From positions 28,112 through 92,111 of the forward strand of contig JAFGOA010000014.1 in assembly GCA_016926735.1 (NCBI GenBank): a stretch of DNA of 64,000 nt, given 5' to 3'. Under the pieces are notes generated by a model. The model was not told the DNA's origin, ran no database searches, and worked only from the letters and a program-made list of their open reading frames with translations. The position numbers and the translations under genes were made by a program. Positions within the stretch are counted from its first letter, which is position 1. Every line of letters starts with the position of its first letter. Below, one piece after another: positions 1-64,000 of this stretch. Source of the DNA: Promethearchaeota archaeon. Its GTDB lineage: Archaea > Asgardarchaeota > Lokiarchaeia > Sigyniarchaeales > SOKP01.

Positions 1-406
1 CCTCCTCTGCAAGAATCCGATTGGGAGCTAAATCTTCTTGAGTTACTAAAACTCGTTCTGTTCCATTTATTATAAAATATCCACCAGGATCTAAAGGATC
101 TTCTCCTTTATTTATTAATTCTTGTTCTGAAATATGTTCTAATGGACATCGACAACTTTTCAACATTATTGGAATTTTACCAATATATATTTCAAGAGTC
201 TCTTCAGGTTCTTCTCTTTGAGTTCTTTCATCGATAGTAATTGGAGTCATTTCTAAAGTTATGTCTGCAGCATAACTTAGTTCTCGAATTCTAGCTTCAA
301 TTGGAGTTATCTCCATTGTAGCGCCGTCAGCTTCTCGAACTTTTGGTTTTCCTACATTTATTTTACCGAATTTGATTTTAAAGCCGGGTATTTCCTGTAA
401 AATCAT
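1..406 (-). CDS. rpoB: DNA-directed RNA polymerase subunit B (RpoB''/RpoB N-terminal region), truncated by window start
   Basis: Manual minus-strand translation from ATG at 406: MILQEIPGFKIKFGKINVGKPKVREADGATMEITPIEARIRELSYAADITLEMTPITIDERT...GKIPIMLKSCRCPLEHISEQELINKGEDPLDPGGYFIINGTERVLVTQEDLAPNRILAEE, matching conserved archaeal RpoB N-terminal motifs. Confidence 0.9.
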   Translation of the reverse strand, partial: MILQEIPGFKIKFGKINVGKPKVREADGATMEITPIEARIRELSYAADITLEMTPITIDERTQREEPEETLEIYIGKIPIMLKSCRCPLEHISEQELINKGEDPLDPGGYFIINGTERVLVTQEDLAPNRILAEE

Positions 407-582
407 GAAATATGATTTAATATATCAGGTACAACTTCCCCGCTTTCATCAACTATTTGTTGCATTTCATTTTCGATAAAATCATTATATGAATCCAAAT
501 GTTGTCGAACTAAGCCTTTTTCATCAAATAGACTCTTAAGTACTACCCATTTATCCTCATTAGATAATTTTTCAATGCTCAT
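403..582 (-). CDS. Extreme N-terminus of RpoB (59 aa) in a different frame from the rest; split gene, frameshift or sequencing error
   Basis: MSIEKLSNEDKWVVLKSLFDEKGLVRQHLDSYNDFIENEMQQIVDESGEVVPDILNHIS*; contains the conserved LVRQHLDSYNDFI RpoB motif. TGA stop overlaps the ATG of the next frame (TCATGA). Confidence 0.7.
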   Translation of the reverse strand: MSIEKLSNEDKWVVLKSLFDEKGLVRQHLDSYNDFIENEMQQIVDESGEVVPDILNHIS

Positions 583-625
583 AGTATTATCCTAATTAGA
601 TTAAATTAATTAAAAAGAAAAGTCT

Positions 626-883
626 TTAAACCTTTTCTTTAATGACAAATCTGTAATAATATATTTGAGAGACTGTTGTATCAGAATCTCTTATAATTTT
701 AATAACATCTCCTTCTTTTGCTCCAATTGCAATCGCAACTGGATCTTTCTCAAATATTTGGGGAAGATCTGTTAATTGAATTTTATATTTTGCTAACAGA
801 TCTTCAGTCTCAGATTTAGTTAAAAGAATATGCTTCGGTACTAATTTATGAAGAAGCACATCCACTCTTTTTTTCTTAGTCAA
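626..883 (-). CDS. rpoH: DNA-directed RNA polymerase subunit H (Rpb5 C-terminal homologue), TTG start
   Basis: 85 aa, LVPKHILLTKSETEDLLAKYKI...LPQIFEKDPVAIAIGAKEGDVIKIIRDSDTT...YYRFV: archaeal RpoH signature; located just upstream of rpoB as in many archaea. Confidence 0.95.
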   Translation of the reverse strand: MTKKKRVDVLLHKLVPKHILLTKSETEDLLAKYKIQLTDLPQIFEKDPVAIAIGAKEGDVIKIIRDSDTTVSQIYYYRFVIKEKV

Positions 884-949
884 GGAAATATCCTCATTTT
901 AAAATTAATATTAATAAGAATGTATTTCTAAAAAGTTTTTTTATTTTAT
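851..949. repeat. Direct-repeat partner (rpoH 5' end) of 41899..41997
   Basis: cttagtcaaggaaatatcctcattttaaaattaatattaataagaatgtatttctaaaaagttttt versus cttagtcaagaaaatatcctcattttaaaattaattttaataagaatatatttctaaaaagttttt. Confidence 0.9.
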
Positions 950-1185
950 TTATTTCGAGGTTTTTTTTTAACTTATTTAATTCTAAAATTCTTGGTGGAA
1001 AAAATCTTTATTTTCTGTAATTGGTATAAAAATTAAGAAGAGATATATTTTATAATATTAAGCTATACTATTAATCAATTGATTTCAGAGAATAAATAGA
1101 TTCCAAATAGTATCGAAATCTTATCAGATATAAAAAAAAAAAAAAATATAAAAAAAAATATACAAATCTAGTTTGTAAAATTACC

Positions 1186-2112
1186 TTAGTTTTGAATATC
1201 TCTGTTCTTAAAATATAAAAATCCTGAAAATAGAATGCATAATCCCATTGTAAGCACTATTATAAAAGAGATTATTGGATGGACATAATTGGTTTCAACT
1301 GGAACTGATCCTGAATATTTCGCTATTCCCATTGTCATAACATGTTGAAGTAGATCAGGTGAAAGATTGAGTACTCCCTTTAACATGGAGTAAAGGAGAT
1401 TTACAAAATGATAATGAATATCAACCCAATATAAATAAAATTGTTCATAAGGGGGATTCCCATCGGATGAGACTAAAAGGAACATTTTCATAAATGGAAA
1501 TATGAGAAAAAATACCATTAAAATCATCAATGGGATGAAAAGAGCATTTCTAGGTTTAGACACTAAGCACGAGATACCTATAGTAACACTTTGAAATATA
1601 AAGAGTACCAGTGTCCAATTCAAAAGATTTATTATATAAAAGAGAAAGATATCTTGGAATGGAAATCTCAAATATATGCTTATACATATAATACTTAGAG
1701 ATGATGATATTATTATTAATCCAAATATAAGACTCGCAAAAAACTTAGATAGAAATATATTCCTTCTTGAAATGGGATAGCTTACTAAGGTGAGCATTGT
1801 ACCTTGGTTAACTTCCGCAGAGATTAAAGGAGCACTATTTAAAGATATAATAATCAGTAATGTAGGCATATAGATAAGATAAAAAACGAGGAAAAATGTT
1901 CCTTCCATAATCGAGGAATTAGTAGTCAATCCATTAGTATCGATACTAAAAGCTAATATTATAGGAATAAATAAGAGTACTAGTATTCCCCCTATTAATC
2001 TTGGAAGTGTGCCTATATCCCCAAATAATGTCTTCTTAAAAATTTCAATTGTAGGATTCGATTTTCCCCTATTGGTTAGCTCGAATTGTTCTGTGTTTGT
2101 ATTTTCTGTCAT
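1186..2112 (-). CDS. ABC-2 type transporter permease
   Basis: 308 aa, six or so hydrophobic segments, motif SAEVNQGTMLTLVSYPISRRNIFLSKF typical of ABC-2 permeases; paired with an ATPase gene. Confidence 0.85.
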   Translation of the reverse strand: MTENTNTEQFELTNRGKSNPTIEIFKKTLFGDIGTLPRLIGGILVLLFIPIILAFSIDTNGLTTNSSIMEGTFFLVFYLIYMPTLLIIISLNSAPLISAEVNQGTMLTLVSYPISRRNIFLSKFFASLIFGLIIISSSLSIICISIYLRFPFQDIFLFYIINLLNWTLVLFIFQSVTIGISCLVSKPRNALFIPLMILMVFFLIFPFMKMFLLVSSDGNPPYEQFYLYWVDIHYHFVNLLYSMLKGVLNLSPDLLQHVMTMGIAKYSGSVPVETNYVHPIISFIIVLTMGLCILFSGFLYFKNRDIQN

Positions 2113-2114
2113 AA

Positions 2115-3095
2115 TTATATCCCCCTAAAATTATCATTCATCATTTCTAAAAATATATCTTCTAAAGTGAACTCCTCTTGGGAAAATTTCTCTAATAAGA
2201 TGTTATTATTAATGAGGATTTTCGGTACTTTTTGCTTTAGTGTATGAGTATCGCTAGGGATAATATGAATATTTAGACCTCGAGCATCAATCCATACTTT
2301 TTCAATAAACTCCTGATTTTCTAAGAGCTTTAACGCTTCTTTGTTTGAGTTAGTATTTAATATATATACATTATTTGCTTTTGAGTGCGTTTCTTTAATA
2401 TTTTCAATTTTATTTGTAAGCACAATTTTCCCTTTATTGATAATCGTGATATAATCGCACATTTGCTCAATCTCAGATAATACATGGCTTGACACAAAAA
2501 CACAAATATTTTTTGATAGTGCTCGAATTTCTTTAATAATCTCAGCACGACCTACGGGATCTAGATTTGAAGTAGGCTCATCTAAAATAAGCACGTGTGG
2601 TTCTTTTATTAACGCCGAAGCTAAAGCTATTTTCTGCTTCATCCCTCTGGAATAGGTTTTTATCTTTCTATTTTTTGCTTCTGTTAAATTAAACTGCTTT
2701 AACAACTCTTTGGTCTTTTCTATTGCTTTTTCTTTACCAAATCCGCTAACTCTCCCAAAATATTGTAGATATTGCTCTCCTGTCATTCTACCATAAAGTG
2801 CTGGATCTTGAGGGAGAAATCCTATGAACTTTTTTGCATCTTGAGATCCTGCATTATTTCCTTTTATCTTAGCTTGTCCATTTGTAATGGAAATCGCCCC
2901 AACTAGCATATTAATTGTTGATGATTTACCTGCTCCATTAGGTCCTAAAAATCCATGAACACCTTTTTTAACAAATAAATTTATCTCATCAACCGCAGTT
3001 ATTTTTTGTTCTCCTTTACCATATATTTTTGTTAGCTCTTTACTCCAAATTTCCAATGAATTTGGATTAATATTCATACTTTTTACTTTAAGCAT
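2115..3095 (-). CDS. ABC transporter ATP-binding protein
   Basis: Walker A GPNGAGKSS, signature YSRGMKQK, Walker B VLILDEPTSNLDP. Confidence 0.95.
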   Translation of the reverse strand: MLKVKSMNINPNSLEIWSKELTKIYGKGEQKITAVDEINLFVKKGVHGFLGPNGAGKSSTINMLVGAISITNGQAKIKGNNAGSQDAKKFIGFLPQDPALYGRMTGEQYLQYFGRVSGFGKEKAIEKTKELLKQFNLTEAKNRKIKTYSRGMKQKIALASALIKEPHVLILDEPTSNLDPVGRAEIIKEIRALSKNICVFVSSHVLSEIEQMCDYITIINKGKIVLTNKIENIKETHSKANNVYILNTNSNKEALKLLENQEFIEKVWIDARGLNIHIIPSDTHTLKQKVPKILINNNILLEKFSQEEFTLEDIFLEMMNDNFRGI

Positions 3096-3250
3096 AATCT
3101 TATCATGAATTTTTTTCTTTTCTTTATATTTAGTCTACAATATTATTTAAATATATAAAGAACAAAAAGTAATTTCAAATATACTCTTGTTCTTTTCTAA
3201 CACACATCATAAATGTATATTACATTACCTATATTGAAATAATTATAGCA

Positions 3251-3544
3251 TTAGACAATCAAATCTTTTATAATTTTACTAAAGATTTTCCTCTCCTTTT
3301 GAGAAATTTCCCTACTATTCGTACTAAAATTACAGTAAATATTATAATCCTCTTCCTTTGAATCCTTTAATATCCATAAGTTATCTTTTATAATTTTATT
3401 TTGTTTTGCTTCAAGAATATTTAGTAATTGATTTAACGTGTCAGGTATTTTTCTTTCATATTCCTTTTTAAAATATATCTCAGAGAAAATACCTTTAATT
3501 AATTGTATGTAAATTAATTTTTCATTTGGAATTTTAATATTCAT
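3251..3544 (-). CDS. Small hypothetical protein (97 aa)
   Basis: ORF overlapping the next ORF by 4 nt (ATGA-type), same strand; no recognised domain. Confidence 0.5.
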   Translation of the reverse strand: MNIKIPNEKLIYIQLIKGIFSEIYFKKEYERKIPDTLNQLLNILEAKQNKIIKDNLWILKDSKEEDYNIYCNFSTNSREISQKERKIFSKIIKDLIV

Positions 3545-3855
3545 AAATTCTCATCTATTTTAGTAATATTTTCAGCATTTTTCTTATCTTCCATTATATT
3601 TCTGTAATAAATTAGAAGTTCACCCATGAGACTTAGTTTACCTTCAAGTATTTCAGGACAATGTTTTTCAACGATTCTAAATGTAGTTGTAAGTGTTCTT
3701 AATATAATTTCACTAAGATCAAAAAACTTTTTGATTGTTTGTACACATAATTTTCTAATCTTAACGGGATAACTTTTCTCCTTTATTTGATAAATTCGAC
3801 ATCCCTTATCTATTAAATCCAAAGTTATCGCATCTAATTCAATTTTTGCCTTCAT
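3541..3855 (-). CDS. Small helical hypothetical protein (104 aa)
   Basis: ORF 3541..3855, 4-nt overlap with downstream partner; no recognised domain. Confidence 0.5.
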   Translation of the reverse strand: MKAKIELDAITLDLIDKGCRIYQIKEKSYPVKIRKLCVQTIKKFFDLSEIILRTLTTTFRIVEKHCPEILEGKLSLMGELLIYYRNIMEDKKNAENITKIDENL

Positions 3856-4078
3856 AATTTAGTCTTTTGTATTTTGGTATAATATTATGATAATTCATAA
3901 TTCGAAATATCTGATCATATAAATAGAAATACTCCTATTTAAATATTATACTTTCTCATAAATCGTATTATTGGTCTTCATAATACGTAAATATATTGAA
4001 AAGAAAAATAGAGTATTTAAATCATTAAAATTATATATTTTTTGAGAACGAATTTTAAAAATCGAGATTATAACAATA

Positions 4079-4339
4079 ATGAAGATTAAAAAACTCCTGA
4101 AATACATTGATATACTATTATTCCTCTCTAACATCGATAAGGTTGAGCTAAGGATCATTTCTGAGAAGTTCGACATCAGTTATCAAACAATCCATAGTTT
4201 AATCGAGAAATGGAAAGATGAGGGATATGTTGAGAGGAAAAGAAAGGAAATCTTAATTCTTGGTGGCGATAAGTATGAATATAAAATAACTGAGAAAGGA
4301 AAAAAGACAATTCAATTATTAAAAAGAAAATTGAACTAA
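4079..4339 (+). CDS. Winged-helix DNA-binding protein (86 aa)
   Basis: ISEKFDISYQTIHSLIEKWKDEGYVERKRK...YEYKITEKGKKTIQLL: wHTH pattern. Confidence 0.75.
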   Translation: MKIKKLLKYIDILLFLSNIDKVELRIISEKFDISYQTIHSLIEKWKDEGYVERKRKEILILGGDKYEYKITEKGKKTIQLLKRKLN

Positions 4340-4483
4340 TCTTTCTTATATCTAATATTTAAAATTAATAAGCAAACCACATTGAAAAAAAAGCTAATAA
4401 TGCTTAATTCTCATATAAAGTTATTCTTGTCATGATTGAAAAAAATTAAATCAGCTTCAAAAAAGTTATGAAATTTAAATAGA

Positions 4484-4681
4484 CTACTTTTTTTCTTCAA
4501 ATTTTGGAACAAACCATAATTCATATGCTTTTTTTATGCATAAACGTGCAACTTCAGTATTTTGCTTGATTCCCAGATTTTTCTTAATTTTATGAAAAAA
4601 ATCATATAATGGTTGATCATCCTTCTCTGAGAGGTTAAGTCTAATCATTATATCTGGACTTTTTTCTTTTTTTTTAGCCAT
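4484..4681 (-). CDS. Small basic protein (65 aa), possibly DNA-binding
   Basis: MAKKKEKSPDIMIRLNLSEKDDQPLYDFFHKIKKNLGIKQNTEVARLCIKKAYEL; RHH-like helix arrangement is a guess. Confidence 0.45.
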   Translation of the reverse strand: MAKKKEKSPDIMIRLNLSEKDDQPLYDFFHKIKKNLGIKQNTEVARLCIKKAYELWFVPKFEEKK

Positions 4682-4924
4682 AATTATTGAATTGTTTTTT
4701 ATTATAATAAATTTTTTGTTAATTTAGGATGGTTTATTCATTTCTGTCCATTTTTATCCATTTTTATCCAAAGACTTATAAATGAAAAAATCATAGTAAT
4801 CTTAGCACGATTTTGTATAAATTATAATAATTATTAGAGAAAAGGACAGAAAGGAATAATCAAAGATTCTAAAAATACAGTATTGCAGTATACTCTATTC
4901 TCAATCTTAATTCAAGATTAATAG

Positions 4925-5452
4925 GTGAAAAATATGAATTTGGAATCATTTCTTGTAAAAATTAAAAGAGATTTAGACATACTAAAGATAATTAGCTTAA
5001 TATGTAATTCTAAGCAAATTACTCTTTCAGATTTAAAAAGTCAAGTCAATATTCCATATTCAACAATTTATCGATTTTTAGAATTGATGGTAAAAAATAA
5101 TTATCTTGTAAAGACTAAAAGAAGAGACAATGAAAATCCATCTAATATTTATATAATTGATACAAAATTAGAGATTTATAAAGATATAGTTGCAGAACTA
5201 TTTCATAAGAACTTATCTGGAAAATCCTCTTTTCTGGGGTATTCAATAATCAAAAAAAAGATTTTCCTTAGCCAAATTTTAGAGGAAATAAATAGTTGTC
5301 TAAAAGAATGGGTAGATAGAGTAAATAAAGAAATTGAACTTGGTAATTTAAATCATCTTTCAGTTTTAAATCACTATGCTATTATTCCCTATAATAGACT
5401 ATGGGACTATTTTGAAGAGATTGAATTCCTGAGAAAAGTAGATGGTCTCTAA
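4925..5452 (+). CDS. HTH transcriptional regulator (175 aa)
   Basis: ISLICNSKQITLSDLKSQVNIPYSTIYRFLELMVKNNYLVKTKRR: helix-turn-helix pattern. Confidence 0.75.
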   Translation: MKNMNLESFLVKIKRDLDILKIISLICNSKQITLSDLKSQVNIPYSTIYRFLELMVKNNYLVKTKRRDNENPSNIYIIDTKLEIYKDIVAELFHKNLSGKSSFLGYSIIKKKIFLSQILEEINSCLKEWVDRVNKEIELGNLNHLSVLNHYAIIPYNRLWDYFEEIEFLRKVDGL

Positions 5453-5912
5453 TAAAAAAAGAGGAATTTTGTGTGATAAATTCGTAAAAAAATCTCTTTT
5501 TTACATAAGCATAACTGATCTTTTACACACTAATAGATTTTTTTTTATAACAGTATTCTCACTAATGGAAATTAAAATTAGTATCATTTAAATAAAATAA
5601 TATCAAAGATATATTAAAAACTGACAAAAATATTGAGAATTTCCGTACTCTTATTCTTTATAGTTATTTGAATTATGCTAGCTAATGATTATAGGCGTGA
5701 TAATTGGTACTCTATAAAATTATGTCTAATGGGAATTTATCTTATTTCTCAATGCACCTATCGAAAAAATAACGAAAATAAATTAATTAATTCCCTCTCA
5801 ATTAGTCAGCTTATCTATTTAAAAGTCATAATTATTTTATTTTTTCTTTTAAATACTACGAAATGTTATTTATTAAAAATTTAGACCAAAAATAAAAAAA
5901 TAGGTTATTGAC

Positions 5913-8900
5913 ATGGAAAAATATAGTGATAAATCAATTGTCTATAATAGGGTATCCTATCTATTTGAAAAAGAAGATAAGAAAAATTTAGAAGATCTTT
6001 CAATAGATCTAAGATTTAAAAACTCTCATCTCTCAATATATATGAATGAATTAAAGGATTCTGAAATTGATCTTAGACCATTTACAAATAAACGTCAAAT
6101 TAAGAATAATCCTATAACAATTTCCTTAGATATTAATCCTCATAAAATAAAGGAATTGCACTCAATTAAAGTTGAATTATTCGATCTTTATGATATTATC
6201 TCAGGTTATTCAATAACTATCCCTGCAACAGAATTCGCACCCTTTAAAAAATCAATTGAAATCAATATTCCAAGTATCCAACAATATCTCGACAAAATAA
6301 AATTAATTCCTATTTTTAAAAATCCAAATCCAAAGTATAAATTATATTATGATGGATATTATGGTTCTTCTCAATCTAAAAAACAAAAACAAAAACAAAA
6401 ACAAGATCAAACATCTGATATAAGTAGTGATTCTTCTAATGTTTATACTTGGTCTTCAATTTTCTTATTATTAATTCTGAGTGTTATTTTATTATTTATC
6501 AATACACCATATTATCCAATTCCCATTTTATCCATGATTTTACCAATAATTCTATTTTCAAAGAGAGACAACCATCGTAAGTATTTTATAACTGCTGTAC
6601 TTATTTTACTATTTTTAGTCTGCTTTCCAGTAATTTTTACAATAACCCCTCTAACAAATGTAAATTCCCAGAAACCTCATTTTGCAAAAGTATCATATTC
6701 ATCAGGACAAAATACTGATGATTTGAATTTTGATACATTACAATATTATAATGAACTTGAGGATCTGGGAAAAATAACGATTAATGATATAATCATTTTA
6801 AAATCTGAAACCTCCTTATCTCTTGCTCAGAGTTCCCAACAGATAGTAATTCTAATAGCACAAAATAATACAATTATTAATCCAAAATATTATGAAAAAT
6901 CATTTAATTTTAGATCTAATTACATTCAAGGTCCTAAAAAAAAAACAGATATATTAACTATAATAGATCTTAAGGATTATGATTTATTACCTGGGGAATA
7001 TAGACTTACAACATTTCTTTCTGTAAATAATTTCTACGGAGTTCAAAGGTCTGAACTTCTAACCTATAATATCTCCCTTGGAAGAGACGTATTACATATT
7101 GTTGGATCTGATCGATATAAAGAATTAGGGAAATATGGCTCTGTATATACAATTGATAATCAAGATTCTTTTACTACTTTCTATGAAGGAAGAATCTTAA
7201 ATTCAGCTGGAATTGGTGTTCAATTAGATAATATGGAATTATATTTAGAAAAGAACAATAGATATCAGAAAATTGCAACAATATCAACTAATAATCAAGG
7301 ATATTTTATTTATAATTACACTACAAAAGGATACTTTGAAGTTAATTCTCTTGCGAAAATAGAATTTGGGGGAAATGAGCTATATAATTCGTTAACACAA
7401 GAAGAATATGCTGGTCTTGAACAAAGTATTAGAGGGAAAAGGATCTTCTCTGATTTAAATGGAGATGGATATCCTGAATTTCCATATACATTAGAGGAAT
7501 TAATAAATGCATTAAACAATGCAAATCCCATAGAAATTCTATCCTTTTTCACAGAATTCAACGAGATGAGTGGAGCTTATGTGTATGATTCAATATTAAA
7601 TTATCAAGGAGAAGTATTTGGAAATGTTAATTTAAATATAGAGGGAATTCGAGATAGTGGAGCACGATTTGATGGTCTAGGAGATAAGATCTATACAAAT
7701 TCAGAATTTAAAATGGGTGATGTTAATCATGATGGGAAAATTGATATTCTCGACGCTCTTATTACCGCCCAAAATTATGTGGGGCTAAATCCAGAACCAT
7801 TTTATCCAGAACAAGCAGATGTAAACGGAGATAATAATATAGATATTCTTGATTCATTGCAAATTGCTCAATATTATGTAGGACTAATAACTGAATTTCC
7901 TAATTCAGATCCTTCAGAAATTACCTATGATAATTATGATTATATTAATTTCGGTGATATTCTCAGTAGTGATTTAGCTTATAATGATGAATTTGGACTC
8001 TCATTATGGATAAATCCAAGCAAATTTTCTTCTAATTTAAGCGAACATGGGGTAAAGAATTGTTTCTTCTCCAAAGGTGAAAATCTAGAGATTGGATTTA
8101 ACGAAAGTGGGTATTTAATGGTCTATTTGAATACAAATAATATCGAAACCATTACATATTTTGGTCAGGAAAACTCAATTCAAAAGAATTTATGGAATTA
8201 TATAGCAATTCGCTTTGAAATGGGAGATGTTGATGCTCTTATCCAAGATTCTTGGTATTTAACTGATATATACGATTCTGAGCCTTGGATAAATTATGTA
8301 TCATTAGATTTGAGTGGGGATCTTATTATAGGGGCAGAAATCAATACTTTCAGCTGTTTTGGAGGAATTATAGATGAGCTAAAGATTTATCGAGAAGCAC
8401 CTTTACATTCAGAATTAGAGGAGACCATTTATTCTATATTGAGAATTGATAGTGCGACAGCATATAACTTTCAAGATAACAATTGGCAAGATATAACTAA
8501 TGGTGAAATAATTGATGAATATATTCTATTTGAATGTAATAAAAGCAGAGATTCACTTGCTATTATAGAAAAAGTAGAATTCTATCTTTCAAATACTCCT
8601 TTAGATTATAATAATATCATAATTGATCAATGGAAACTCATAAAAGAATTTCATTATGACGCAAATAACTATAAATATATGTTGGATATAAGAGATATTC
8701 CTGATGGTGACTGGTATTTTATAATAAAAGCAATAGATAATAGAAATAATGAGATTTTTAAAACATGTGAAGTATTAGAAAATGATATTTATTTTACAAT
8801 TAGCAATTTTCAAGATAATATAAATTTCATATATCTAGGATATAATGACAAGATTAATTATAATTCACAAATAGGTTTAACAATAGATCCTTTATTTGAA

Positions 8901-11900
8901 AATTATGTTGAATCACTTGATTTATTTATCAATTTTTCTGGATCTGTAGAAAAAATAAATCTAAATCCAATATCCTTTGATAAAATTATACAAAATAATT
9001 ATCTAATTAGTTTAAATGATATTTCAGATTGGATTGAACAGATGAGCTTACTTCCTAATGAATATGATGTGTCATTTATCGTTAAAGGGTATTTTGATTT
9101 CAACCAATTTGGAGAATATGAATATACATATAACCTCAGCTCAACGATATTAGATATAAAATCCCCTGTAATATCAATTATAGAGAGTGGGTATAGTCTT
9201 GAGTTTGGAAAGACCTATACTGCTACAGACAATAATCAAATTACATTTGGAATCACATCTCTTGAGGATGATTTTAAAAAAGTAGAAATTTATTATCGTT
9301 ATGATAAAACGTCTCAGCAGGATGAGTGGATATTTTATAAAACAATTATTCCTCAGCAAATCCCTTTTGATATATCCTTTAATATAGCTAATCTCAAGGA
9401 TGATAAAATATATCTACGCTTTAAAATTATCGATAACTTGGGAAATTCAAGAGATCTAATCAATGAAAATAATTGGATAGAGAAAGATCAAAACAACCAT
9501 GATTTTATAGTGAATGGATTAGATGAAAATGCAATATATTCACTTGATTCAGGTAATATGATAGATATTGCTCCAGTAATACATCCCTACGATAATGATA
9601 TAACAAAAGTAATTATTACAACAGAATATGAATCATTTAGCTTAAACAATGTGTATATTGATCATAATAGCATCTATTTTTCAGACATTAATGAAGATAT
9701 TAAACTAAATGCTGTTTTCTATACAATTTTTGGAAATAAAATCACTTCAATTCCAATAAAAGTACAACTTTTCCAAAATAATAATCTTATTTCGTCAAAA
9801 ATATTTTCCATAATCGCTACAGGAATGTATTTTTCAGAAATTATATCGATTTCAGATGTGATTATTAATCCTGAAGTCAATATTCCCAATAATAATATAA
9901 ATATGAGATTTACTACTTCAAAGAAGACATATAATAATTCATATGGAATTCCCTATATTGTAGGTTCTACTTCTCCCAATTTGCAGATATATAATGATAA
10001 TAATGAATTAGTTGATATTATAGATTTAAATCCAAATATTGATGGATATAGAAGTGCTTCCTACTCAAATATTAATATTAGAAATAATTATTTTGAAATT
10101 TCATACCCAACAAATCTATTATATGAAGAGGACATATGTTCAATAGATAAGCTAATTATTGGTGGTATTGAATATGACTTCTCGCAATACTTTAATAATG
10201 AAAATATCATTATAAAATTAGAGTCTCAAACTATATTAGATGGATTTTATGATAATGCTAATCCAATAAAGATTATATATAGTTATGTATCATCTAATAA
10301 ATTGAATCAATATGATGGTAGCTATGATTTTAAGACGATACCACAAGGAAACTACACATTCATTGGAGAGTTTTTAGATTTATCAGGAAAGCGCTCATAT
10401 TATAAAATTGATAATTATAAGATTGATTTCCAAGAACCTCAAATCTATAGACAATTTAGAAACGGAATCTCAATAAATCCAAAATCACATCCAAGTTTAT
10501 CATTTATAATTTTGGATGCCTCAGAGATTATTAATTATTCATTTAACCAATCTCTAGAAGGATATTGGATAAAAGAAGGTAGTCTCTATACTTTTTATAT
10601 AGATGAAAATATAAATCTCCCTGATGGGTATTATAATATTGAACTGAGTTTCGAAGATGCTAATAATTTCCTAAGTTCAATTGTATTTAGCATATTTATC
10701 GATACTCAAGCTCCTAAACCTAAGATTATAAAAAATGATTATGAGTACTTCAAGGGGCTCTATCACGTATATCTTGAGATTGAAGATGATTCTATTTGTG
10801 AGCTTTATTTAGATAAAGTAGTTGATTCTCAAGGAATAATATTTGATAAGATTATACAATCAGTAATAAAGAAAAATGATACTGCTTGGGATTTAGTATT
10901 TGATACTTCACAACTCCCTGATGGCGTTTACAATCTAACATTTATCGTAATTGATCAAGCTGGAAATATGCTGAATTTTAATATAAACGACAGAGTTTTT
11001 GATAACACTTCCCCTCAAGTTGAATCTATCTATAGAGAATGTGAAATCGAAAATCTACTTTATTTCTCAGAAGAATTAAGTGATACTAATTACTTAAGTG
11101 AGCAAGAATATATTTTCATAAAGTCAGTGGATAAAATCTTCGGAAAAACTAATATTGTGGAACTATATTATACGGACCCTCTAGAAGAGCATAATTTAAC
11201 AATAGCGGAAGATCTTAATCTTGAAACATTACTATATAAGGTAATAGGATATTCAAATCCAATTATCTATGATGTAGGAGATATATATAACATCCAGAAA
11301 ATAACGATTGGAGGGATAGAAGTTAATGATTTTTCAATTATACAAAAAGAGGGAGAGCTATTTTTAAAAATAGGAGAAGAATATCGCTACTTATTAACAT
11401 CAAGTAATGCAAATAAAATAACAGCTCAATTATACACTATAAATTCCAATAAATTAGAGCTTGTTTATAATAATTTAGACCAAATTTGGCAATTAAAATC
11501 ACCTAATTCTGATTATTTTAATATATCTTCACATATTTTAATATCAGAAGGACAGACCTTTCTTTTCTGGTTTGAATTACAAGATAATTTAACAAACACT
11601 TTTATCACTAAAAAATATAAAGGTATTTTAGATAATGAATTAGAATTAACAGAAGAAAAGAGCCTTTTTGAATGGAATTTCAGAACTAATCCTGATAATC
11701 AGGGAATAATGATCTTAGGTTCACCAGATCCAATGTATAGTATAATTAATATCAATCACACACTAATAGAACATGATGTATTTAAAGTCTATATCTATGG
11801 ATCTGAAAATAATATAGACTTTTCCTTATTAGGAAGAGCATATTTTAACGGAGATAATATTTGGACTCTTTACTGGGATTATACACATAATTCCATTATC

Positions 11901-14900
11901 CATACATTACCAAAAGATTATTATATTCAAGTAGTTGTACTTGATAGAGCGTATAATTCAATATCTCAAATAGAGTCTATAAAAATCTTAGATTATCAAA
12001 AGCTTGAACTTGTCGCAGAAATGACTTTTGGAGATATTTTAGAGTATAATCCGTCTATTCCACATAGTATTGAAGAATTTTCGACTAAAATAAAGGAATT
12101 TTTTGGAACAGCTGATTTATGGACTATTATATCTGAGTATTATGATACTGAATATGAAGAATGGATACCATTAGCAACAGAGACAACCCAAATTAATATT
12201 CAAGGAGAGTATGCGGATTATTCTATAACATGGGATATCTCTGAGGACATAAAATTCCTTGATTCAATGGGATCACTAAACTATGAGTATCTACCCATGC
12301 AAATAACAGACATCAAAGCAACAGAAATTTGGGGCTCTTGGGGTGTATTTAATTCATTTAACCAATGGCAACCATTATTATTGAAAAATAACAGTGATTA
12401 CTTAGATATCAATATTTATAGTTTTGATAAATCCTTGGGATGGATATTAAATACATCGTTAAGCACAGAGATCCAAATTCCTTATGTTGATAATTCTACA
12501 TTCAAGCTATTTGATATTGATAATGATGGTATTTGGGAAATAATTCGATTTACAAAGACAAGTTTAGATATTATCTACTTAAATAATAGTGTCTGGAATA
12601 TAAAAGAAAATGTCCTAGACAATCAAAATAATGTTTATTTAACATTTGATATAATATATGATAAGATATGTCAAAGCTCTACTCTTTTATTAGTTCAACA
12701 GGAAGGATCTTTCTATACTTTATATAAATATAATCTCAACTCATCTTTCTCAATAATAAGTCAATCAACTACTCAAATAATTGGAAATTTTATCCCAACA
12801 TCCATAAATATTGTTGAAAATTTTGTCTTTACAGACAGAAAAGAAATAATTGTAGGGGGATTTTACTCTCATAATTTCAGTTCAAATCTTTATATTTATA
12901 ACAATGAGAACTTAGAGTTCAAAAACTGTATTTTTGAAAATATCTTAGGAGTAATTGATATCATTGAGTATATGATGATAAATGGAATTCCTACTATAAT
13001 TCTAGGGATTAATCAAATATCAATTGGTAATAAAGATTTAGTAATTTCACTACAATATAATTATCAATTAGATGATTGGATCAAATATGAGCTGTCCGAA
13101 ATTGATGAAATCTCATTTAAAATATTTGATCTAATGTCAATAAATAATAATATTATTATTTCTGCTAATTCAGGAATTTTTAAGGCAAAAATCGAGAATA
13201 ATATTGATAATAAGATTGTTTACAATCCAAGTCTGATAGCTACAGAGACTTTTACTAAAAGTGATCTTGCTCCTGAATTTAATCCAATAATTGAGGTTAA
13301 TCATTCTCCAATATCAGAAATAACAAAAGTATTGTATAAAATAAATGATACATGGAATATCCTTGAAAAAGAAAAATATTATTATTCACCTTTTGAAGTA
13401 AAATTGCTCTTATCTGATATTTGGGAGTTTTTAGGAGAAATAAAGATTATATATAAGTATGATTCAAAATCTGATGAACAAAAGCAAAAGCTTGATACTA
13501 CCTTTGAAATATTACATGGATCTTCCAATAAAGAGCAAATATCTGCGTCAAGCACTTTTATAAATGAGTATCCTCAACCCTTACTCTATTTAAATCCTAC
13601 TACAGATTATAGTTCTGATAATGCTGATTGGATAGAATTAAGACACGAGTGGAATGAAAGGGGAATAAATTATAGATATACCCCTATTCAATCAGAGTAC
13701 AATGTAGCTAATTTTGCTCAGGTATATACCCCATTTTCAAAAAATACAATTCTTAGTATTGATGAGAATTTTCAAATAGATCTTAGTTCAAATGATGATA
13801 TTGGAGAAATTATTGCTGTAAAAGGTATATATTATGGAGGTGAAAATCAAGCATATCACTATCCAATATTTGATTATGAACTCTTAGGTAATGATATATT
13901 ATCACTTAAAAAGTGTAATACACGATCATTATATAAAAAAATATCAATAGACTATATTCCTCAAATAGAGTTAGTACAATTACCTCAATTTAATGAATTT
14001 TGGTTTTTACCAAACACTTCTAGAAGTCTTGAAGAGCCTTACTATGTATGTAATGTTATGGATGATGTAAATGTTTATAAAGACTTTATTCATCAAAAAG
14101 GAGATAATGATTATATAATTGGATATAATGAATATGGAATGTATATTAATTTTACAAATGAGATTAATCCTATAGGAATCCCAAAGGGATCAGTATATTA
14201 TGCAAAAAATAATACTAATTATTCAACAAAAATCTCAATGAAAGATTATGCGATTTATCCATATGAAATTATAGACAAGAAGGATGAGTTAATTGGAGGA
14301 AAATTAATTATAACCCTTAAAGCAGGATTAAATGATATTTTATATGCTGAATTATCCCAGATGATACATGATTCATTTGATATAACAATTAGTCTTTATC
14401 TATTGGACTCTAATAAACAAAGAACCTTTATTCATTCAATTAAAAAGACTTTAGGCTCTAATATTGGATTCTTATTGCGAAATATAGAAATATCTCTCAA
14501 TGAAAATACCCTTTCAAATGGAGAATTAGAGTTATTAAAACAGTCTGTAGCTATTGATTCTGAAAATGATCTATTAGTCTCTTTTGAAACTTCATTGGAT
14601 AATCTAAAGGTTAATGCTGAAATAATCAAAGGTCATTATGCACAGGAAATAATTGATATTTCCTTTGAACCAAAAATACTTAGCTCTGCTCAGATTTATA
14701 ATGGAATACCAATCAATCAAACTTATGTAAACGTACCTCAAGACAATATACAATTAGAATTGATAAATAGATCTCTATACCAATTTAATTCTGAAAGTCT
14801 AAATTATGATTATGAAATTACCATTCAATCATTAAAGGCTGAAAATCTTAAAATTGATGAAAATGATTACGAATTTAATGAAGATGAGAAGACTATAAGA

Positions 14901-17900
14901 CTTCAGAATGAGTGGACGGGATATAGTGGATTAATAACCGCAAATATTACATATAAAGCGTTTAATTGGGATAGAAATAAGATATCAACAGAACCAATTA
15001 TATTTAATTTTAATGGAAATTTCATCAATAAAACTACGCAATTTTTAGAACTTGAGGTATCATTTGATAATAAGGGAGTACCTGGATTTGAATCATATGC
15101 TTTTGATTCAGAAGGTAGATTGTCTTTAAATGCTGAGTCAAAAGATCCAAATCTCATAAAAAGTTATTTTTATAATTTTAGATTGAAAAAGTGGGAGAAA
15201 ACTGAATTTATTGTATATACAAAAATTTCAGGTAAAGAAGGTAATAGCTTACCAATATATTCTTATGTCTTTGATAGGACTGCTATAACATTTGAGGATT
15301 ATTTCAATCAAGTTAATGAAAATAATTTTGAATTACAAGTAATATTTATTGTAGAATGTGAAATAGAAGCGTTCTATCTATCGAGAATTTCATATAATAT
15401 TCAATCTATAAATCCAAAAGTATATTATAGCCCTCCTCAGAATGAAGTAGAAAATACACTTGAAGTTCAATTTGATGTAGATTTAACTAATTATTTTAAT
15501 AATCCAGATATTTATATCAATCAAATAAAGATCACTTTAGATTATTTAGCATCGCTAAATTTGGATAATTCAGAAGACTTTATTCAAAATGCATTAGTTC
15601 AAGAAACACATGGAGTATATGTTCTAAATAAATATCTTGAGTATCAAGAGACTAATCTTGAACAAAATCATCTCTTTCTCTCTAAAGATGATCTAAAAGA
15701 TATAATTATCTATAATTCAGAAGCAAACCTTTATTATCTTAGAATAAAAGTTAGCTATAGTTATTCTCTACTTCTTTATATGAATTTAGGAGATATTTTA
15801 GGAGAAATTAGATCTTCTCTTCAATTATTGAAATATGACTTGTCTCTTTCATTTACTCATTTCAAAATGGAAAGAATCTCAGCATTTAATAATAATATAC
15901 CTTTTGAATTACAAGAAATTATTATTCCAGATTATATCCAATCAGGCAGTCAAATATTCACTCAAAATAATTATCTTAATAATTGTATTGGAATTTTTAA
16001 CGGTTTTCTCAAGAAAAGTAAAACAAAACAACGATTAATGCTTAGACAAAATCTTTATTATAGAGTAAAGGATTTTGGTATCGATCACCAAATACTATTA
16101 GATCAAAGATATAATGATTTTCAATTCCAAATCACAAAACCAGTTGGAGCTTTATTGTCACCCTCAGAGATATATATTTCAAATGAAGAATTATTTAGAG
16201 TAATAACATCCTCAGACATATCAAAAGCAGAATTATATGTTATAAATGATCAAGAACAGGATGAATATATTGGAGAATTGACTCCTTCTGAATCGGAAGA
16301 AAATATCTATGAATATAATTGGCAATCAATACAGCAAGATACTAATTCCCAAACAGGAGATAATATCAAAATAAAGATAATTCTTACAGATCTTTTGCAA
16401 AATACAAATAGCTATGGATATAGTCTTCTTGCAAAATATGAACTTGATAAGCCTGAAATATTAATTTGTAATGGGACTGAGAATTATGAATACACATTAA
16501 CAAATCCATTTACAGAAATTCGATTCAAAAATTCAGAAAATAAGCTTTTAGCTTATTGGAATTTTGAGGAAGGGTGGGGAAATATGGTATATGATGCTCT
16601 TGAAGGCACAGACGGAACTTTAATTAATATGGAAAATGTTAATTGGGCTACAGGTATAATCGGTAATTATAGTTTATATTTTGATGGAATTAATGATTAC
16701 ATTAGAACAAATGTAAATCCAAATATCAATTTTAGAACTAGCGATTTCTCGATTAGTCTATGGGTAAATCCTGAAAACGTTCAATCCTCAACATTATTCT
16801 CGAGTATGGGAGATGTAAATATCTCGCTTCAATTAATAAACAATCAACCTTATTTCGAAATTATAGATAATGATGGAGACTTCCTTTCCAGAAGTATAGA
16901 TATTCAATTAGAAATTAATCAGTGGTATCATCTTATTTTTACTTGGAATGGAGAGGAAATAACAGCATACATAGATAGAGCAATAAATCAAACAGCTCAA
17001 TTAGGAGATGGTAATTTAATAGGCGATCTAAGTACCAATGCTCCTATTTATATTGGAGGTAATGAGAATCCAATAAATCAATATCAAGGACTTATGGATG
17101 AAATAATGCTGTTTGATTTTGAGCTAAATACAGATGAAATTGATTACTTATTTTATAGGAATGAATTTCAGGAGGTTATTTCTGAATCTAAATGGTGGGA
17201 AATAGAAAATGATAATATAGAAGGTGGAGTAATTACAGGAGAGAATTGGCAAGAGGGAAAAGTAGGAGAACAATCATTTCAGTTTAATTCCCATTCAAAT
17301 TCTCCTGAAATCAACGATTTTAATATATTTGATGGACAATCAACTCAAACAGGAAACTTAGAGAGCACTAAAGATAATAAAGGTATAGATTTAACATCTA
17401 CAGAAACATCATTTAATTATGATTTCTCAGATAATAGAAGAATTTGGGAATATGATCAAATACTATGGGATGAGGACTTTACAGTATTTGACTCCTCTTA
17501 TATGAATTATATCTCAAATCCTAATTATGGAAGCTTATTTGAAATAACCAACAACTTAAATATGTTTAATAGATTTCCAACAGCTTCAACTAATATAAAC
17601 TGGAATGATTGGACCGATTTTAACTATAATAATTATTATACAACTTCAAATTGGGATCAAAATGGAGCTTTATCTTCTGAATTAAGACAATTTAATTATG
17701 ATTCAGCACAAGGAAATGATTTAATATTTACTCAGAATAAGGGTATGTGGGATAATCAATGTGGTCTAGAAGATGTTGGAGGAGATAAAGCAACCTTTTC
17801 CTCAACAGACTTAGATTTACAGGATGTAGAACGGTTTTCTCAAGATTTTGAGAATGGGGATTTTACAAATATTTCATATCCAGATTTTTACAATAAAAAT

Positions 17901-20900
17901 TTTGCTTATGATACTAATAGAATTTATTTAGAAAATCAATATCCTGAAATTCATTCTCAAGAGGATTGGATAGATTGGAGTCTAGATAGTAATTCACAAT
18001 TTTCAACTTCCTCATGGAATCCAAGCACCCAAAAATTAAATTCTGATTTAAGATTACGACCAAGTCTAAGTAATCCTATTTATGCATCATCAACTAATAT
18101 CAATAAAGCAACAGATGCATTTGTACATTGGGATTTTGCTCATCAACCTGGTACTGGATGGTGGCAAAATGGATTTCTTTTTTATAATCAAATTGCTAAA
18201 GGACTCCATCCTAAAGCAAATTATGATGCTCTAGCTGTATATCCAGATCAACCGAATTTAGAAGAGCCAAAACATGGTTATACAAGGAAATTTGAGTATA
18301 GTTTAGAATTTGAAGGGGATCTTTATGATGACCATGTAAAAACGGGAATGTCGATAAAGGATTTTGCAATAGGTCCTTTTTCTATATGTTCTTGGGTATA
18401 TTCTAATGTACCTTATAACGATCATCGTTGGAATACTATTATTGGTGAAGATTCTGGAGGAGATTTCAATTTGGCTCAAATAGATCGTGAAGGAGATGGA
18501 ACTTTCCGTGTACATATAGATGGTATTATTGAATCTACTGAGATTCCATGTCCACGACTTCCAGGATGGCATTTGATCAGTTTAGTTTTTGATGGGAATA
18601 ATATAAAACTTTATACAAATAATGTACTTCGAGGAACACTTCCAACCTCATTCTCTCCTGAGAATTTATCAAAAGGGAAAATAAGAATAGGTGGAAGAAG
18701 TGTCTTGGGTGAGAGCTGGGACGGGTATATTGATGAGGTAATGATTTTCAGACACGCTCTTTCTGATTATGATATTAATTGGTTATATACATATCCAACG
18801 TGGGAATCCATCATTTATCAAGATAAATCTAAAATAAATGAAAAAGATGGAATTGGTCTGATCTTAGAAAAGACCTTGGATGTTCAAAAACTTATTCCAA
18901 ATGGATCAAGAGTATTTGAATATCAAGGAGAATCAGGTCATACCTATGATACTCAAGCAGACAATTGGTGGGAAGATGTAGATGCTTTATATAATCAATA
19001 TGGAACATGGGCGGGTTCATCAGGACCTGCAACAGTTTGGACAAATGAATATGTGACTGCTCAAATAGAATCTGGAAATATTAATCAATATTGGGAAAGA
19101 ACAGATATTCTATTAGATATAAGTGCTCTATTAACACCCGCAGATGAAGTGGGCTATTTTGCGATTTATGATTATAGTGATTCAACTTATAAACAGATTT
19201 TTCGAATTACAAGTAATGATGGTTATGATATCTATTGGGACAAGTTTAACAGAATTCAAATAAATTCCCATGATAATTCTGTTATTGATCCAATAAATTC
19301 GAATGGAGATATGGAATTTTATTTCCATAATAAAGCTTGGGATTTTTGGAGTTTAGATTCAACTGTAAGAGTCCTAATGAATCAATTTCTCATTTTTAAC
19401 TATGTTCGACAAATTGAAAGTGAGATTAATTTTAATTTTGGAGATGCTTTAGATGGCGAAAACGATTATTTCTTATCTTTTGCTGGAAAATGTGATGCAG
19501 GAACAGCCTCTTTACAAGTTAATGATAATAATGTACTAAATATAGGTTCTGGGAGTTGGACCGAAGAGACAGATATTTACTTAGAGAATCCAACCTCCAT
19601 ATCTATCAATTTGGATTCATATGAAACAAATAATATAGAAATAGATTACATTTTTCTTAAGAAAGCTGTCCCTACTGATGATTATTTTGCAGAATTAAAA
19701 AAAGAAACTGATTTTAAAGGATTCTTAAATAGATATGATGATTATGATATTTATGATAAAAATTTTGAAATGAATGTTGAATTTGAATATAGATTTAATG
19801 TTAATGATGAATTATGGTCAGAAGCAAGTATAGCCGAATTTTATCTATATGATAATTATTATAATATTTTTATAAATGATAATCAATGGCACACCTTAAA
19901 TGATCATATTATATTTAATTCTGATTCCCAACCATATCTTAACATGACTTTTATTATTGCTAACGGATTGTTAGAACTTAGAAATATGAAATATCATGTA
20001 AGATTTCTATGTAAAGAATCATTTCAAGAAAATTGTATCCTACAACAATCATATATTATATCTGAACAAGTTTCAGACTATTTGCCCCCAGACACTTATG
20101 CAACGTATCGTCAGGATTATGGTTATTTTTTTATAGAAATAGATTATGATTTCAAAACACTCGATGATGGAAATAATTATAGACTCTATAATACATCTAA
20201 TATATACAAGTTTGGAATTGGAATTGATATCCTCAGTGATGGTGTCTGGTTAGATACACAATGGAAGCATCTTAGTAATAACAATTATACAGGAATGCTC
20301 TCCTTTGATGTAAGGTCATTTTTGAATAATAATTCTTATCTTACTTTTGAAGCATTTAATATTACAATTGCTTTAGCAGGTCTGAGTTCTTGCGAGATAA
20401 ACAGAATTTCTCTAATAGAAAGAGCAGATGAAGTGCATCAAAAATCAGAAGTTGATTATTATATGACTCTCTCTCTTTTTGAACATAATTATAATAATAT
20501 ATATGATACTTTAGAGCATTTAAATATTACATTTAATGCATATTCTAATGTAACCTTTTCTGATGGCTATTCAGATGCATTTAAGTTTGACTTATTGGTT
20601 TACAATGTCAGACATTCTCAATGGGAATCAATAGTAGATGTGGTAAAATTACTTCCTAAAGACGGATTCTGGGAAGCAATAGATGCTGAAGAATATATTA
20701 ACTCAACAGGACATATCTCGTTTCAAATAAAAGCTCATATATTATATTATTTTGAATATGAGATTTATTTAGATCAATTCCGTATTGAATGTGAATGGAT
20801 AAGAAATGGAGGGTTCAATTACTCAACTCTTTCATGTGAATTTACGGATACTTTTCTGAATATTTTTGATAATGAAGAAGGATTTGATAAATTATACAAT

Positions 20901-23900
20901 ATTTCAATTAATTTTGATTATAATTTCTCAATTCTTAATACTCAATATGATGCATATGCGAAAGTAATCATAGATGGAAATGAAATAATGTTATCCAGCA
21001 CCGAAGAATTAAATAAACAATTTATGTATTCATTTATATTTGATTCAACAAATCATAATTCTTTTGATATTATATTTAATATCTCAAATGGAAGATTATC
21101 TATACCTCTTCTTACAGATGGTGGTGATTTTAATTTTGACATAAATATGAGATTTGAATGCATTCAAGAGACCTCAGGAAATAGAAAATTACAACAGATC
21201 TTTGATATTTCCCTTCCAGATCAATTAAATAATTTTAAAGAATTTATAAGAGAAAATGGTTACCTCAACGTCTCATTAGATTATGATTTGATTATACTTG
21301 AAGATGGGATTCAATTTTACAATTTATATGGTAGAATAAATAATTTAGAAATTATTTTCTGGGTAAAAGCTGATGGTGTTTGGCATAATGATACTGTAAT
21401 TCAAGCAGACTCTAATATAACAAATGATTTAATAAATTACGATATTAGAGCATTTTTAAATGCGAATAATTTACAGAAATTTGAAGATTTAAATATAACA
21501 ATCGTCTCAAGTGGACAGAATAACCTAACTATTCATGATATAAAATTCTTTGATCATAGACACAGATTACCAGCAAATATAGTGACTACTATAGAATTTC
21601 CAGTAGAATTACTATATGTAGATTATGAATTTGAATTGATCTATGAATATGATATATCAAATGGTTTAGATGGTGTCTTTACAAAAGAAGAAATCTCAAT
21701 ATATAATTTTATAACAACCCAATATGAGATATTGACTTCTACTGATGATTTTACACCTCTTTCCTTTAAATTAGACAATAATTACATTGATCCCATATAT
21801 AATGCTATTAGGATAAATATAAGCTACGAATATTATGGAAATGAGCAAGAACAATTTAATTTAGACTTAGATGTTTTACAAGCAGTTCAATATAATCATA
21901 TCACTTTTGATATTCCTACTGTCTTTGAAAATCCTATGGGAGATGTGTCATTTGCAGGATGGGTAAAATTAGATTCACTTTCTGAATTATCTACTCTCTA
22001 TGGAGAATTCAAAGAAAATGGAGATGTCATGAATTATTTTGGAATTACTGGAAATGGTGAATTATTTTTTGATAAAATAGGGCTTTATGATAATAATAAT
22101 GTTACTAGTGTTCCAAATATTATAAATTTAGGAGAATGGACTCATATTGCTATAATCCAACAGGGAGATTATATCTCTTTCTATAAAAATGGTCTTAAAA
22201 TGGGAGATACACAAATCTATATGAAGACATACTCTAATTTTATTCCTGAGATAATAAGTATAGGATCAGGGTATCAATTGAATTCTTATTTCCATAATAG
22301 ATTTCATGGTTGTATTGATGATATTAGATTATATAATTTTCCACTTACATCTACAGAGATAAACTTCTTATATAATATGGGAAATGGTCAATTTGGATCT
22401 CTTTCAAGGAGGGTTGCACAACCTCGGAATTTTATTCCTTCTGAACAATATAGAATAATAGATCTAAAAACAGGGGACGAATCTGAATGGATTGATTTTC
22501 ATTCTCAATCAATTAGGAATTTGCATGATCTAGGCTCCTTACCAAATGAATTTCAAATCGAGTATATGCTTATAGATTATGCTGGAAATACTGCAATTAC
22601 GGATGTATATAATAGAAATTATAAGACAATACATCATTCAAGAAATTCGTCTATAACTTGGATTGATGAGACTCTTGATCTTAATAGTGGGAATCCAGAT
22701 GAAAGGGAGTTGATATTTGAAGGATCATTTGGAGGAGCTAATTTAGACGTTTTAATTAATGGTTTTAGATATGGAACAGCAAGTTATAATCCTATATTGG
22801 ATCAATATTCAATAACTTTTGGTATAGAAAATGATAAATCTACTTTAGTTGCTTATTCAGATCCGATAATGAGTCCAAGCATCTATTCAAATGTAAATCC
22901 CCTTAATAGAATATCTTGGAATGTTAATAGAGAAGATCTATTTGGAGTAATAAAACATATTTTAGTCGATCAAGATGTTAAGATTACAAATCCCTTAACT
23001 ACTAAGGCTACTCAAAAACTATATTTAGCTCATTTATATGATAGAGGGGTTATCTTAGATGATTATATGAGAATACGGGATGTATATTATATCAATAGTA
23101 CTACGAATGTCTCTGAACATCTCTTATATGGAGAATATCTAATTAATGATCTGGGAGTTGTATCTTTTCCAGAATATTCTAAAGTTTATGATCTTTATAA
23201 TAAAATTGATGAAATTAAAGGAAAAGTACTATATTTTGAATATGATACATCTCAATTTTCCAACATGCTTCATCAAGATAATGCAGATGGTTTTTATATT
23301 GAATTATCTATACCAGATCTTTATTATAGACATACAACAATCGAGCAACTAAATATAAAATTCAATGATGCTTTAGGCAAATGTTTTGCTAAGACTTACT
23401 ATGATCTTGATTTAAGGAAATATTTCATTGGACCAGATAAGGATAACTATGAAGAAGTAATATTTGGATTTGGGAAAATGCGTACAATTCCTCTTTATAT
23501 TGACTTGCAAGAAATCTCATTTTCCAATCCTTATGCTAAATTTGATTTGAGTATGCTTGAATCCATTTCAATAGAAATTATTGATAATAAGCAATTTCCA
23601 AGTTCTTTAATGCAATATGAAGAAGGAATTTCCCTTCTAAATCTTCCATATCAAAAAATTGCCATAAAAACTATTAAGCTTTATAATTCAATTTCAGATG
23701 ACTTAATTGAAGATGATCAAGGATTTATCCACTCACAAATAAGATTACAAGCTCCGAATTATTTCAATGTATTTGTAGATGATGACTTTAAAATTAAACG
23801 AGAAGAGATTAATCTTACAGACATAAGTATTTATGCTAACCAAGAAAAGATTGTAGATTTTGTTGATATCGAATATTCAGATAATATTGAGGTGTATTTA

Positions 23901-26900
23901 AGGTATAACAAGTCGCTATCTCCAATTCCCTTAGAAGATATTTATTATATCCCCTTATCTTTATGTAATGCCTCATCTAATGAAATTTTGAGATTTTCAA
24001 CTATACGTTGGATCTCCTCAGTAGATTATTTACCTGCATCTGAATTTGCATCTAAATATTATTATACGAGTTTTAAAGTGCCAGATTGTCTGGGGACGCA
24101 TAATATTAGCTTCATCTCCTCTGGAACATCATTATATAAGATAAATATTGATAATGCTCCAATAATAGCACTCAATGTTACTCAAGAAGGACTTTCTGAG
24201 TCTGAACCTCTATATCTAGAAGAAGATCAATATGAAGTAAAATATAGAGAGGACTTCATGCTTAAGGGGTGCATTTTAGATAATGATGATGTTATTGTAA
24301 AAGATGAGGTATATGATTATTGGTATCAGACGGCATACGATGGAGAAACCACTCATAAGCTAGATATTATATCTCCTTATGGAGATAAAAATTTTATCGA
24401 TACAACACAGGTTGCTGTGTATTATATAAATGAGGATTCTGAAAAAGCTCCACTTTATATTAATATGGATAATATATATTATTTAGATAATACAATAATC
24501 AATTCAGATAAAGTTCCTGAAATTCGATACAGTAATAATCAATTTAATCTAAATATATACTGGAATACCTCTTCCATTAATTTTATAGATTATGATACTA
24601 CTTTACTCGTCTCATATAAAATAATAAAAGGACAACCAATATCTCCCCTTTCTTACAGTAAAATAGATGATTTAGGACACAATATGTATTCAAATTTAAT
24701 CGAAATACCTTTTGTAGAATATGATCTTATAAATAAAGAGTGGATCACCAAAAAGTCTATAACAGACAGATTCTCAATTGATAAGAACTTGCTGTATTAT
24801 GAGACCTATCAAAAAAATACCAATATTGAAGGACCAAGTTATTTAGTAAATGGAGAGAGAATTAATCTAGATATTCTTTCTTTTGAACATGCTTATGTAA
24901 ATAAATCCAATACCCTAATTCCAATAGAATTGTTACCTGAAAATTATACATATTCCATTATAGATGGAACACTTCATTTTGAATATTTAGATTTTAAACA
25001 AGGAGATATTGTTACAATTGGATACTATGCATATCATCCAATTATGTTGGATTATTCCCTAGAAGAGCAAAATCTCGAATATATTCGTCTTATCTCTCAA
25101 TCAAATTACTCTAACTATTATGAATTTACCCAATCTAAATATAAAATTTCTGAAGATGGATTCACTTTATTTTTACAAAGTTTAGGAGATATCGATTTTG
25201 AGACATCTGAATTTGATATTTATGATCTTATTGAAGTAAAATATCATGCATCCTTAACAAGAAGAGTTGATCTATCTAGTAGTATTCTACTATTGGTTCA
25301 AGATGAGACGGGTAATTACCTACCAGTTGATACAATTCCTATTGATAGTTTAGGATTATTTGAATATCAAAAGACATTTTCAATTGATAGTCTTCCATTA
25401 CCTATGAATTATGGAAAGACTCTTGTAAATATGAGAATAGATTATTTACCAATTAATATTTATGACAAAACTAAAGAATCCATCCAACAAATTGATTATG
25501 AATTTGAGGGTAAGAAAAGATATTCAATAAAAGAATCTAATGATTGGAATAAGGAATTTCGAATCTATACTATTCCAAGAAAAGTTAAGCTGGAAATGAT
25601 AGAAGATCCAACTCAACAAATGGTGGTAAGTCAGACATTTAAGGAAAATAGAGAATATCAATTAAATCAAAATCCATTAGAGACAATTGAACAAGGAGAA
25701 GAATATTCATCTCTGCAAATTGATGCTTTAGTAAAGCAAGATTATGATTTTACCTTTAAACTTACAGATTTTAGTGAGAACAATCCTATTGAAAATTCAA
25801 TTGTTTGGGCTCATATCGGATTAATACCAAAAAGCGAGACGCAATTTCTAAATCCTAAAGCTATAACTGACAGTGGATTACCGATTTATTATGAATCTTT
25901 AGGAACTGAGCTATTTAGCTCAAGAGGTCCAGGCGAAGGACCGAATAAGATGTATGGATGCCCTCTTATCTATGATAATGATAATACATTTTTCTCATAT
26001 GGACCATATTATTGGGATTATCGAATCACTAATGAACTGGGAGAGGTATCATTCAATATCTCTTTAGATCAAGATTATCTTGAAGATTTCAAACAGAATT
26101 TTGGGGATTCAGAAGATATTACTTCAATTGAAGATGTTGTCCTTTATATTAGAGTCTTTTCCTCATATTTTAATTGGCAGGATATGAGTATTGATCATCC
26201 AGAACATTATATATGCTCAAAGCAGGGAGATATATTTGATGGTCAATCCATTCTTGAAAATTATGATTTCACTGATTTATCCCTTCAAGATTCTACTTAT
26301 GCTGAAGGGATTATAAGATTACATAAAAAAGATATTGCATTGGGGATTGTTGATAGACTATCATATCAATTAAGAGAAAATATTCCTGAATATGATGATT
26401 TTTCATTTAATATATATTGTACTGAAGCAGAACCCATTCCAAGTTCTTCTTCTCTCTCTCTGTCCTCTCTTCTTCAAGTCTATGAATCAAAAGATTTAGA
26501 AGCTACAATGACGAGTATTCTAAATGAAAATCATTCATATATTTTAAAAGCGAAATTCATTGATCCTCAAGGGAATGCTGTAAGGAATCCTTATATCACA
26601 GAAGAAAAATCCTATGACTTTTTCTTTTCAATAAAAAATGGATTTAATAGTGGAAAGATCACAATTCCAAATGATACAATAGCATACATCATAAATGCTT
26701 TAGGTCTTGGAATGTCCACTATTCAAATTCAAGTATTAGAATCAGCATATTATAAATTTTCTCCAATTATCACAGTACCTTTTGATATCCAATCTGAAAA
26801 TTATCTAAGGTTCGGAGAAAAAAATCTAAAATTAGATTTGATTGAGCCATATATCTCAGCATGGGGAAATGCCTATAGTAATAATGAGGAAATGCCATTT

Positions 26901-29900
26901 GAATCTAATTACCCCTATTTAATTGGAACTCTATGGGTAGAACCTGAAATTGATGGAGGAAATGATCTATCGATTCAGGACTATATTGAAATGAACATAG
27001 ATTGTACTATTTACAATGATGATGGTACAACAAGCACATTTCCTCTACGAGAGGGAGTAATGATACGCCCCGGTAATCATGATGGAATCATGACATTTTC
27101 CATTGGATTAGGACCTGAAGATGCTTTCCTAATGGGACTGGAATGTGATATAAATTTACGTTTCAATATAGATTATACTAAAGATCAAATTTATCAAGAT
27201 CAAAGGGATATAGAGATCTATTTACTTGATCTTAGACTTGAATCCAATCCAACAAGTAATAATCCAACTATTTATTGGTCTATTTACAATGATAAATTTA
27301 GTTCAGAGAATATAGACATTGATATAACAAATGGAATTAGCGAGGCATCAGGATTATTAACATTACGAGATCAAGAAATCTTTTTTATATATTCAAATGA
27401 TACTAAAAGATATGGATTACCTTCTGAAAATGAATTACTTTCCTTAAAATCTCAAGAGAATATAATCCCTATTACTGTGAAAGGCGTAAAAGACGGATCT
27501 GAATATGAATTTAGAAGAGATATTGATTATATTATACCCTATATTCATTCGGAAAATCTTGAAAATGCATCTATCATAGAGTTTATAGAATATCCAGATG
27601 AAGAAACAGAATTTAGTATAACCTATATGTTTGATTTTAATTATGATTCTAATTATTATGGTCTTATTTCACTAGGATACTCAAATACCCTTAATCAAAG
27701 CTCAATAAATTTAAAAATACCCAAATCTCTTCTTCCAGAATCTAGTAAGGCTAAATCACCAATGTTTACAAGATTTACTGATAGGTTTATTGGAACAGGA
27801 ATACAAAGTGAATTTATTTTAGATTATTCGCTTGATGACACCCCTATTTGGAATGATGATAATTTTATTATTTATAATTCCCGAGAAATTGAAAGTCAAA
27901 ATGGAAATTTCAATGTAGATTTATATCAAGGGTATCCAAGATTAATCTTCGAAAATGCTCCACCTTCTGATTTAGAATTTAAAGTTATGTATGGTATTAA
28001 ATCTGGATATAATCTTGGTTATGGATTTCAAAAAATAGATAAATCATACAGTGATTCCATTAGGTTACTATATTATGGTGAGACTCCTTCTTCTCAAATA
28101 ATAGATGAGATGAGAAAGCCTCTCACTTCTTACAATCCTAATAATAATTCCCTTTATATTGCTTTAGATAATTCAGAAAAGACAAGATTAGAATTACTGA
28201 GTTTACCATTGTTATATGCACCTGAGATCAGCCTATATTTTGTGTTTGATGAGATTATATTGGATTTAATAGAAAAGTATAATGAATTGGATAAAAACAA
28301 CTTAAAAATCGAATTTAAATATACAACTAATGATGGATTTTATGAATTTTACTCTGATCCTATTTTTATAGATTTGGATTATAATGAGCTATATTTTGAT
28401 ATAGAAAACAATGCTTATACCTTTAGTTATCAAAAAGATTTGCAACCAATTTATGATATGGTTGGAACAAATAATCTTGATATAGAAATTAAAATTTCCG
28501 AATTGGGCGATAATGTTCATATTCCATATCTTATTTTAGATTCCTTTGAATATCTAACGGATGAAAGAATCATTGAGACTTATAATAATATACCTCTAGA
28601 CAACAAAGGAGATATGGATATAGATTCAATTATTAATACTAATCACTATTATCAAATATTTAGTACAGATTTAATCACAGAATATAATCTATTGAGCAAT
28701 TCTGAAGTTACAGTAGGACTTAAAGACCTTCAAGACACAGAATTAGTATCCCTTCAAAAAACTGAGAATGAAGAATTTAATTTCCTATATTATGGAGATG
28801 AGAGGACAATATCGCTTGATGATTCAAGCTATATTCCAAATTTAGGGATGTTCATTAATACTTATGAATCTAATGAAATTGGGTATCAAGATGGCTTTCT
28901 CGATCTCTATTATGGTTCTGGGACTGAAATAGATGGGGAAAAGTATTACGATAAGGATATTTATATGGAATATGGTACTTATGCGGTTGCTGATTATTAT
29001 TCTAGAGTTGTTGATTATACCTCTATTTCGTGGGAAGATTGTTACGAGTTTACTGATAAATTCCTAACAACAGACAATATAGACGTATCAGGGGAAGTTT
29101 TCTATCATCAATTATTTAGTTTAAATTCTGATATAAACAATTCTGCTGTAATGAATTCTATTTTCCCAGAATATGATAACATTTATTTTGGTATTGAACT
29201 AGCAAGGGATCTTGATATCTCAAGGATAGGAGCTGTTGGGAAGCCCTATTATTACGCTATAGGGGCACAAGGATTTCCAATTGGGGAATATCGAGAATTA
29301 TACTGTAATGTTATAGCAAATGGAGATCAGATATATAATCCTACTCCTTCACAATTTGTCATAGAAAAAGAGAGTGAGTATCGGTTAGCGTATGATGAAA
29401 ATAATACGGCATACCTACTTTTCTTCATTCCTTTATATGAATTAAGCACATTTACAGATATAAATGATTATATTATGGTGGATTTCTGGGCAAATGCAGA
29501 ATTTACTTATGGAAAAGATTATTATATACATGAAAATCCAGAAAACTCATATATCTCGGAATTAGAATTCGATTTTAGTTATAGTAGTGTATATTCATAT
29601 AATGTACATCCAGATTTTAAAAACAATAATCATTTCAATATTAAATATTATGCCTTGGAGTGGGAAAATGCTAATGAACATTATATTATGGATTCTTCAG
29701 ATTCATTTACATTCCAAGAAAAAGAAAAATATAATATCTCCATTTTATATTCAAATGCTAAAAATTCAGATAAATTCAGTGTTCAATATCTTGTTCCAGA
29801 AGGACAATACATGAAAGGTTCAGAGCTTTTTACAACTATATATACTTTAATGCAAAATAGCAACAATGAAGAAAAATTAATACAAATTAATATAGGCGAC

Positions 29901-32900
29901 AATAATAATCTAATTTTACAGGAAGCACCAAATTCATATAATTATACAATTAATATTGATGAGATTGAAAGTTATGTGAACCTTATATATGGAATTCCTT
30001 ATAGAATTATAGAAGATTCCTATGTGTATGTTCTAGCAGAATTTAATTCAACTATGCTAAAATATAGTATGAGTCATACACCATTTAATTATAAATATGT
30101 AGATCCATCAAAAGGAGATTATCATATTGAATTAATTATTGATGGTGAGTCTATTGCATTTTCAAATCAGATCCTTTTCCATGAGTATATAAAAGAAATT
30201 AAAGAAAATTATATTTATTTTAATAATAAAGAAAGAGGACAAATAGGATATATTTCTCCTCAGAGTGAGATTACTTTAAAATACAAATTCAAACTTCAAC
30301 CAGGTATTCTGGAAAGAAAGCATTTTTTGATACTTAGCTATCCCTATTCAAATATATTTAATACGGAAATGGGACTAACCACTTCAAGTGATACTAAATA
30401 TAGAGAGACGTATAGAAAATTATCGGGAGGCTCAATTATATCTCCATTTGATTATAGTATCTCTATAGATGATACCTATAGTCTTTATTTGAGTTATAGA
30501 TTAAATCAAAGGGATTATTATGAGCAAAAATTTACGATTCAGGCTCAAAATTATGTATCATGGGAAAATGGCTATATTTACAAATTTATCCCTGATGACT
30601 TAAGAGAAAATGGATATATTGAAGTTTTAAAGACTGATGATAATATAAATTCTGTTAATGTGTATTATTTTGATAATTTTGGACATATGAAATTCCTCGA
30701 TAAGACACATTATAATCTTGATTTTAGCACAGGTAGAATCTTAATTGAAAATGATGGAAATGAACTTGTAGGACCTAGTTTATTGAAAAAAGAATTTTAT
30801 GTATCTTTCCTTTCTAATCCCAATGATAAGGAACTAGCAAGTTATCAATTCTCCTATGATTCTACAAAAGATATAGTGGAGACCTTAGATGTTAATTATT
30901 GGGATATAATTGGAATAGACGATATTGATATAATCCCAAATTTAGATGCATATTATTATATCAATGAACAAAAATCAACCTTAACCAATACTGTATGTCT
31001 TGCATCCCAAATATCTACTTATTTAAAGGATGGAACTGAATTAGAATTTGATATTTCAGCTGAATTGGAGCAATCTAATAGTGAACTACTTAGTGCGATT
31101 CATGAAGGCAAATATTCAGTTCTACACGTAGATGCACATATTGATAATTTAGAAAGTGTTAAGAAATTAATAATCGAATTGTATGATAATTTTGGTAGTG
31201 TAATTCATACTCATTCTATAGTAAAAGAAGAAATTGAAATGTATGATAATGATCTTAGAATAGAATTACCAGACGGTCCTAATTCCCTTCAGACCATTAG
31301 AATAATACCCATATTTAGAGATGATAATGAATATTCTAGTAATAATGATATTGGAATTTCTCAAATTCAAGCAACAAAATGGGATAATGCGTTAGTCTCT
31401 ATTAATGAAGATGGAATTGAATATATGGATGTTACATTACAATATGATCTAAAGACAGACCTATCTACATCTGGATATGAACTTGCCTATATTTTCAATG
31501 ATAAACTAGAATACCTAGAGCTTCCTGAAAATATATCTATTGCTTATGACACTTTAACTGATGAGAATGGAAATATATTATCATATCATTTAAAAATCCC
31601 AAGTGTCTATATTCATCCCAAAACTAAAGAAACAACTAAGTTTCATCATGATGATATAATTGTAATTCGTTATAATTCTCCAATTAAGCGTGGAATTACT
31701 CTAACTGTTGGGAAAATGTACTTTGAAAATAATATCCATCAAGATTTAGAGAAAGCAGAGATTATGTTTGTGAATGCTGATTCCCAAAATTCCTATTCTC
31801 AATTTACAGAAGATTATTATTATTCAGTTCCTCTTCAGGTAACTCCCTTTGAAACTGAATATTCTGGTAGATTTAAAGCTATAAAGATAGAATTAAATTT
31901 CTCTGATTTATTTAAACAACAAAATGCAAATACATTAGATTTTAGTGATATTGTGGTATCTGTGCCTCATCCAAATTACGAGCTGACTATAAACGAAATT
32001 GTACTTTTGAAAGACTCCCAAATAACCGCCGAAAGTGGAGATGTCGATAGTAGGGTATGGCAATATTGTGAAATTGAGATGTTTGAGGCAAGTGAGACGC
32101 CTGAAAATGACGTTTACCAATTACAATTAGATGAGTTACCTCTGTTCTATCCTAATACTGAGTGGATTGAATATTTAAGTATTTATGATGAGAACGGTAA
32201 TTATTATACAGCAGGATTAACAGGAGATCAATATCAGCTTCATTATGATGGAACTTCAAATGAATTTAGGTGGAATCCTTCATTTAATCAATACCCTTCC
32301 TACTTTGGAATGGAATTTGAAGAAACTCTGATAATTGAGCCTAATACAACTCTTTATTTCCAATATTGTACTAATGATTCTTGGAATACACCTATTAGAA
32401 TAGAACAGGAAAATATTGCTCTCAATTCTATTCGAGTTGTGTATGATTATAACTATTTGTTAAAACCTGAATATTACGAGTGGTATAGAGATTATTTTAA
32501 TCCAACTCATTCATATGAAAATATTGCATATTCATTTCAAGATTCAGTAGAATATGAGGTAGTACAGTATTATCATGAGTCATTTACTATCTATGAGGGT
32601 GTTAATCAATATGAATATCAATTTGATACAGATGATTATAATTTTCAGGATGATTTTATTGATTGTAATTTATATCAAGTAATTGGATTAACCCCTACTT
32701 TTGAATCAGAAGTACTAACTGATAATCCAGATTATCTTATTGAATTTTATCCCTCTAACAATTCAGTCTTAATCTTAAATATCAATAATGAAAATTTAAA
32801 TAAATTTGATTTAATTACAATAGTTTTAAATTACAAATATGGACCTATTTCTTCCTATACAGAAATACATCTATTAGATGTCTTTAATCAGACATATTTA

Positions 32901-35900
32901 GAAAATCCGAGAGATAGTTTTGATAATCATTTAAGCATAGATTTTAGTTTTATAAGTACTTCTGGAAATATTATATTTACCCAAAGTGCCAATGTAATTA
33001 CAAGTGATATAACTTCATTTATTCCTATATCTTACACTACTAATTTAGATATATGTGACGATAATAATCATCTTCTTAACTATAATTCTGAATTATATGA
33101 TCATTTTGAATTGTACACTGATCAAAGCTCTATTATTTATGAAGCAGATGTAGATCTCAATGGTGAACCTGAATACAAGCATATAATAGATATTGATAAA
33201 GATGGTATAATAGATGTTATAAAATATGGAATACAAGATGCTGAAAATGCAGGACAGATACTTTGGCATACTGTAATTCAAAATTATAATGGATTTGAGA
33301 CGAAAATCACCAGAGAAAAAGGAGATGATCTAGAGACTAAATGGTTTGATGTAGATGACAAAGCATTTTCTCATTATGATTTTAATATATGGAAACTAGT
33401 TGGGATGGTTTTATTTATGCCTCTATTACTCCAAGGATTGTTTAGTATGATCTCTCCTTCAAGTGATTATTGGGCTCAGAAAAAAGAGCAAACGATGATT
33501 ACAAAGGAAGAGGCTGTAAATCATAAATTTTATAGTATAACCTTAGATAAAGATTATGATGGTTTAGCCGATCAGCAGATTGTATATGAAAGAAATGAAG
33601 CAATACTATCCTATAAAGTCGAGACGTTTGAGAAAACCTTACTTGTAGCAAAAAACAAAGGCAATGGTCTTATCCATCAACCATTAGAGAATATTTCTAT
33701 TAATAAATATAATGATTTAGTATTTAATGATGAGCTAACCGAAGATTTACTTGATTCTGGTGATTTTACAAATTCTAATCATTATATTTTAGCAAATGAA
33801 GATATTCTTAGAGCTTCTTATAGGAAATTTACAGAAAATAGTTCTACATTTTATCAAGATAGTTATTCACAGGAAAAGATCACAATTACAGATTACAGAG
33901 ACGGTGAGATTTCCGAGCAGAGAATTTATCTTGATGATTTTAGAAGTAATGAAATTGATGAAATTGAACCTTATTTTACTTCCTTTATTCAAAGTCAACA
34001 AATAACTAACATCGAGACTGGAGAGCAGACAACGATAAGCTTTGATCCTCAACTTCCATTCACAGATCCTATAGATATCTCTTGGGAAGGTGAGACATGG
34101 GGGATTGATAATGTTCCTATTAAATTGGATTCTCTTCAGGTATTAGGAGAGAATTCCTACTCTTCAAATAGATTTGAAAAAGATATTTATCTTACGATAC
34201 CAAATCGATTTTCTTTATATAATGATTATGGTAAAATATCTAAGGATAGTGTTGTAAATAATGGCTATGCTCAATTTAAAGCTAGTGGTGTATTAATAAC
34301 TACAACTGATGATAAAGTCTATTATACAGGAGATATTGATTCCTTCATTGATGGAAGTGCTAAGACCGAAGGCAAGTATTTTTATCATGATAGTAATCAA
34401 GATGGATTTTATGAAACAGTCTATATCTTAAGTGCTAATCCAACAGAAGCAGAAGATGGACTTCCTATATATGATGTTATTTCAATTGCGTTTAATTATG
34501 ATGGAGTCCATGATGTAGCTCCATACGGACAGATATATAAAAGTGAAATTACAAAGACAGATCTTAATGATTTAAGCTCAGATAAATTAAAAATGGGAGA
34601 CTGGATTTATAGCTATGGTAATATTAGATCTGAAAAATTGTTATTCCCAGAAGAAAATGAGATTTGGGAGAAATATAAACCGAAGGATCATATTTTTGAA
34701 CTATATAAACTTGTAGATATTTCACAAAATCCAAAATTCTCAGAGCTTTTCTATGAAATTCGACATAAGACATATTCAGATGCATGGGAAATTTATAAAG
34801 ACCAATTGTCAGCAGATATAATAGAACAGGTATTTACAACCACAACAGCTTCTGTTATTGCTGGAATTGTAGAAGCAATAATGACCGCAAGTATTATTTT
34901 AGCCCCTTTTGCACATGGGGCTGGAATCCTCACCTATTTTGGTGTATATACATTAATGACAAAGTATTTTATCGATCTAAAAGTTCATCGGTCAAATTCA
35001 ATTTTGAAATCTCAGACGTTCTATCCCACAGATAAAGACAAGAAGACTCCTACATCTCTAAATGAGAGGATGTGGATGGATCGAATTCTAAAAGATTCTA
35101 TGGCATCTGCTCTGATAGGTCATCCTGGGGGGTATTATAGAACTCTATCAGGGGGTATCTCAGGAGAAAAATATACAGCAGAGATTTTAGTTTCACCGCC
35201 AAATGGCGATAGGATCTTTAACTCTATGTCAGGATTTCTTGATTTGTTATGGGAGAATTTTTGGGATATGGGAGAATCTAATCCAGATGTCTATACTGCT
35301 CTTGATTTTGATGATCTTAATTTAGATTATTTCTTGCTAACAAACGATTTATTTGCTCTTAATGGAAGGACTGATAAAAAAGAATATTCATTTAGCCTTC
35401 AAAATTATAATAATGGAATCTATAATGAATATCGGCAGACTACGCTTGGAGCTCTTCAAAATATGGTATCTATTGAATCTCAGAATGGTTTAAACACGAT
35501 AAGAGCAACTTGTGTTAATGGAAGACCTGAATATGAGTTTATAAATAAAGATTCCATTCAATTTAATTCTATTTTACCGTTATCTGCATTATCTAAGCCA
35601 ATAATTCTAAGTAAGGAACGCTACTTACAAATTAATCCATTAAAAGGACATTTAACAATTGATGTTCAATGTGTAGGTGATCCGAATACATTAGGAATTT
35701 GTGCTTATGATATGAATTCAATAGAAAATCAATTCTATAAATCTAAAATATGCATTAATGAAGAGAGTTTCGATTATCCAATTTCAACCATCTATATTGA
35801 TATTATTCAGGAAGATGTGGAAAATGGAGTTCAATATCTTGCTCAAGGAATTGATATTAATAGCTCTGAATTTCTATTAGATGATGGAAATATCTATTTC

Positions 35901-38900
35901 ACAAGACCAATAGACACGATTCTTACTGAAAAATATAATCCTTTGAAAAATCTGCTAAATAATAGAATACTTGTTGGAAACAGTGATTCAAAACTGTATT
36001 ACAAAGTTCATATCTTATTTGATGTAGTTGTAGAAGATACAACAGAATTAACAAGTAGATTAGCATTAGCTCAAGCAACCCAATATGCTGTTATGGACTA
36101 CTTTAGTCAATACACGTTTGCTGAAGTTTCTGCAAATATGATCAGCGAAATTGCCTATACCGAGACATTAACCTTTTGGTCAACAGTAATTTCTGCTCCT
36201 GCTTCTTACTTTGCCTCAACAGCTGTATCTGCCACATTGCTTCATGTATTTTCACAAGCAGGAAGTCAGCTAGCAAAAAGTGCCCTAACCTCAATAATTA
36301 CTTCCTTTAAAACGAATATTATAAAGACAATGTTTAACGCTCTAACTATCGCTCCAATAAGGGAAGTATTTGAAGAAATCATCTTAGATGGATTTATCGA
36401 GTCCCTTTCAGAAGGATTTGTAGATTTTATTGGCGGTACTGACGATATGGCATTTTGGCTCTCCTCTATTGGCACATCAGCAAGAGAGACAGTAGGACCT
36501 GTAGGAACATTGATTCGGGGAGGAGATAAGAATATTAAGACTCAGCTTTCTCTTATGAAAGCTCACAAAGCAGGGGATATAAACGCCATACTTGAGATTG
36601 AACAAAGAATAGCTCAGGAACATGAGCAAAAAATGCAATCAGAAGCACAAAAAGAGCAACAAAAATCTACATGGAAACGATTATTAAGCTCAAAATTGTT
36701 TAATCTACTGATTCTTGCGATGCCAACCATGTTTATCTCTCCATTAGCATTAGGAACGCTAAATCTAATGATAAATAGTATAGGAGGGGATAGTTCCAAG
36801 CAAAATTCCAATGTGTATGGAAAAATAAAATCTCGATTCCAAGCATTTAAGACTAATAGAATACCAAGAATAAGCTATGATGTAGATCCTTCCCTATCAG
36901 CTGAAAGTGTATTTCTCAGAAATATCGAAAAACAAATGAAAAAACCAACAGAATTGGATAGTGTTGATCTTTATTCTATTTTTAGAGGGCTTCAAGAAGT
37001 AGAGATTAATGATCCTGCTCTTACGATTTTATTTCCTGAGATCAATCCAAATCCAAAAAATATTGAGAAAGAGGTTTTAGTAAATAAATTTAATGAAATT
37101 AGAATTACAAATTGGATTCAAGAAATTACAAGTGATTATAGATTTAGAGAATTTAAAGGAAAATTTGAAGATATAAAACAAAATACTAAAAATCTCGGAT
37201 TTGAGAAAAGATCAGAAAAAATAATTCAGCAAATTAAATCAATTGTCAAAGAAAAATATCCTTCAAATCTAAGATTTATTGATGCTATTGGAATTGAAAG
37301 ATATGATCCTAATTTTATATTAGTTGGAAAAATGGTTCATGAAGCTAAAAGAGATTTGTTTATCAAAGACTATAGAGGTGCTAAATCTTATGTTCCAAAA
37401 ATTTCTGAAAATACAATTAGTAAAATGACCACAATTGAAGTTATAGATTATTTAAATGAACACTATTATGGTTTTGATAAGAATATTAACCTAATTATGA
37501 TGATGCTTGATGGTACGCTTATTCCTGATTATGTTAATCTAGCTGATTGGTTAGAGACGCATGGGTATACAATTAATGATGACATTATTATTTTACCTCA
37601 AAATCTTCCTTCAGATGGAAAAGAATTATTCAGTAAAGGAAATTGGGAGAAAGGAACACCATCTCCTTATTATCCCTCCTTAGAGAAGCTATACACTGAA
37701 GTAGGATATTTATTTGAAAGAGCAGGATTAATCAGAGCATTATATAGAGAAGGAGTATCCTTTAATGAAATAATATACGATTTATCTCTTTATATATATG
37801 GAGATTCTGAAGTTATTCCTCAGACGAGAATTGCTCGATATAAAAATGGTCAGCATTTTATTCCTCAACCAAATATGTACTATCAATTCTTATTTGACTT
37901 TATAGCAAAATTAGAACAATCATTAGATAAAGAGACTGCTGAAATATATATTAATGAACTTAAATCAATTTTTGATAAATATGGATTTTCTATATTTGGG
38001 GGTAGGTATGATAATCCATTTTACAATGATGCAAGATTTATTTCTTATAAAATTGCTTACATTTTATGGCAAAATAGGATAGTTTCCTCAAACTCTATAG
38101 AAGGACTTTCAGGGAATTTTTTCCCAGAAGAATATAAGTTAACTAGATTTTATAGTAGACTTGATAGAAATGTAGTAAAAGCATATACTCCAAGTGACCA
38201 TCCTCGAAATTCTATGGGTTATGCTATAGATAATCTGCGAGGACATATTATTCAGGCTATGAATACTAAGCAGGCTGACTTAGATGGTAATATATTAACA
38301 AACAAAAGAAAAAGTGAAATATTAGCAGAAATAAATAATTTATTGAATAATTATGATGCAAAGACTCAATCTTATTGGAAATGGTATAAAATGCTCACAA
38401 AAGGAGATAAGGATAATAAATACAATAGAGACAAATATGATTTTACCGATTTAATATTAGAGATAATCTTTTCTAATGAATTATTACCTCAAATAGGATT
38501 AATGAAGGATATGATAAATTTACTATTTGGAGGAGTAAGTGCTGTCTCTATAAAGACCATATTTGGAGATGCTGAGAAAATTTCAATTCGTACATTATTA
38601 AAAATGAAATTTATTGTCTCAAAATGGACTATTCATGACTTTGAGATCTTGGAAAGTAAGATTGCATTAGATAAGGACCACTTAATCCAAACTAAAGATA
38701 TAATCTTGAACGTACTTGAGAATTTTATTCGAGAAAGAGGGTATTTAGAAAAAGAGGTTATAAAGTATGGAAGAATATTCACTCAAAAAGATCTTATATT
38801 AGAATATAGTCTGATAAATGAATTATATAATTATCTTGCTGAAATTCAATATCTACAACAAAAAAATACTTTAAAGCAACCACTTATTTCAGACATAAAA

Positions 38901-40034
38901 ATAAAGCATACATTACAAATCATCGGAAAAACATTTGGTATTAATATCAAATTAGGGCGTTCATTAAGAAGAGGTGAATTTTTTTCCACAAATACTATCG
39001 AGAACATACTAATTTCTGTAAATCGGCTCTTTCTTAAAGATCTTGGATCGTTTATGGCAATCCCAGACGATCTCCTCTTTGGAGATAATGGAATCTTGAC
39101 GCAGAGGGAGATTGAATTATTGGATATATACAATCAATTATTCTCTGAGGTATTAAGCTACGCTGATCAGAGAGGACATGATTTATTTAGACCACAGCAA
39201 GATTATATAAGGAATCAATATGATATAGAAAAGTGGGCTGATGAAAGGGTTAAGGGATATCATGTGGTATTCCCTCTCTGTCAATTTCTTGGTTTTGATC
39301 CTCTCTTTTTTGAGGCTCTTAAACCAGATATTTTCCTAAAAAGAGAATTTGCTCGTCAGCATTTTAGAGATGATCCATTGAGAAAGACATCCAGTAGAGT
39401 ATCAGATATTCTCCTTACAAATAATATAAATCATGGGACGTATGAGCAATTTAGCGAGGGATTTATCGTTGCTGTAATGAATGCAATACTTTCTCTTATT
39501 CAGAGAGATTTGAGTCTCGGAGATATTACTGCTGAGGATTTAAGAGCTTCACTATGGGAATATATGGAGGATTATTTTGAGAACAGTGAAAATATACCAG
39601 AAAGAAAGGAAGGAGAAAAAATAGGTGAAGTGGAAGAACTTGTCGATTTAGTATGGGAAATATGGACATTTAATGAAAAAGAAGTATCTTTTGAAGACCA
39701 ATTAAAAGAGCTTAATATAAGAAGAAGAGATTATCTGAAATCAGGAGACTTTATGAAATTCTTATATGAGAAATATGGGATGGATTCAAACTCTCGATTT
39801 GTAAGAAACGCACGGGACTTTCACATCTTACTTAGAAATAAAGAAATAAGTGGTTCTACGAGGAATCTCTATCTTTCTCAAGCAGATTTTGACTATATGC
39901 AACTCATCTTTCCACAGAAAGGAAGTGTTCAAACAACGCTTTCCATGTATGTATATGTCTTTAGCAGACAACAATCAAGAGATCTCCAAATTGACTGGAT
40001 AAATCATTTAGAAAAGGTAATTTGGAAGATTTAA
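5913..40034 (+). CDS. Giant membrane-anchored surface protein (11,373 aa) with LamG-like domains, dockerin-like insert and Ca-binding-like DxDxDG motifs
   Basis: Single uninterrupted ORF of 34,122 nt. N-terminal TM segments (SSIFLLLILSVILLFINTP..., FITAVLILLFLVCFPVIFTI). LamG-like motifs (LAYWNFEEGWG...SLYFDGINDYI...DFSISLWVNP). DVNHDGKIDILDAL dockerin-like repeats. C-terminal hydrophobic segments and a helical region. Confidence 0.95.
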   Translation: MEKYSDKSIVYNRVSYLFEKEDKKNLEDLSIDLRFKNSHLSIYMNELKDSEIDLRPFTNKRQIKNNPITISLDINPHKIKELHSIKVELFDLYDIISGYSITIPATEFAPFKKSIEINIPSIQQYLDKIKLIPIFKNPNPKYKLYYDGYYGSSQSKKQKQKQKQDQTSDISSDSSNVYTWSSIFLLLILSVILLFINTPYYPIPILSMILPIILFSKRDNHRKYFITAVLILLFLVCFPVIFTITPLTNVNSQKPHFAKVSYSSGQNTDDLNFDTLQYYNELEDLGKITINDIIILKSETSLSLAQSSQQIVILIAQNNTIINPKYYEKSFNFRSNYIQGPKKKTDILTIIDLKDYDLLPGEYRLTTFLSVNNFYGVQRSELLTYNISLGRDVLHIVGSDRYKELGKYGSVYTIDNQDSFTTFYEGRILNSAGIGVQLDNMELYLEKNNRYQKIATISTNNQGYFIYNYTTKGYFEVNSLAKIEFGGNELYNSLTQEEYAGLEQSIRGKRIFSDLNGDGYPEFPYTLEELINALNNANPIEILSFFTEFNEMSGAYVYDSILNYQGEVFGNVNLNIEGIRDSGARFDGLGDKIYTNSEFKMGDVNHDGKIDILDALITAQNYVGLNPEPFYPEQADVNGDNNIDILDSLQIAQYYVGLITEFPNSDPSEITYDNYDYINFGDILSSDLAYNDEFGLSLWINPSKFSSNLSEHGVKNCFFSKGENLEIGFNESGYLMVYLNTNNIETITYFGQENSIQKNLWNYIAIRFEMGDVDALIQDSWYLTDIYDSEPWINYVSLDLSGDLIIGAEINTFSCFGGIIDELKIYREAPLHSELEETIYSILRIDSATAYNFQDNNWQDITNGEIIDEYILFECNKSRDSLAIIEKVEFYLSNTPLDYNNIIIDQWKLIKEFHYDANNYKYMLDIRDIPDGDWYFIIKAIDNRNNEIFKTCEVLENDIYFTISNFQDNINFIYLGYNDKINYNSQIGLTIDPLFENYVESLDLFINFSGSVEKINLNPISFDKIIQNNYLISLNDISDWIEQMSLLPNEYDVSFIVKGYFDFNQFGEYEYTYNLSSTILDIKSPVISIIESGYSLEFGKTYTATDNNQITFGITSLEDDFKKVEIYYRYDKTSQQDEWIFYKTIIPQQIPFDISFNIANLKDDKIYLRFKIIDNLGNSRDLINENNWIEKDQNNHDFIVNGLDENAIYSLDSGNMIDIAPVIHPYDNDITKVIITTEYESFSLNNVYIDHNSIYFSDINEDIKLNAVFYTIFGNKITSIPIKVQLFQNNNLISSKIFSIIATGMYFSEIISISDVIINPEVNIPNNNINMRFTTSKKTYNNSYGIPYIVGSTSPNLQIYNDNNELVDIIDLNPNIDGYRSASYSNINIRNNYFEISYPTNLLYEEDICSIDKLIIGGIEYDFSQYFNNENIIIKLESQTILDGFYDNANPIKIIYSYVSSNKLNQYDGSYDFKTIPQGNYTFIGEFLDLSGKRSYYKIDNYKIDFQEPQIYRQFRNGISINPKSHPSLSFIILDASEIINYSFNQSLEGYWIKEGSLYTFYIDENINLPDGYYNIELSFEDANNFLSSIVFSIFIDTQAPKPKIIKNDYEYFKGLYHVYLEIEDDSICELYLDKVVDSQGIIFDKIIQSVIKKNDTAWDLVFDTSQLPDGVYNLTFIVIDQAGNMLNFNINDRVFDNTSPQVESIYRECEIENLLYFSEELSDTNYLSEQEYIFIKSVDKIFGKTNIVELYYTDPLEEHNLTIAEDLNLETLLYKVIGYSNPIIYDVGDIYNIQKITIGGIEVNDFSIIQKEGELFLKIGEEYRYLLTSSNANKITAQLYTINSNKLELVYNNLDQIWQLKSPNSDYFNISSHILISEGQTFLFWFELQDNLTNTFITKKYKGILDNELELTEEKSLFEWNFRTNPDNQGIMILGSPDPMYSIININHTLIEHDVFKVYIYGSENNIDFSLLGRAYFNGDNIWTLYWDYTHNSIIHTLPKDYYIQVVVLDRAYNSISQIESIKILDYQKLELVAEMTFGDILEYNPSIPHSIEEFSTKIKEFFGTADLWTIISEYYDTEYEEWIPLATETTQINIQGEYADYSITWDISEDIKFLDSMGSLNYEYLPMQITDIKATEIWGSWGVFNSFNQWQPLLLKNNSDYLDINIYSFDKSLGWILNTSLSTEIQIPYVDNSTFKLFDIDNDGIWEIIRFTKTSLDIIYLNNSVWNIKENVLDNQNNVYLTFDIIYDKICQSSTLLLVQQEGSFYTLYKYNLNSSFSIISQSTTQIIGNFIPTSINIVENFVFTDRKEIIVGGFYSHNFSSNLYIYNNENLEFKNCIFENILGVIDIIEYMMINGIPTIILGINQISIGNKDLVISLQYNYQLDDWIKYELSEIDEISFKIFDLMSINNNIIISANSGIFKAKIENNIDNKIVYNPSLIATETFTKSDLAPEFNPIIEVNHSPISEITKVLYKINDTWNILEKEKYYYSPFEVKLLLSDIWEFLGEIKIIYKYDSKSDEQKQKLDTTFEILHGSSNKEQISASSTFINEYPQPLLYLNPTTDYSSDNADWIELRHEWNERGINYRYTPIQSEYNVANFAQVYTPFSKNTILSIDENFQIDLSSNDDIGEIIAVKGIYYGGENQAYHYPIFDYELLGNDILSLKKCNTRSLYKKISIDYIPQIELVQLPQFNEFWFLPNTSRSLEEPYYVCNVMDDVNVYKDFIHQKGDNDYIIGYNEYGMYINFTNEINPIGIPKGSVYYAKNNTNYSTKISMKDYAIYPYEIIDKKDELIGGKLIITLKAGLNDILYAELSQMIHDSFDITISLYLLDSNKQRTFIHSIKKTLGSNIGFLLRNIEISLNENTLSNGELELLKQSVAIDSENDLLVSFETSLDNLKVNAEIIKGHYAQEIIDISFEPKILSSAQIYNGIPINQTYVNVPQDNIQLELINRSLYQFNSESLNYDYEITIQSLKAENLKIDENDYEFNEDEKTIRLQNEWTGYSGLITANITYKAFNWDRNKISTEPIIFNFNGNFINKTTQFLELEVSFDNKGVPGFESYAFDSEGRLSLNAESKDPNLIKSYFYNFRLKKWEKTEFIVYTKISGKEGNSLPIYSYVFDRTAITFEDYFNQVNENNFELQVIFIVECEIEAFYLSRISYNIQSINPKVYYSPPQNEVENTLEVQFDVDLTNYFNNPDIYINQIKITLDYLASLNLDNSEDFIQNALVQETHGVYVLNKYLEYQETNLEQNHLFLSKDDLKDIIIYNSEANLYYLRIKVSYSYSLLLYMNLGDILGEIRSSLQLLKYDLSLSFTHFKMERISAFNNNIPFELQEIIIPDYIQSGSQIFTQNNYLNNCIGIFNGFLKKSKTKQRLMLRQNLYYRVKDFGIDHQILLDQRYNDFQFQITKPVGALLSPSEIYISNEELFRVITSSDISKAELYVINDQEQDEYIGELTPSESEENIYEYNWQSIQQDTNSQTGDNIKIKIILTDLLQNTNSYGYSLLAKYELDKPEILICNGTENYEYTLTNPFTEIRFKNSENKLLAYWNFEEGWGNMVYDALEGTDGTLINMENVNWATGIIGNYSLYFDGINDYIRTNVNPNINFRTSDFSISLWVNPENVQSSTLFSSMGDVNISLQLINNQPYFEIIDNDGDFLSRSIDIQLEINQWYHLIFTWNGEEITAYIDRAINQTAQLGDGNLIGDLSTNAPIYIGGNENPINQYQGLMDEIMLFDFELNTDEIDYLFYRNEFQEVISESKWWEIENDNIEGGVITGENWQEGKVGEQSFQFNSHSNSPEINDFNIFDGQSTQTGNLESTKDNKGIDLTSTETSFNYDFSDNRRIWEYDQILWDEDFTVFDSSYMNYISNPNYGSLFEITNNLNMFNRFPTASTNINWNDWTDFNYNNYYTTSNWDQNGALSSELRQFNYDSAQGNDLIFTQNKGMWDNQCGLEDVGGDKATFSSTDLDLQDVERFSQDFENGDFTNISYPDFYNKNFAYDTNRIYLENQYPEIHSQEDWIDWSLDSNSQFSTSSWNPSTQKLNSDLRLRPSLSNPIYASSTNINKATDAFVHWDFAHQPGTGWWQNGFLFYNQIAKGLHPKANYDALAVYPDQPNLEEPKHGYTRKFEYSLEFEGDLYDDHVKTGMSIKDFAIGPFSICSWVYSNVPYNDHRWNTIIGEDSGGDFNLAQIDREGDGTFRVHIDGIIESTEIPCPRLPGWHLISLVFDGNNIKLYTNNVLRGTLPTSFSPENLSKGKIRIGGRSVLGESWDGYIDEVMIFRHALSDYDINWLYTYPTWESIIYQDKSKINEKDGIGLILEKTLDVQKLIPNGSRVFEYQGESGHTYDTQADNWWEDVDALYNQYGTWAGSSGPATVWTNEYVTAQIESGNINQYWERTDILLDISALLTPADEVGYFAIYDYSDSTYKQIFRITSNDGYDIYWDKFNRIQINSHDNSVIDPINSNGDMEFYFHNKAWDFWSLDSTVRVLMNQFLIFNYVRQIESEINFNFGDALDGENDYFLSFAGKCDAGTASLQVNDNNVLNIGSGSWTEETDIYLENPTSISINLDSYETNNIEIDYIFLKKAVPTDDYFAELKKETDFKGFLNRYDDYDIYDKNFEMNVEFEYRFNVNDELWSEASIAEFYLYDNYYNIFINDNQWHTLNDHIIFNSDSQPYLNMTFIIANGLLELRNMKYHVRFLCKESFQENCILQQSYIISEQVSDYLPPDTYATYRQDYGYFFIEIDYDFKTLDDGNNYRLYNTSNIYKFGIGIDILSDGVWLDTQWKHLSNNNYTGMLSFDVRSFLNNNSYLTFEAFNITIALAGLSSCEINRISLIERADEVHQKSEVDYYMTLSLFEHNYNNIYDTLEHLNITFNAYSNVTFSDGYSDAFKFDLLVYNVRHSQWESIVDVVKLLPKDGFWEAIDAEEYINSTGHISFQIKAHILYYFEYEIYLDQFRIECEWIRNGGFNYSTLSCEFTDTFLNIFDNEEGFDKLYNISINFDYNFSILNTQYDAYAKVIIDGNEIMLSSTEELNKQFMYSFIFDSTNHNSFDIIFNISNGRLSIPLLTDGGDFNFDINMRFECIQETSGNRKLQQIFDISLPDQLNNFKEFIRENGYLNVSLDYDLIILEDGIQFYNLYGRINNLEIIFWVKADGVWHNDTVIQADSNITNDLINYDIRAFLNANNLQKFEDLNITIVSSGQNNLTIHDIKFFDHRHRLPANIVTTIEFPVELLYVDYEFELIYEYDISNGLDGVFTKEEISIYNFITTQYEILTSTDDFTPLSFKLDNNYIDPIYNAIRINISYEYYGNEQEQFNLDLDVLQAVQYNHITFDIPTVFENPMGDVSFAGWVKLDSLSELSTLYGEFKENGDVMNYFGITGNGELFFDKIGLYDNNNVTSVPNIINLGEWTHIAIIQQGDYISFYKNGLKMGDTQIYMKTYSNFIPEIISIGSGYQLNSYFHNRFHGCIDDIRLYNFPLTSTEINFLYNMGNGQFGSLSRRVAQPRNFIPSEQYRIIDLKTGDESEWIDFHSQSIRNLHDLGSLPNEFQIEYMLIDYAGNTAITDVYNRNYKTIHHSRNSSITWIDETLDLNSGNPDERELIFEGSFGGANLDVLINGFRYGTASYNPILDQYSITFGIENDKSTLVAYSDPIMSPSIYSNVNPLNRISWNVNREDLFGVIKHILVDQDVKITNPLTTKATQKLYLAHLYDRGVILDDYMRIRDVYYINSTTNVSEHLLYGEYLINDLGVVSFPEYSKVYDLYNKIDEIKGKVLYFEYDTSQFSNMLHQDNADGFYIELSIPDLYYRHTTIEQLNIKFNDALGKCFAKTYYDLDLRKYFIGPDKDNYEEVIFGFGKMRTIPLYIDLQEISFSNPYAKFDLSMLESISIEIIDNKQFPSSLMQYEEGISLLNLPYQKIAIKTIKLYNSISDDLIEDDQGFIHSQIRLQAPNYFNVFVDDDFKIKREEINLTDISIYANQEKIVDFVDIEYSDNIEVYLRYNKSLSPIPLEDIYYIPLSLCNASSNEILRFSTIRWISSVDYLPASEFASKYYYTSFKVPDCLGTHNISFISSGTSLYKINIDNAPIIALNVTQEGLSESEPLYLEEDQYEVKYREDFMLKGCILDNDDVIVKDEVYDYWYQTAYDGETTHKLDIISPYGDKNFIDTTQVAVYYINEDSEKAPLYINMDNIYYLDNTIINSDKVPEIRYSNNQFNLNIYWNTSSINFIDYDTTLLVSYKIIKGQPISPLSYSKIDDLGHNMYSNLIEIPFVEYDLINKEWITKKSITDRFSIDKNLLYYETYQKNTNIEGPSYLVNGERINLDILSFEHAYVNKSNTLIPIELLPENYTYSIIDGTLHFEYLDFKQGDIVTIGYYAYHPIMLDYSLEEQNLEYIRLISQSNYSNYYEFTQSKYKISEDGFTLFLQSLGDIDFETSEFDIYDLIEVKYHASLTRRVDLSSSILLLVQDETGNYLPVDTIPIDSLGLFEYQKTFSIDSLPLPMNYGKTLVNMRIDYLPINIYDKTKESIQQIDYEFEGKKRYSIKESNDWNKEFRIYTIPRKVKLEMIEDPTQQMVVSQTFKENREYQLNQNPLETIEQGEEYSSLQIDALVKQDYDFTFKLTDFSENNPIENSIVWAHIGLIPKSETQFLNPKAITDSGLPIYYESLGTELFSSRGPGEGPNKMYGCPLIYDNDNTFFSYGPYYWDYRITNELGEVSFNISLDQDYLEDFKQNFGDSEDITSIEDVVLYIRVFSSYFNWQDMSIDHPEHYICSKQGDIFDGQSILENYDFTDLSLQDSTYAEGIIRLHKKDIALGIVDRLSYQLRENIPEYDDFSFNIYCTEAEPIPSSSSLSLSSLLQVYESKDLEATMTSILNENHSYILKAKFIDPQGNAVRNPYITEEKSYDFFFSIKNGFNSGKITIPNDTIAYIINALGLGMSTIQIQVLESAYYKFSPIITVPFDIQSENYLRFGEKNLKLDLIEPYISAWGNAYSNNEEMPFESNYPYLIGTLWVEPEIDGGNDLSIQDYIEMNIDCTIYNDDGTTSTFPLREGVMIRPGNHDGIMTFSIGLGPEDAFLMGLECDINLRFNIDYTKDQIYQDQRDIEIYLLDLRLESNPTSNNPTIYWSIYNDKFSSENIDIDITNGISEASGLLTLRDQEIFFIYSNDTKRYGLPSENELLSLKSQENIIPITVKGVKDGSEYEFRRDIDYIIPYIHSENLENASIIEFIEYPDEETEFSITYMFDFNYDSNYYGLISLGYSNTLNQSSINLKIPKSLLPESSKAKSPMFTRFTDRFIGTGIQSEFILDYSLDDTPIWNDDNFIIYNSREIESQNGNFNVDLYQGYPRLIFENAPPSDLEFKVMYGIKSGYNLGYGFQKIDKSYSDSIRLLYYGETPSSQIIDEMRKPLTSYNPNNNSLYIALDNSEKTRLELLSLPLLYAPEISLYFVFDEIILDLIEKYNELDKNNLKIEFKYTTNDGFYEFYSDPIFIDLDYNELYFDIENNAYTFSYQKDLQPIYDMVGTNNLDIEIKISELGDNVHIPYLILDSFEYLTDERIIETYNNIPLDNKGDMDIDSIINTNHYYQIFSTDLITEYNLLSNSEVTVGLKDLQDTELVSLQKTENEEFNFLYYGDERTISLDDSSYIPNLGMFINTYESNEIGYQDGFLDLYYGSGTEIDGEKYYDKDIYMEYGTYAVADYYSRVVDYTSISWEDCYEFTDKFLTTDNIDVSGEVFYHQLFSLNSDINNSAVMNSIFPEYDNIYFGIELARDLDISRIGAVGKPYYYAIGAQGFPIGEYRELYCNVIANGDQIYNPTPSQFVIEKESEYRLAYDENNTAYLLFFIPLYELSTFTDINDYIMVDFWANAEFTYGKDYYIHENPENSYISELEFDFSYSSVYSYNVHPDFKNNNHFNIKYYALEWENANEHYIMDSSDSFTFQEKEKYNISILYSNAKNSDKFSVQYLVPEGQYMKGSELFTTIYTLMQNSNNEEKLIQINIGDNNNLILQEAPNSYNYTINIDEIESYVNLIYGIPYRIIEDSYVYVLAEFNSTMLKYSMSHTPFNYKYVDPSKGDYHIELIIDGESIAFSNQILFHEYIKEIKENYIYFNNKERGQIGYISPQSEITLKYKFKLQPGILERKHFLILSYPYSNIFNTEMGLTTSSDTKYRETYRKLSGGSIISPFDYSISIDDTYSLYLSYRLNQRDYYEQKFTIQAQNYVSWENGYIYKFIPDDLRENGYIEVLKTDDNINSVNVYYFDNFGHMKFLDKTHYNLDFSTGRILIENDGNELVGPSLLKKEFYVSFLSNPNDKELASYQFSYDSTKDIVETLDVNYWDIIGIDDIDIIPNLDAYYYINEQKSTLTNTVCLASQISTYLKDGTELEFDISAELEQSNSELLSAIHEGKYSVLHVDAHIDNLESVKKLIIELYDNFGSVIHTHSIVKEEIEMYDNDLRIELPDGPNSLQTIRIIPIFRDDNEYSSNNDIGISQIQATKWDNALVSINEDGIEYMDVTLQYDLKTDLSTSGYELAYIFNDKLEYLELPENISIAYDTLTDENGNILSYHLKIPSVYIHPKTKETTKFHHDDIIVIRYNSPIKRGITLTVGKMYFENNIHQDLEKAEIMFVNADSQNSYSQFTEDYYYSVPLQVTPFETEYSGRFKAIKIELNFSDLFKQQNANTLDFSDIVVSVPHPNYELTINEIVLLKDSQITAESGDVDSRVWQYCEIEMFEASETPENDVYQLQLDELPLFYPNTEWIEYLSIYDENGNYYTAGLTGDQYQLHYDGTSNEFRWNPSFNQYPSYFGMEFEETLIIEPNTTLYFQYCTNDSWNTPIRIEQENIALNSIRVVYDYNYLLKPEYYEWYRDYFNPTHSYENIAYSFQDSVEYEVVQYYHESFTIYEGVNQYEYQFDTDDYNFQDDFIDCNLYQVIGLTPTFESEVLTDNPDYLIEFYPSNNSVLILNINNENLNKFDLITIVLNYKYGPISSYTEIHLLDVFNQTYLENPRDSFDNHLSIDFSFISTSGNIIFTQSANVITSDITSFIPISYTTNLDICDDNNHLLNYNSELYDHFELYTDQSSIIYEADVDLNGEPEYKHIIDIDKDGIIDVIKYGIQDAENAGQILWHTVIQNYNGFETKITREKGDDLETKWFDVDDKAFSHYDFNIWKLVGMVLFMPLLLQGLFSMISPSSDYWAQKKEQTMITKEEAVNHKFYSITLDKDYDGLADQQIVYERNEAILSYKVETFEKTLLVAKNKGNGLIHQPLENISINKYNDLVFNDELTEDLLDSGDFTNSNHYILANEDILRASYRKFTENSSTFYQDSYSQEKITITDYRDGEISEQRIYLDDFRSNEIDEIEPYFTSFIQSQQITNIETGEQTTISFDPQLPFTDPIDISWEGETWGIDNVPIKLDSLQVLGENSYSSNRFEKDIYLTIPNRFSLYNDYGKISKDSVVNNGYAQFKASGVLITTTDDKVYYTGDIDSFIDGSAKTEGKYFYHDSNQDGFYETVYILSANPTEAEDGLPIYDVISIAFNYDGVHDVAPYGQIYKSEITKTDLNDLSSDKLKMGDWIYSYGNIRSEKLLFPEENEIWEKYKPKDHIFELYKLVDISQNPKFSELFYEIRHKTYSDAWEIYKDQLSADIIEQVFTTTTASVIAGIVEAIMTASIILAPFAHGAGILTYFGVYTLMTKYFIDLKVHRSNSILKSQTFYPTDKDKKTPTSLNERMWMDRILKDSMASALIGHPGGYYRTLSGGISGEKYTAEILVSPPNGDRIFNSMSGFLDLLWENFWDMGESNPDVYTALDFDDLNLDYFLLTNDLFALNGRTDKKEYSFSLQNYNNGIYNEYRQTTLGALQNMVSIESQNGLNTIRATCVNGRPEYEFINKDSIQFNSILPLSALSKPIILSKERYLQINPLKGHLTIDVQCVGDPNTLGICAYDMNSIENQFYKSKICINEESFDYPISTIYIDIIQEDVENGVQYLAQGIDINSSEFLLDDGNIYFTRPIDTILTEKYNPLKNLLNNRILVGNSDSKLYYKVHILFDVVVEDTTELTSRLALAQATQYAVMDYFSQYTFAEVSANMISEIAYTETLTFWSTVISAPASYFASTAVSATLLHVFSQAGSQLAKSALTSIITSFKTNIIKTMFNALTIAPIREVFEEIILDGFIESLSEGFVDFIGGTDDMAFWLSSIGTSARETVGPVGTLIRGGDKNIKTQLSLMKAHKAGDINAILEIEQRIAQEHEQKMQSEAQKEQQKSTWKRLLSSKLFNLLILAMPTMFISPLALGTLNLMINSIGGDSSKQNSNVYGKIKSRFQAFKTNRIPRISYDVDPSLSAESVFLRNIEKQMKKPTELDSVDLYSIFRGLQEVEINDPALTILFPEINPNPKNIEKEVLVNKFNEIRITNWIQEITSDYRFREFKGKFEDIKQNTKNLGFEKRSEKIIQQIKSIVKEKYPSNLRFIDAIGIERYDPNFILVGKMVHEAKRDLFIKDYRGAKSYVPKISENTISKMTTIEVIDYLNEHYYGFDKNINLIMMMLDGTLIPDYVNLADWLETHGYTINDDIIILPQNLPSDGKELFSKGNWEKGTPSPYYPSLEKLYTEVGYLFERAGLIRALYREGVSFNEIIYDLSLYIYGDSEVIPQTRIARYKNGQHFIPQPNMYYQFLFDFIAKLEQSLDKETAEIYINELKSIFDKYGFSIFGGRYDNPFYNDARFISYKIAYILWQNRIVSSNSIEGLSGNFFPEEYKLTRFYSRLDRNVVKAYTPSDHPRNSMGYAIDNLRGHIIQAMNTKQADLDGNILTNKRKSEILAEINNLLNNYDAKTQSYWKWYKMLTKGDKDNKYNRDKYDFTDLILEIIFSNELLPQIGLMKDMINLLFGGVSAVSIKTIFGDAEKISIRTLLKMKFIVSKWTIHDFEILESKIALDKDHLIQTKDIILNVLENFIRERGYLEKEVIKYGRIFTQKDLILEYSLINELYNYLAEIQYLQQKNTLKQPLISDIKIKHTLQIIGKTFGINIKLGRSLRRGEFFSTNTIENILISVNRLFLKDLGSFMAIPDDLLFGDNGILTQREIELLDIYNQLFSEVLSYADQRGHDLFRPQQDYIRNQYDIEKWADERVKGYHVVFPLCQFLGFDPLFFEALKPDIFLKREFARQHFRDDPLRKTSSRVSDILLTNNINHGTYEQFSEGFIVAVMNAILSLIQRDLSLGDITAEDLRASLWEYMEDYFENSENIPERKEGEKIGEVEELVDLVWEIWTFNEKEVSFEDQLKELNIRRRDYLKSGDFMKFLYEKYGMDSNSRFVRNARDFHILLRNKEISGSTRNLYLSQADFDYMQLIFPQKGSVQTTLSMYVYVFSRQQSRDLQIDWINHLEKVIWKI
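7713..7895 (+). other. Dockerin-like paired calcium-binding domain inside the giant ORF
   Basis: MGDVNHDGKIDILDALITAQNYVGL...EQADVNGDNNIDILDSLQIAQYYVGL: two DxNxDGxxDxxD F/E-hand-like repeats typical of type I dockerins. Confidence 0.85.
16549..17160 (+). other. LamG/concanavalin-like domain inside the giant ORF
   Basis: LLAYWNFEEGWGNMVYDALEGTDGTLIN...YSLYFDGINDYIRT...DFSISLWVNP...QWYHLIFTWNGEEITAYID...IYIGG...YQGLMDEIMLFDFELNTDEIDYLF. Confidence 0.85.
18290..18790 (+). other. Second LamG-like domain inside the giant ORF
   Basis: YSLEFEGDLYDDHV...FAIGPFSICSWVYSN...GWHLISLVFDGNNIKLYTNNV...RIGGRS...WDGYIDEVMIFRHALSDYDINWLY. Confidence 0.8.
21895..22385 (+). other. Third LamG-like domain inside the giant ORF
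   Basis: GDVSFAGWVKLDSLSELSTLYGEF...LGEWTHIAIIQQGDYISFYKNGLKMGD...ISIGSGY...FHGCIDDIRLYNFPLTSTEINFLYNMG. Confidence 0.8.
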
Positions 40035-40110
40035 TAAATCTTCTGCCCCATAACATTAAAATATTTGAAAAATTATATAAAATACGAATGCATATGAAGA
40101 GGAATAATAT

Positions 40111-41790
40111 ATGAACACAATTAAAGACGTAGAGGAATCAGGAAAATCAGAAAAAGATACACTCCCAAGTAAGCAGTTAGATGCCTTAAAGTATTTAGAA
40201 AAACTCGCTGGTAAAAATCTTTCCATAGTAAGCAAAATAACCTATGAAAAAGGAATAACGATCGAAAAAGGGCAGATAACGGGACTTAATCTTGAATATT
40301 GTGGACTAACATCTGTTCCAGACGTATTGACTGCTTTTCCAAACCTTCAAATTCTTGTCTTAAAGAATAATAAACTTAGTTCCCTTTCTGAGACAATCAG
40401 TCATCTTGGATCTCTTAAAGAGCTATATTTAACTGGAAATCCCTTAGAGAACCTTCCTGAAGTGATTGGAGACCTAAATGAGCTTGGAAAATTATCATTA
40501 ACCCATACTCATCTAGAAACGCTTCCAGAATCGTTTGGAAACCTCAAGAATCTTCAGTGGCTAAATTTAGAAAATAGTAAAATATCCCATCTTCCAGAAT
40601 CGATTGGGCATCTTAAAAATCTTAAGAGACTAATCCTTAATAACAATTATTTAAAAGAGCTTCCAGAATCAATTGGACACCTTAAATCGCTTGAATCTCT
40701 CAATTTGGTATATAATAAATTAATTAAACTACCTAACTCAATTGGAAATCTCTCATCCCTCAGAGAACTTAGCATTTATAGTGAATGCCTCACAAAAGTT
40801 CCTGAATCAATTGGTAATCTTATCTCACTTAATAAACTTAATCTTCATAGCAATATCCTCTCAGACGTTCCAGAATCTATAGGAAATCTTACTTCCCTTA
40901 AAGAACTTAGTATTTATAGTGATAACCTCCCAGAAGTTCCTGAATCAATTGGTAATCTTAACTCACTTAATAAACTTAATATTCATAGTGATAAAATCTC
41001 AGAGCTTCCAGAATCTATAGGCAATCTTCCATCACTTACAGAACTTAGTATTTATTGTGATAACCTCCCAGAAGTTCCTGAATCAATAGGTAATCTCACT
41101 TCCCTCAAAGATTTCTTTTTGAGATCAAGAATAGAAAATCTTCCTGAATCAATTGGGAATCTCACTTCTCTTGAGTCTTTAAACCTTTCTAACAATCGCC
41201 TCTCACAACTTCCAGATACAATAACGAATCTTAAAAAGCTTAAAATCTTAAGAATTGGGAGAAACTTTACGGAATTTCCAAGGATAATACTAAAGCTCAC
41301 CACACTCCAGGAATTATATCTTGGATTTAATAAGTTGGAAACGATTCCCGAATCAATTGAAAAGCTTAAAAATCTTAAAGAACTATCCTTTCATAATAAT
41401 AAGTTAAAAGATATCCCTGAGTCAATAGGGAATCTAACTTTGCTCCAAACCTTATGGTTAAAAGATAACCTGTTAGAAAAGCTTCCTGATTCTATAGGAA
41501 ACCTCAAGGAACTTCGCTTATTATATCTTCACTCTAATAACCTCGGATCACTTCCAGATACAATTCAGAATCTTACAAAACTCGAAAGGGTTTATTTACA
41601 AGAGAATTACGAGATGGAAGAAATTGATCTCTCTCTATTTAAGAATTGTGAAAGGTTGTATCTACTAAATCTGCCATATCCTTATAACATAGAAAAATTC
41701 TATTGGACGGGCTCAAAAATACCTGAAAAACAATCTATTCCTAGAGGTCTCTGGAAATTTTACTCAAAATTAGTTCTAAGAAAAAAATAA
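40111..41790 (+). CDS. Leucine-rich-repeat protein (559 aa)
   Basis: About 18-20 tandem ~23-aa units of the type LPESIGNLTSLKELSIYSDN; no obvious signal peptide. Confidence 0.92.
   Translation: MNTIKDVEESGKSEKDTLPSKQLDALKYLEKLAGKNLSIVSKITYEKGITIEKGQITGLNLEYCGLTSVPDVLTAFPNLQILVLKNNKLSSLSETISHLGSLKELYLTGNPLENLPEVIGDLNELGKLSLTHTHLETLPESFGNLKNLQWLNLENSKISHLPESIGHLKNLKRLILNNNYLKELPESIGHLKSLESLNLVYNKLIKLPNSIGNLSSLRELSIYSECLTKVPESIGNLISLNKLNLHSNILSDVPESIGNLTSLKELSIYSDNLPEVPESIGNLNSLNKLNIHSDKISELPESIGNLPSLTELSIYCDNLPEVPESIGNLTSLKDFFLRSRIENLPESIGNLTSLESLNLSNNRLSQLPDTITNLKKLKILRIGRNFTEFPRIILKLTTLQELYLGFNKLETIPESIEKLKNLKELSFHNNKLKDIPESIGNLTLLQTLWLKDNLLEKLPDSIGNLKELRLLYLHSNNLGSLPDTIQNLTKLERVYLQENYEMEEIDLSLFKNCERLYLLNLPYPYNIEKFYWTGSKIPEKQSIPRGLWKFYSKLVLRKK
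40780..41160 (+). repeat. Near-identical two-unit (~138 bp) repeats inside the LRR gene
   Basis: The block SLRELSIYSECLTKVPESIGNL.SLNKLNLHSNILSDVPESIGNL recurs as SLKELSIYSDNLPEVPESIGNLNSLNKLNIHSDKISELPESIGNL and again in part, with high nucleotide similarity. Confidence 0.75.
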
Positions 41791-41880
41791 CGTTAATTAT
41801 AAATATTTATTTAGCACAGAGTCAAAATCATTAGAGTTTGAATGGATTATATATTTAGAAAAAGTAACCTGGAAGACTTA
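41787..41880 (+). pseudogene. Relic of the C-terminal end of a giant-protein paralogue
   Basis: + strand reading ...VNYKYLFSTESKSLEFEWIIYLEKVTWKT* aligns with the giant protein end ...SMYVYVFSRQQSRDLQIDWINHLEKVIWKI*, stop codon in the same place. Confidence 0.75.
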
Positions 41881-41898
41881 ATTAAAAATAGAATTAAA

Positions 41899-41997
41899 AA
41901 GAAGAGTTTCTACTTTTTTTTTCTTAGTCAAGAAAATATCCTCATTTTAAAATTAATTTTAATAAGAATATATTTCTAAAAAGTTTTTTCATTTTAT
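41899..41997 (-). pseudogene. Relic copy of the rpoH 5' end (first ~11 codons plus upstream region)
   Basis: 41899..41997 aligns ungapped with 851..949 at about 90% by eye (10 mismatches in 99 counted); reads TTG ACT AAG AAA AAA AAA GTA... = MTKKKKVETLL versus RpoH MTKKKRVDVLL. Confidence 0.85.
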
Positions 41998-42030
41998 ACC
42001 ATAAAAAAAAACCTTGATATTCTTTAGAAT

Positions 42031-42660
42031 TCAGACAAAAGAATATTGAAAAATCCAAAATCCACTCCTTTTACATTTTACTTTAATTTTATTTTTAAAT
42101 TTATCTAATAAATATTTATAGACATGGGGAGCTCCCATTTTTTTCCTAATAACAAATTCAAATAATCCTCCTTTTTTCAAATAGAATGGTAATACATCAA
42201 ATATCTCAAAAAATTCTTTTTTTCCCTTTCTAAGAGGAGGATTCATATAAATTATATCAAATTTTATATCTTTATTTTTTAATGATTCAAAATAATCCCC
42301 TGAAAAAATATGCATGTTATTTTTTAATTCAGGAAGATTTAATTTTACATTCTCTTTTGTACACCATATCGCTCGCTTATTGCTATCAATAAAATATATC
42401 TCACTATCATGAGAATAATATCCTAATACAATTCCTATTGGTCCATATCCACAACCCAAATCTAATAATATACTTTTTTTTTCAGGAATTGTCATGTTTT
42501 CTATAAGGATTTTAGTCCCTAAATCTATCTTTCTAAATGAAAAAATACCTGTTGTAGTTTTAAATAAAAATAAGTGTCGTCTTAAACTTTCAGAAATTGT
42601 AAAGACTTTTAATTGAGAATCTGGATATTTTGAATAGTAATGATGCTCTTCTTTTACCAT
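42031..42660 (-). CDS. RsmC-like class I SAM methyltransferase
   Basis: LLDLGCGYGPIGIVLG and FDIIYMNPPLRKGKKE (NPPx) motifs; adjacent to cbf5. Confidence 0.88.
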   Translation of the reverse strand: MVKEEHHYYSKYPDSQLKVFTISESLRRHLFLFKTTTGIFSFRKIDLGTKILIENMTIPEKKSILLDLGCGYGPIGIVLGYYSHDSEIYFIDSNKRAIWCTKENVKLNLPELKNNMHIFSGDYFESLKNKDIKFDIIYMNPPLRKGKKEFFEIFDVLPFYLKKGGLFEFVIRKKMGAPHVYKYLLDKFKNKIKVKCKRSGFWIFQYSFV

Positions 42661-42673
42661 TTTTCATACTTAT

Positions 42674-43687
42674 TCATTGTTGTTTTGTAGAATCATCCCA
42701 GCGAGGGTATGTTCCTCTTTTCATAAATACCTTATCATTTTTAACCATTATTCCTTTAGTTGCTTTATATATCGTCACTGCATCCTTTTCTGAAATACCA
42801 AATCCTATTAATTCCTTTTTTAACGTCATTAAAGCAACTTGCATACCTGGTTTTATTCGTGCATCTATATAACAAATCCCCGCTGAGGCAAGAGATGCCC
42901 CATGACATAAAGCATCAACAGCCGAGTCTCGAACAAATATTTTAGGAAGATGTTTGACCATTTTTTCCATAGGAGATATCATTTTCTTTAAATAAATATC
43001 ATCATTCTCTTTTTGGTAAATTGTAAAAGCATCTTTTAAATTTTGAAGAGAAATCAAACTTGTATCTTCTTCAAAAAAACCTACTCTTGTTCGCCTTAAC
43101 TCAACCATATGAGCTCCTGAACATAAAGCTTCCCCAATATCAAAACAATATTTTCGAATATATGTTCCTGCCTCGCATCCCACTCTAAAAAGTATATGAT
43201 TTTCTTTTATTTCTAACAAGTCAATATAATAGATTTCTCTCATCCGAAGTTTTCTTGTAACTGAAGATTTAACAGGAGGACGTTGATATATTTTTCCTGT
43301 AAATAATTTTAATATCTTTTCAATTCTCTTTCTCGTTTCTATTTTATGTAAATACATGACACAAATATATTCCTTTCCAGCGTTTAGTAATGCAGATAAA
43401 ACTCTTGTCGCTTGACCTAATCCAACGGGTAATACACCTGTTACCTTTGGATCAAGTGTTCCTCCATGACCAACACTGTCAATATTTAAAATTTTTTTAA
43501 TCCATGAGACAACTTCATGACTCGTTGGACCACTTACTTTATCAAGATTGATAGTTCCATATTCTAAAAGTTGATTTATACTTCGCTTCTCCGGTTCCAA
43601 TCCAAAATCTTGATTCGTTGTTCCTTGAGATTTAATTAATAATTGTTCTGGTTCATCTGAAGGAAGAATAAATTTTGATTTTTCCAT
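42674..43687 (-). CDS. cbf5: tRNA/rRNA pseudouridine synthase Cbf5 (TruB family, PUA domain)
   Basis: GTINLDKVSGPTSHEVVSWIKKIL...GHGGTLDPKVTGVLPVGLGQATRVL...YQRPPVKSSVTRKLR...GTYIRKYCFDIG: TruB/Cbf5 signatures, PUA C-terminus. Confidence 0.96.
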   Translation of the reverse strand: MEKSKFILPSDEPEQLLIKSQGTTNQDFGLEPEKRSINQLLEYGTINLDKVSGPTSHEVVSWIKKILNIDSVGHGGTLDPKVTGVLPVGLGQATRVLSALLNAGKEYICVMYLHKIETRKRIEKILKLFTGKIYQRPPVKSSVTRKLRMREIYYIDLLEIKENHILFRVGCEAGTYIRKYCFDIGEALCSGAHMVELRRTRVGFFEEDTSLISLQNLKDAFTIYQKENDDIYLKKMISPMEKMVKHLPKIFVRDSAVDALCHGASLASAGICYIDARIKPGMQVALMTLKKELIGFGISEKDAVTIYKATKGIMVKNDKVFMKRGTYPRWDDSTKQQ

Positions 43688-44001
43688 GATTAATTTAATA
43701 AATATTTTTAATAAATTATTTGAAATGATTATGATTAAAATTGATACATAAAAAATAAATCATGTTTTAAAGAAAAAATTTTTGAAAGAAATGCTTTTTT
43801 CTATTTTTATTATCTCAACTACAAATAATTTTAATAAATCAAAATTATCAGATTGCAATATTGGTAAGGGTAAATTTAATGAAATTTATGAAGAACCTGT
43901 CTTTGAGTATCTTTTTTCAACGTATATGTATATAATCCATTAAGTCAAAAAAAAAACCCGATTCTAATTTAAAATTTTTAAAAAAAGAAAAAAAAAAGAT
44001 T

Positions 44002-46005
44002 TTATGGTAGTGCTTGTCCACCATCATCTATAATCCAACTATACGTATTTATAAGAATTTCTCTTGCAGTAGCAGCAGTACCTGCGCTATATTGAGAGGT
44101 TCCTGCATGAAAAAATACATTATGTTGGAGATTTAATTGTGACCATCCAATTAAAAGATTATCATAATTAGGAGTGGATAAAATAGCACCTTGAAACATG
44201 TATAACATACTATATACTCTTGAGACATTCCAACTTCCAATATCTTGGTTAAAGGTAGTAGCATAATAGAACATATACCTCATATCTCTGACATTTGAAA
44301 CATTCCAATTTCCAATATCTTGGTTAAAGGCAGTAGCTCTATAGAATATATACCTCATATCTTCTACATTTGAAACATTCCAATTTCCAATATCTTGGTT
44401 AAAGGCAGTAGCATAATCGAACATATAACTCATATCTCGGGTATTTGAAACATCCCAATTACCAATGTCTTGATTGAAAGAATTTGCTAACCGGAACATA
44501 CAACTCATATCTCTGACATTTGAAACATTCCATTCTCCAATATCTTGATCGAATGAATTAGCATTCCCAAACATATAACTCATATCTCGGGTATTTGAAA
44601 CATCCCAATTACCAATATCTTGGTTAAAGGTAGTAGCATAATAGAACATATAACTCATATCTCTAACATTTGAAACATTCCAACCACCAATATCTTGATC
44701 GAATGAATTAGCATTCCCAAACATATAACTCATATCTCGGGTATTTGAAACATTCCAACCACCAATATCTTGATCGAATGATTTAACATTCGTGAACATA
44801 TAACTCATATCTCTGACATTTGAAACATTCCAACCACCAATATCTTGGTTGAAGGAAGTAACGCTACGGAACATAGACCCCATATCTGCAACATTAAAAA
44901 CATTCCAATCTCCAATATCTTGGTTAAATGAATTAGCTTCACAGAACATATAACTCATATCTCTGACATTTGAAACATTCCAATCTCCAATATCTTGGTT
45001 AAATGAAGTTGCGTAATAGAACATAGACCCCATATCTGCGACATTAGAAACATTCCAATCTCCAATATCTTGGTTAAATGAAGTAGTACTATAGAACATA
45101 TAACTCATATCTCTGACATTTGAAACATTCCAATCTCCAATATCTTGGTTAAATGTAGTCGCGTAATAGAACATACGGCGCATACTTTCAATCTTAGAGA
45201 CATTCCAATTATTTAAATTCCCTTTATTACCAAGATCAGTACAACTACTGAACATATTATTTAGATTTGTTGTTCCAGTTAAGTCCAGACTATCCGTAGC
45301 AGCAAGAATTAAGTTAGAACATCCGTCAAAATAGTAACCAGAATTACCCACTCTTAAATCACCCCATTGTTGAATTTCAAGTAATTTTAAATGATCACCA
45401 TTATCATTAAAACACCACCCTATCAAGCTACCATAAATCTCAATGGTATATTCTCCTTCTGAAACATATGTATGAGTTACTTCTTCTTGATTCCAACTTG
45501 TAATAGTATCATTATTTCCATCACCCCAATCTACAATAAAATCATATGTTCCATCTGATTCCAATGGTAGTCTAATTTGATTACTATTACTCGAACCACT
45601 ACTCGTTAATATAGTATCCCATATAGATATAAAAGGTGAATCAGATTCTATTGCATCAATGATAAATGAAACTGATGCCTTTCCTATATTTCCTGCTGAA
45701 TCATTTGCCCAAGCAGTTATAGTATTTAAACCTTCATTAAAAATAATAGAATATGGTGAGGTATAAGTTATATTTGCACCATCATTCCATTTATACCAGA
45801 TAGTATCGATTGCGATATTATCTGATGCTGAAATCTCTAATAATTGACTAGCGTCATAATAAGTAGTGCTTATTGGATTTTCAATTTGTACCTTTGGGGA
45901 AGTTGTATCCTCATCATTCAATTGTGTTATATAAAAAAACAATCCGATAATTGAACTAAGTATGATAATAAATATTAGACTTAGAAATTTTATATTTTTT
46001 TTCAT
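44002..46005 (-). CDS. BspA-like/DUF285 surface repeat protein with N-terminal signal anchor
   Basis: MKKNIKFLSLIFIIILSSIIGLFFYIT anchor; Ig-like segment; thirteen 25-aa units FNQDIGDWNVSNVRDMSYMFYSTTS. Confidence 0.92.
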   Translation of the reverse strand: MKKNIKFLSLIFIIILSSIIGLFFYITQLNDEDTTSPKVQIENPISTTYYDASQLLEISASDNIAIDTIWYKWNDGANITYTSPYSIIFNEGLNTITAWANDSAGNIGKASVSFIIDAIESDSPFISIWDTILTSSGSSNSNQIRLPLESDGTYDFIVDWGDGNNDTITSWNQEEVTHTYVSEGEYTIEIYGSLIGWCFNDNGDHLKLLEIQQWGDLRVGNSGYYFDGCSNLILAATDSLDLTGTTNLNNMFSSCTDLGNKGNLNNWNVSKIESMRRMFYYATTFNQDIGDWNVSNVRDMSYMFYSTTSFNQDIGDWNVSNVADMGSMFYYATSFNQDIGDWNVSNVRDMSYMFCEANSFNQDIGDWNVFNVADMGSMFRSVTSFNQDIGGWNVSNVRDMSYMFTNVKSFDQDIGGWNVSNTRDMSYMFGNANSFDQDIGGWNVSNVRDMSYMFYYATTFNQDIGNWDVSNTRDMSYMFGNANSFDQDIGEWNVSNVRDMSCMFRLANSFNQDIGNWDVSNTRDMSYMFDYATAFNQDIGNWNVSNVEDMRYIFYRATAFNQDIGNWNVSNVRDMRYMFYYATTFNQDIGSWNVSRVYSMLYMFQGAILSTPNYDNLLIGWSQLNLQHNVFFHAGTSQYSAGTAATAREILINTYSWIIDDGGQALP
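44225..45170 (-). repeat. Thirteen tandem 75-bp coding repeats (DUF285 units)
   Basis: Counted 13 F(N/D)QDIGxW(N/D)VSN units in the translation; repeated caatctccaatatcttggttaaatga at nucleotide level. Confidence 0.9.
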
Positions 46006-46304
46006 GATAATTTTTTTTTTTTTAATTTATTCTTAATTTCCAGAATTTGATTCCAATATAAAGGTTTGAGGTGTACTTTTCAAACTATTTTTTTATAGTT
46101 TTGATTCAAATTATTTTATGTAGAATGCTCTTCATTTCTTAATTAATAATATTAGAACATGAAGTGTAGAAATACAATAATTAGAGAATTAACTCATAAA
46201 ATTTTAAGAATATTGTTTATACTGTTTATAAATAAGGTTTAAATTTGAATTGAGTTTAAAATTTAAAAATATTATTAATTTTATATAATATACATATGAA
46301 TTTG

Positions 46305-46378
46305 CGGGCTATGTGGGAATTGAACCCACGACCTTCAGGTTAAAAGCCTGCCGCGCTACCTGCCTGCGCTAATAGCCC
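46305..46378 (-). tRNA. tRNA-Lys (anticodon TTT)
   Basis: Revcomp GGGCTATTAGCGCAGGCAGGTAGCGCGGCAGGCTTTTAACCTGAAGGTCGTGGGTTCAATTCCCACATAGCCCG folds with acceptor GGGCTAT/ATAGCCC, T-stem GTGGG/CCCAC, loop CTTTTAA. Confidence 0.95.
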
Positions 46379-46514
46379 AAATAATAAAGATATAAAAAAC
46401 GAAAAAATTATTTTGTGGTCTTATTTCATGAATCCTTTATAATATAAAAATTTTATGTGTTAAGAGAGAAATCTAAAACAAGAATGCCTATTCAATAAAT
46501 ATAGTTATCTCTGA

Positions 46515-47549
46515 TTATTTATTGATAAAATGGTTAAATCCATCGATATTTAAGATGATTCTCTCATTATTTTTTATCAAATGGATCTTTGGATCTGATA
46601 TTACTTTTCCGATCTTGTATAGATTCCCACCTTTTGTTTGGACAGCTTTTTTAGCTTCATTAAAATCTTCAACTTTTATTGTAAAAATATGAATAAATTC
46701 TTCTCCTCCACTAAAAACTAAATCTTCTAGTGATATCATAAATTCCTTCGAATATTGAATTGCTTCACTATCAATTAGGTTATCATTGAATTCAATTTCA
46801 AACCCGAGTTCTGAGTTTGAATGAATAAGTTCTTTCAGAGATTTTCCTAATCCATCTGAAGAGTCAATGCTTGCAGTTGCTAATCGATTTTTAGAAAGAA
46901 TTATCCCTTCCTGACCTAAGTCTTTTGGTTCTAAAATACTTCTAATCGATCGTTGATATTTTTTAAAATTATTAATTGGTCCTTTTTTTTTCAAAAGAAT
47001 ATCAAATCCTACTCCTGTTAATCCAAATTTTCCATTAATAACAACTAAGTCATTTTTATTCAATCCCCTTCTTTTAATTATTTTATTATCCTCTAGTATT
47101 CCAAATACTGAAGGATTAATGATAATTTCTTTTGTTTCATTAATATCTCCTCCAATATATTCAATATTGAGAGCAATACAATAATCGATAATACCAATAA
47201 TCATATCCTCAAAATCCTTATATTTTAAATCTAAGGGTAAGCCCAATGAAATAAATATTCCTAAGGGATTAACTCCTTTTACAATTAAATCACTTACATT
47301 CATTAAGACCGCCTTTCTCCCCATCTGATAAAAAGACATTTCTTTAGGAATATCTGTTGTAGAAACCAACATGTCTGAATTAAAAATAAGTTGGAATTTA
47401 TTATTTTTTGAACTTAATTTTTCCATGAAAGAAAAGAAAAACGCATCGTCTCGTATCATTTCTTTTTTTGTTCTTGCATATATGAGATTTTCTATCATTT
47501 CAATGATTTTATTTTCGCCTAGTTCTTTCATAGTTTTATTAGTCCACAT
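46515..47549 (-). CDS. thiL: Thiamine-monophosphate kinase-like protein (AIR synthase-related fold)
   Basis: MGRKAVLMNVSDLIVKGVNPLGIFISLGLP...IEYIGGDINETKEIIINPSVFG...ATASIDSSDGLGKSLKEL: ThiL motifs. Confidence 0.9.
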   Translation of the reverse strand: MWTNKTMKELGENKIIEMIENLIYARTKKEMIRDDAFFFSFMEKLSSKNNKFQLIFNSDMLVSTTDIPKEMSFYQMGRKAVLMNVSDLIVKGVNPLGIFISLGLPLDLKYKDFEDMIIGIIDYCIALNIEYIGGDINETKEIIINPSVFGILEDNKIIKRRGLNKNDLVVINGKFGLTGVGFDILLKKKGPINNFKKYQRSIRSILEPKDLGQEGIILSKNRLATASIDSSDGLGKSLKELIHSNSELGFEIEFNDNLIDSEAIQYSKEFMISLEDLVFSGGEEFIHIFTIKVEDFNEAKKAVQTKGGNLYKIGKVISDPKIHLIKNNERIILNIDGFNHFINK

Positions 47550-47685
47550 TGAAATCCTCTTATTATTGATATTTATTATAAAATATTAAATTGTTATTAT
47601 AAATTCAGTTCACTCTTAAAATTGATAATAAAATATAAAAATTTTACATTACCTATTAAAATAAATTGCATTGATTATTATTACT

Positions 47686-47782
47686 GCCTTTGTAACTCAG
47701 TTCGTAGAGTGATTGATTCGTAATCAAAATATATAATTGACGTGATATCAATTTGCCGGGGGTTCAATTCCCCCCAGAGGCT
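47686..47782 (+). tRNA. tRNA-Thr (anticodon CGT) with a ~24-nt intron at the canonical 37/38 position
   Basis: Acceptor GCCTTTG/CAGAGGC, T-arm GGGGG TTCAATT CCCCC, anticodon arm ATTGA TTCGTAA + TCAAT after removing tcaaaatatataattgacgtgata. Confidence 0.85.
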
Positions 47783-47785
47783 TTT

Positions 47786-48796
47786 CTAAACCTCTTCTGA
47801 AACAAAAAATTTATTAACTAAACCCAATGCAAGCGTTCTAAAAGCATCATTAACATTATCTCCCGTTTTAGCTGATGTTTCAATATAAGAAATTCCAAGA
47901 TCTTTTGCTAAAGCCTCTCCTTCCTCTCTTGATACTTGTTTTTTATCTTTTAAGTCTATTTTGTTTCCAATTAAAATAAGATTGATATCGGGAGTTATTG
48001 CTTTTATTTCATTATACCATGATTTAATGTTATCATAAGTATCTTTACGGGTTACGTCATATACTAAAAGACCTGCTTCTGCGTTTCCTAAGTAATTCTT
48101 TCTAACACGCTTAAATTGTGTTTGTCCGGCTAAATCCCAAAGAACAAAGCGGACTAAGGTGTCTAAATCATCAAATTCGCATTCTTTTTTCATAATACTA
48201 ACCCCTATTGTTTCTTTGTAATCTTGAGCAAATGTCCCTTCTACAAATCTATGTACCATGCTTGTCTTTCCAACTCCTCCATCTCCTCCTAATATTAACT
48301 TAAAAGCATATTCACTAGCATTAATTTTTATTTTTTGGAGTTTATCAACCTTTCTCTCTATATGAGAACCTGTAAGAGATGAGATTTTTGGAATAACAGG
48401 ACTAACGGTTCTTCCATCAAAAATACGAGCGATTTTTTCAGCAGTTAAATACGCTAAAGGAAAGACGGGATCAATCATTGCCAATGAATCTAACACAGTT
48501 ACAAAAACAGCCTCTGGACCTGCTTCACAAAATATTAATCGATATTCATCAGTATCAAAGGTACCAGTACCAAATGAACCAGAGCTAAATTCTTGTGTTA
48601 TTCTATTTAAAACAGGTTCTACTAAAGCACTTAAACCCCCTACAATATCTTCCTCAACTGATTTGTCACCTGATCCTGAAATTGTATCCATAATTAAACC
48701 CTCTCGATTAACAATTATTGCCGCAACTAGATCATCTTTTATTTCTTGTCTGTACCATTTCAATAAAGCACTTAATTTTTCCCTATCTACTGACAT
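47786..48796 (-). CDS. Roadblock/LC7 domain fused to Rab/Ras-like small GTPase
   Basis: N-term LVAAIIVNREGLIMDTISG... (roadblock-like); C-term GGDGGVGKTSM (G1), ETIGV (G2), WDLAGQ (G3), GNKIDL (G4), ETSAK (G5). Confidence 0.93.
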   Translation of the reverse strand: MSVDREKLSALLKWYRQEIKDDLVAAIIVNREGLIMDTISGSGDKSVEEDIVGGLSALVEPVLNRITQEFSSGSFGTGTFDTDEYRLIFCEAGPEAVFVTVLDSLAMIDPVFPLAYLTAEKIARIFDGRTVSPVIPKISSLTGSHIERKVDKLQKIKINASEYAFKLILGGDGGVGKTSMVHRFVEGTFAQDYKETIGVSIMKKECEFDDLDTLVRFVLWDLAGQTQFKRVRKNYLGNAEAGLLVYDVTRKDTYDNIKSWYNEIKAITPDINLILIGNKIDLKDKKQVSREEGEALAKDLGISYIETSAKTGDNVNDAFRTLALGLVNKFFVSEEV

Positions 48797-48964
48797 AAAT
48801 TTTTCACTTAGATTTTTTAAAAATTCATATTGTTTTATCTAAAAATCAATAACTACTTTCTTTTTAAATAATATTTTAGAAATTTAAATTTTTAGAATAC
48901 TTAAATAATCAATAATTAAGATATGATTCTTTGTATTTATTATTTTTAATTTCAAAGAAAAAGA

Positions 48965-49729
48965 TTACATTATCAATAATTCATTTCTTTTAAGAGTATT
49001 TTCTAACATACTTATTTTTTGGATACATTCTGGATTCTCTGCAGTAAAATCATCCGTTTTTAAGATATATAATGTACCTATACCATCCACGTTTTTAATC
49101 ACAAAATATTCTTCCAAACCTTCAATATCTATCATTAGTTGAAAAAATGTTAAATATCCTGTCATTATTGGTGGTTTTCCATGTGTTTGCTTGGATAATT
49201 CATGAGAAATAATTCTAACGTGGTAAGGTTGCCAATGATTTATTGAAGTCGTCATTAAGTTTTCCATTATCTCCAATCTATAGAAATCTTGCCATTCAGA
49301 TTTTGGGAAATTTATTATAATATTGTTATAAACCTCTTCTTTTGCCTCTACATCTGTTCTTTCTGGTTGTTGATACATTCCTGCCCTAATAAAGATGGTG
49401 AATGTTTTATCTTTTCTATTTACATATTTCATTTGAAATCCTGTTGGTGAATATGATTCTAATGTTAAATTTGTACCTTTCGTCCCATTTGGTTTATAAT
49501 AATACGTATCATCCGAAAAAATTAGTGGAAATATAGTTGTTTTAAAGAATTCCTCTTCAAGAATAATTGGAATATACTTTTTTGTAGTTTCATTATATAC
49601 TTCTAATTCTTTAAATGCAGGATGGACTTTTGCTAGGGATTTTAAATAATTTAAAGATTCTAAAAGATATTCAGTAACATTTATCATCCTCCCTTTCCAA
49701 TATGCTCCTAAATAAAAATCTTCTTTCAT
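48965..49729 (-). CDS. Imm52-like (polymorphic-toxin immunity protein-like) protein
   Basis: N-terminal FYLGAYWKGRMINVTEYLLESLNYLKSLAKVHPAFKEL resembles the Imm52 'lgaYWxxR' opening; assignment from memory of the family. Confidence 0.45.
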   Translation of the reverse strand: MKEDFYLGAYWKGRMINVTEYLLESLNYLKSLAKVHPAFKELEVYNETTKKYIPIILEEEFFKTTIFPLIFSDDTYYYKPNGTKGTNLTLESYSPTGFQMKYVNRKDKTFTIFIRAGMYQQPERTDVEAKEEVYNNIIINFPKSEWQDFYRLEIMENLMTTSINHWQPYHVRIISHELSKQTHGKPPIMTGYLTFFQLMIDIEGLEEYFVIKNVDGIGTLYILKTDDFTAENPECIQKISMLENTLKRNELLIM

Positions 49730-49875
49730 TTAAAATTGGCTCTCTAATCTTCAATGGAATATTTCAAAAATAAATAATAAAAAAATAAAAACTTTAGGAA
49801 TAATTAAAAAAGAAAATTAGAATAATATAAGGGAGATAATAAAATTCAAATAGAGAATTCTTTAAAAATCATTTA

Positions 49876-50808
49876 TTATTCTTTTAAAGATTGAGCAATG
49901 ATAATATCTACAAAATATTTGTTTTCTTCAATTTCTACGTTGTTAAATAGACTATATAAGAGAGTCATTATTTCTTTATTGTTGATTGTTTGATAATTTG
50001 AATGTATATCTAAGGGTAAAAAGGATTTTAATTGATTTTTATATTTTTCAGGGGAATTTTGCAATAGTTCTATTATTAGATCATTTACAATGTTGGGACG
50101 GGAATATTCCTCTTTATTTTCTAAAGCTAAACAAAAAACACCTTTTTTTTTTAAAAATTTTTGATATTTTTCAATATTATTTTTGAATTCTGGAAATATT
50201 TTTCTCCCAATCACGAAAATAAAATCCATACTTTGGGGTTTCATTTCTAAATTCATATCAATTTGTTTTACATTTATTTTTGTTCTTTTGAAAAAGAAAT
50301 CAATGTTATAATTTTGGATTTTTAAAGGATTTACATAAAGATTGAGATTAATATTAAAAGGTATAAAAAAACTATAGATGGTAGTTATTTGATTTTCAAA
50401 GGTATATTCATCTGGAAAACTTATAAAACAATTCTTTCCTTCAAATTTTTTAGAATCATATCCTCGTTTTCTAAAAATCTCATGACATAGTGTTACTGAA
50501 ATCTTAAGATATCTATCAAATATTAAACCATAAAAAAAACTAGCAGATTCTATTATATTACTGTAATATAATTCTTTTCCCTTTTGAGTCAAAGTAAGAA
50601 TTATCCTATTTGGACCATTTGAAGAATCATTTGTATCTCCTTGTACCAAACCATTATTTTTCATAAAACGTAGTATTTTATAGAGATATGAAGATTTCTG
50701 AATAATGCCATTCTCTGATAAGATAAGAAATAGATCATATCCATAAGTAGGAGTATTATTTAAAATTTTTAAGACTTCAAATTGAATGAGTTCTGATTTT
50801 TTTTTCAT
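49876..50808 (-). CDS. PadR-like winged-helix protein with degenerate methyltransferase-like C-terminus
   Basis: FEVLKILNNTPTYGYDLFLILSENG...LYKILRFMKNNGLV...ILTLTQKGKELY: PadR-like HTH; the later MDFIFVIGRKIFPEFKNNIEKYQKFLKKKGVFCLAL resembles a SAM-MTase strand pattern. Confidence 0.65.
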   Translation of the reverse strand: MKKKSELIQFEVLKILNNTPTYGYDLFLILSENGIIQKSSYLYKILRFMKNNGLVQGDTNDSSNGPNRIILTLTQKGKELYYSNIIESASFFYGLIFDRYLKISVTLCHEIFRKRGYDSKKFEGKNCFISFPDEYTFENQITTIYSFFIPFNINLNLYVNPLKIQNYNIDFFFKRTKINVKQIDMNLEMKPQSMDFIFVIGRKIFPEFKNNIEKYQKFLKKKGVFCLALENKEEYSRPNIVNDLIIELLQNSPEKYKNQLKSFLPLDIHSNYQTINNKEIMTLLYSLFNNVEIEENKYFVDIIIAQSLKE

Positions 50809-50891
50809 AGTGTATTTATTATCTATTTAATTGAATAAAACCAATTATTCAAATTAATTGAAAAAAAAAAAGTTAATCAAAAAAAAAAAAA

Positions 50892-52115
50892 TTATTCATA
50901 TCGTAATGTTTTTATTGGTTCTAACCTTGATGCAGCCCAAGCGGGGTATAAACCAAAAATGATTGAAACTCCAATACCAAAGAAAAATGCATCTCTTATT
51001 AGAGACAGGGTGAATATTGGTTGAATAATCCCAATTTCAACACCCATCATTTGAGTACCTAAATCTCCAATATAACCACTAAAAACATTCGCAAAAATCC
51101 ATCCCATACCAATTCCTACAAGAGATCCTACCAATCCAATTATGATGGATTCAGATAAGAAAACCATTATCAAAGATTCATTTTTCATCCCTAAAGCTTT
51201 TAAAATTCCTATTTCTCTTTTACGTTGTATTAGGGAAATAAACATTGTATTCATAATTCCAATTCCACCTACAATTAGTGAAATTGTAGCTATTGTTCCT
51301 AAAAATGACTCAATAGAACTGAATGTTGATTCAATTGCTTCAATATAAATTATTGGAGATATTATTTGAACTTGAGAATTGAACATATCATCTATTTCAG
51401 AAGAGACACTATTGATGATAGATTCATTATTGTCATCTAGCATAAGAATAAAGTAGGTGACAATTTCTATATCAAATATTTCCTTCATTTTTTCAATTTG
51501 TAGATATATTCCTTCATCGCTAGGCCCAATTCCGATAAATAGGCCCCCTAAATTCTTAAGACTTCCAGCTACAGTCCCTTTATATGTTTGATTTCCATAA
51601 ATAGCGGTTATATTTATAGATTCTCCAATATTTACAACATTAGTTATGTAATCTCCTATGACAAATTGAGTACTATTCGCTTCTGATGGAATAATTCCAT
51701 TTTCAACAATAAACCGATTTGGATAAAGAACACCAAAATTACTAAAATCAACACCAAAAATAGGCACTATTTCATCATCTGAATTATTAAAAATGGCATA
51801 GCAATATATTTGAATTATAGGTACTACTAATATTACATGATCTATGTCTTGAAATGCTGTTATATTGTTGTAATAAAGTTGAAAAGAAGGATCATTTTCT
51901 TCAAATAATCTTATATCCTTATGTACAACTAGTGTTTTTGTGCTAAAACCCTCTTCAAATTGTGATTTTACGGTAGTTTCAAATCCATTACTAAGGGAGG
52001 AAAGACTGGTTATTGCAGCAATACCAATTAAAACTCCTAATATTGTCAAAAAACTTCTCAATTTGTGTGTCACCAGAGATTTTCCTGCGTATCTAAAATT
52101 GTTTATCAATTTCAT
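50892..52115 (-). CDS. MacB/FtsX-type ABC transporter permease
   Basis: N-term SLVTHKLRSFLTILGVLIGIAAITSL and C-term QRKREIGILKALGMKNESLIMVFLSESIIIGLVG...YPAWAASRLEPIKTLRYE. Confidence 0.95.
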   Translation of the reverse strand: MKLINNFRYAGKSLVTHKLRSFLTILGVLIGIAAITSLSSLSNGFETTVKSQFEEGFSTKTLVVHKDIRLFEENDPSFQLYYNNITAFQDIDHVILVVPIIQIYCYAIFNNSDDEIVPIFGVDFSNFGVLYPNRFIVENGIIPSEANSTQFVIGDYITNVVNIGESINITAIYGNQTYKGTVAGSLKNLGGLFIGIGPSDEGIYLQIEKMKEIFDIEIVTYFILMLDDNNESIINSVSSEIDDMFNSQVQIISPIIYIEAIESTFSSIESFLGTIATISLIVGGIGIMNTMFISLIQRKREIGILKALGMKNESLIMVFLSESIIIGLVGSLVGIGMGWIFANVFSGYIGDLGTQMMGVEIGIIQPIFTLSLIRDAFFFGIGVSIIFGLYPAWAASRLEPIKTLRYE

Positions 52116-52136
52116 TTATTTCACTTCTCTTAATTT

Positions 52137-52841
52137 TTATAAAATTCCTAGTTTTTTTCCTATTTGAGGATTATTTATCAACTTTCCATCAATTAAATAT
52201 TCAATCCGATCTGTTAATTTTGCAATTTCTGAATCGTGGGTTATCATTATAACTGTGATACCTTTTTCTTTATTTAATCTCTTTATATAAGACATTATGA
52301 TATCTCGAGTTTTAGTGTCAACATTTCCAGTGGGCTCATCCATTAATAAATAAGTTGGATCTTGAGCTAATGCGCGAGCAATTGCAACTCGTTGTTTTTG
52401 CCCTCCACTAAGTTCATTAGGTTTGTGATTCATACGATCTCCTAATCCCATGGCCTCTAATATTGATGATATTCTCTTTTTCCGTTCTGATCTTGAAATA
52501 TTTTTTATAATTAATGCTAATTCTATATTTTTATATGCTGATAATCGAGGAATTAAGTTAAAAAATTGAAAAATAAATCCAATTTTCCTTCTCAATTCTG
52601 CCCTCTTATTGTTACTTAGTCTAGAAATATTTATCCCATTTACAATAATTTCACCTTCAGTTGGGATATCTAACAATCCAAATAAGTTTAATAATGTAGA
52701 TTTACCAGAGCCAGAGGGGCCAAGTATCGAGATAAATTCTCCCTCTTCAATATTTAGATTTATCCCCCTTAAAGCATGGACTATTATCTTACCTTGGATG
52801 TAAGATTTCTTTAAATTATCTGTTTTGAGTATATATTTCAT
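52137..52841 (-). CDS. MacB/LolD-type ABC transporter ATP-binding protein
   Basis: GPSGSGKST, NELSGGQKQRVAIARALAQDPTYLLMDEPTGNVD. Confidence 0.97.
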   Translation of the reverse strand: MKYILKTDNLKKSYIQGKIIVHALRGINLNIEEGEFISILGPSGSGKSTLLNLFGLLDIPTEGEIIVNGINISRLSNNKRAELRRKIGFIFQFFNLIPRLSAYKNIELALIIKNISRSERKKRISSILEAMGLGDRMNHKPNELSGGQKQRVAIARALAQDPTYLLMDEPTGNVDTKTRDIIMSYIKRLNKEKGITVIMITHDSEIAKLTDRIEYLIDGKLINNPQIGKKLGIL

Positions 52842-53164
52842 TTTTCTTTACAAACCCTCATATTTTATAAATATTTAATTTCCAAAATCTAGCAGTAAAT
52901 ATAAGTAATTAAGTGAATTTTGACTAGTGTCCAATTTTCCAATAGATATGAGAATTTACATCTCTTTTAAAACGCACTTTCTTTGAAGAAAAGAATTAAT
53001 GAGCGTTGAAGTTATCTTAAAAATGAATAAGTACTTAAAAATAATACGATCCACTCGTGGTATTGTTTTTAGAAATAATTCTTAACTAACAAAAATTTTT
53101 TAGTAAACAATAATTAACATAAAAAAGATTTAAATGCAGATAAAATAATTATTTTTTCCTTTCA

Positions 53165-53686
53165 ATGTTAGAATTTCGCTTAGCTAAGAAAAGAGATTTA
53201 GAAATTATTCTATCTCTCTATAATAGAACTAAAAATGATTTATTGAAAAATAATATTTTACAATGGGGGACTTGGGGGGATGGATATCCAAATAGAGATT
53301 TTATAAAAGATAGAATAAGAAAAAAAGAGCTCTTTGTATTGACATATTATGATAAAATTATTGGTTCTGTAAGTTTAAATCAAGAACAATCAATAGAATG
53401 GAACATTATTTCATGGGAGGGAGACATCGAGAGTTCTCTTTTAATTCATGCGATGATTATAGATCCAACACAACAGGGGAATGGCTACGGTTCCAAATTA
53501 TTAGAATATTGTGAAAATTATGCTAAAAACCAAGGTTTAAAATATATTAGATTAGATGCTTTTACTAAAAATAAGATATCAAATAAATTATACTTAACTC
53601 GGGATTATAAAAACCTTGGAACTGTAATATTCAGATTTAAACCAGAAAATAATCAAGAATATTATTGTTATGAGAAAGAATTATAG
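53165..53686 (+). CDS. GNAT-family N-acetyltransferase
   Basis: IIDPTQQGNGYGSKLLEYCENYAKNQGLKYIRLDAFTKNKISNKLYLTRDYKNLGT. Confidence 0.9.
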   Translation: MLEFRLAKKRDLEIILSLYNRTKNDLLKNNILQWGTWGDGYPNRDFIKDRIRKKELFVLTYYDKIIGSVSLNQEQSIEWNIISWEGDIESSLLIHAMIIDPTQQGNGYGSKLLEYCENYAKNQGLKYIRLDAFTKNKISNKLYLTRDYKNLGTVIFRFKPENNQEYYCYEKEL

Positions 53687-53908
53687 TAAATATCAAACGA
53701 TACCATTTTTTTTTATCAAATTTTGCATTAAATAATTGGAATATACTATTTTTTTACTATAGGATATTTAAACTAAAAAGAAATAGACAATCAAAGATTA
53801 TGCAATCTTTTTATATTACTCTCAGAGATAGTAAAAATTTTAAAACATAGATTATTTTTGTTAGTAATTAATATTTTCAAATAAAATTAAAATATTCTAT
53901 ACTTCAAT

Positions 53909-54105
53909 GCGGGGGTTGCCAAGAGCCCTAGATGAAAAAACTAGCATCTATTCAACAGATCTTAATGCTCAATAATCGAGCAGGCTGGAAATCTGGTCTA
54001 CGGCGTTGCGTTGAGGTCGCAATGGCAATGGCATAAAAGAGAAAAAAAAAGAAAAATATTTTTGCCGCCAACAGGCCTTCGTGGGTTCGAATCCCACCTC
54101 CCGCA
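53909..54105 (+). tRNA. tRNA-Leu (anticodon GAG) apparently interrupted by two non-canonical introns (D-arm and variable arm)
   Basis: 5' GCGGGGGTTGCCAAG and 3' GTGGGTTCGAATCCCACCTCCCGCA pair (GCGGGGG/CTCCCGC, T-stem GTGGG/CCCAC); anticodon arm TTGCG TTGAGGT CGCAA (54006..54022) uninterrupted; ~69 nt extra in the D-arm and ~40-45 nt extra in the variable arm. Confidence 0.85.
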
Positions 54106-54234
54106 TTTTATTTGAATTGCGATTTAATATTATATTTCTAATTATCACGTTTTTTATATTGTATAAATATATATAATCCTAAAATTAAGAAATTCATAGG
54201 AATTCAACATAAAGATTTATTTACAATTCAGAAT

Positions 54235-54942
54235 CTATTTATTCTTTAAAGTAATTAGTTTGTTATTTTGTAGTAAATTCTTTATTTTTGGTGATATACA
54301 TAGAGTATTATTCTCTGAATCAACATACTTGAGTATATTTTGTTCTAACATAATTTTAAGAATAGAATACACTTTTTCTCTCGCAATATCTACATTTTTA
54401 TGGACATCTGCCATTTTGATATCCTCTGTAGATAAGATTAAATCCAGGATTTTTTGATTTTTTTTTTTTTTCAGAAAATAATGAAGTTTTCCAAGATCAT
54501 CATCCATGGTTATAGGAAGAAAAACACTATATTTTCCAATTTTTATTTTTTTTATTAAGTCGAATTTCATAAGAAGTTTTAAATGCCAGAGAAATTGACC
54601 TGTACTTCCTGATTGAAGGTTGAATACTTTTTCTCTTAATAAAGAAAAGGTTGCTCCATTATTTAAATAAATAAGATCATACATTTTTCGTCTATATTGA
54701 TTAAATAAAACGGTTTTTTTAGTATGTTTTGATCCATCAATAAGGATTTTTTTGCTAAATAAAAGTTGGATTATTTCTAATAATCCTTTACGGGGTATTT
54801 GTAATTGACGTTTTGATCTACTATAAATAATCTCTATATTTAACACTTTATTTTCATTGACAATCTCTTCAGCGACTTCCAAAACTTTTTGGACACTGAG
54901 ATGCTTTGATTGAATAATTGAATCTGAAATGTTAGAGATCAT
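54235..54942 (-). CDS. Tandem winged-helix transcriptional regulator (235 aa)
   Basis: LIYLNNGATFSLLREKVFNLQSGSTGQFLWHLKLLMKFDLIKK and VDIAREKVYSILKIMLEQNILKYV: two HTH-like segments. Confidence 0.65.
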   Translation of the reverse strand: MISNISDSIIQSKHLSVQKVLEVAEEIVNENKVLNIEIIYSRSKRQLQIPRKGLLEIIQLLFSKKILIDGSKHTKKTVLFNQYRRKMYDLIYLNNGATFSLLREKVFNLQSGSTGQFLWHLKLLMKFDLIKKIKIGKYSVFLPITMDDDLGKLHYFLKKKKNQKILDLILSTEDIKMADVHKNVDIAREKVYSILKIMLEQNILKYVDSENNTLCISPKIKNLLQNNKLITLKNK

Positions 54943-54952
54943 TTTTATTAAA

Positions 54953-56269
54953 TTATATATTTTTATTTTCTTTATTTTTATTATTTAGGATATTAAATTT
55001 GGTATCTAATTCTTCTAATTCATCAACATTTTCATTATAAAATTCGAGAAACTCTTCTGATAATGAAATAGGAGACTTTGCTAAATCTGAATGTATATCT
55101 TCATATTCAGTCTCCTGTCTAAACAAGTTTTTATATTTTTCTTCTATAAATTGAGGTAGACTTAATTTTTTATACGATAATAATAGGGGATGTTTCTTAT
55201 CTTTAACAAATCTGTAGGGAAAATTGGAGAAATATTTCAATATTAATTCATAAGCAGATTGATATTCACTCATATCTACACATCCTTTCTTTAGAATTCG
55301 TTCAAATTTATCTTCAAAATCTTTTGAAAAATGTGAAACCGCAGTTCTTAAAAGTTTAGAGGATTTTGTAGCAACAAGGCCAATTGTGATATATTTTGCT
55401 TTATTAAGAATTACTATACCCTCATCTAAATGAATATCTACTAGACTTCCAATATTAATTACTTCTTCACTAAGAGTTTGAATGGTATTAAGAAATCCTG
55501 TAAATGTAATCTCATTTAAATTTGACTCTGCCCAATCATGATCATATAACGGATATCCTTCATTATTCTTTACTAATAATCTATTAACTCTAAATGGTAA
55601 AATATAAAGAAGTTTAGGTTCTCTATATATGGCATATATAGTTATTCCCAATCCTAAAAACACAGTAATATCAGTTAGACTTAGGAAAATGTAGTGTATT
55701 TGGATCATGAACTGGAATGATATTGTTATAATTGAGCAAAGTAAAACGCCAATAAAAAAAATATTACCTTCCTTTTTAATGAGAATAGGGACATTCAATC
55801 TAGTTTTAAGTCCCCAATAAAACATATATATCGCATACATTGCAGTAATAAATAGAAATAATATTCGATAAACTCCTGTTATTTTCGAAGCCTTAAATCC
55901 ATTTGCTTCTATTGTTGTCACTCCACCAGGTTGAAAAGCTAAATATAATAGTAAAATACCCATTGCAAAAACAAGATAAAGACTATATGTTTTACTTGTA
56001 TCTTTAATAGTATAATTTATTCCAATAACAGCAAAGAAAACTGCTGGAAAAGAAAGAATACCTACAGTAATAGCACAGATTTCATAATTTAAGGTTGCTA
56101 AACTATCAAAAAATTTCAAAGCAGCCATTATAAATAAGGAAATTTTAATATAAAACAATGAAGGAATATTTTTGACTTTAGGTTTGATTACCATGAAAGT
56201 TGCTATTAAAAAAAAACTGATAGATCCTATTAACTTGATCAAAAACTCAATAAATTGTAAAATATACAT
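54953..56269 (-). CDS. Multi-pass membrane protein with C-terminal cytosolic domain, likely sensor partner of the regulator
   Basis: 438 aa, about 7 hydrophobic segments in the first 220 aa, then soluble domain; 10 nt from the regulator gene on the same strand. Confidence 0.7.
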   Translation of the reverse strand: MYILQFIEFLIKLIGSISFFLIATFMVIKPKVKNIPSLFYIKISLFIMAALKFFDSLATLNYEICAITVGILSFPAVFFAVIGINYTIKDTSKTYSLYLVFAMGILLLYLAFQPGGVTTIEANGFKASKITGVYRILFLFITAMYAIYMFYWGLKTRLNVPILIKKEGNIFFIGVLLCSIITISFQFMIQIHYIFLSLTDITVFLGLGITIYAIYREPKLLYILPFRVNRLLVKNNEGYPLYDHDWAESNLNEITFTGFLNTIQTLSEEVINIGSLVDIHLDEGIVILNKAKYITIGLVATKSSKLLRTAVSHFSKDFEDKFERILKKGCVDMSEYQSAYELILKYFSNFPYRFVKDKKHPLLLSYKKLSLPQFIEEKYKNLFRQETEYEDIHSDLAKSPISLSEEFLEFYNENVDELEELDTKFNILNNKNKENKNI

Positions 56270-56616
56270 TTTAGCTTCAAATAACCTCTATAAATTTCGA
56301 ATTATTTTGATAAGATTAAATTTAAATTGAAAAATAAAATTAATTCTTGGAGAATAACTAATTAATTTTAAATAATTCAACTCCGACCATTTGATTTTTT
56401 GTCTAAATCCACGATGTTATTCCCTATTAATATTATACTTACGGATATATAAATGTTAAGACAAAAAATCAAAGATAAAACAACACTTTTCCAATAAGAT
56501 CTTTAGTCTATATAGATATTCTCTTGAAATTGTTATCTTTAAAAATATTGAATTAGAATTTTTATACAAAAAAATAACAAATTAAGATAAAATCTCTCTT
56601 TAAATAAAGAAACTAA

Positions 56617-56692
56617 AAGAAATCTGATAATTTTTGTTGTTTAATTTTAGGATTGATTATTTGTAAGGTTAAGAACATATTCTTCAATTAAA
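56617..56692 (-). pseudogene. Relic of the polD2 3' end
   Basis: Revcomp TTAATTGAAGAATATGTTCTTAACCTTACAAATAAT[caat]CCTAAAATTAAACAACAAAAATTATCAGATTTCTTTTAG = LIEEYVLNLTNN..PKIKQQKLSDFF* versus PolD2 LIEEYVTSLTNNPKIKQQKLSDFF*, with a 4-nt insertion. Confidence 0.88.
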
Positions 56693-56698
56693 ATGTTC

Positions 56699-56792
56699 CA
56701 ACATAAAAATTCATTTATATTTCTGAATCTATTTTTTCTTTAGAGTAAGCAGTATATTATTTAATAGTAAATTCTTTATTTTTGGTGAAATA
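56699..56792 (-). pseudogene. Relic of the 3' end of the 54235..54942 regulator
   Basis: 56699..56792 aligns ungapped with 54205..54298 at roughly 85% by eye; encodes SPKIKNLLLNNILLTLKKK* versus SPKIKNLLQNNKLITLKNK*, stop codon kept. Confidence 0.85.
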
Positions 56793-56834
56793 TCATTTTA
56801 TAGAAGAAAAAATTATATAATAAAAGAATAACAA

Positions 56835-57233
56835 ATGAATAACTATAACTCTGTATATCTTGACTATCTTAGAATGCTTCCTTTTATTATATATGCTATT
56901 TTACTAATTATTTTATCGTCACTTAGCCAACCATATCCTATACAACCTCCGAAAGGAGTTACTTTTTATCTTAATTATATCCTTCATATAATTGAGTTTG
57001 CTGGGTTATCATTTTTTGCATTTTTTGGATTTTTTAAAAGAATAAAGTCTTTATCCATATTATTATTCTGCGTTCTTTTTGCTATATCCGATGAAGTCCA
57101 TCAATTCTTTGTTCCTAATAGATTTTTTGATTTTTTTGATATTTTAGTTGATTGTATTGGAATTATCATCGGGTATGCCTTCTATTTATCTATATTAAAA
57201 ATAAAAAAGGAAATTGAAAGGAAAAAAAAATAA
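56835..57233 (+). CDS. VanZ-like membrane protein
   Basis: YLNYILHIIEFAGLSFFAFFGFF...FAISDEVHQFFVPNRFFDFFDILVDCIGIIIGY: VanZ-like signature (DExHQ..P.R....D...N..G). Confidence 0.9.
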   Translation: MNNYNSVYLDYLRMLPFIIYAILLIILSSLSQPYPIQPPKGVTFYLNYILHIIEFAGLSFFAFFGFFKRIKSLSILLFCVLFAISDEVHQFFVPNRFFDFFDILVDCIGIIIGYAFYLSILKIKKEIERKKK

Positions 57234-57263
57234 ATAAAAATTGAAGGAATAAAAAAAAAATAT

Positions 57264-57770
57264 TTATCTTTTTGGACTTTTTTTAAGATATCTCTCACAT
57301 TTTTTCCTGAAATAATAAATGTGAATATATTTATTTCCGCCAGTAATGATTATAAAACCACTGATAAATATTAAATAAGGACTTGACATTATTGAAAAAA
57401 ATATTAAAAACATCTGAAAACCGATAAGTAATCCTAAAAATGAAATAAGGACTGAAAAGCAATATAGAGTAAATATCAACCTGACTAACGTATGATATTT
57501 CTTTAAAATTGAATATTTTAATCTCCATTTATCATACTTACTATTATAGTAGCAAGCATGACAAATCAATTCATATGATTCATGTAATAATTGATTTTTT
57601 TCTCTATCAACGATATGAATTAATGCTTTTCTCTTACATTTAGAACATATATATTTAAAACAGAGATTGCACTGAATAAATGCTTGTTTTTTTGGATGAT
57701 AATAACATTCTTTACTTTCAATTTTTACATCCTTCCTTTTCTTCTTGAGATTCTTACTTTTTGCATTCAT
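57264..57770 (-). CDS. B-box-like zinc-binding membrane protein
   Basis: CYYHPKKQAFIQCNLCFKYICSKCKRKALIHI...LICHACYYN followed by two hydrophobic segments. Confidence 0.75.
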   Translation of the reverse strand: MNAKSKNLKKKRKDVKIESKECYYHPKKQAFIQCNLCFKYICSKCKRKALIHIVDREKNQLLHESYELICHACYYNSKYDKWRLKYSILKKYHTLVRLIFTLYCFSVLISFLGLLIGFQMFLIFFSIMSSPYLIFISGFIIITGGNKYIHIYYFRKKCERYLKKSPKR

Positions 57771-57904
57771 TAAATACCACCTCTTTTTTTTTTGGATCTC
57801 TGATCAAGTAAAAAAAGATAGGTAATATAAGGGTACTATATATATTTTCCATAATTTATATAGAAAATAAAACAAACTATAGCTTTTTATATTATTTATC
57901 ATGA

Positions 57905-58197
57905 TCACTCAAGAATACACCTTCCTTCAGGGAGGTAATGAATTGAGCTAAATTAAAAATTATCAAATTTCACTAAACTTTCAATCTCTCATTCCTTTTA
58001 AATTAATCTATTTTAGTATTTTAATAAGGAAATTCAGATTATAACGTTGAATTTCTTATTGCATGAACCCTTTGTGAACGAGGAATTATTCCCAAAACAA
58101 TGGAATGGTTTTCTACGATAAACAGGCCAATCCGTAATAGAAGCGATTGTGTACTCGTAGGAAGCCACGACCTTCAAGTCGTGTGTAGTTCACTGAA
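57905..58197 (+). mobile_element. Remnant or MITE-like trace of an IS200/IS605-type element
   Basis: Right-end-like ggaagccACGACcttcaaGTCGTgtgtagttcactg at ~58159..58196, the typical tnpB 3'-end hairpin plus GTAGTTCAC-like tail; candidate left hairpin acctTCCttcaGGGAggt at ~57918..57937. Confidence 0.5.
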
Positions 58198-58226
58198 AAG
58201 AATCTATGATTTTAAGTAATTAATTT

Positions 58227-61200
58227 TTAAAAAAAATCAGATAATTTCTGTTGTTTGATTTTAGGATTATTTGTAAGACTTGTAACATATTCTTCAATTA
58301 ATTCCATTCGTTGATGGGTATAAGCATCTAATTTAAAGTCTTCACATAATTTAATTGCTCTATCAATATATTTTTCAATACCTCCTCGATTTACGGTTAA
58401 AATAATTTTATTTCCACATTTAGGGCATTTTCCTGAATTTGAAATTGGAGGGCGCCGATATTTAGTATTACATTTAACACATCTAAATGTTTGAACTGAG
58501 AATTTCCTGAGATTTCCTAAAATATCTGGATTAAAGTGTGTTGATAATATTTTACTCGCTACGTTTTTTGCATCAACAGCTTTTATAATTTTAGCAAGAT
58601 GTAATTGTGCTTCTATTTTATCATCCATTGATTCATGCAATTTATAAGCAGTAACTTTAGGGCCTTGGTTGATATCATCTGTAGGTATATTATATCCAAT
58701 ATTCTCATATTGTTCCTCAGTTCCTAATTTATTTTTGACAAGATTCATTATTTTTTCAATTTCATTAGGAGATGCATAACGTTGAGTTGCCTCATAAAAC
58801 TCTAAAGGATATCTAAATAAGGTATCAACATTATGAGCCTCACTATCGATCTCATTAGGATCTAATAATGTGCTGATTACCAAAGTAGCATCCATCCTAC
58901 CACCAATCTTACTTGGAAGATAATTTCTTGAGAAGTTGAGAAGCGGATCTAAGAGAAGCATAACTGCATCCTCATCTCCGTCGCACTGCGCTGTGATAAG
59001 CCCATTTAAAAGCGATATATTGTGATATTCCCAAATTTGATAATTTTTATTCACTATTTCTAAACAATATGAGGGATATTTATAAGAATTTGTTTCAATC
59101 TTTTTTATTTTATCTCCAAAAAAATCTTCACTTATTTTAGGAAATTTTCTGGGTTCGGGAAAATTATTTTTTAATATTATATTTAAATTCTTTTTCTTTT
59201 TTTTATGTTTTAAATCAAGATGTTGTAATAATAAATCATTTTCCATTCCTGGTAAAACTACTTGATATAGAGGATTATTTTTTTTTGGTTCTTTTCCTAG
59301 TTCTTTATATCTTTCTAAAATTTTCTTTCCATATCGTCCTCCCTTACCAATAATAATTCTAGCTTTTATTTTTAATGTTGAGAATAAAAAACAATAATCT
59401 TTTGATAGTTTTCTATTGCCTGTATATATCGATGTTCTTGTTGTTCTGGGAATAATCGAACAATTACCATCAATGAGAGCTGATATGAATGGATATTTAT
59501 ATTGTTTAGGTAGACTATAAATAAATGTAGGAATTCGTTTTGAAAGAGCGGTTAATCCCGTTTTCCAAGCATATGCAAAAAGATAAGCATGAATTCTTCC
59601 TGAATGAACAAGTTGTTCATTATCTGTTTGATGATACGGTTCTGATTCAAAAAGACTGATAATTAATTGTCTCACATGTTCTCTTAAATCGAGATTTGGA
59701 ACACTTATATTTATTTGATAAGCACTAGGTTCATCTCGAATATAACCTTCAGAGATATAATATCCTAGATACCTCATTAAATTTGTATTAAATTTTAAAT
59801 AAGGATTTATTGTATAATCATCTCTTGCCATTCCTAAGCGGCATTCTTTTGGAATTTCGTTCCATTCAAATATTCTTTTTTTATGTAAACTTTCAAGATG
59901 ACTTAGAGGAATAGAATTATACCAATCATATTTTAATGGATCTTTATATGGTTTTGATGGTAGAATCTTTTTTATTAATATTCTTATATCTCCAGGAATT
60001 CTTTGATATTCTTTTGAACTATTTAATCTTTTAATCCTTTTTCCATAACGTATGATTATTTGTTGTATCCAATTTGAAGCATTTCTTAATCTTACATTTT
60101 GTTTAAATTTATTAAACTTAGGATTATTTGGTAAATGAAGAGAAAGTTCTTCTAATATATTTATAAATTCAGGTGGATTATTTATTGGTAAATTTGGATT
60201 GATAAGGTGAGGTAAAATATCCCCTTCTTTCAGAAATTTTGCCCTTATTTTTTCAATAGAGTTTTTTTCTTCATTCCAAATTATCATTTTATGATCTGGG
60301 GTTACTTTTATGAATCTTCCCGTTTGGGTTTTAATTTGAATCCATTGATCACTTTGCCCCTTTATCCAATATTTAATGGGTTGGAAAATTGCTTTTTTTG
60401 TAATTGGATCAATACTAATTACTCTCCAATTTTTATAGAGATTTTCGACCTCAATAGTTCCAAAATCATCAATTATTTTTGTTTTAGCACCTTTGTGAAT
60501 CAATTCTTCAACAATATCACCTATATTATTTAGTATGATTTGTTCTTTATCACTATCCCAAATAATAATTTCTTCATTCCCTGATAAACAATTTCTTCTT
60601 TTTGCAGCATGCCAATATGGATGGGCATAAATAGATCTTGCTGGTGAAAATCCAATAATTCTGCCAATAATTCCTGCACTTGTGTGAGGAGCAAGTCCAA
60701 CAGTTAAATGTCCAATAAGATCATCTCTATTTTCAACATTATAATATCGGTCTAAATGATAAAAATGCTCTAGTTCATCATCTAAGAACTTAGCCACTTT
60801 AACGAGATATTCCGCACAATCTTCTGAAAGTAATATATCCTGAACATTTAATTCGATAATTTGATTTTCATTTTCAAGGATATTTCCTTTATAATCATGC
60901 TTATAACCCAATTCTCTGAGTTTTTCAAGAGAGACGCCTATTTCTTTCGGTTTAAAATGTGTTAATGGAATATCTGTAGCATCATATCTTATTTCAGCTG
61001 TTTTATATACTAATACATCATTTTTTGCCCTTAAAATGCCTTTTTCAATAGGTTCTGGTACTTTAAAAGCATTTGTTAATCCAAAAATCCCTTTTAGATT
61101 TGATGGAATTTGCATTTTCAATTTTTTGGATATGAAATTCATATATACTCTTATATTAAAATTCTTTTTAAGGGAAGGTTTAATCAATTCATTACATTTA

Positions 61201-63386
61201 GGACAGTTCGTGGTTTGTTCAGGATCAACTTTTTCATATGTAGTTTTACATTTTGGACATATTGATCTTAACTCAGTGTGAGAATTACATTTTGGACATA
61301 TATTAAACATGGTTATACTATTACATTTAGGACACTTTCTCCTACATACTTCAATAGAAATTTCCCCTTTTTTTACATTCTCTTCCTTTTGTATATTATT
61401 TTTTTTATTTTTTATACCAAGTTTCATTCCAATATCCCCAAATTTATCAAATCTCTTCGTATTTTCAACTGCATCTCCAACCAGTCTTGTATTTCCTACA
61501 ATCTCACTTAAAGGGAATAATGTATGAATGCCTTTCATGGTTTTTCTTTCTGATTTTTCTGGTCTTCCCATACGAGATCCTACAAAATAAGGTGCTTTAT
61601 TTTTTATTTTAATTGAAGAGAATTTACTAAAATAGGTAAATATATCCTCTTCTTTCTCAATCTCTATATTTTTATATTTAGAAAGATTAAAAACCTCAAT
61701 ATAAATTGTATTCATTTCTGAATCAAAATAGATGTGATTATCTTTAATTGTATGAAGGATGAAAGCTTTCTCAAGAATTTTTTTTATTGTTTTTTCATTT
61801 GGGATAATAATAGATTTTTCATCTTTGTTATATCCTTTTTTAAATTCTTCTCTAAGAATTTTAAGTTCCTCAACATTTAAATTATACCAATAATCAAGAT
61901 ATTTTGGATGTAATGGAATACTATATTCCAATGATAATTTAATTGCTAATTCTGGTGATGGAATATTCTCAAAGGGCTCATCTATATATTTTTTGAAATC
62001 ATCGATTTTTTCTTTTTTTTCTCTAAGGGTTTTTTTTAATTCTAAGCTCCACCATTCCTCAACATAACCAGATGGAATTAATTTATGATTATTTTCTGAA
62101 AATTCACCATAACCAAATAGGATATCACCAATAAAAAGAATTTTTTTTATATTTGGGAAGATCTTTTGAGCTTTCTTAACATTATTAACTTGAATAACAT
62201 CTCCATTTTTTAGTTTTACAATTGGTGGTTCAATTGAGGATACTGGAGACACACTCGTACTTTTCCCTGGTCTTTCAATTCTTAATTGGGTTCCAATAGC
62301 TATAAAATTATCTAATAATACCATTGAAGCCGGATGAATTCCTCCAGCAGCCAAACCTGTATTTCTTGAACGACCATATCTTAATCTATGGCCTCCAATA
62401 CGGGATGGATGACTGAATACGGGTCTTCCAGCAATAATATCTGCAATATATTTTGGATTAGGAACAATTTGATTTTTTCTTTCTTTCTTTTGTTTTACCT
62501 CTTTTTCTAGGTTATCTTTTTGTTTTTCTTTATGTGCAATGTTTTTTATTTCACCAAGCCAATCCCATCCCTCTAATTTCATTATATTTGCTATTTTAAG
62601 AAGTTTTGATGATTTTGATAAGATTCCATCATTTAGCACTAAACAAGCACCTCCCCGAATTTTATTTGTTTCTACTCTTGGAAGGTCTCTAAAAGCTGAT
62701 ACTTCTTCTTCTTCCGTAGAATCACCATTTATTTCAACAGGAAGATGTTCAACGGCAAATCGTATTTCATTATTCGTAGATGGATATTGTAAATGTACTC
62801 TTCTATCATACATTTTAACTTCCTCAACATATCTGCCAATTTCTCCTTCTGTTGCTTCATATTTTGGAATATTTGATTTATTTCTTACAAAATCTGCAAT
62901 TAACAAACATAATCCTGCTGTAGTCCCTCCAGCGGCTCTAATTGGACCTGCAAAATATAAAGAAAGATATCTCCTCCCTTGCTGATCCGTTTTTATTAGT
63001 ATTTTAGATATCCCTTCTAAAGGAGCACTTACAACTCCCATAGTTTTTATAGCTAAGCCTACTCTAATAGCTCTTTCAACTCTATCATCTAAATTTTGAA
63101 TATTTCCAATTTTTTCCTCTAAAATATCTGAAACAACCTGAAAAACAATGAAATCTTCACTTTTACCCTCTGTTTTTAATTTTCGAATTAAATCAGCAAC
63201 GCCTTGTGGTCCAACTAATTTTTCTACTCTACCTGCTAAATCTTTTGCTTGAGGAGATTCTACAAAAATTTCGGGATCAAATCCTTTATTTCTAGCTTCT
63301 TCTGCAATTTTATAACTTTGTTTTATTTTTTCTTGAAGATTGTTGAAATATTCTTCCATTTCTTTACTCATTACAACCATGATCAA
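58227..63386 (-). CDS. polC: DNA polymerase D large subunit (DP2), with intein
   Basis: 1719 aa; AGPIRAAGGTTAGLCLLIADFVR, RKCPKCNS zinc motifs, HTSAGIIGRIIGFSPARSIYAHPYWHAAKRRN | CDGDEDAVMLLLDPLLNFSRNYLPSKIGGRMDATLVIS; C-terminal PIP-like QQKLSDFF. Confidence 0.97.
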   Translation of the reverse strand: MIMVVMSKEMEEYFNNLQEKIKQSYKIAEEARNKGFDPEIFVESPQAKDLAGRVEKLVGPQGVADLIRKLKTEGKSEDFIVFQVVSDILEEKIGNIQNLDDRVERAIRVGLAIKTMGVVSAPLEGISKILIKTDQQGRRYLSLYFAGPIRAAGGTTAGLCLLIADFVRNKSNIPKYEATEGEIGRYVEEVKMYDRRVHLQYPSTNNEIRFAVEHLPVEINGDSTEEEEVSAFRDLPRVETNKIRGGACLVLNDGILSKSSKLLKIANIMKLEGWDWLGEIKNIAHKEKQKDNLEKEVKQKKERKNQIVPNPKYIADIIAGRPVFSHPSRIGGHRLRYGRSRNTGLAAGGIHPASMVLLDNFIAIGTQLRIERPGKSTSVSPVSSIEPPIVKLKNGDVIQVNNVKKAQKIFPNIKKILFIGDILFGYGEFSENNHKLIPSGYVEEWWSLELKKTLREKKEKIDDFKKYIDEPFENIPSPELAIKLSLEYSIPLHPKYLDYWYNLNVEELKILREEFKKGYNKDEKSIIIPNEKTIKKILEKAFILHTIKDNHIYFDSEMNTIYIEVFNLSKYKNIEIEKEEDIFTYFSKFSSIKIKNKAPYFVGSRMGRPEKSERKTMKGIHTLFPLSEIVGNTRLVGDAVENTKRFDKFGDIGMKLGIKNKKNNIQKEENVKKGEISIEVCRRKCPKCNSITMFNICPKCNSHTELRSICPKCKTTYEKVDPEQTTNCPKCNELIKPSLKKNFNIRVYMNFISKKLKMQIPSNLKGIFGLTNAFKVPEPIEKGILRAKNDVLVYKTAEIRYDATDIPLTHFKPKEIGVSLEKLRELGYKHDYKGNILENENQIIELNVQDILLSEDCAEYLVKVAKFLDDELEHFYHLDRYYNVENRDDLIGHLTVGLAPHTSAGIIGRIIGFSPARSIYAHPYWHAAKRRNCLSGNEEIIIWDSDKEQIILNNIGDIVEELIHKGAKTKIIDDFGTIEVENLYKNWRVISIDPITKKAIFQPIKYWIKGQSDQWIQIKTQTGRFIKVTPDHKMIIWNEEKNSIEKIRAKFLKEGDILPHLINPNLPINNPPEFINILEELSLHLPNNPKFNKFKQNVRLRNASNWIQQIIIRYGKRIKRLNSSKEYQRIPGDIRILIKKILPSKPYKDPLKYDWYNSIPLSHLESLHKKRIFEWNEIPKECRLGMARDDYTINPYLKFNTNLMRYLGYYISEGYIRDEPSAYQINISVPNLDLREHVRQLIISLFESEPYHQTDNEQLVHSGRIHAYLFAYAWKTGLTALSKRIPTFIYSLPKQYKYPFISALIDGNCSIIPRTTRTSIYTGNRKLSKDYCFLFSTLKIKARIIIGKGGRYGKKILERYKELGKEPKKNNPLYQVVLPGMENDLLLQHLDLKHKKKKKNLNIILKNNFPEPRKFPKISEDFFGDKIKKIETNSYKYPSYCLEIVNKNYQIWEYHNISLLNGLITAQCDGDEDAVMLLLDPLLNFSRNYLPSKIGGRMDATLVISTLLDPNEIDSEAHNVDTLFRYPLEFYEATQRYASPNEIEKIMNLVKNKLGTEEQYENIGYNIPTDDINQGPKVTAYKLHESMDDKIEAQLHLAKIIKAVDAKNVASKILSTHFNPDILGNLRKFSVQTFRCVKCNTKYRRPPISNSGKCPKCGNKIILTVNRGGIEKYIDRAIKLCEDFKLDAYTHQRMELIEEYVTSLTNNPKIKQQKLSDFF
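58986..60590 (-). mobile_element. Intein (535 aa) with LAGLIDADG-type homing endonuclease motifs inside DP2
   Basis: Starts CLSGNEEIII after AAKRRN; VTPDHKMII block B-like; LGYYISEGYI and FISALIDGN LAGLIDADG-like motifs; ends SLLNGLITAQ before CDGDED. Frame and coordinates checked (1605 nt). Confidence 0.93.
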
Positions 63387-63665
63387 ATCTCTTTAAAAAT
63401 CAGTTGAAATTATTCGCTATTACATTATAATAACTATATAATTTAAATCAAAATTAAATTCAATTATTAATCTATTATTTTTATTTAATAACTAAAAGAC
63501 TATGCTAAAATTCTATTATACAACATAGTTACAAAATATTGTTCCAACTATTTACTGAAATCTTATAAAAACCTATAATTTTCTATAAAAATCAAAAAAT
63601 TATTACTCTTTTAAGGTTTAAATAATCAACTCTTTTTAATAACTTAAACTACTTCTTACAACATC

Positions 63666-63834
63666 ATGAGTTCAGAAAAATTACTTAAAATTGGAAATAT
63701 CGCAACTCTTTTAGGAGTTACCCCCCAAACACTTAGAATTGAACAAACAGCGGATATATGGATGTAATCATTGGAAAAGATGGGCATAGGCGTTTCCGAA
63801 GGAGTGAAGTGGAATAGATAATGGAAATAAAACC
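63666..63834 (+). pseudogene. Degraded IS607-type serine recombinase (tnpA) N-terminal fragment
   Basis: MSSEKLLKIGNIATLLGVTPQTLRIEQTADIWM* then, in another frame, DVIIGKDGHRRFRRSEVE*: MerR-like HTH plus G-K-x-GHRRFR pattern of IS607 TnpA, frameshifted. Confidence 0.8.
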
Positions 63835-63876
63835 ATGGTTTTTTATTTAAATAATTATAGGAGTAAAGATAAATAG

Positions 63877-64000
63877 ATGATACAGACGATACGATTTCGA
63901 TTACACCCCTCCAGCTCACAGGAGCATCAATTGCACGAAATCTTTACTATCTATAATAGAGTCAAGCGTAAAGGATATAAATTATTTTTCAATGAGAAGG
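63877..64000 (+). CDS. tnpB: TnpB (IS607/IS605-family RNA-guided nuclease) N-terminus, cut by window end
   Basis: MIQTIRFRLHPSSSQEHQLHEIFTIYNRVKRKGYKLFFNEK..., typical TnpB opening; directly follows the tnpA relic. Intactness unknown. Confidence 0.75.
   Translation, partial: MIQTIRFRLHPSSSQEHQLHEIFTIYNRVKRKGYKLFFNEK

What the first reader, a model, noticed from the sequence alone, without database searches (positions are those of the whole stretch)
53909..54105. tRNA-Leu(GAG) gene with two non-canonical introns and no canonical one
Seen: clear tRNA-Leu ends and an uninterrupted anticodon arm TTGCG-TTGAGGT-CGCAA, yet the D-arm is interrupted by ~69 nt (agccctagatg...ggctggaaat) and the variable arm by ~40-45 nt (aatggcataaaagag...tttttgccg). 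The second shows a helix-bulge-helix-like pairing GGCA(t)aaaa/ttttTGCC with outer TGG/CCA. Multi-intron tRNAs are known in Thermoproteales; finding one here suggests broad-specificity splicing endonuclease activity.
Basis: partly seen in the sequence, partly recalled or inferred. Interest (0 to 1): 0.72.

Follow-up and report, generated by a model that had tools for sequence, protein, structure and literature searches.

The report
Lokiarchaeal tRNA-Leu gene with two introns
A leucine transfer-RNA gene of a Lokiarchaeon is interrupted twice, in the D-arm and in the variable arm, by short introns of the kind that archaea cut out with a dedicated RNA-splicing enzyme; such tRNAs are known, but Lokiarchaea turn out to push the design further (four or five introns in a sister tRNA gene) and carry the enzyme type that explains it.

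Summary
At 53909-54105 (+) lies a tRNA-Leu(GAG) gene of a Lokiarchaeon, split into exons 53909-53923, 53992-54028 and 54073-54105. Removing a 68-nt D-arm intron (53924-53991) and a 44-nt variable-arm intron (54029-54072) gives an 85-nt class II tRNA-Leu(GAG), the length of every spliced Lokiarchaeal homologue examined. ARAGORN misses the gene in place but calls the spliced sequence Leu(GAG) with all arms. Both junctions form relaxed bulge-helix-bulge motifs cut inside 3-nt bulges. The D-arm intron sits at the same site in 6 of 65 family genomes, with compensatory changes in its inner helix. No second Leu(GAG) gene was found. The genome encodes a catalytic and a non-catalytic EndA subunit, the (alpha-beta)2 type. 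Multi-intron tRNAs are known in Thermoproteales and two other Asgard lineages, so the gene is a new member of a known kind. More unusual: this genome's tRNA-Leu(TAA) has four introns, two stacked at one splice site; the congener's has five, against a published maximum of three.

The parts
53909..53923 (+). exon 1 of tRNA-Leu(GAG): acceptor 5' strand GCGGGGG, TT, D-stem GCC, AAG
   Evidence: 5' half GCGGGNNTTGCCAAG shared with own Leu(TAG) and Leu(CAG) genes
53924..53991 (+). D-arm intron, 68 nt (AGCCCTAG...GGCTGGAAA)
   Evidence: same site in G001, G030, G035, G039, G045
53918..53927 (+). 5' side of the D-arm BHB-like motif: central strand GCCA (53918-53921), bulge AG|A (53922-53924), inner helix GCC (53925-53927)
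53983..53992 (+). 3' side of the D-arm motif: inner helix GGC (53983-53985), central strand TGGA (53986-53989), bulge AA|T (53990-53992)
53992..54028 (+). exon 2: rest of D-arm, uninterrupted anticodon arm TTGCG-TTGAGGT-CGCAA (anticodon GAG), start of variable arm TGGCAA
54029..54072 (+). variable-arm intron, 44 nt (TGGCATAAAAG...TTTTTGCCGCCAAC)
   Evidence: same site in the partial second Leu(GAG) copy of G001 and in Leu(TAA) genes of five relatives
54023..54033 (+). 5' side of the variable-arm BHB-like motif: central TGGC (54023-54026), bulge AA|T (54027-54029), inner helix GGCA (54030-54033)
54063..54073 (+). 3' side of the variable-arm motif: inner helix TGCC (54063-54066), central GCCA (54067-54070), bulge AC|A (54071-54073)
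54073..54105 (+). exon 3: AGGCCTTC (end of variable arm), T-arm GTGGG-TTCGAAT-CCCAC, acceptor 3' strand CTCCCGC, discriminator A; no encoded CCA

Best explanation
This is the Lokiarchaeon's working tRNA-Leu(GAG) gene. Its precursor carries two archaeal BHB-type introns outside the anticodon loop. In each, an exon 4-mer pairs with the intron (GCCA with TGGA in the D-arm, TGGC with GCCA in the variable arm), leaving two 3-nt bulges. A heterotetrameric EndA of catalytic alpha and structural beta subunits cuts after the second nucleotide of each bulge. A tRNA ligase of the RtcB type then joins the exons into an 85-nt class II tRNA that reads CUC/CUU. Shown here: the exon structure, the motifs, their conservation and covariation, and the EndA genes with their loop. 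Inferred: transcription, cleavage, ligation and charging.
For: Spliced product is a complete cloverleaf called Leu(GAG) by ARAGORN, 85 nt; all spliced Leu(GAG) and Leu(TAA) homologues examined are also exactly 85 nt. D-arm intron at the same site in 6 of 65 family genomes with 0 control matches; three inner-helix pairs change on both sides, 88.9% of cells paired versus 22-47% for slid versions. The congener G001 has a Leu(GAG) copy with the D-arm intron and no variable-arm intron, and another, partial copy with the variable-arm intron, so each insert behaves as a separable unit. Two EndA genes, catalytic and non-catalytic; loop Lys-Pro-[Arg/Lys] in 81 of 81 Asgard alpha sequences read; alpha model best matches crenarchaeal EndA alpha chains. 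No other Leu(GAG) gene found.
Against: No RNA data. D-arm motif is weak (3 of 4 central pairs, 3-bp inner helix in the window). The minimum-free-energy fold of the precursor alone does not show the D-arm motif. RtcB was not found in this assembly, though 138 of 148 phylum genomes including the congener have it, so a gap in a 238-contig MAG is likely.
Confidence: 0.93

Rival explanations
1. The gene is a decayed or dead tRNA locus interrupted by random insertions, with leucine CUC/CUU codons read by another tRNA.
For: The genome also has a compact, almost intronless tRNA array set with Leu(TAG), Leu(TAA), Leu(CAA); G001 has a nearby partial Leu(GAG) copy without a 5' half.
Against: All exon stems are intact and the product has exactly family length; splice motifs covary; no other Leu(GAG) gene found, and the arrays lack one.
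Confidence: 0.03
2. The locus is right but one insert boundary is shifted by a base, or the introns come out in an obligatory order, for example the variable-arm intron before the D-arm intron.
For: D-arm motif is relaxed and uses D-stem nucleotides GCC that also pair in the mature tRNA; ordered removal of tRNA introns is documented (PMC8450103).
Against: The chosen cuts are the only ones found by hand that give family exon letters, mature length and 3-nt bulges together; six homologues agree.
Confidence: 0.1
3. Chimeric assembly or contaminating contig rather than a real Lokiarchaeal gene.
For: Draft MAG, 238 contigs, 4.84% contamination.
Against: Gene lies inside a 92-kb contig; congener and other family genomes carry homologous introns; flanking genes are typical of Lokiarchaea (small GTPase fusion, DP2 polymerase).
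Confidence: 0.01

Closest known systems
Multi-intron tRNAs of Atabeyarchaeia and Freyarchaeia (Asgard; PMC11291895)
   Same: Asgard archaea; non-canonical positions; 92-95% of tRNA genes with introns and over half with several
   Different: Different Asgard classes; that paper's main text does not treat EndA, stacked introns, or four or five introns in one gene; its supplement was not readable here
Multi-intron tRNAs of Thermoproteales (Pyrobaculum; PMC8450103, PMC4033280)
   Same: Several introns per tRNA, relaxed BHB motifs, (alpha-beta)2 EndA
   Different: Thermophilic Crenarchaeota; published maximum three introns per gene; here four in the same genome's Leu(TAA) and five in the congener's
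[quoted passage not shown]
   Same: Introns at the same three arms; multi-intron Leu(UAA); variation between close relatives and a nearby tRNA fragment
   Different: Aigarchaeota; there tied to a mobile element, not seen here
Aeropyrum pernix (alpha-beta)2 EndA with Crenarchaea-specific loop (PDB 3p1z/3ajv; PMC12397907)
   Same: Catalytic triad; loop K44-P45-R46 aligned without gaps to Lys61-Pro62-Arg63 here
   Different: Found in Lokiarchaeia and other Asgard genomes, so not confined to Crenarchaeota; about 40% identical

Membership tests
Archaeal BHB-type (EndA-spliced) tRNA intron | Removal yields a complete tRNA cloverleaf of family length | tested here: met
   85-nt Leu(GAG)
Archaeal BHB-type (EndA-spliced) tRNA intron | 4-bp central helix flanked by two 3-nt bulges with cuts inside the bulges (variable-arm intron) | tested here: met
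   TGGC/GCCA, bulges AA|T and AC|A, 13 of 200,000 shuffles
Archaeal BHB-type (EndA-spliced) tRNA intron | Same motif at the D-arm intron | tested here: inconclusive
   3 of 4 central pairs plus a G.A; inner helix covaries across six genomes: relaxed form only
Archaeal BHB-type (EndA-spliced) tRNA intron | Cleaved by EndA and ligated in vivo | not testable with these tools
   No RNA data
Strict BHB (hBHBh') | Outer helix next to the 3' bulge | tested here: not met
   No contiguous exon-exon outer helix found by hand at either site; relaxed HBh'-like
(alpha-beta)2 EndA with Crenarchaea-specific loop | One catalytic and one non-catalytic subunit gene | tested here: met
   L001 has Tyr/His/Lys; L002 has Phe for Tyr and lacks the His
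(alpha-beta)2 EndA with Crenarchaea-specific loop | Extra loop with Lys-Pro-[Arg/Lys] in the catalytic subunit | tested here: met
   18 residues between G54 and L73 versus 6 in M. jannaschii; 81 of 81 Asgard alphas
(alpha-beta)2 EndA with Crenarchaea-specific loop | Heterotetramer assembly and activity on relaxed motifs | not testable with these tools
   Needs purified enzyme

The most novel reading that the evidence does not exclude
Lokiarchaeia exceed the recorded complexity of tRNA genes: up to five introns in one gene (G001 Leu(TAA)), including two stacked at one splice site so that removal of the first rebuilds the motif of the second. This is supported by a loop-bearing (alpha-beta)2 EndA found across the Asgard genomes sampled, which would make the 'Crenarchaea-specific loop' older than Crenarchaeota and relevant to the origin of the eukaryotic TSEN.
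Probability: 0.5. Interest if true: 0.62.

Novelty: new member of a known kind. Interest (0 to 1): 0.42.

Why it matters
The tRNA finders used here miss this gene, so Lokiarchaeal tRNA sets are likely under-annotated. The loop thought specific to Crenarchaeota is present throughout the Asgard genomes sampled, the group from which eukaryotes are thought to stem, so the history of the eukaryotic tRNA-splicing enzyme can be tested directly. Close relatives that differ by single introns offer a natural series for studying how tRNA introns come and go.

Tried and rejected
Low-score Rfam matches over the gene are chance apart from its T-arm. Split tRNA in G001: a Leu(GAG) copy there lacks its 5' half; the only other 5' halves found belong to complete Leu(TAG) and Leu(CAG) genes, so no split partner was found; it may be a remnant or an assembly branch. 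Absence of RtcB as biology: rejected after the phylum survey. The tRNA-rich contigs C157 and C42 as virus or contaminant: their neighbours are ordinary chromosomal genes such as SRP19, HypA and a semialdehyde dehydrogenase, and the congener has the array. An attempt to fit a tidy BHB to the Thr(CGT) intron failed at the thresholds used. Literature searches for tRNA introns in Lokiarchaeota returned no paper describing this, within an open-licence library only.

Full report
Identity of the host. The window is contig C69 of a 3.88-Mb draft genome (238 contigs, 99% complete, 4.84% contamination). Its EndA catalytic subunit is 88% identical to that of a Candidatus Lokiarchaeota MAG and 70-82% identical to dozens of others, so the host is a member of Lokiarchaeia. 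Neighbouring genes fit: a Ras-family GTPase fusion, a TruB/Cbf5-type pseudouridine synthase, and the DP2 polymerase with an intein.

The gene. The sequence at 53909-54105 has intact tRNA-Leu ends and an uninterrupted anticodon arm. ARAGORN does not report it, nor does Rfam's tRNA model reach its threshold. Comparison with the genome's own Leu(CAG) and Leu(TAG) genes (GCCAAG-TCTGGTC and a 14-nt variable region) and with Lokiarchaeal relatives fixes the exons as 53909-53923, 53992-54028 and 54073-54105. Joined, they give GCGGGGGTTGCCAAGTCTGGTCTACGGCGTTGCGTTGAGGTCGCAATGGCAAAGGCCTTCGTGGGTTCGAATCCCACCTCCCGCA, 85 nt, which ARAGORN reads as tRNA-Leu(gag) with every arm. All spliced Leu(GAG) and Leu(TAA) homologues decomposed here are also exactly 85 nt.

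The motifs. Variable-arm intron, 44 nt: exon TGGC pairs with GCCA, 3-nt bulges AA|T and AC|A, inner helix GGCA/TGCC. D-arm intron, 68 nt: exon GCCA faces TGGA (three pairs and a G.A), bulges AG|A and AA|T, inner helix GCC/GGC. With splice sites fixed and intron letters shuffled these arise in 13 and 262 of 200,000 trials. Neither has an outer helix, so both are relaxed motifs.

Conservation. A pattern for the D-arm intron matched 6 of 65 genomes of the family, in three genera, with no control match. On the five distinct junctions, three inner-helix pairs change on both sides, and 88.9% of cells pair against 22-47% when the partner is slid. Five sequences are few, and the junctions were aligned by construction, so this is good but not overwhelming. 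In the congener G001, one Leu(GAG) copy has the D-arm intron but an uninterrupted variable arm, and a partial second copy has the variable-arm intron with central TGGT/GCCA. Other family members have one to three introns at other sites. The variable-arm site used here is also used in Leu(TAA) genes of five relatives. Intron content thus turns over quickly.

The enzyme. Two EndA genes are present. L001 has the catalytic Tyr, His and Lys; L002 lacks the Tyr and His. Most of the 148 phylum genomes searched have two matches. L001 aligns without gaps to Aeropyrum pernix alpha through the loop bearing K44-P45-R46, which PMC12397907 and PMC6379350 tie to cleavage of relaxed motifs; M. jannaschii EndA, which lacks this loop, has 6 residues where L001 has 18. 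Lys-Pro-[Arg/Lys] is present in 81 of 81 Asgard alphas that could be read. An AlphaFold model of the nearest named relative's alpha, with Lokiarchaeal homologues, leaves exactly this loop (55-69) at low confidence and matches crenarchaeal alphas best. The ligase RtcB was not found in this draft but is in 138 of 148 relatives, congener included.

Uniqueness. Only three 5' halves of the type GCGGGNNTTGCCAAG occur in the genome, belonging to Leu(GAG), Leu(CAG) and Leu(TAG); no other detected tRNA gene has a GAG anticodon. Gaps in the draft could hide one.

Beyond the window. By my reading, at least 17 dispersed tRNA genes of this genome have introns, many outside 37/38. Leu(TAA) (G000:C188:51497-51712) has four: D-arm, two stacked at GGTCAA|, and T-loop; the congener's has a fifth in the variable arm. 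In the stacked pair, one-step removal leaves no inner helix, whereas removal of the upstream ~30-nt unit restores an inner helix of 4 pairs in five genomes, matching single introns in relatives. The upstream unit's own inner helix is short (1-3 pairs), so the counts of four and five rest partly on this reading. The published maximum given in PMC8450103 and PMC4033280 is three.

Verdict. Real, correctly read by the first stage, and most likely a functional two-intron tRNA. The kind is known, including in Asgard archaea (PMC11291895), so the gene itself is a new member. The loop in Asgard EndA and the four- and five-intron genes lift the interest somewhat.

Noticed in passing
window 47686-47782 (+): tRNA-Thr(CGT) gene with an intron-like insert 3' of the anticodon loop, seen by Rfam and ARAGORN's intron mode; a tidy BHB was not found.
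   Followed up: partly
G000:C188:51497-51712 (L201) and G001:C50:295-529 (L080): tRNA-Leu(TAA) genes with four and five introns, two stacked at one splice site.
   Followed up: yes
G000:C157 (L033, L180, L181) and C42 (L182): Compact arrays of 21 and 5 almost intronless tRNA genes on ordinary Lokiarchaeal contigs, beside a dispersed intron-rich set; the C157 array is shared with the congener at 72-75% identity and rare in other relatives.
   Followed up: partly
G001:C214:1-360 (L078) and C256:1-123 (L079): Second, partial Leu(GAG) copy preceded by an intron-like 3' end (GACC-AA|CGGCG) but no 5' half; remnant, split gene or assembly branch.
   Followed up: partly
EndA alpha, L001 and Asgard homologues: The Crenarchaea-specific loop motif Lys-Pro-[Arg/Lys] is in all 81 Asgard catalytic subunits read.
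   Followed up: yes
window 5913-40034 (+): One uninterrupted ORF of 11,373 codons, more than half the window.
   Followed up: no
window 58227-63386 (-): DNA polymerase D large subunit (DP2) gene with an intein.
   Followed up: no
window 44002-46005 (-): 667-aa protein with many near-identical 'DMSYMF...FNQDIGDWNVSNV' repeats.
   Followed up: no
G000 assembly: No RtcB found although nearly all relatives have it; probably an assembly gap.
   Followed up: yes
G000:C62:296-693 (L036): Two similar tRNA-like sequences in tandem, joined by ARAGORN into a spurious tRNA-Pyl.
   Followed up: no

What the first reader, a model, noticed from the sequence alone, without database searches (positions are those of the whole stretch)
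56617..56792. Second relic junction: polD2 3' end abutting the regulator 3' end
Seen: 56617..56692 copies the PolD2 C-terminal codons (LIEEYV..LTNN..PKIKQQKLSDFF*) with a 4-nt insertion; 56699..56792 copies the end of the 54235..54942 regulator (SPKIKNLL.NN..LTLK.K*). The order regulator 3' / polD relic / regulator relic / polD 3' is the interleaved pattern expected from tandem duplication of a segment with later loss or replacement inside one copy.
Basis: partly seen in the sequence, partly recalled or inferred. Interest (0 to 1): 0.75.

Follow-up and report, generated by a model that had tools for sequence, protein, structure and literature searches.

The report
Duplication scar beside a polymerase gene
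A 180-base stretch in a Lokiarchaeal genome holds fused, dead copies of the ends of two neighbouring genes, most likely the surviving joint of an old tandem duplication; this is ordinary genome wear rather than a working element.

Summary
Window 56614-56691 copies the last 25 codons of the DNA polymerase D large-subunit gene (58228-58301; 83%, 82 bits), with a 4-nt GATT insertion. 56699-56792 copies the regulator's 3' end plus 30 nt of flank (54205-54298; 85%, 107 bits). The best chance match in 200 shuffles was 42 bits. Both pairs are unique in the genome. The order A - B'|A' - B, all direct, is what a tandem duplication of about 54205..58301 leaves at its joint.

No relative shows the pre-duplication order. 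The sister species has the gene next to polD2 (57264-57770) but no close ortholog of regulator or sensor, so both copies, not one, must have lost genes. No other trace of the second copies was found. A rival, two short patches copied into one break, needs no later losses and is not excluded. Divergence of 12-15%, against 44% at 4-fold sites between the two species, suggests the event followed their split. A two-strain assembly chimera is unlikely.

Verdict: an ordinary rearrangement scar, private to one Lokiarchaeal MAG. One speculative oddity: the insertion creates a 21-codon ORF ending in an intact PCNA-binding motif.

The parts
54205..54298 (-). A: source of the regulator relic: last 21 codons of the regulator plus 30 nt of its downstream flank
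   Evidence: blastn self-comparison; alignment
54235..54942 (-). Intact regulator gene, 235 aa, winged-helix (weak TrmB-like match, below the curated cut-off)
54953..56269 (-). Partner membrane sensor-like gene, 438 aa, no Pfam match; paired with the regulator family elsewhere in this genome and in relatives
56270..56613 (.). Spacer upstream of the sensor; no detectable homology to any part of the other copy
56614..56691 (-). B': dead copy of the polD2 3' end (25 codons and stop) with a 4-nt GATT insertion
   Evidence: 83% to 58228-58301, E 5e-18; frames
56692..56698 (.). Filler at the joint; with its neighbours forms a small fold-back AATGTT-CC-AACAT
   Evidence: sequence
56699..56792 (-). 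A': dead copy of the regulator 3' end (21 codons) and 30 nt of flank; no start codon, no body
   Evidence: 85% to 54205-54298, E 1e-25
56835..57233 (+). VanZ-like gene, 132 aa, beside A'; also found beside a polD2 end in contig C188 of G001
57264..57770 (-). B-box-like (Cys/His-rich) membrane protein gene, 168 aa; its neighbourhood with polD2 is shared with G001
   Evidence: 79% identical in G001, adjacent to polD2; the B-box name is my reading, no Pfam match above cut-off
57863..58197 (.). Inserted repeat, probably an IS605/TnpB 3' remnant; multi-copy in G001
   Evidence: matches L058, L073 and L076; TnpB assignment by reading of RDLNSAINI, not by a family match
58228..58301 (-). B: source of the polD2 relic: C-terminal codons of polD2 with the PIP-like tail QQKLSDFF

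Best explanation
56614-56792 is the surviving joint of a tandem duplication of about 4 kb. The duplicated segment ran from just downstream of the regulator (54205) to 74 nt inside polD2 (58301). The end of the first copy (polD2 3' end, B') was joined, with a few filler bases, to the start of the second copy (regulator 3' end, A'). Redundant genes were then lost from both copies: the polD2-proximal genes from the left copy, the regulator and sensor from the right. What remains is two abutting dead gene ends. Shown: the two repeat pairs, their order and orientation, their similar divergence, and their absence from relatives. Inferred: the full-length intermediate, the losses and their order.
For: Two significant direct pairs and no others in the interval. 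The order A - B'|A' - B, all direct, is what a tandem duplication predicts. Similar divergence of both pairs, 14/94 and 9/74. The joint is absent from 40 relatives. Divergence is well below the 44% at 4-fold sites between G000 and G001, placing the event after their split. Linkage of the tRNA-like gene and polD2 is seen independently in G001.
Against: No pre-duplication order in relatives. No residue of the other duplicated genes. Both deletions must have stopped within about 100 nt of the joint; a 175-nt remnant spanning the joint of a roughly 4-kb redundant zone is about a 5% coincidence by my rough estimate. B' is about as close to the polD2 of a different genus (10 differences to L086/LW40) as to its own (9), though 74 sites do not resolve this.
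Confidence: 0.55

Rival explanations
1. Two short templated patches: a break between sensor and VanZ was repaired by copying about 78 nt from the polD2 3' end and about 95 nt from the regulator 3' end before rejoining. No whole gene was duplicated and none was lost.
For: Only about 80-100 nt on either side of the joint survive, with sharp outer edges and nothing else of the supposed copies. Filler and a small fold-back at the joint.
Against: Must accept by chance that both patches are direct and in the order a tandem duplication would give (about 1 in 16, my estimate). No clear microhomology at the outer edges.
Confidence: 0.27
2. The regulator-sensor-B' block came from a related Loki lineage in which polD2 lay next to the sensor, and recombined here, leaving its polD2 end and the local regulator remnant side by side.
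For: B' keeps the last 13 residues, with all four differences synonymous, and its other differences lie mainly in one 6-nt block, as if it came from a once working allele. No close ortholog of regulator or sensor in G001 (best 46-47% and 43%).
Against: No lineage with that order is known. A' without a regulator still needs a separate loss. Two of the four differences are derived in the functional gene by outgroup comparison.
Confidence: 0.12
3. Assembly chimera of two strains.
For: This is a 238-contig MAG with 4.8% estimated contamination. A foreign or strain-variant polD2 end occurs in the sister MAG (contig C188).
Against: B' carries a frameshift that would remove the conserved PIP-like tail from a working polD2. 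B' and A' share no stretch that an assembler could use to merge them. G001 confirms the surrounding linkage.
Confidence: 0.05

Closest known systems
Tandem duplication join points with later differential gene loss, as known in bacteria (own knowledge; related papers listed, seen as titles and abstracts only)
   Same: Direct repeats in the order expected, a new joint between the end of one copy and the start of the next, filler at the joint
   Different: The copies themselves are gone; only about 180 nt at the joint remain, so the full duplication is inferred
Templated insertions at repaired breaks (e.g. Helicase Q paper PMC8654963, abstract only, C. elegans)
   Same: Short patches copied from nearby sequence, with filler at the joint
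   Different: Described mainly in eukaryotes; here the patches would be about 78 and 95 nt and both direct
Gene 3'-end attachment sites of integrative elements (own knowledge)
   Same: A gene 3' end occurs twice as direct repeats with other genes between
   Different: No integrase between B' and B; leaves the regulator relic A' unexplained

Membership tests
Tandem duplication joint | Two direct repeat pairs in the order A - B'|A' - B | tested here: met
Tandem duplication joint | Both pairs of similar age | tested here: met
   14/94 and 9/74 differences; short sequences, so coarse
Tandem duplication joint | Pre-duplication order in a relative | tested here: not met
   not found in the other Loki polD2 loci; only one genome of the same genus is held. 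Absence of a close relative makes this a weak test
Tandem duplication joint | Further duplicated sequence on either side of the joint | tested here: not met
   later deletion could explain it
Templated insertion | Patches bounded on both sides, nothing else duplicated | tested here: inconclusive
   consistent; the pre-insertion site is unknown
Integrative element with a gene 3'-end attachment site | Integrase or other mobility gene between the repeats | tested here: not met
   between B' and B only VanZ, a B-box-like gene and an IS605-like relic
Assembly chimera | No reads span the joint | not testable with these tools
   reads not available

The most novel reading that the evidence does not exclude
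The GATT insertion in the polymerase relic puts an ATG in frame with the intact PCNA-interacting tail (56613-56678, minus strand: MFLTLQIINPKIKQQKLSDFF*). If expressed, this would be a 21-residue free PIP-box peptide made from a polymerase fragment, which could compete with PolD for the clamp. B' keeps all 13 C-terminal residues, with four differences from B, all synonymous.
Probability: 0.03. Interest if true: 0.6.

Novelty: new member of a known kind. Interest (0 to 1): 0.18.

Why it matters
It records a rearrangement next to an essential replication gene in a Lokiarchaeon, in a stretch beside polD2 whose gene content differs almost completely between two species of one genus. By itself it explains no function and changes no general idea; it is mainly useful as a marker of local genome turnover and as a caution about which copies are genes.

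Tried and rejected
Attachment-site or mobile-element origin: no integrase, and it does not explain A'. Homology between the sensor-B' spacer and the B-box-like gene region, VanZ, the own polD2 flank or the sister's intergenic DNA: none above dinucleotide shuffles. Translated search for further relics of regulator, sensor, VanZ, B-box-like gene, M28, enoyl-CoA hydratase or polD2 in 48800-58300: only the two known relics. A tree of B' with eight polD2 ends: unresolved. Search of 40 relatives for a second copy of the joint: none, only polD2's own ends. Papers on Lokiarchaeal tandem duplications or on such relics in archaea: nothing to the point.

Full report
Observation. In 200 dinucleotide-preserving shuffles of 54000-58400 the best self-match was 41.9 bits. 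In the whole assembly neither pair has a third member; the next matches are AT-rich background. B' reads as the polD2 C-terminus (LIEEYV..LTNN, 4-nt insertion GATT, NPKIKQQKLSDFF*), and A' as the regulator C-terminus plus 30 nt of its downstream flank.

Setting. The window lies in a Lokiarchaeal MAG (G000, 3.88 Mb, 238 contigs). The closest held relative, G001, matches the record of Lokiarchaeota bin106. In most other Loki genomes the polD2 3' end lies close to the gene equivalent to 47786-48796, a Ras-family GTPase, often with an M28 peptidase or an enoyl-CoA hydratase-like gene between. Here about 9 kb intervene. In G001 the order is: homolog of 54000-54112 (end of a tRNA-like gene), an HTH protein of 418 aa, a surface-like protein, an IS605-like relic, the homolog of 57264-57770, polD2. 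So the stretch between the tRNA-like gene and the gene beside polD2 has turned over between two species of one genus. A small contig filed under G001 (C188) carries VanZ - M28 - hydrolase - polD2 end with a different polD2 sequence, probably from another strain or species.

What it is. The four pieces are all in direct orientation and in the order A ... B'|A' ... B. That is the signature of a tandem duplication running from just downstream of the regulator into polD2, with B'|A' as the new joint. The divergence is 14 of 94 and 9 of 74 sites, against 44% at 4-fold sites between G000 and G001, and the joint is absent from 40 relatives, so it most likely arose in this lineage after the split. Because the 57264-57770 gene sits beside polD2 in both species, it was probably there before the event. 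The left copy must then have lost it, and the right copy lost the regulator and sensor.

What speaks against it. If the copies were once whole, one expects residues of the second regulator, sensor or 57264-57770 gene at about 85% identity. None is found, by DNA alignment against shuffles or by translated search. Both losses would have had to stop within about 100 nt of the joint. Copying of two short patches into a single break avoids this, but must accept by chance that both patches are direct and in the right order, which I put at about 1 in 16. The joint's filler and small fold-back (AATGTT-CC-AACAT) fit either route. Relative confidence: duplication 0.55, patches 0.27, block from a related lineage 0.12, artefact 0.05.

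Artefact check. A chimera of two strains is unlikely. B' carries a frameshift that would cut the conserved tail off a working polD2. B' and A' share no stretch by which an assembler could have merged them. The linkage of the tRNA-like gene with polD2 across this interval is seen independently in G001. Reads were not available to settle it.

Function. Nothing indicates a working element. A' has no start and B' is frameshifted. The only possible product is a 21-codon ORF (56613-56678, minus strand) that the insertion opens, ending in the PIP-like motif found in 31 of the 32 Loki polD2 loci scanned. The four synonymous differences in its last 13 codons are suggestive at best, since two of them look derived in the functional gene when compared with outgroups.

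Limits. Papers are cited from search listings and abstracts only. The names TnpB/IS605, B-box and tRNA-like rest on my own reading of the sequence, not on a family match: ARAGORN and Rfam did not call the tRNA-like gene.

Noticed in passing
window 5913-40034 (+): A single open reading frame of 11,373 codons, followed by a leucine-rich-repeat protein (40111-41790); both lie in a roughly 41-kb stretch (956-42042) that is absent at this place in the relatives compared.
   Followed up: no
window 53914-54106 (+): tRNA-like gene with acceptor arms GCGGGGG / CTCCCGC and a T arm GTGGGTTCGAATCCCAC, not called by ARAGORN or Rfam as a tRNA; probably a tRNA with one or more introns. Its 3' part is conserved in G001 (L058 1-130, 76%).
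   Followed up: partly
window 58227-63386 (-), residues about 987-1449: polD2 carries an intein; G000 ends it in TAQ-C where G001 has TAN-C, and its homing-endonuclease part looks more degenerate than in G001.
   Followed up: no
window 57863-58197; L058 3785-3937; L073 12347-12637; L076 7-127: Multi-copy repeat that looks like the 3' end of an IS605/TnpB element, inserted between the 57264-57770 gene and polD2 here and on the other side of that gene in G001.
   Followed up: partly
window 47786-48796 (-): Ras-family GTPase with an N-terminal extension, conserved close to the polD2 3' end across Loki genomes.
   Followed up: no
G000 C192:20931-24213; G001 C195:2456-5803: Sensor-regulator-sensor arrays of the same families as 54235-56269; the families give 23 regulator and 12 sensor matches in this genome.
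   Followed up: no
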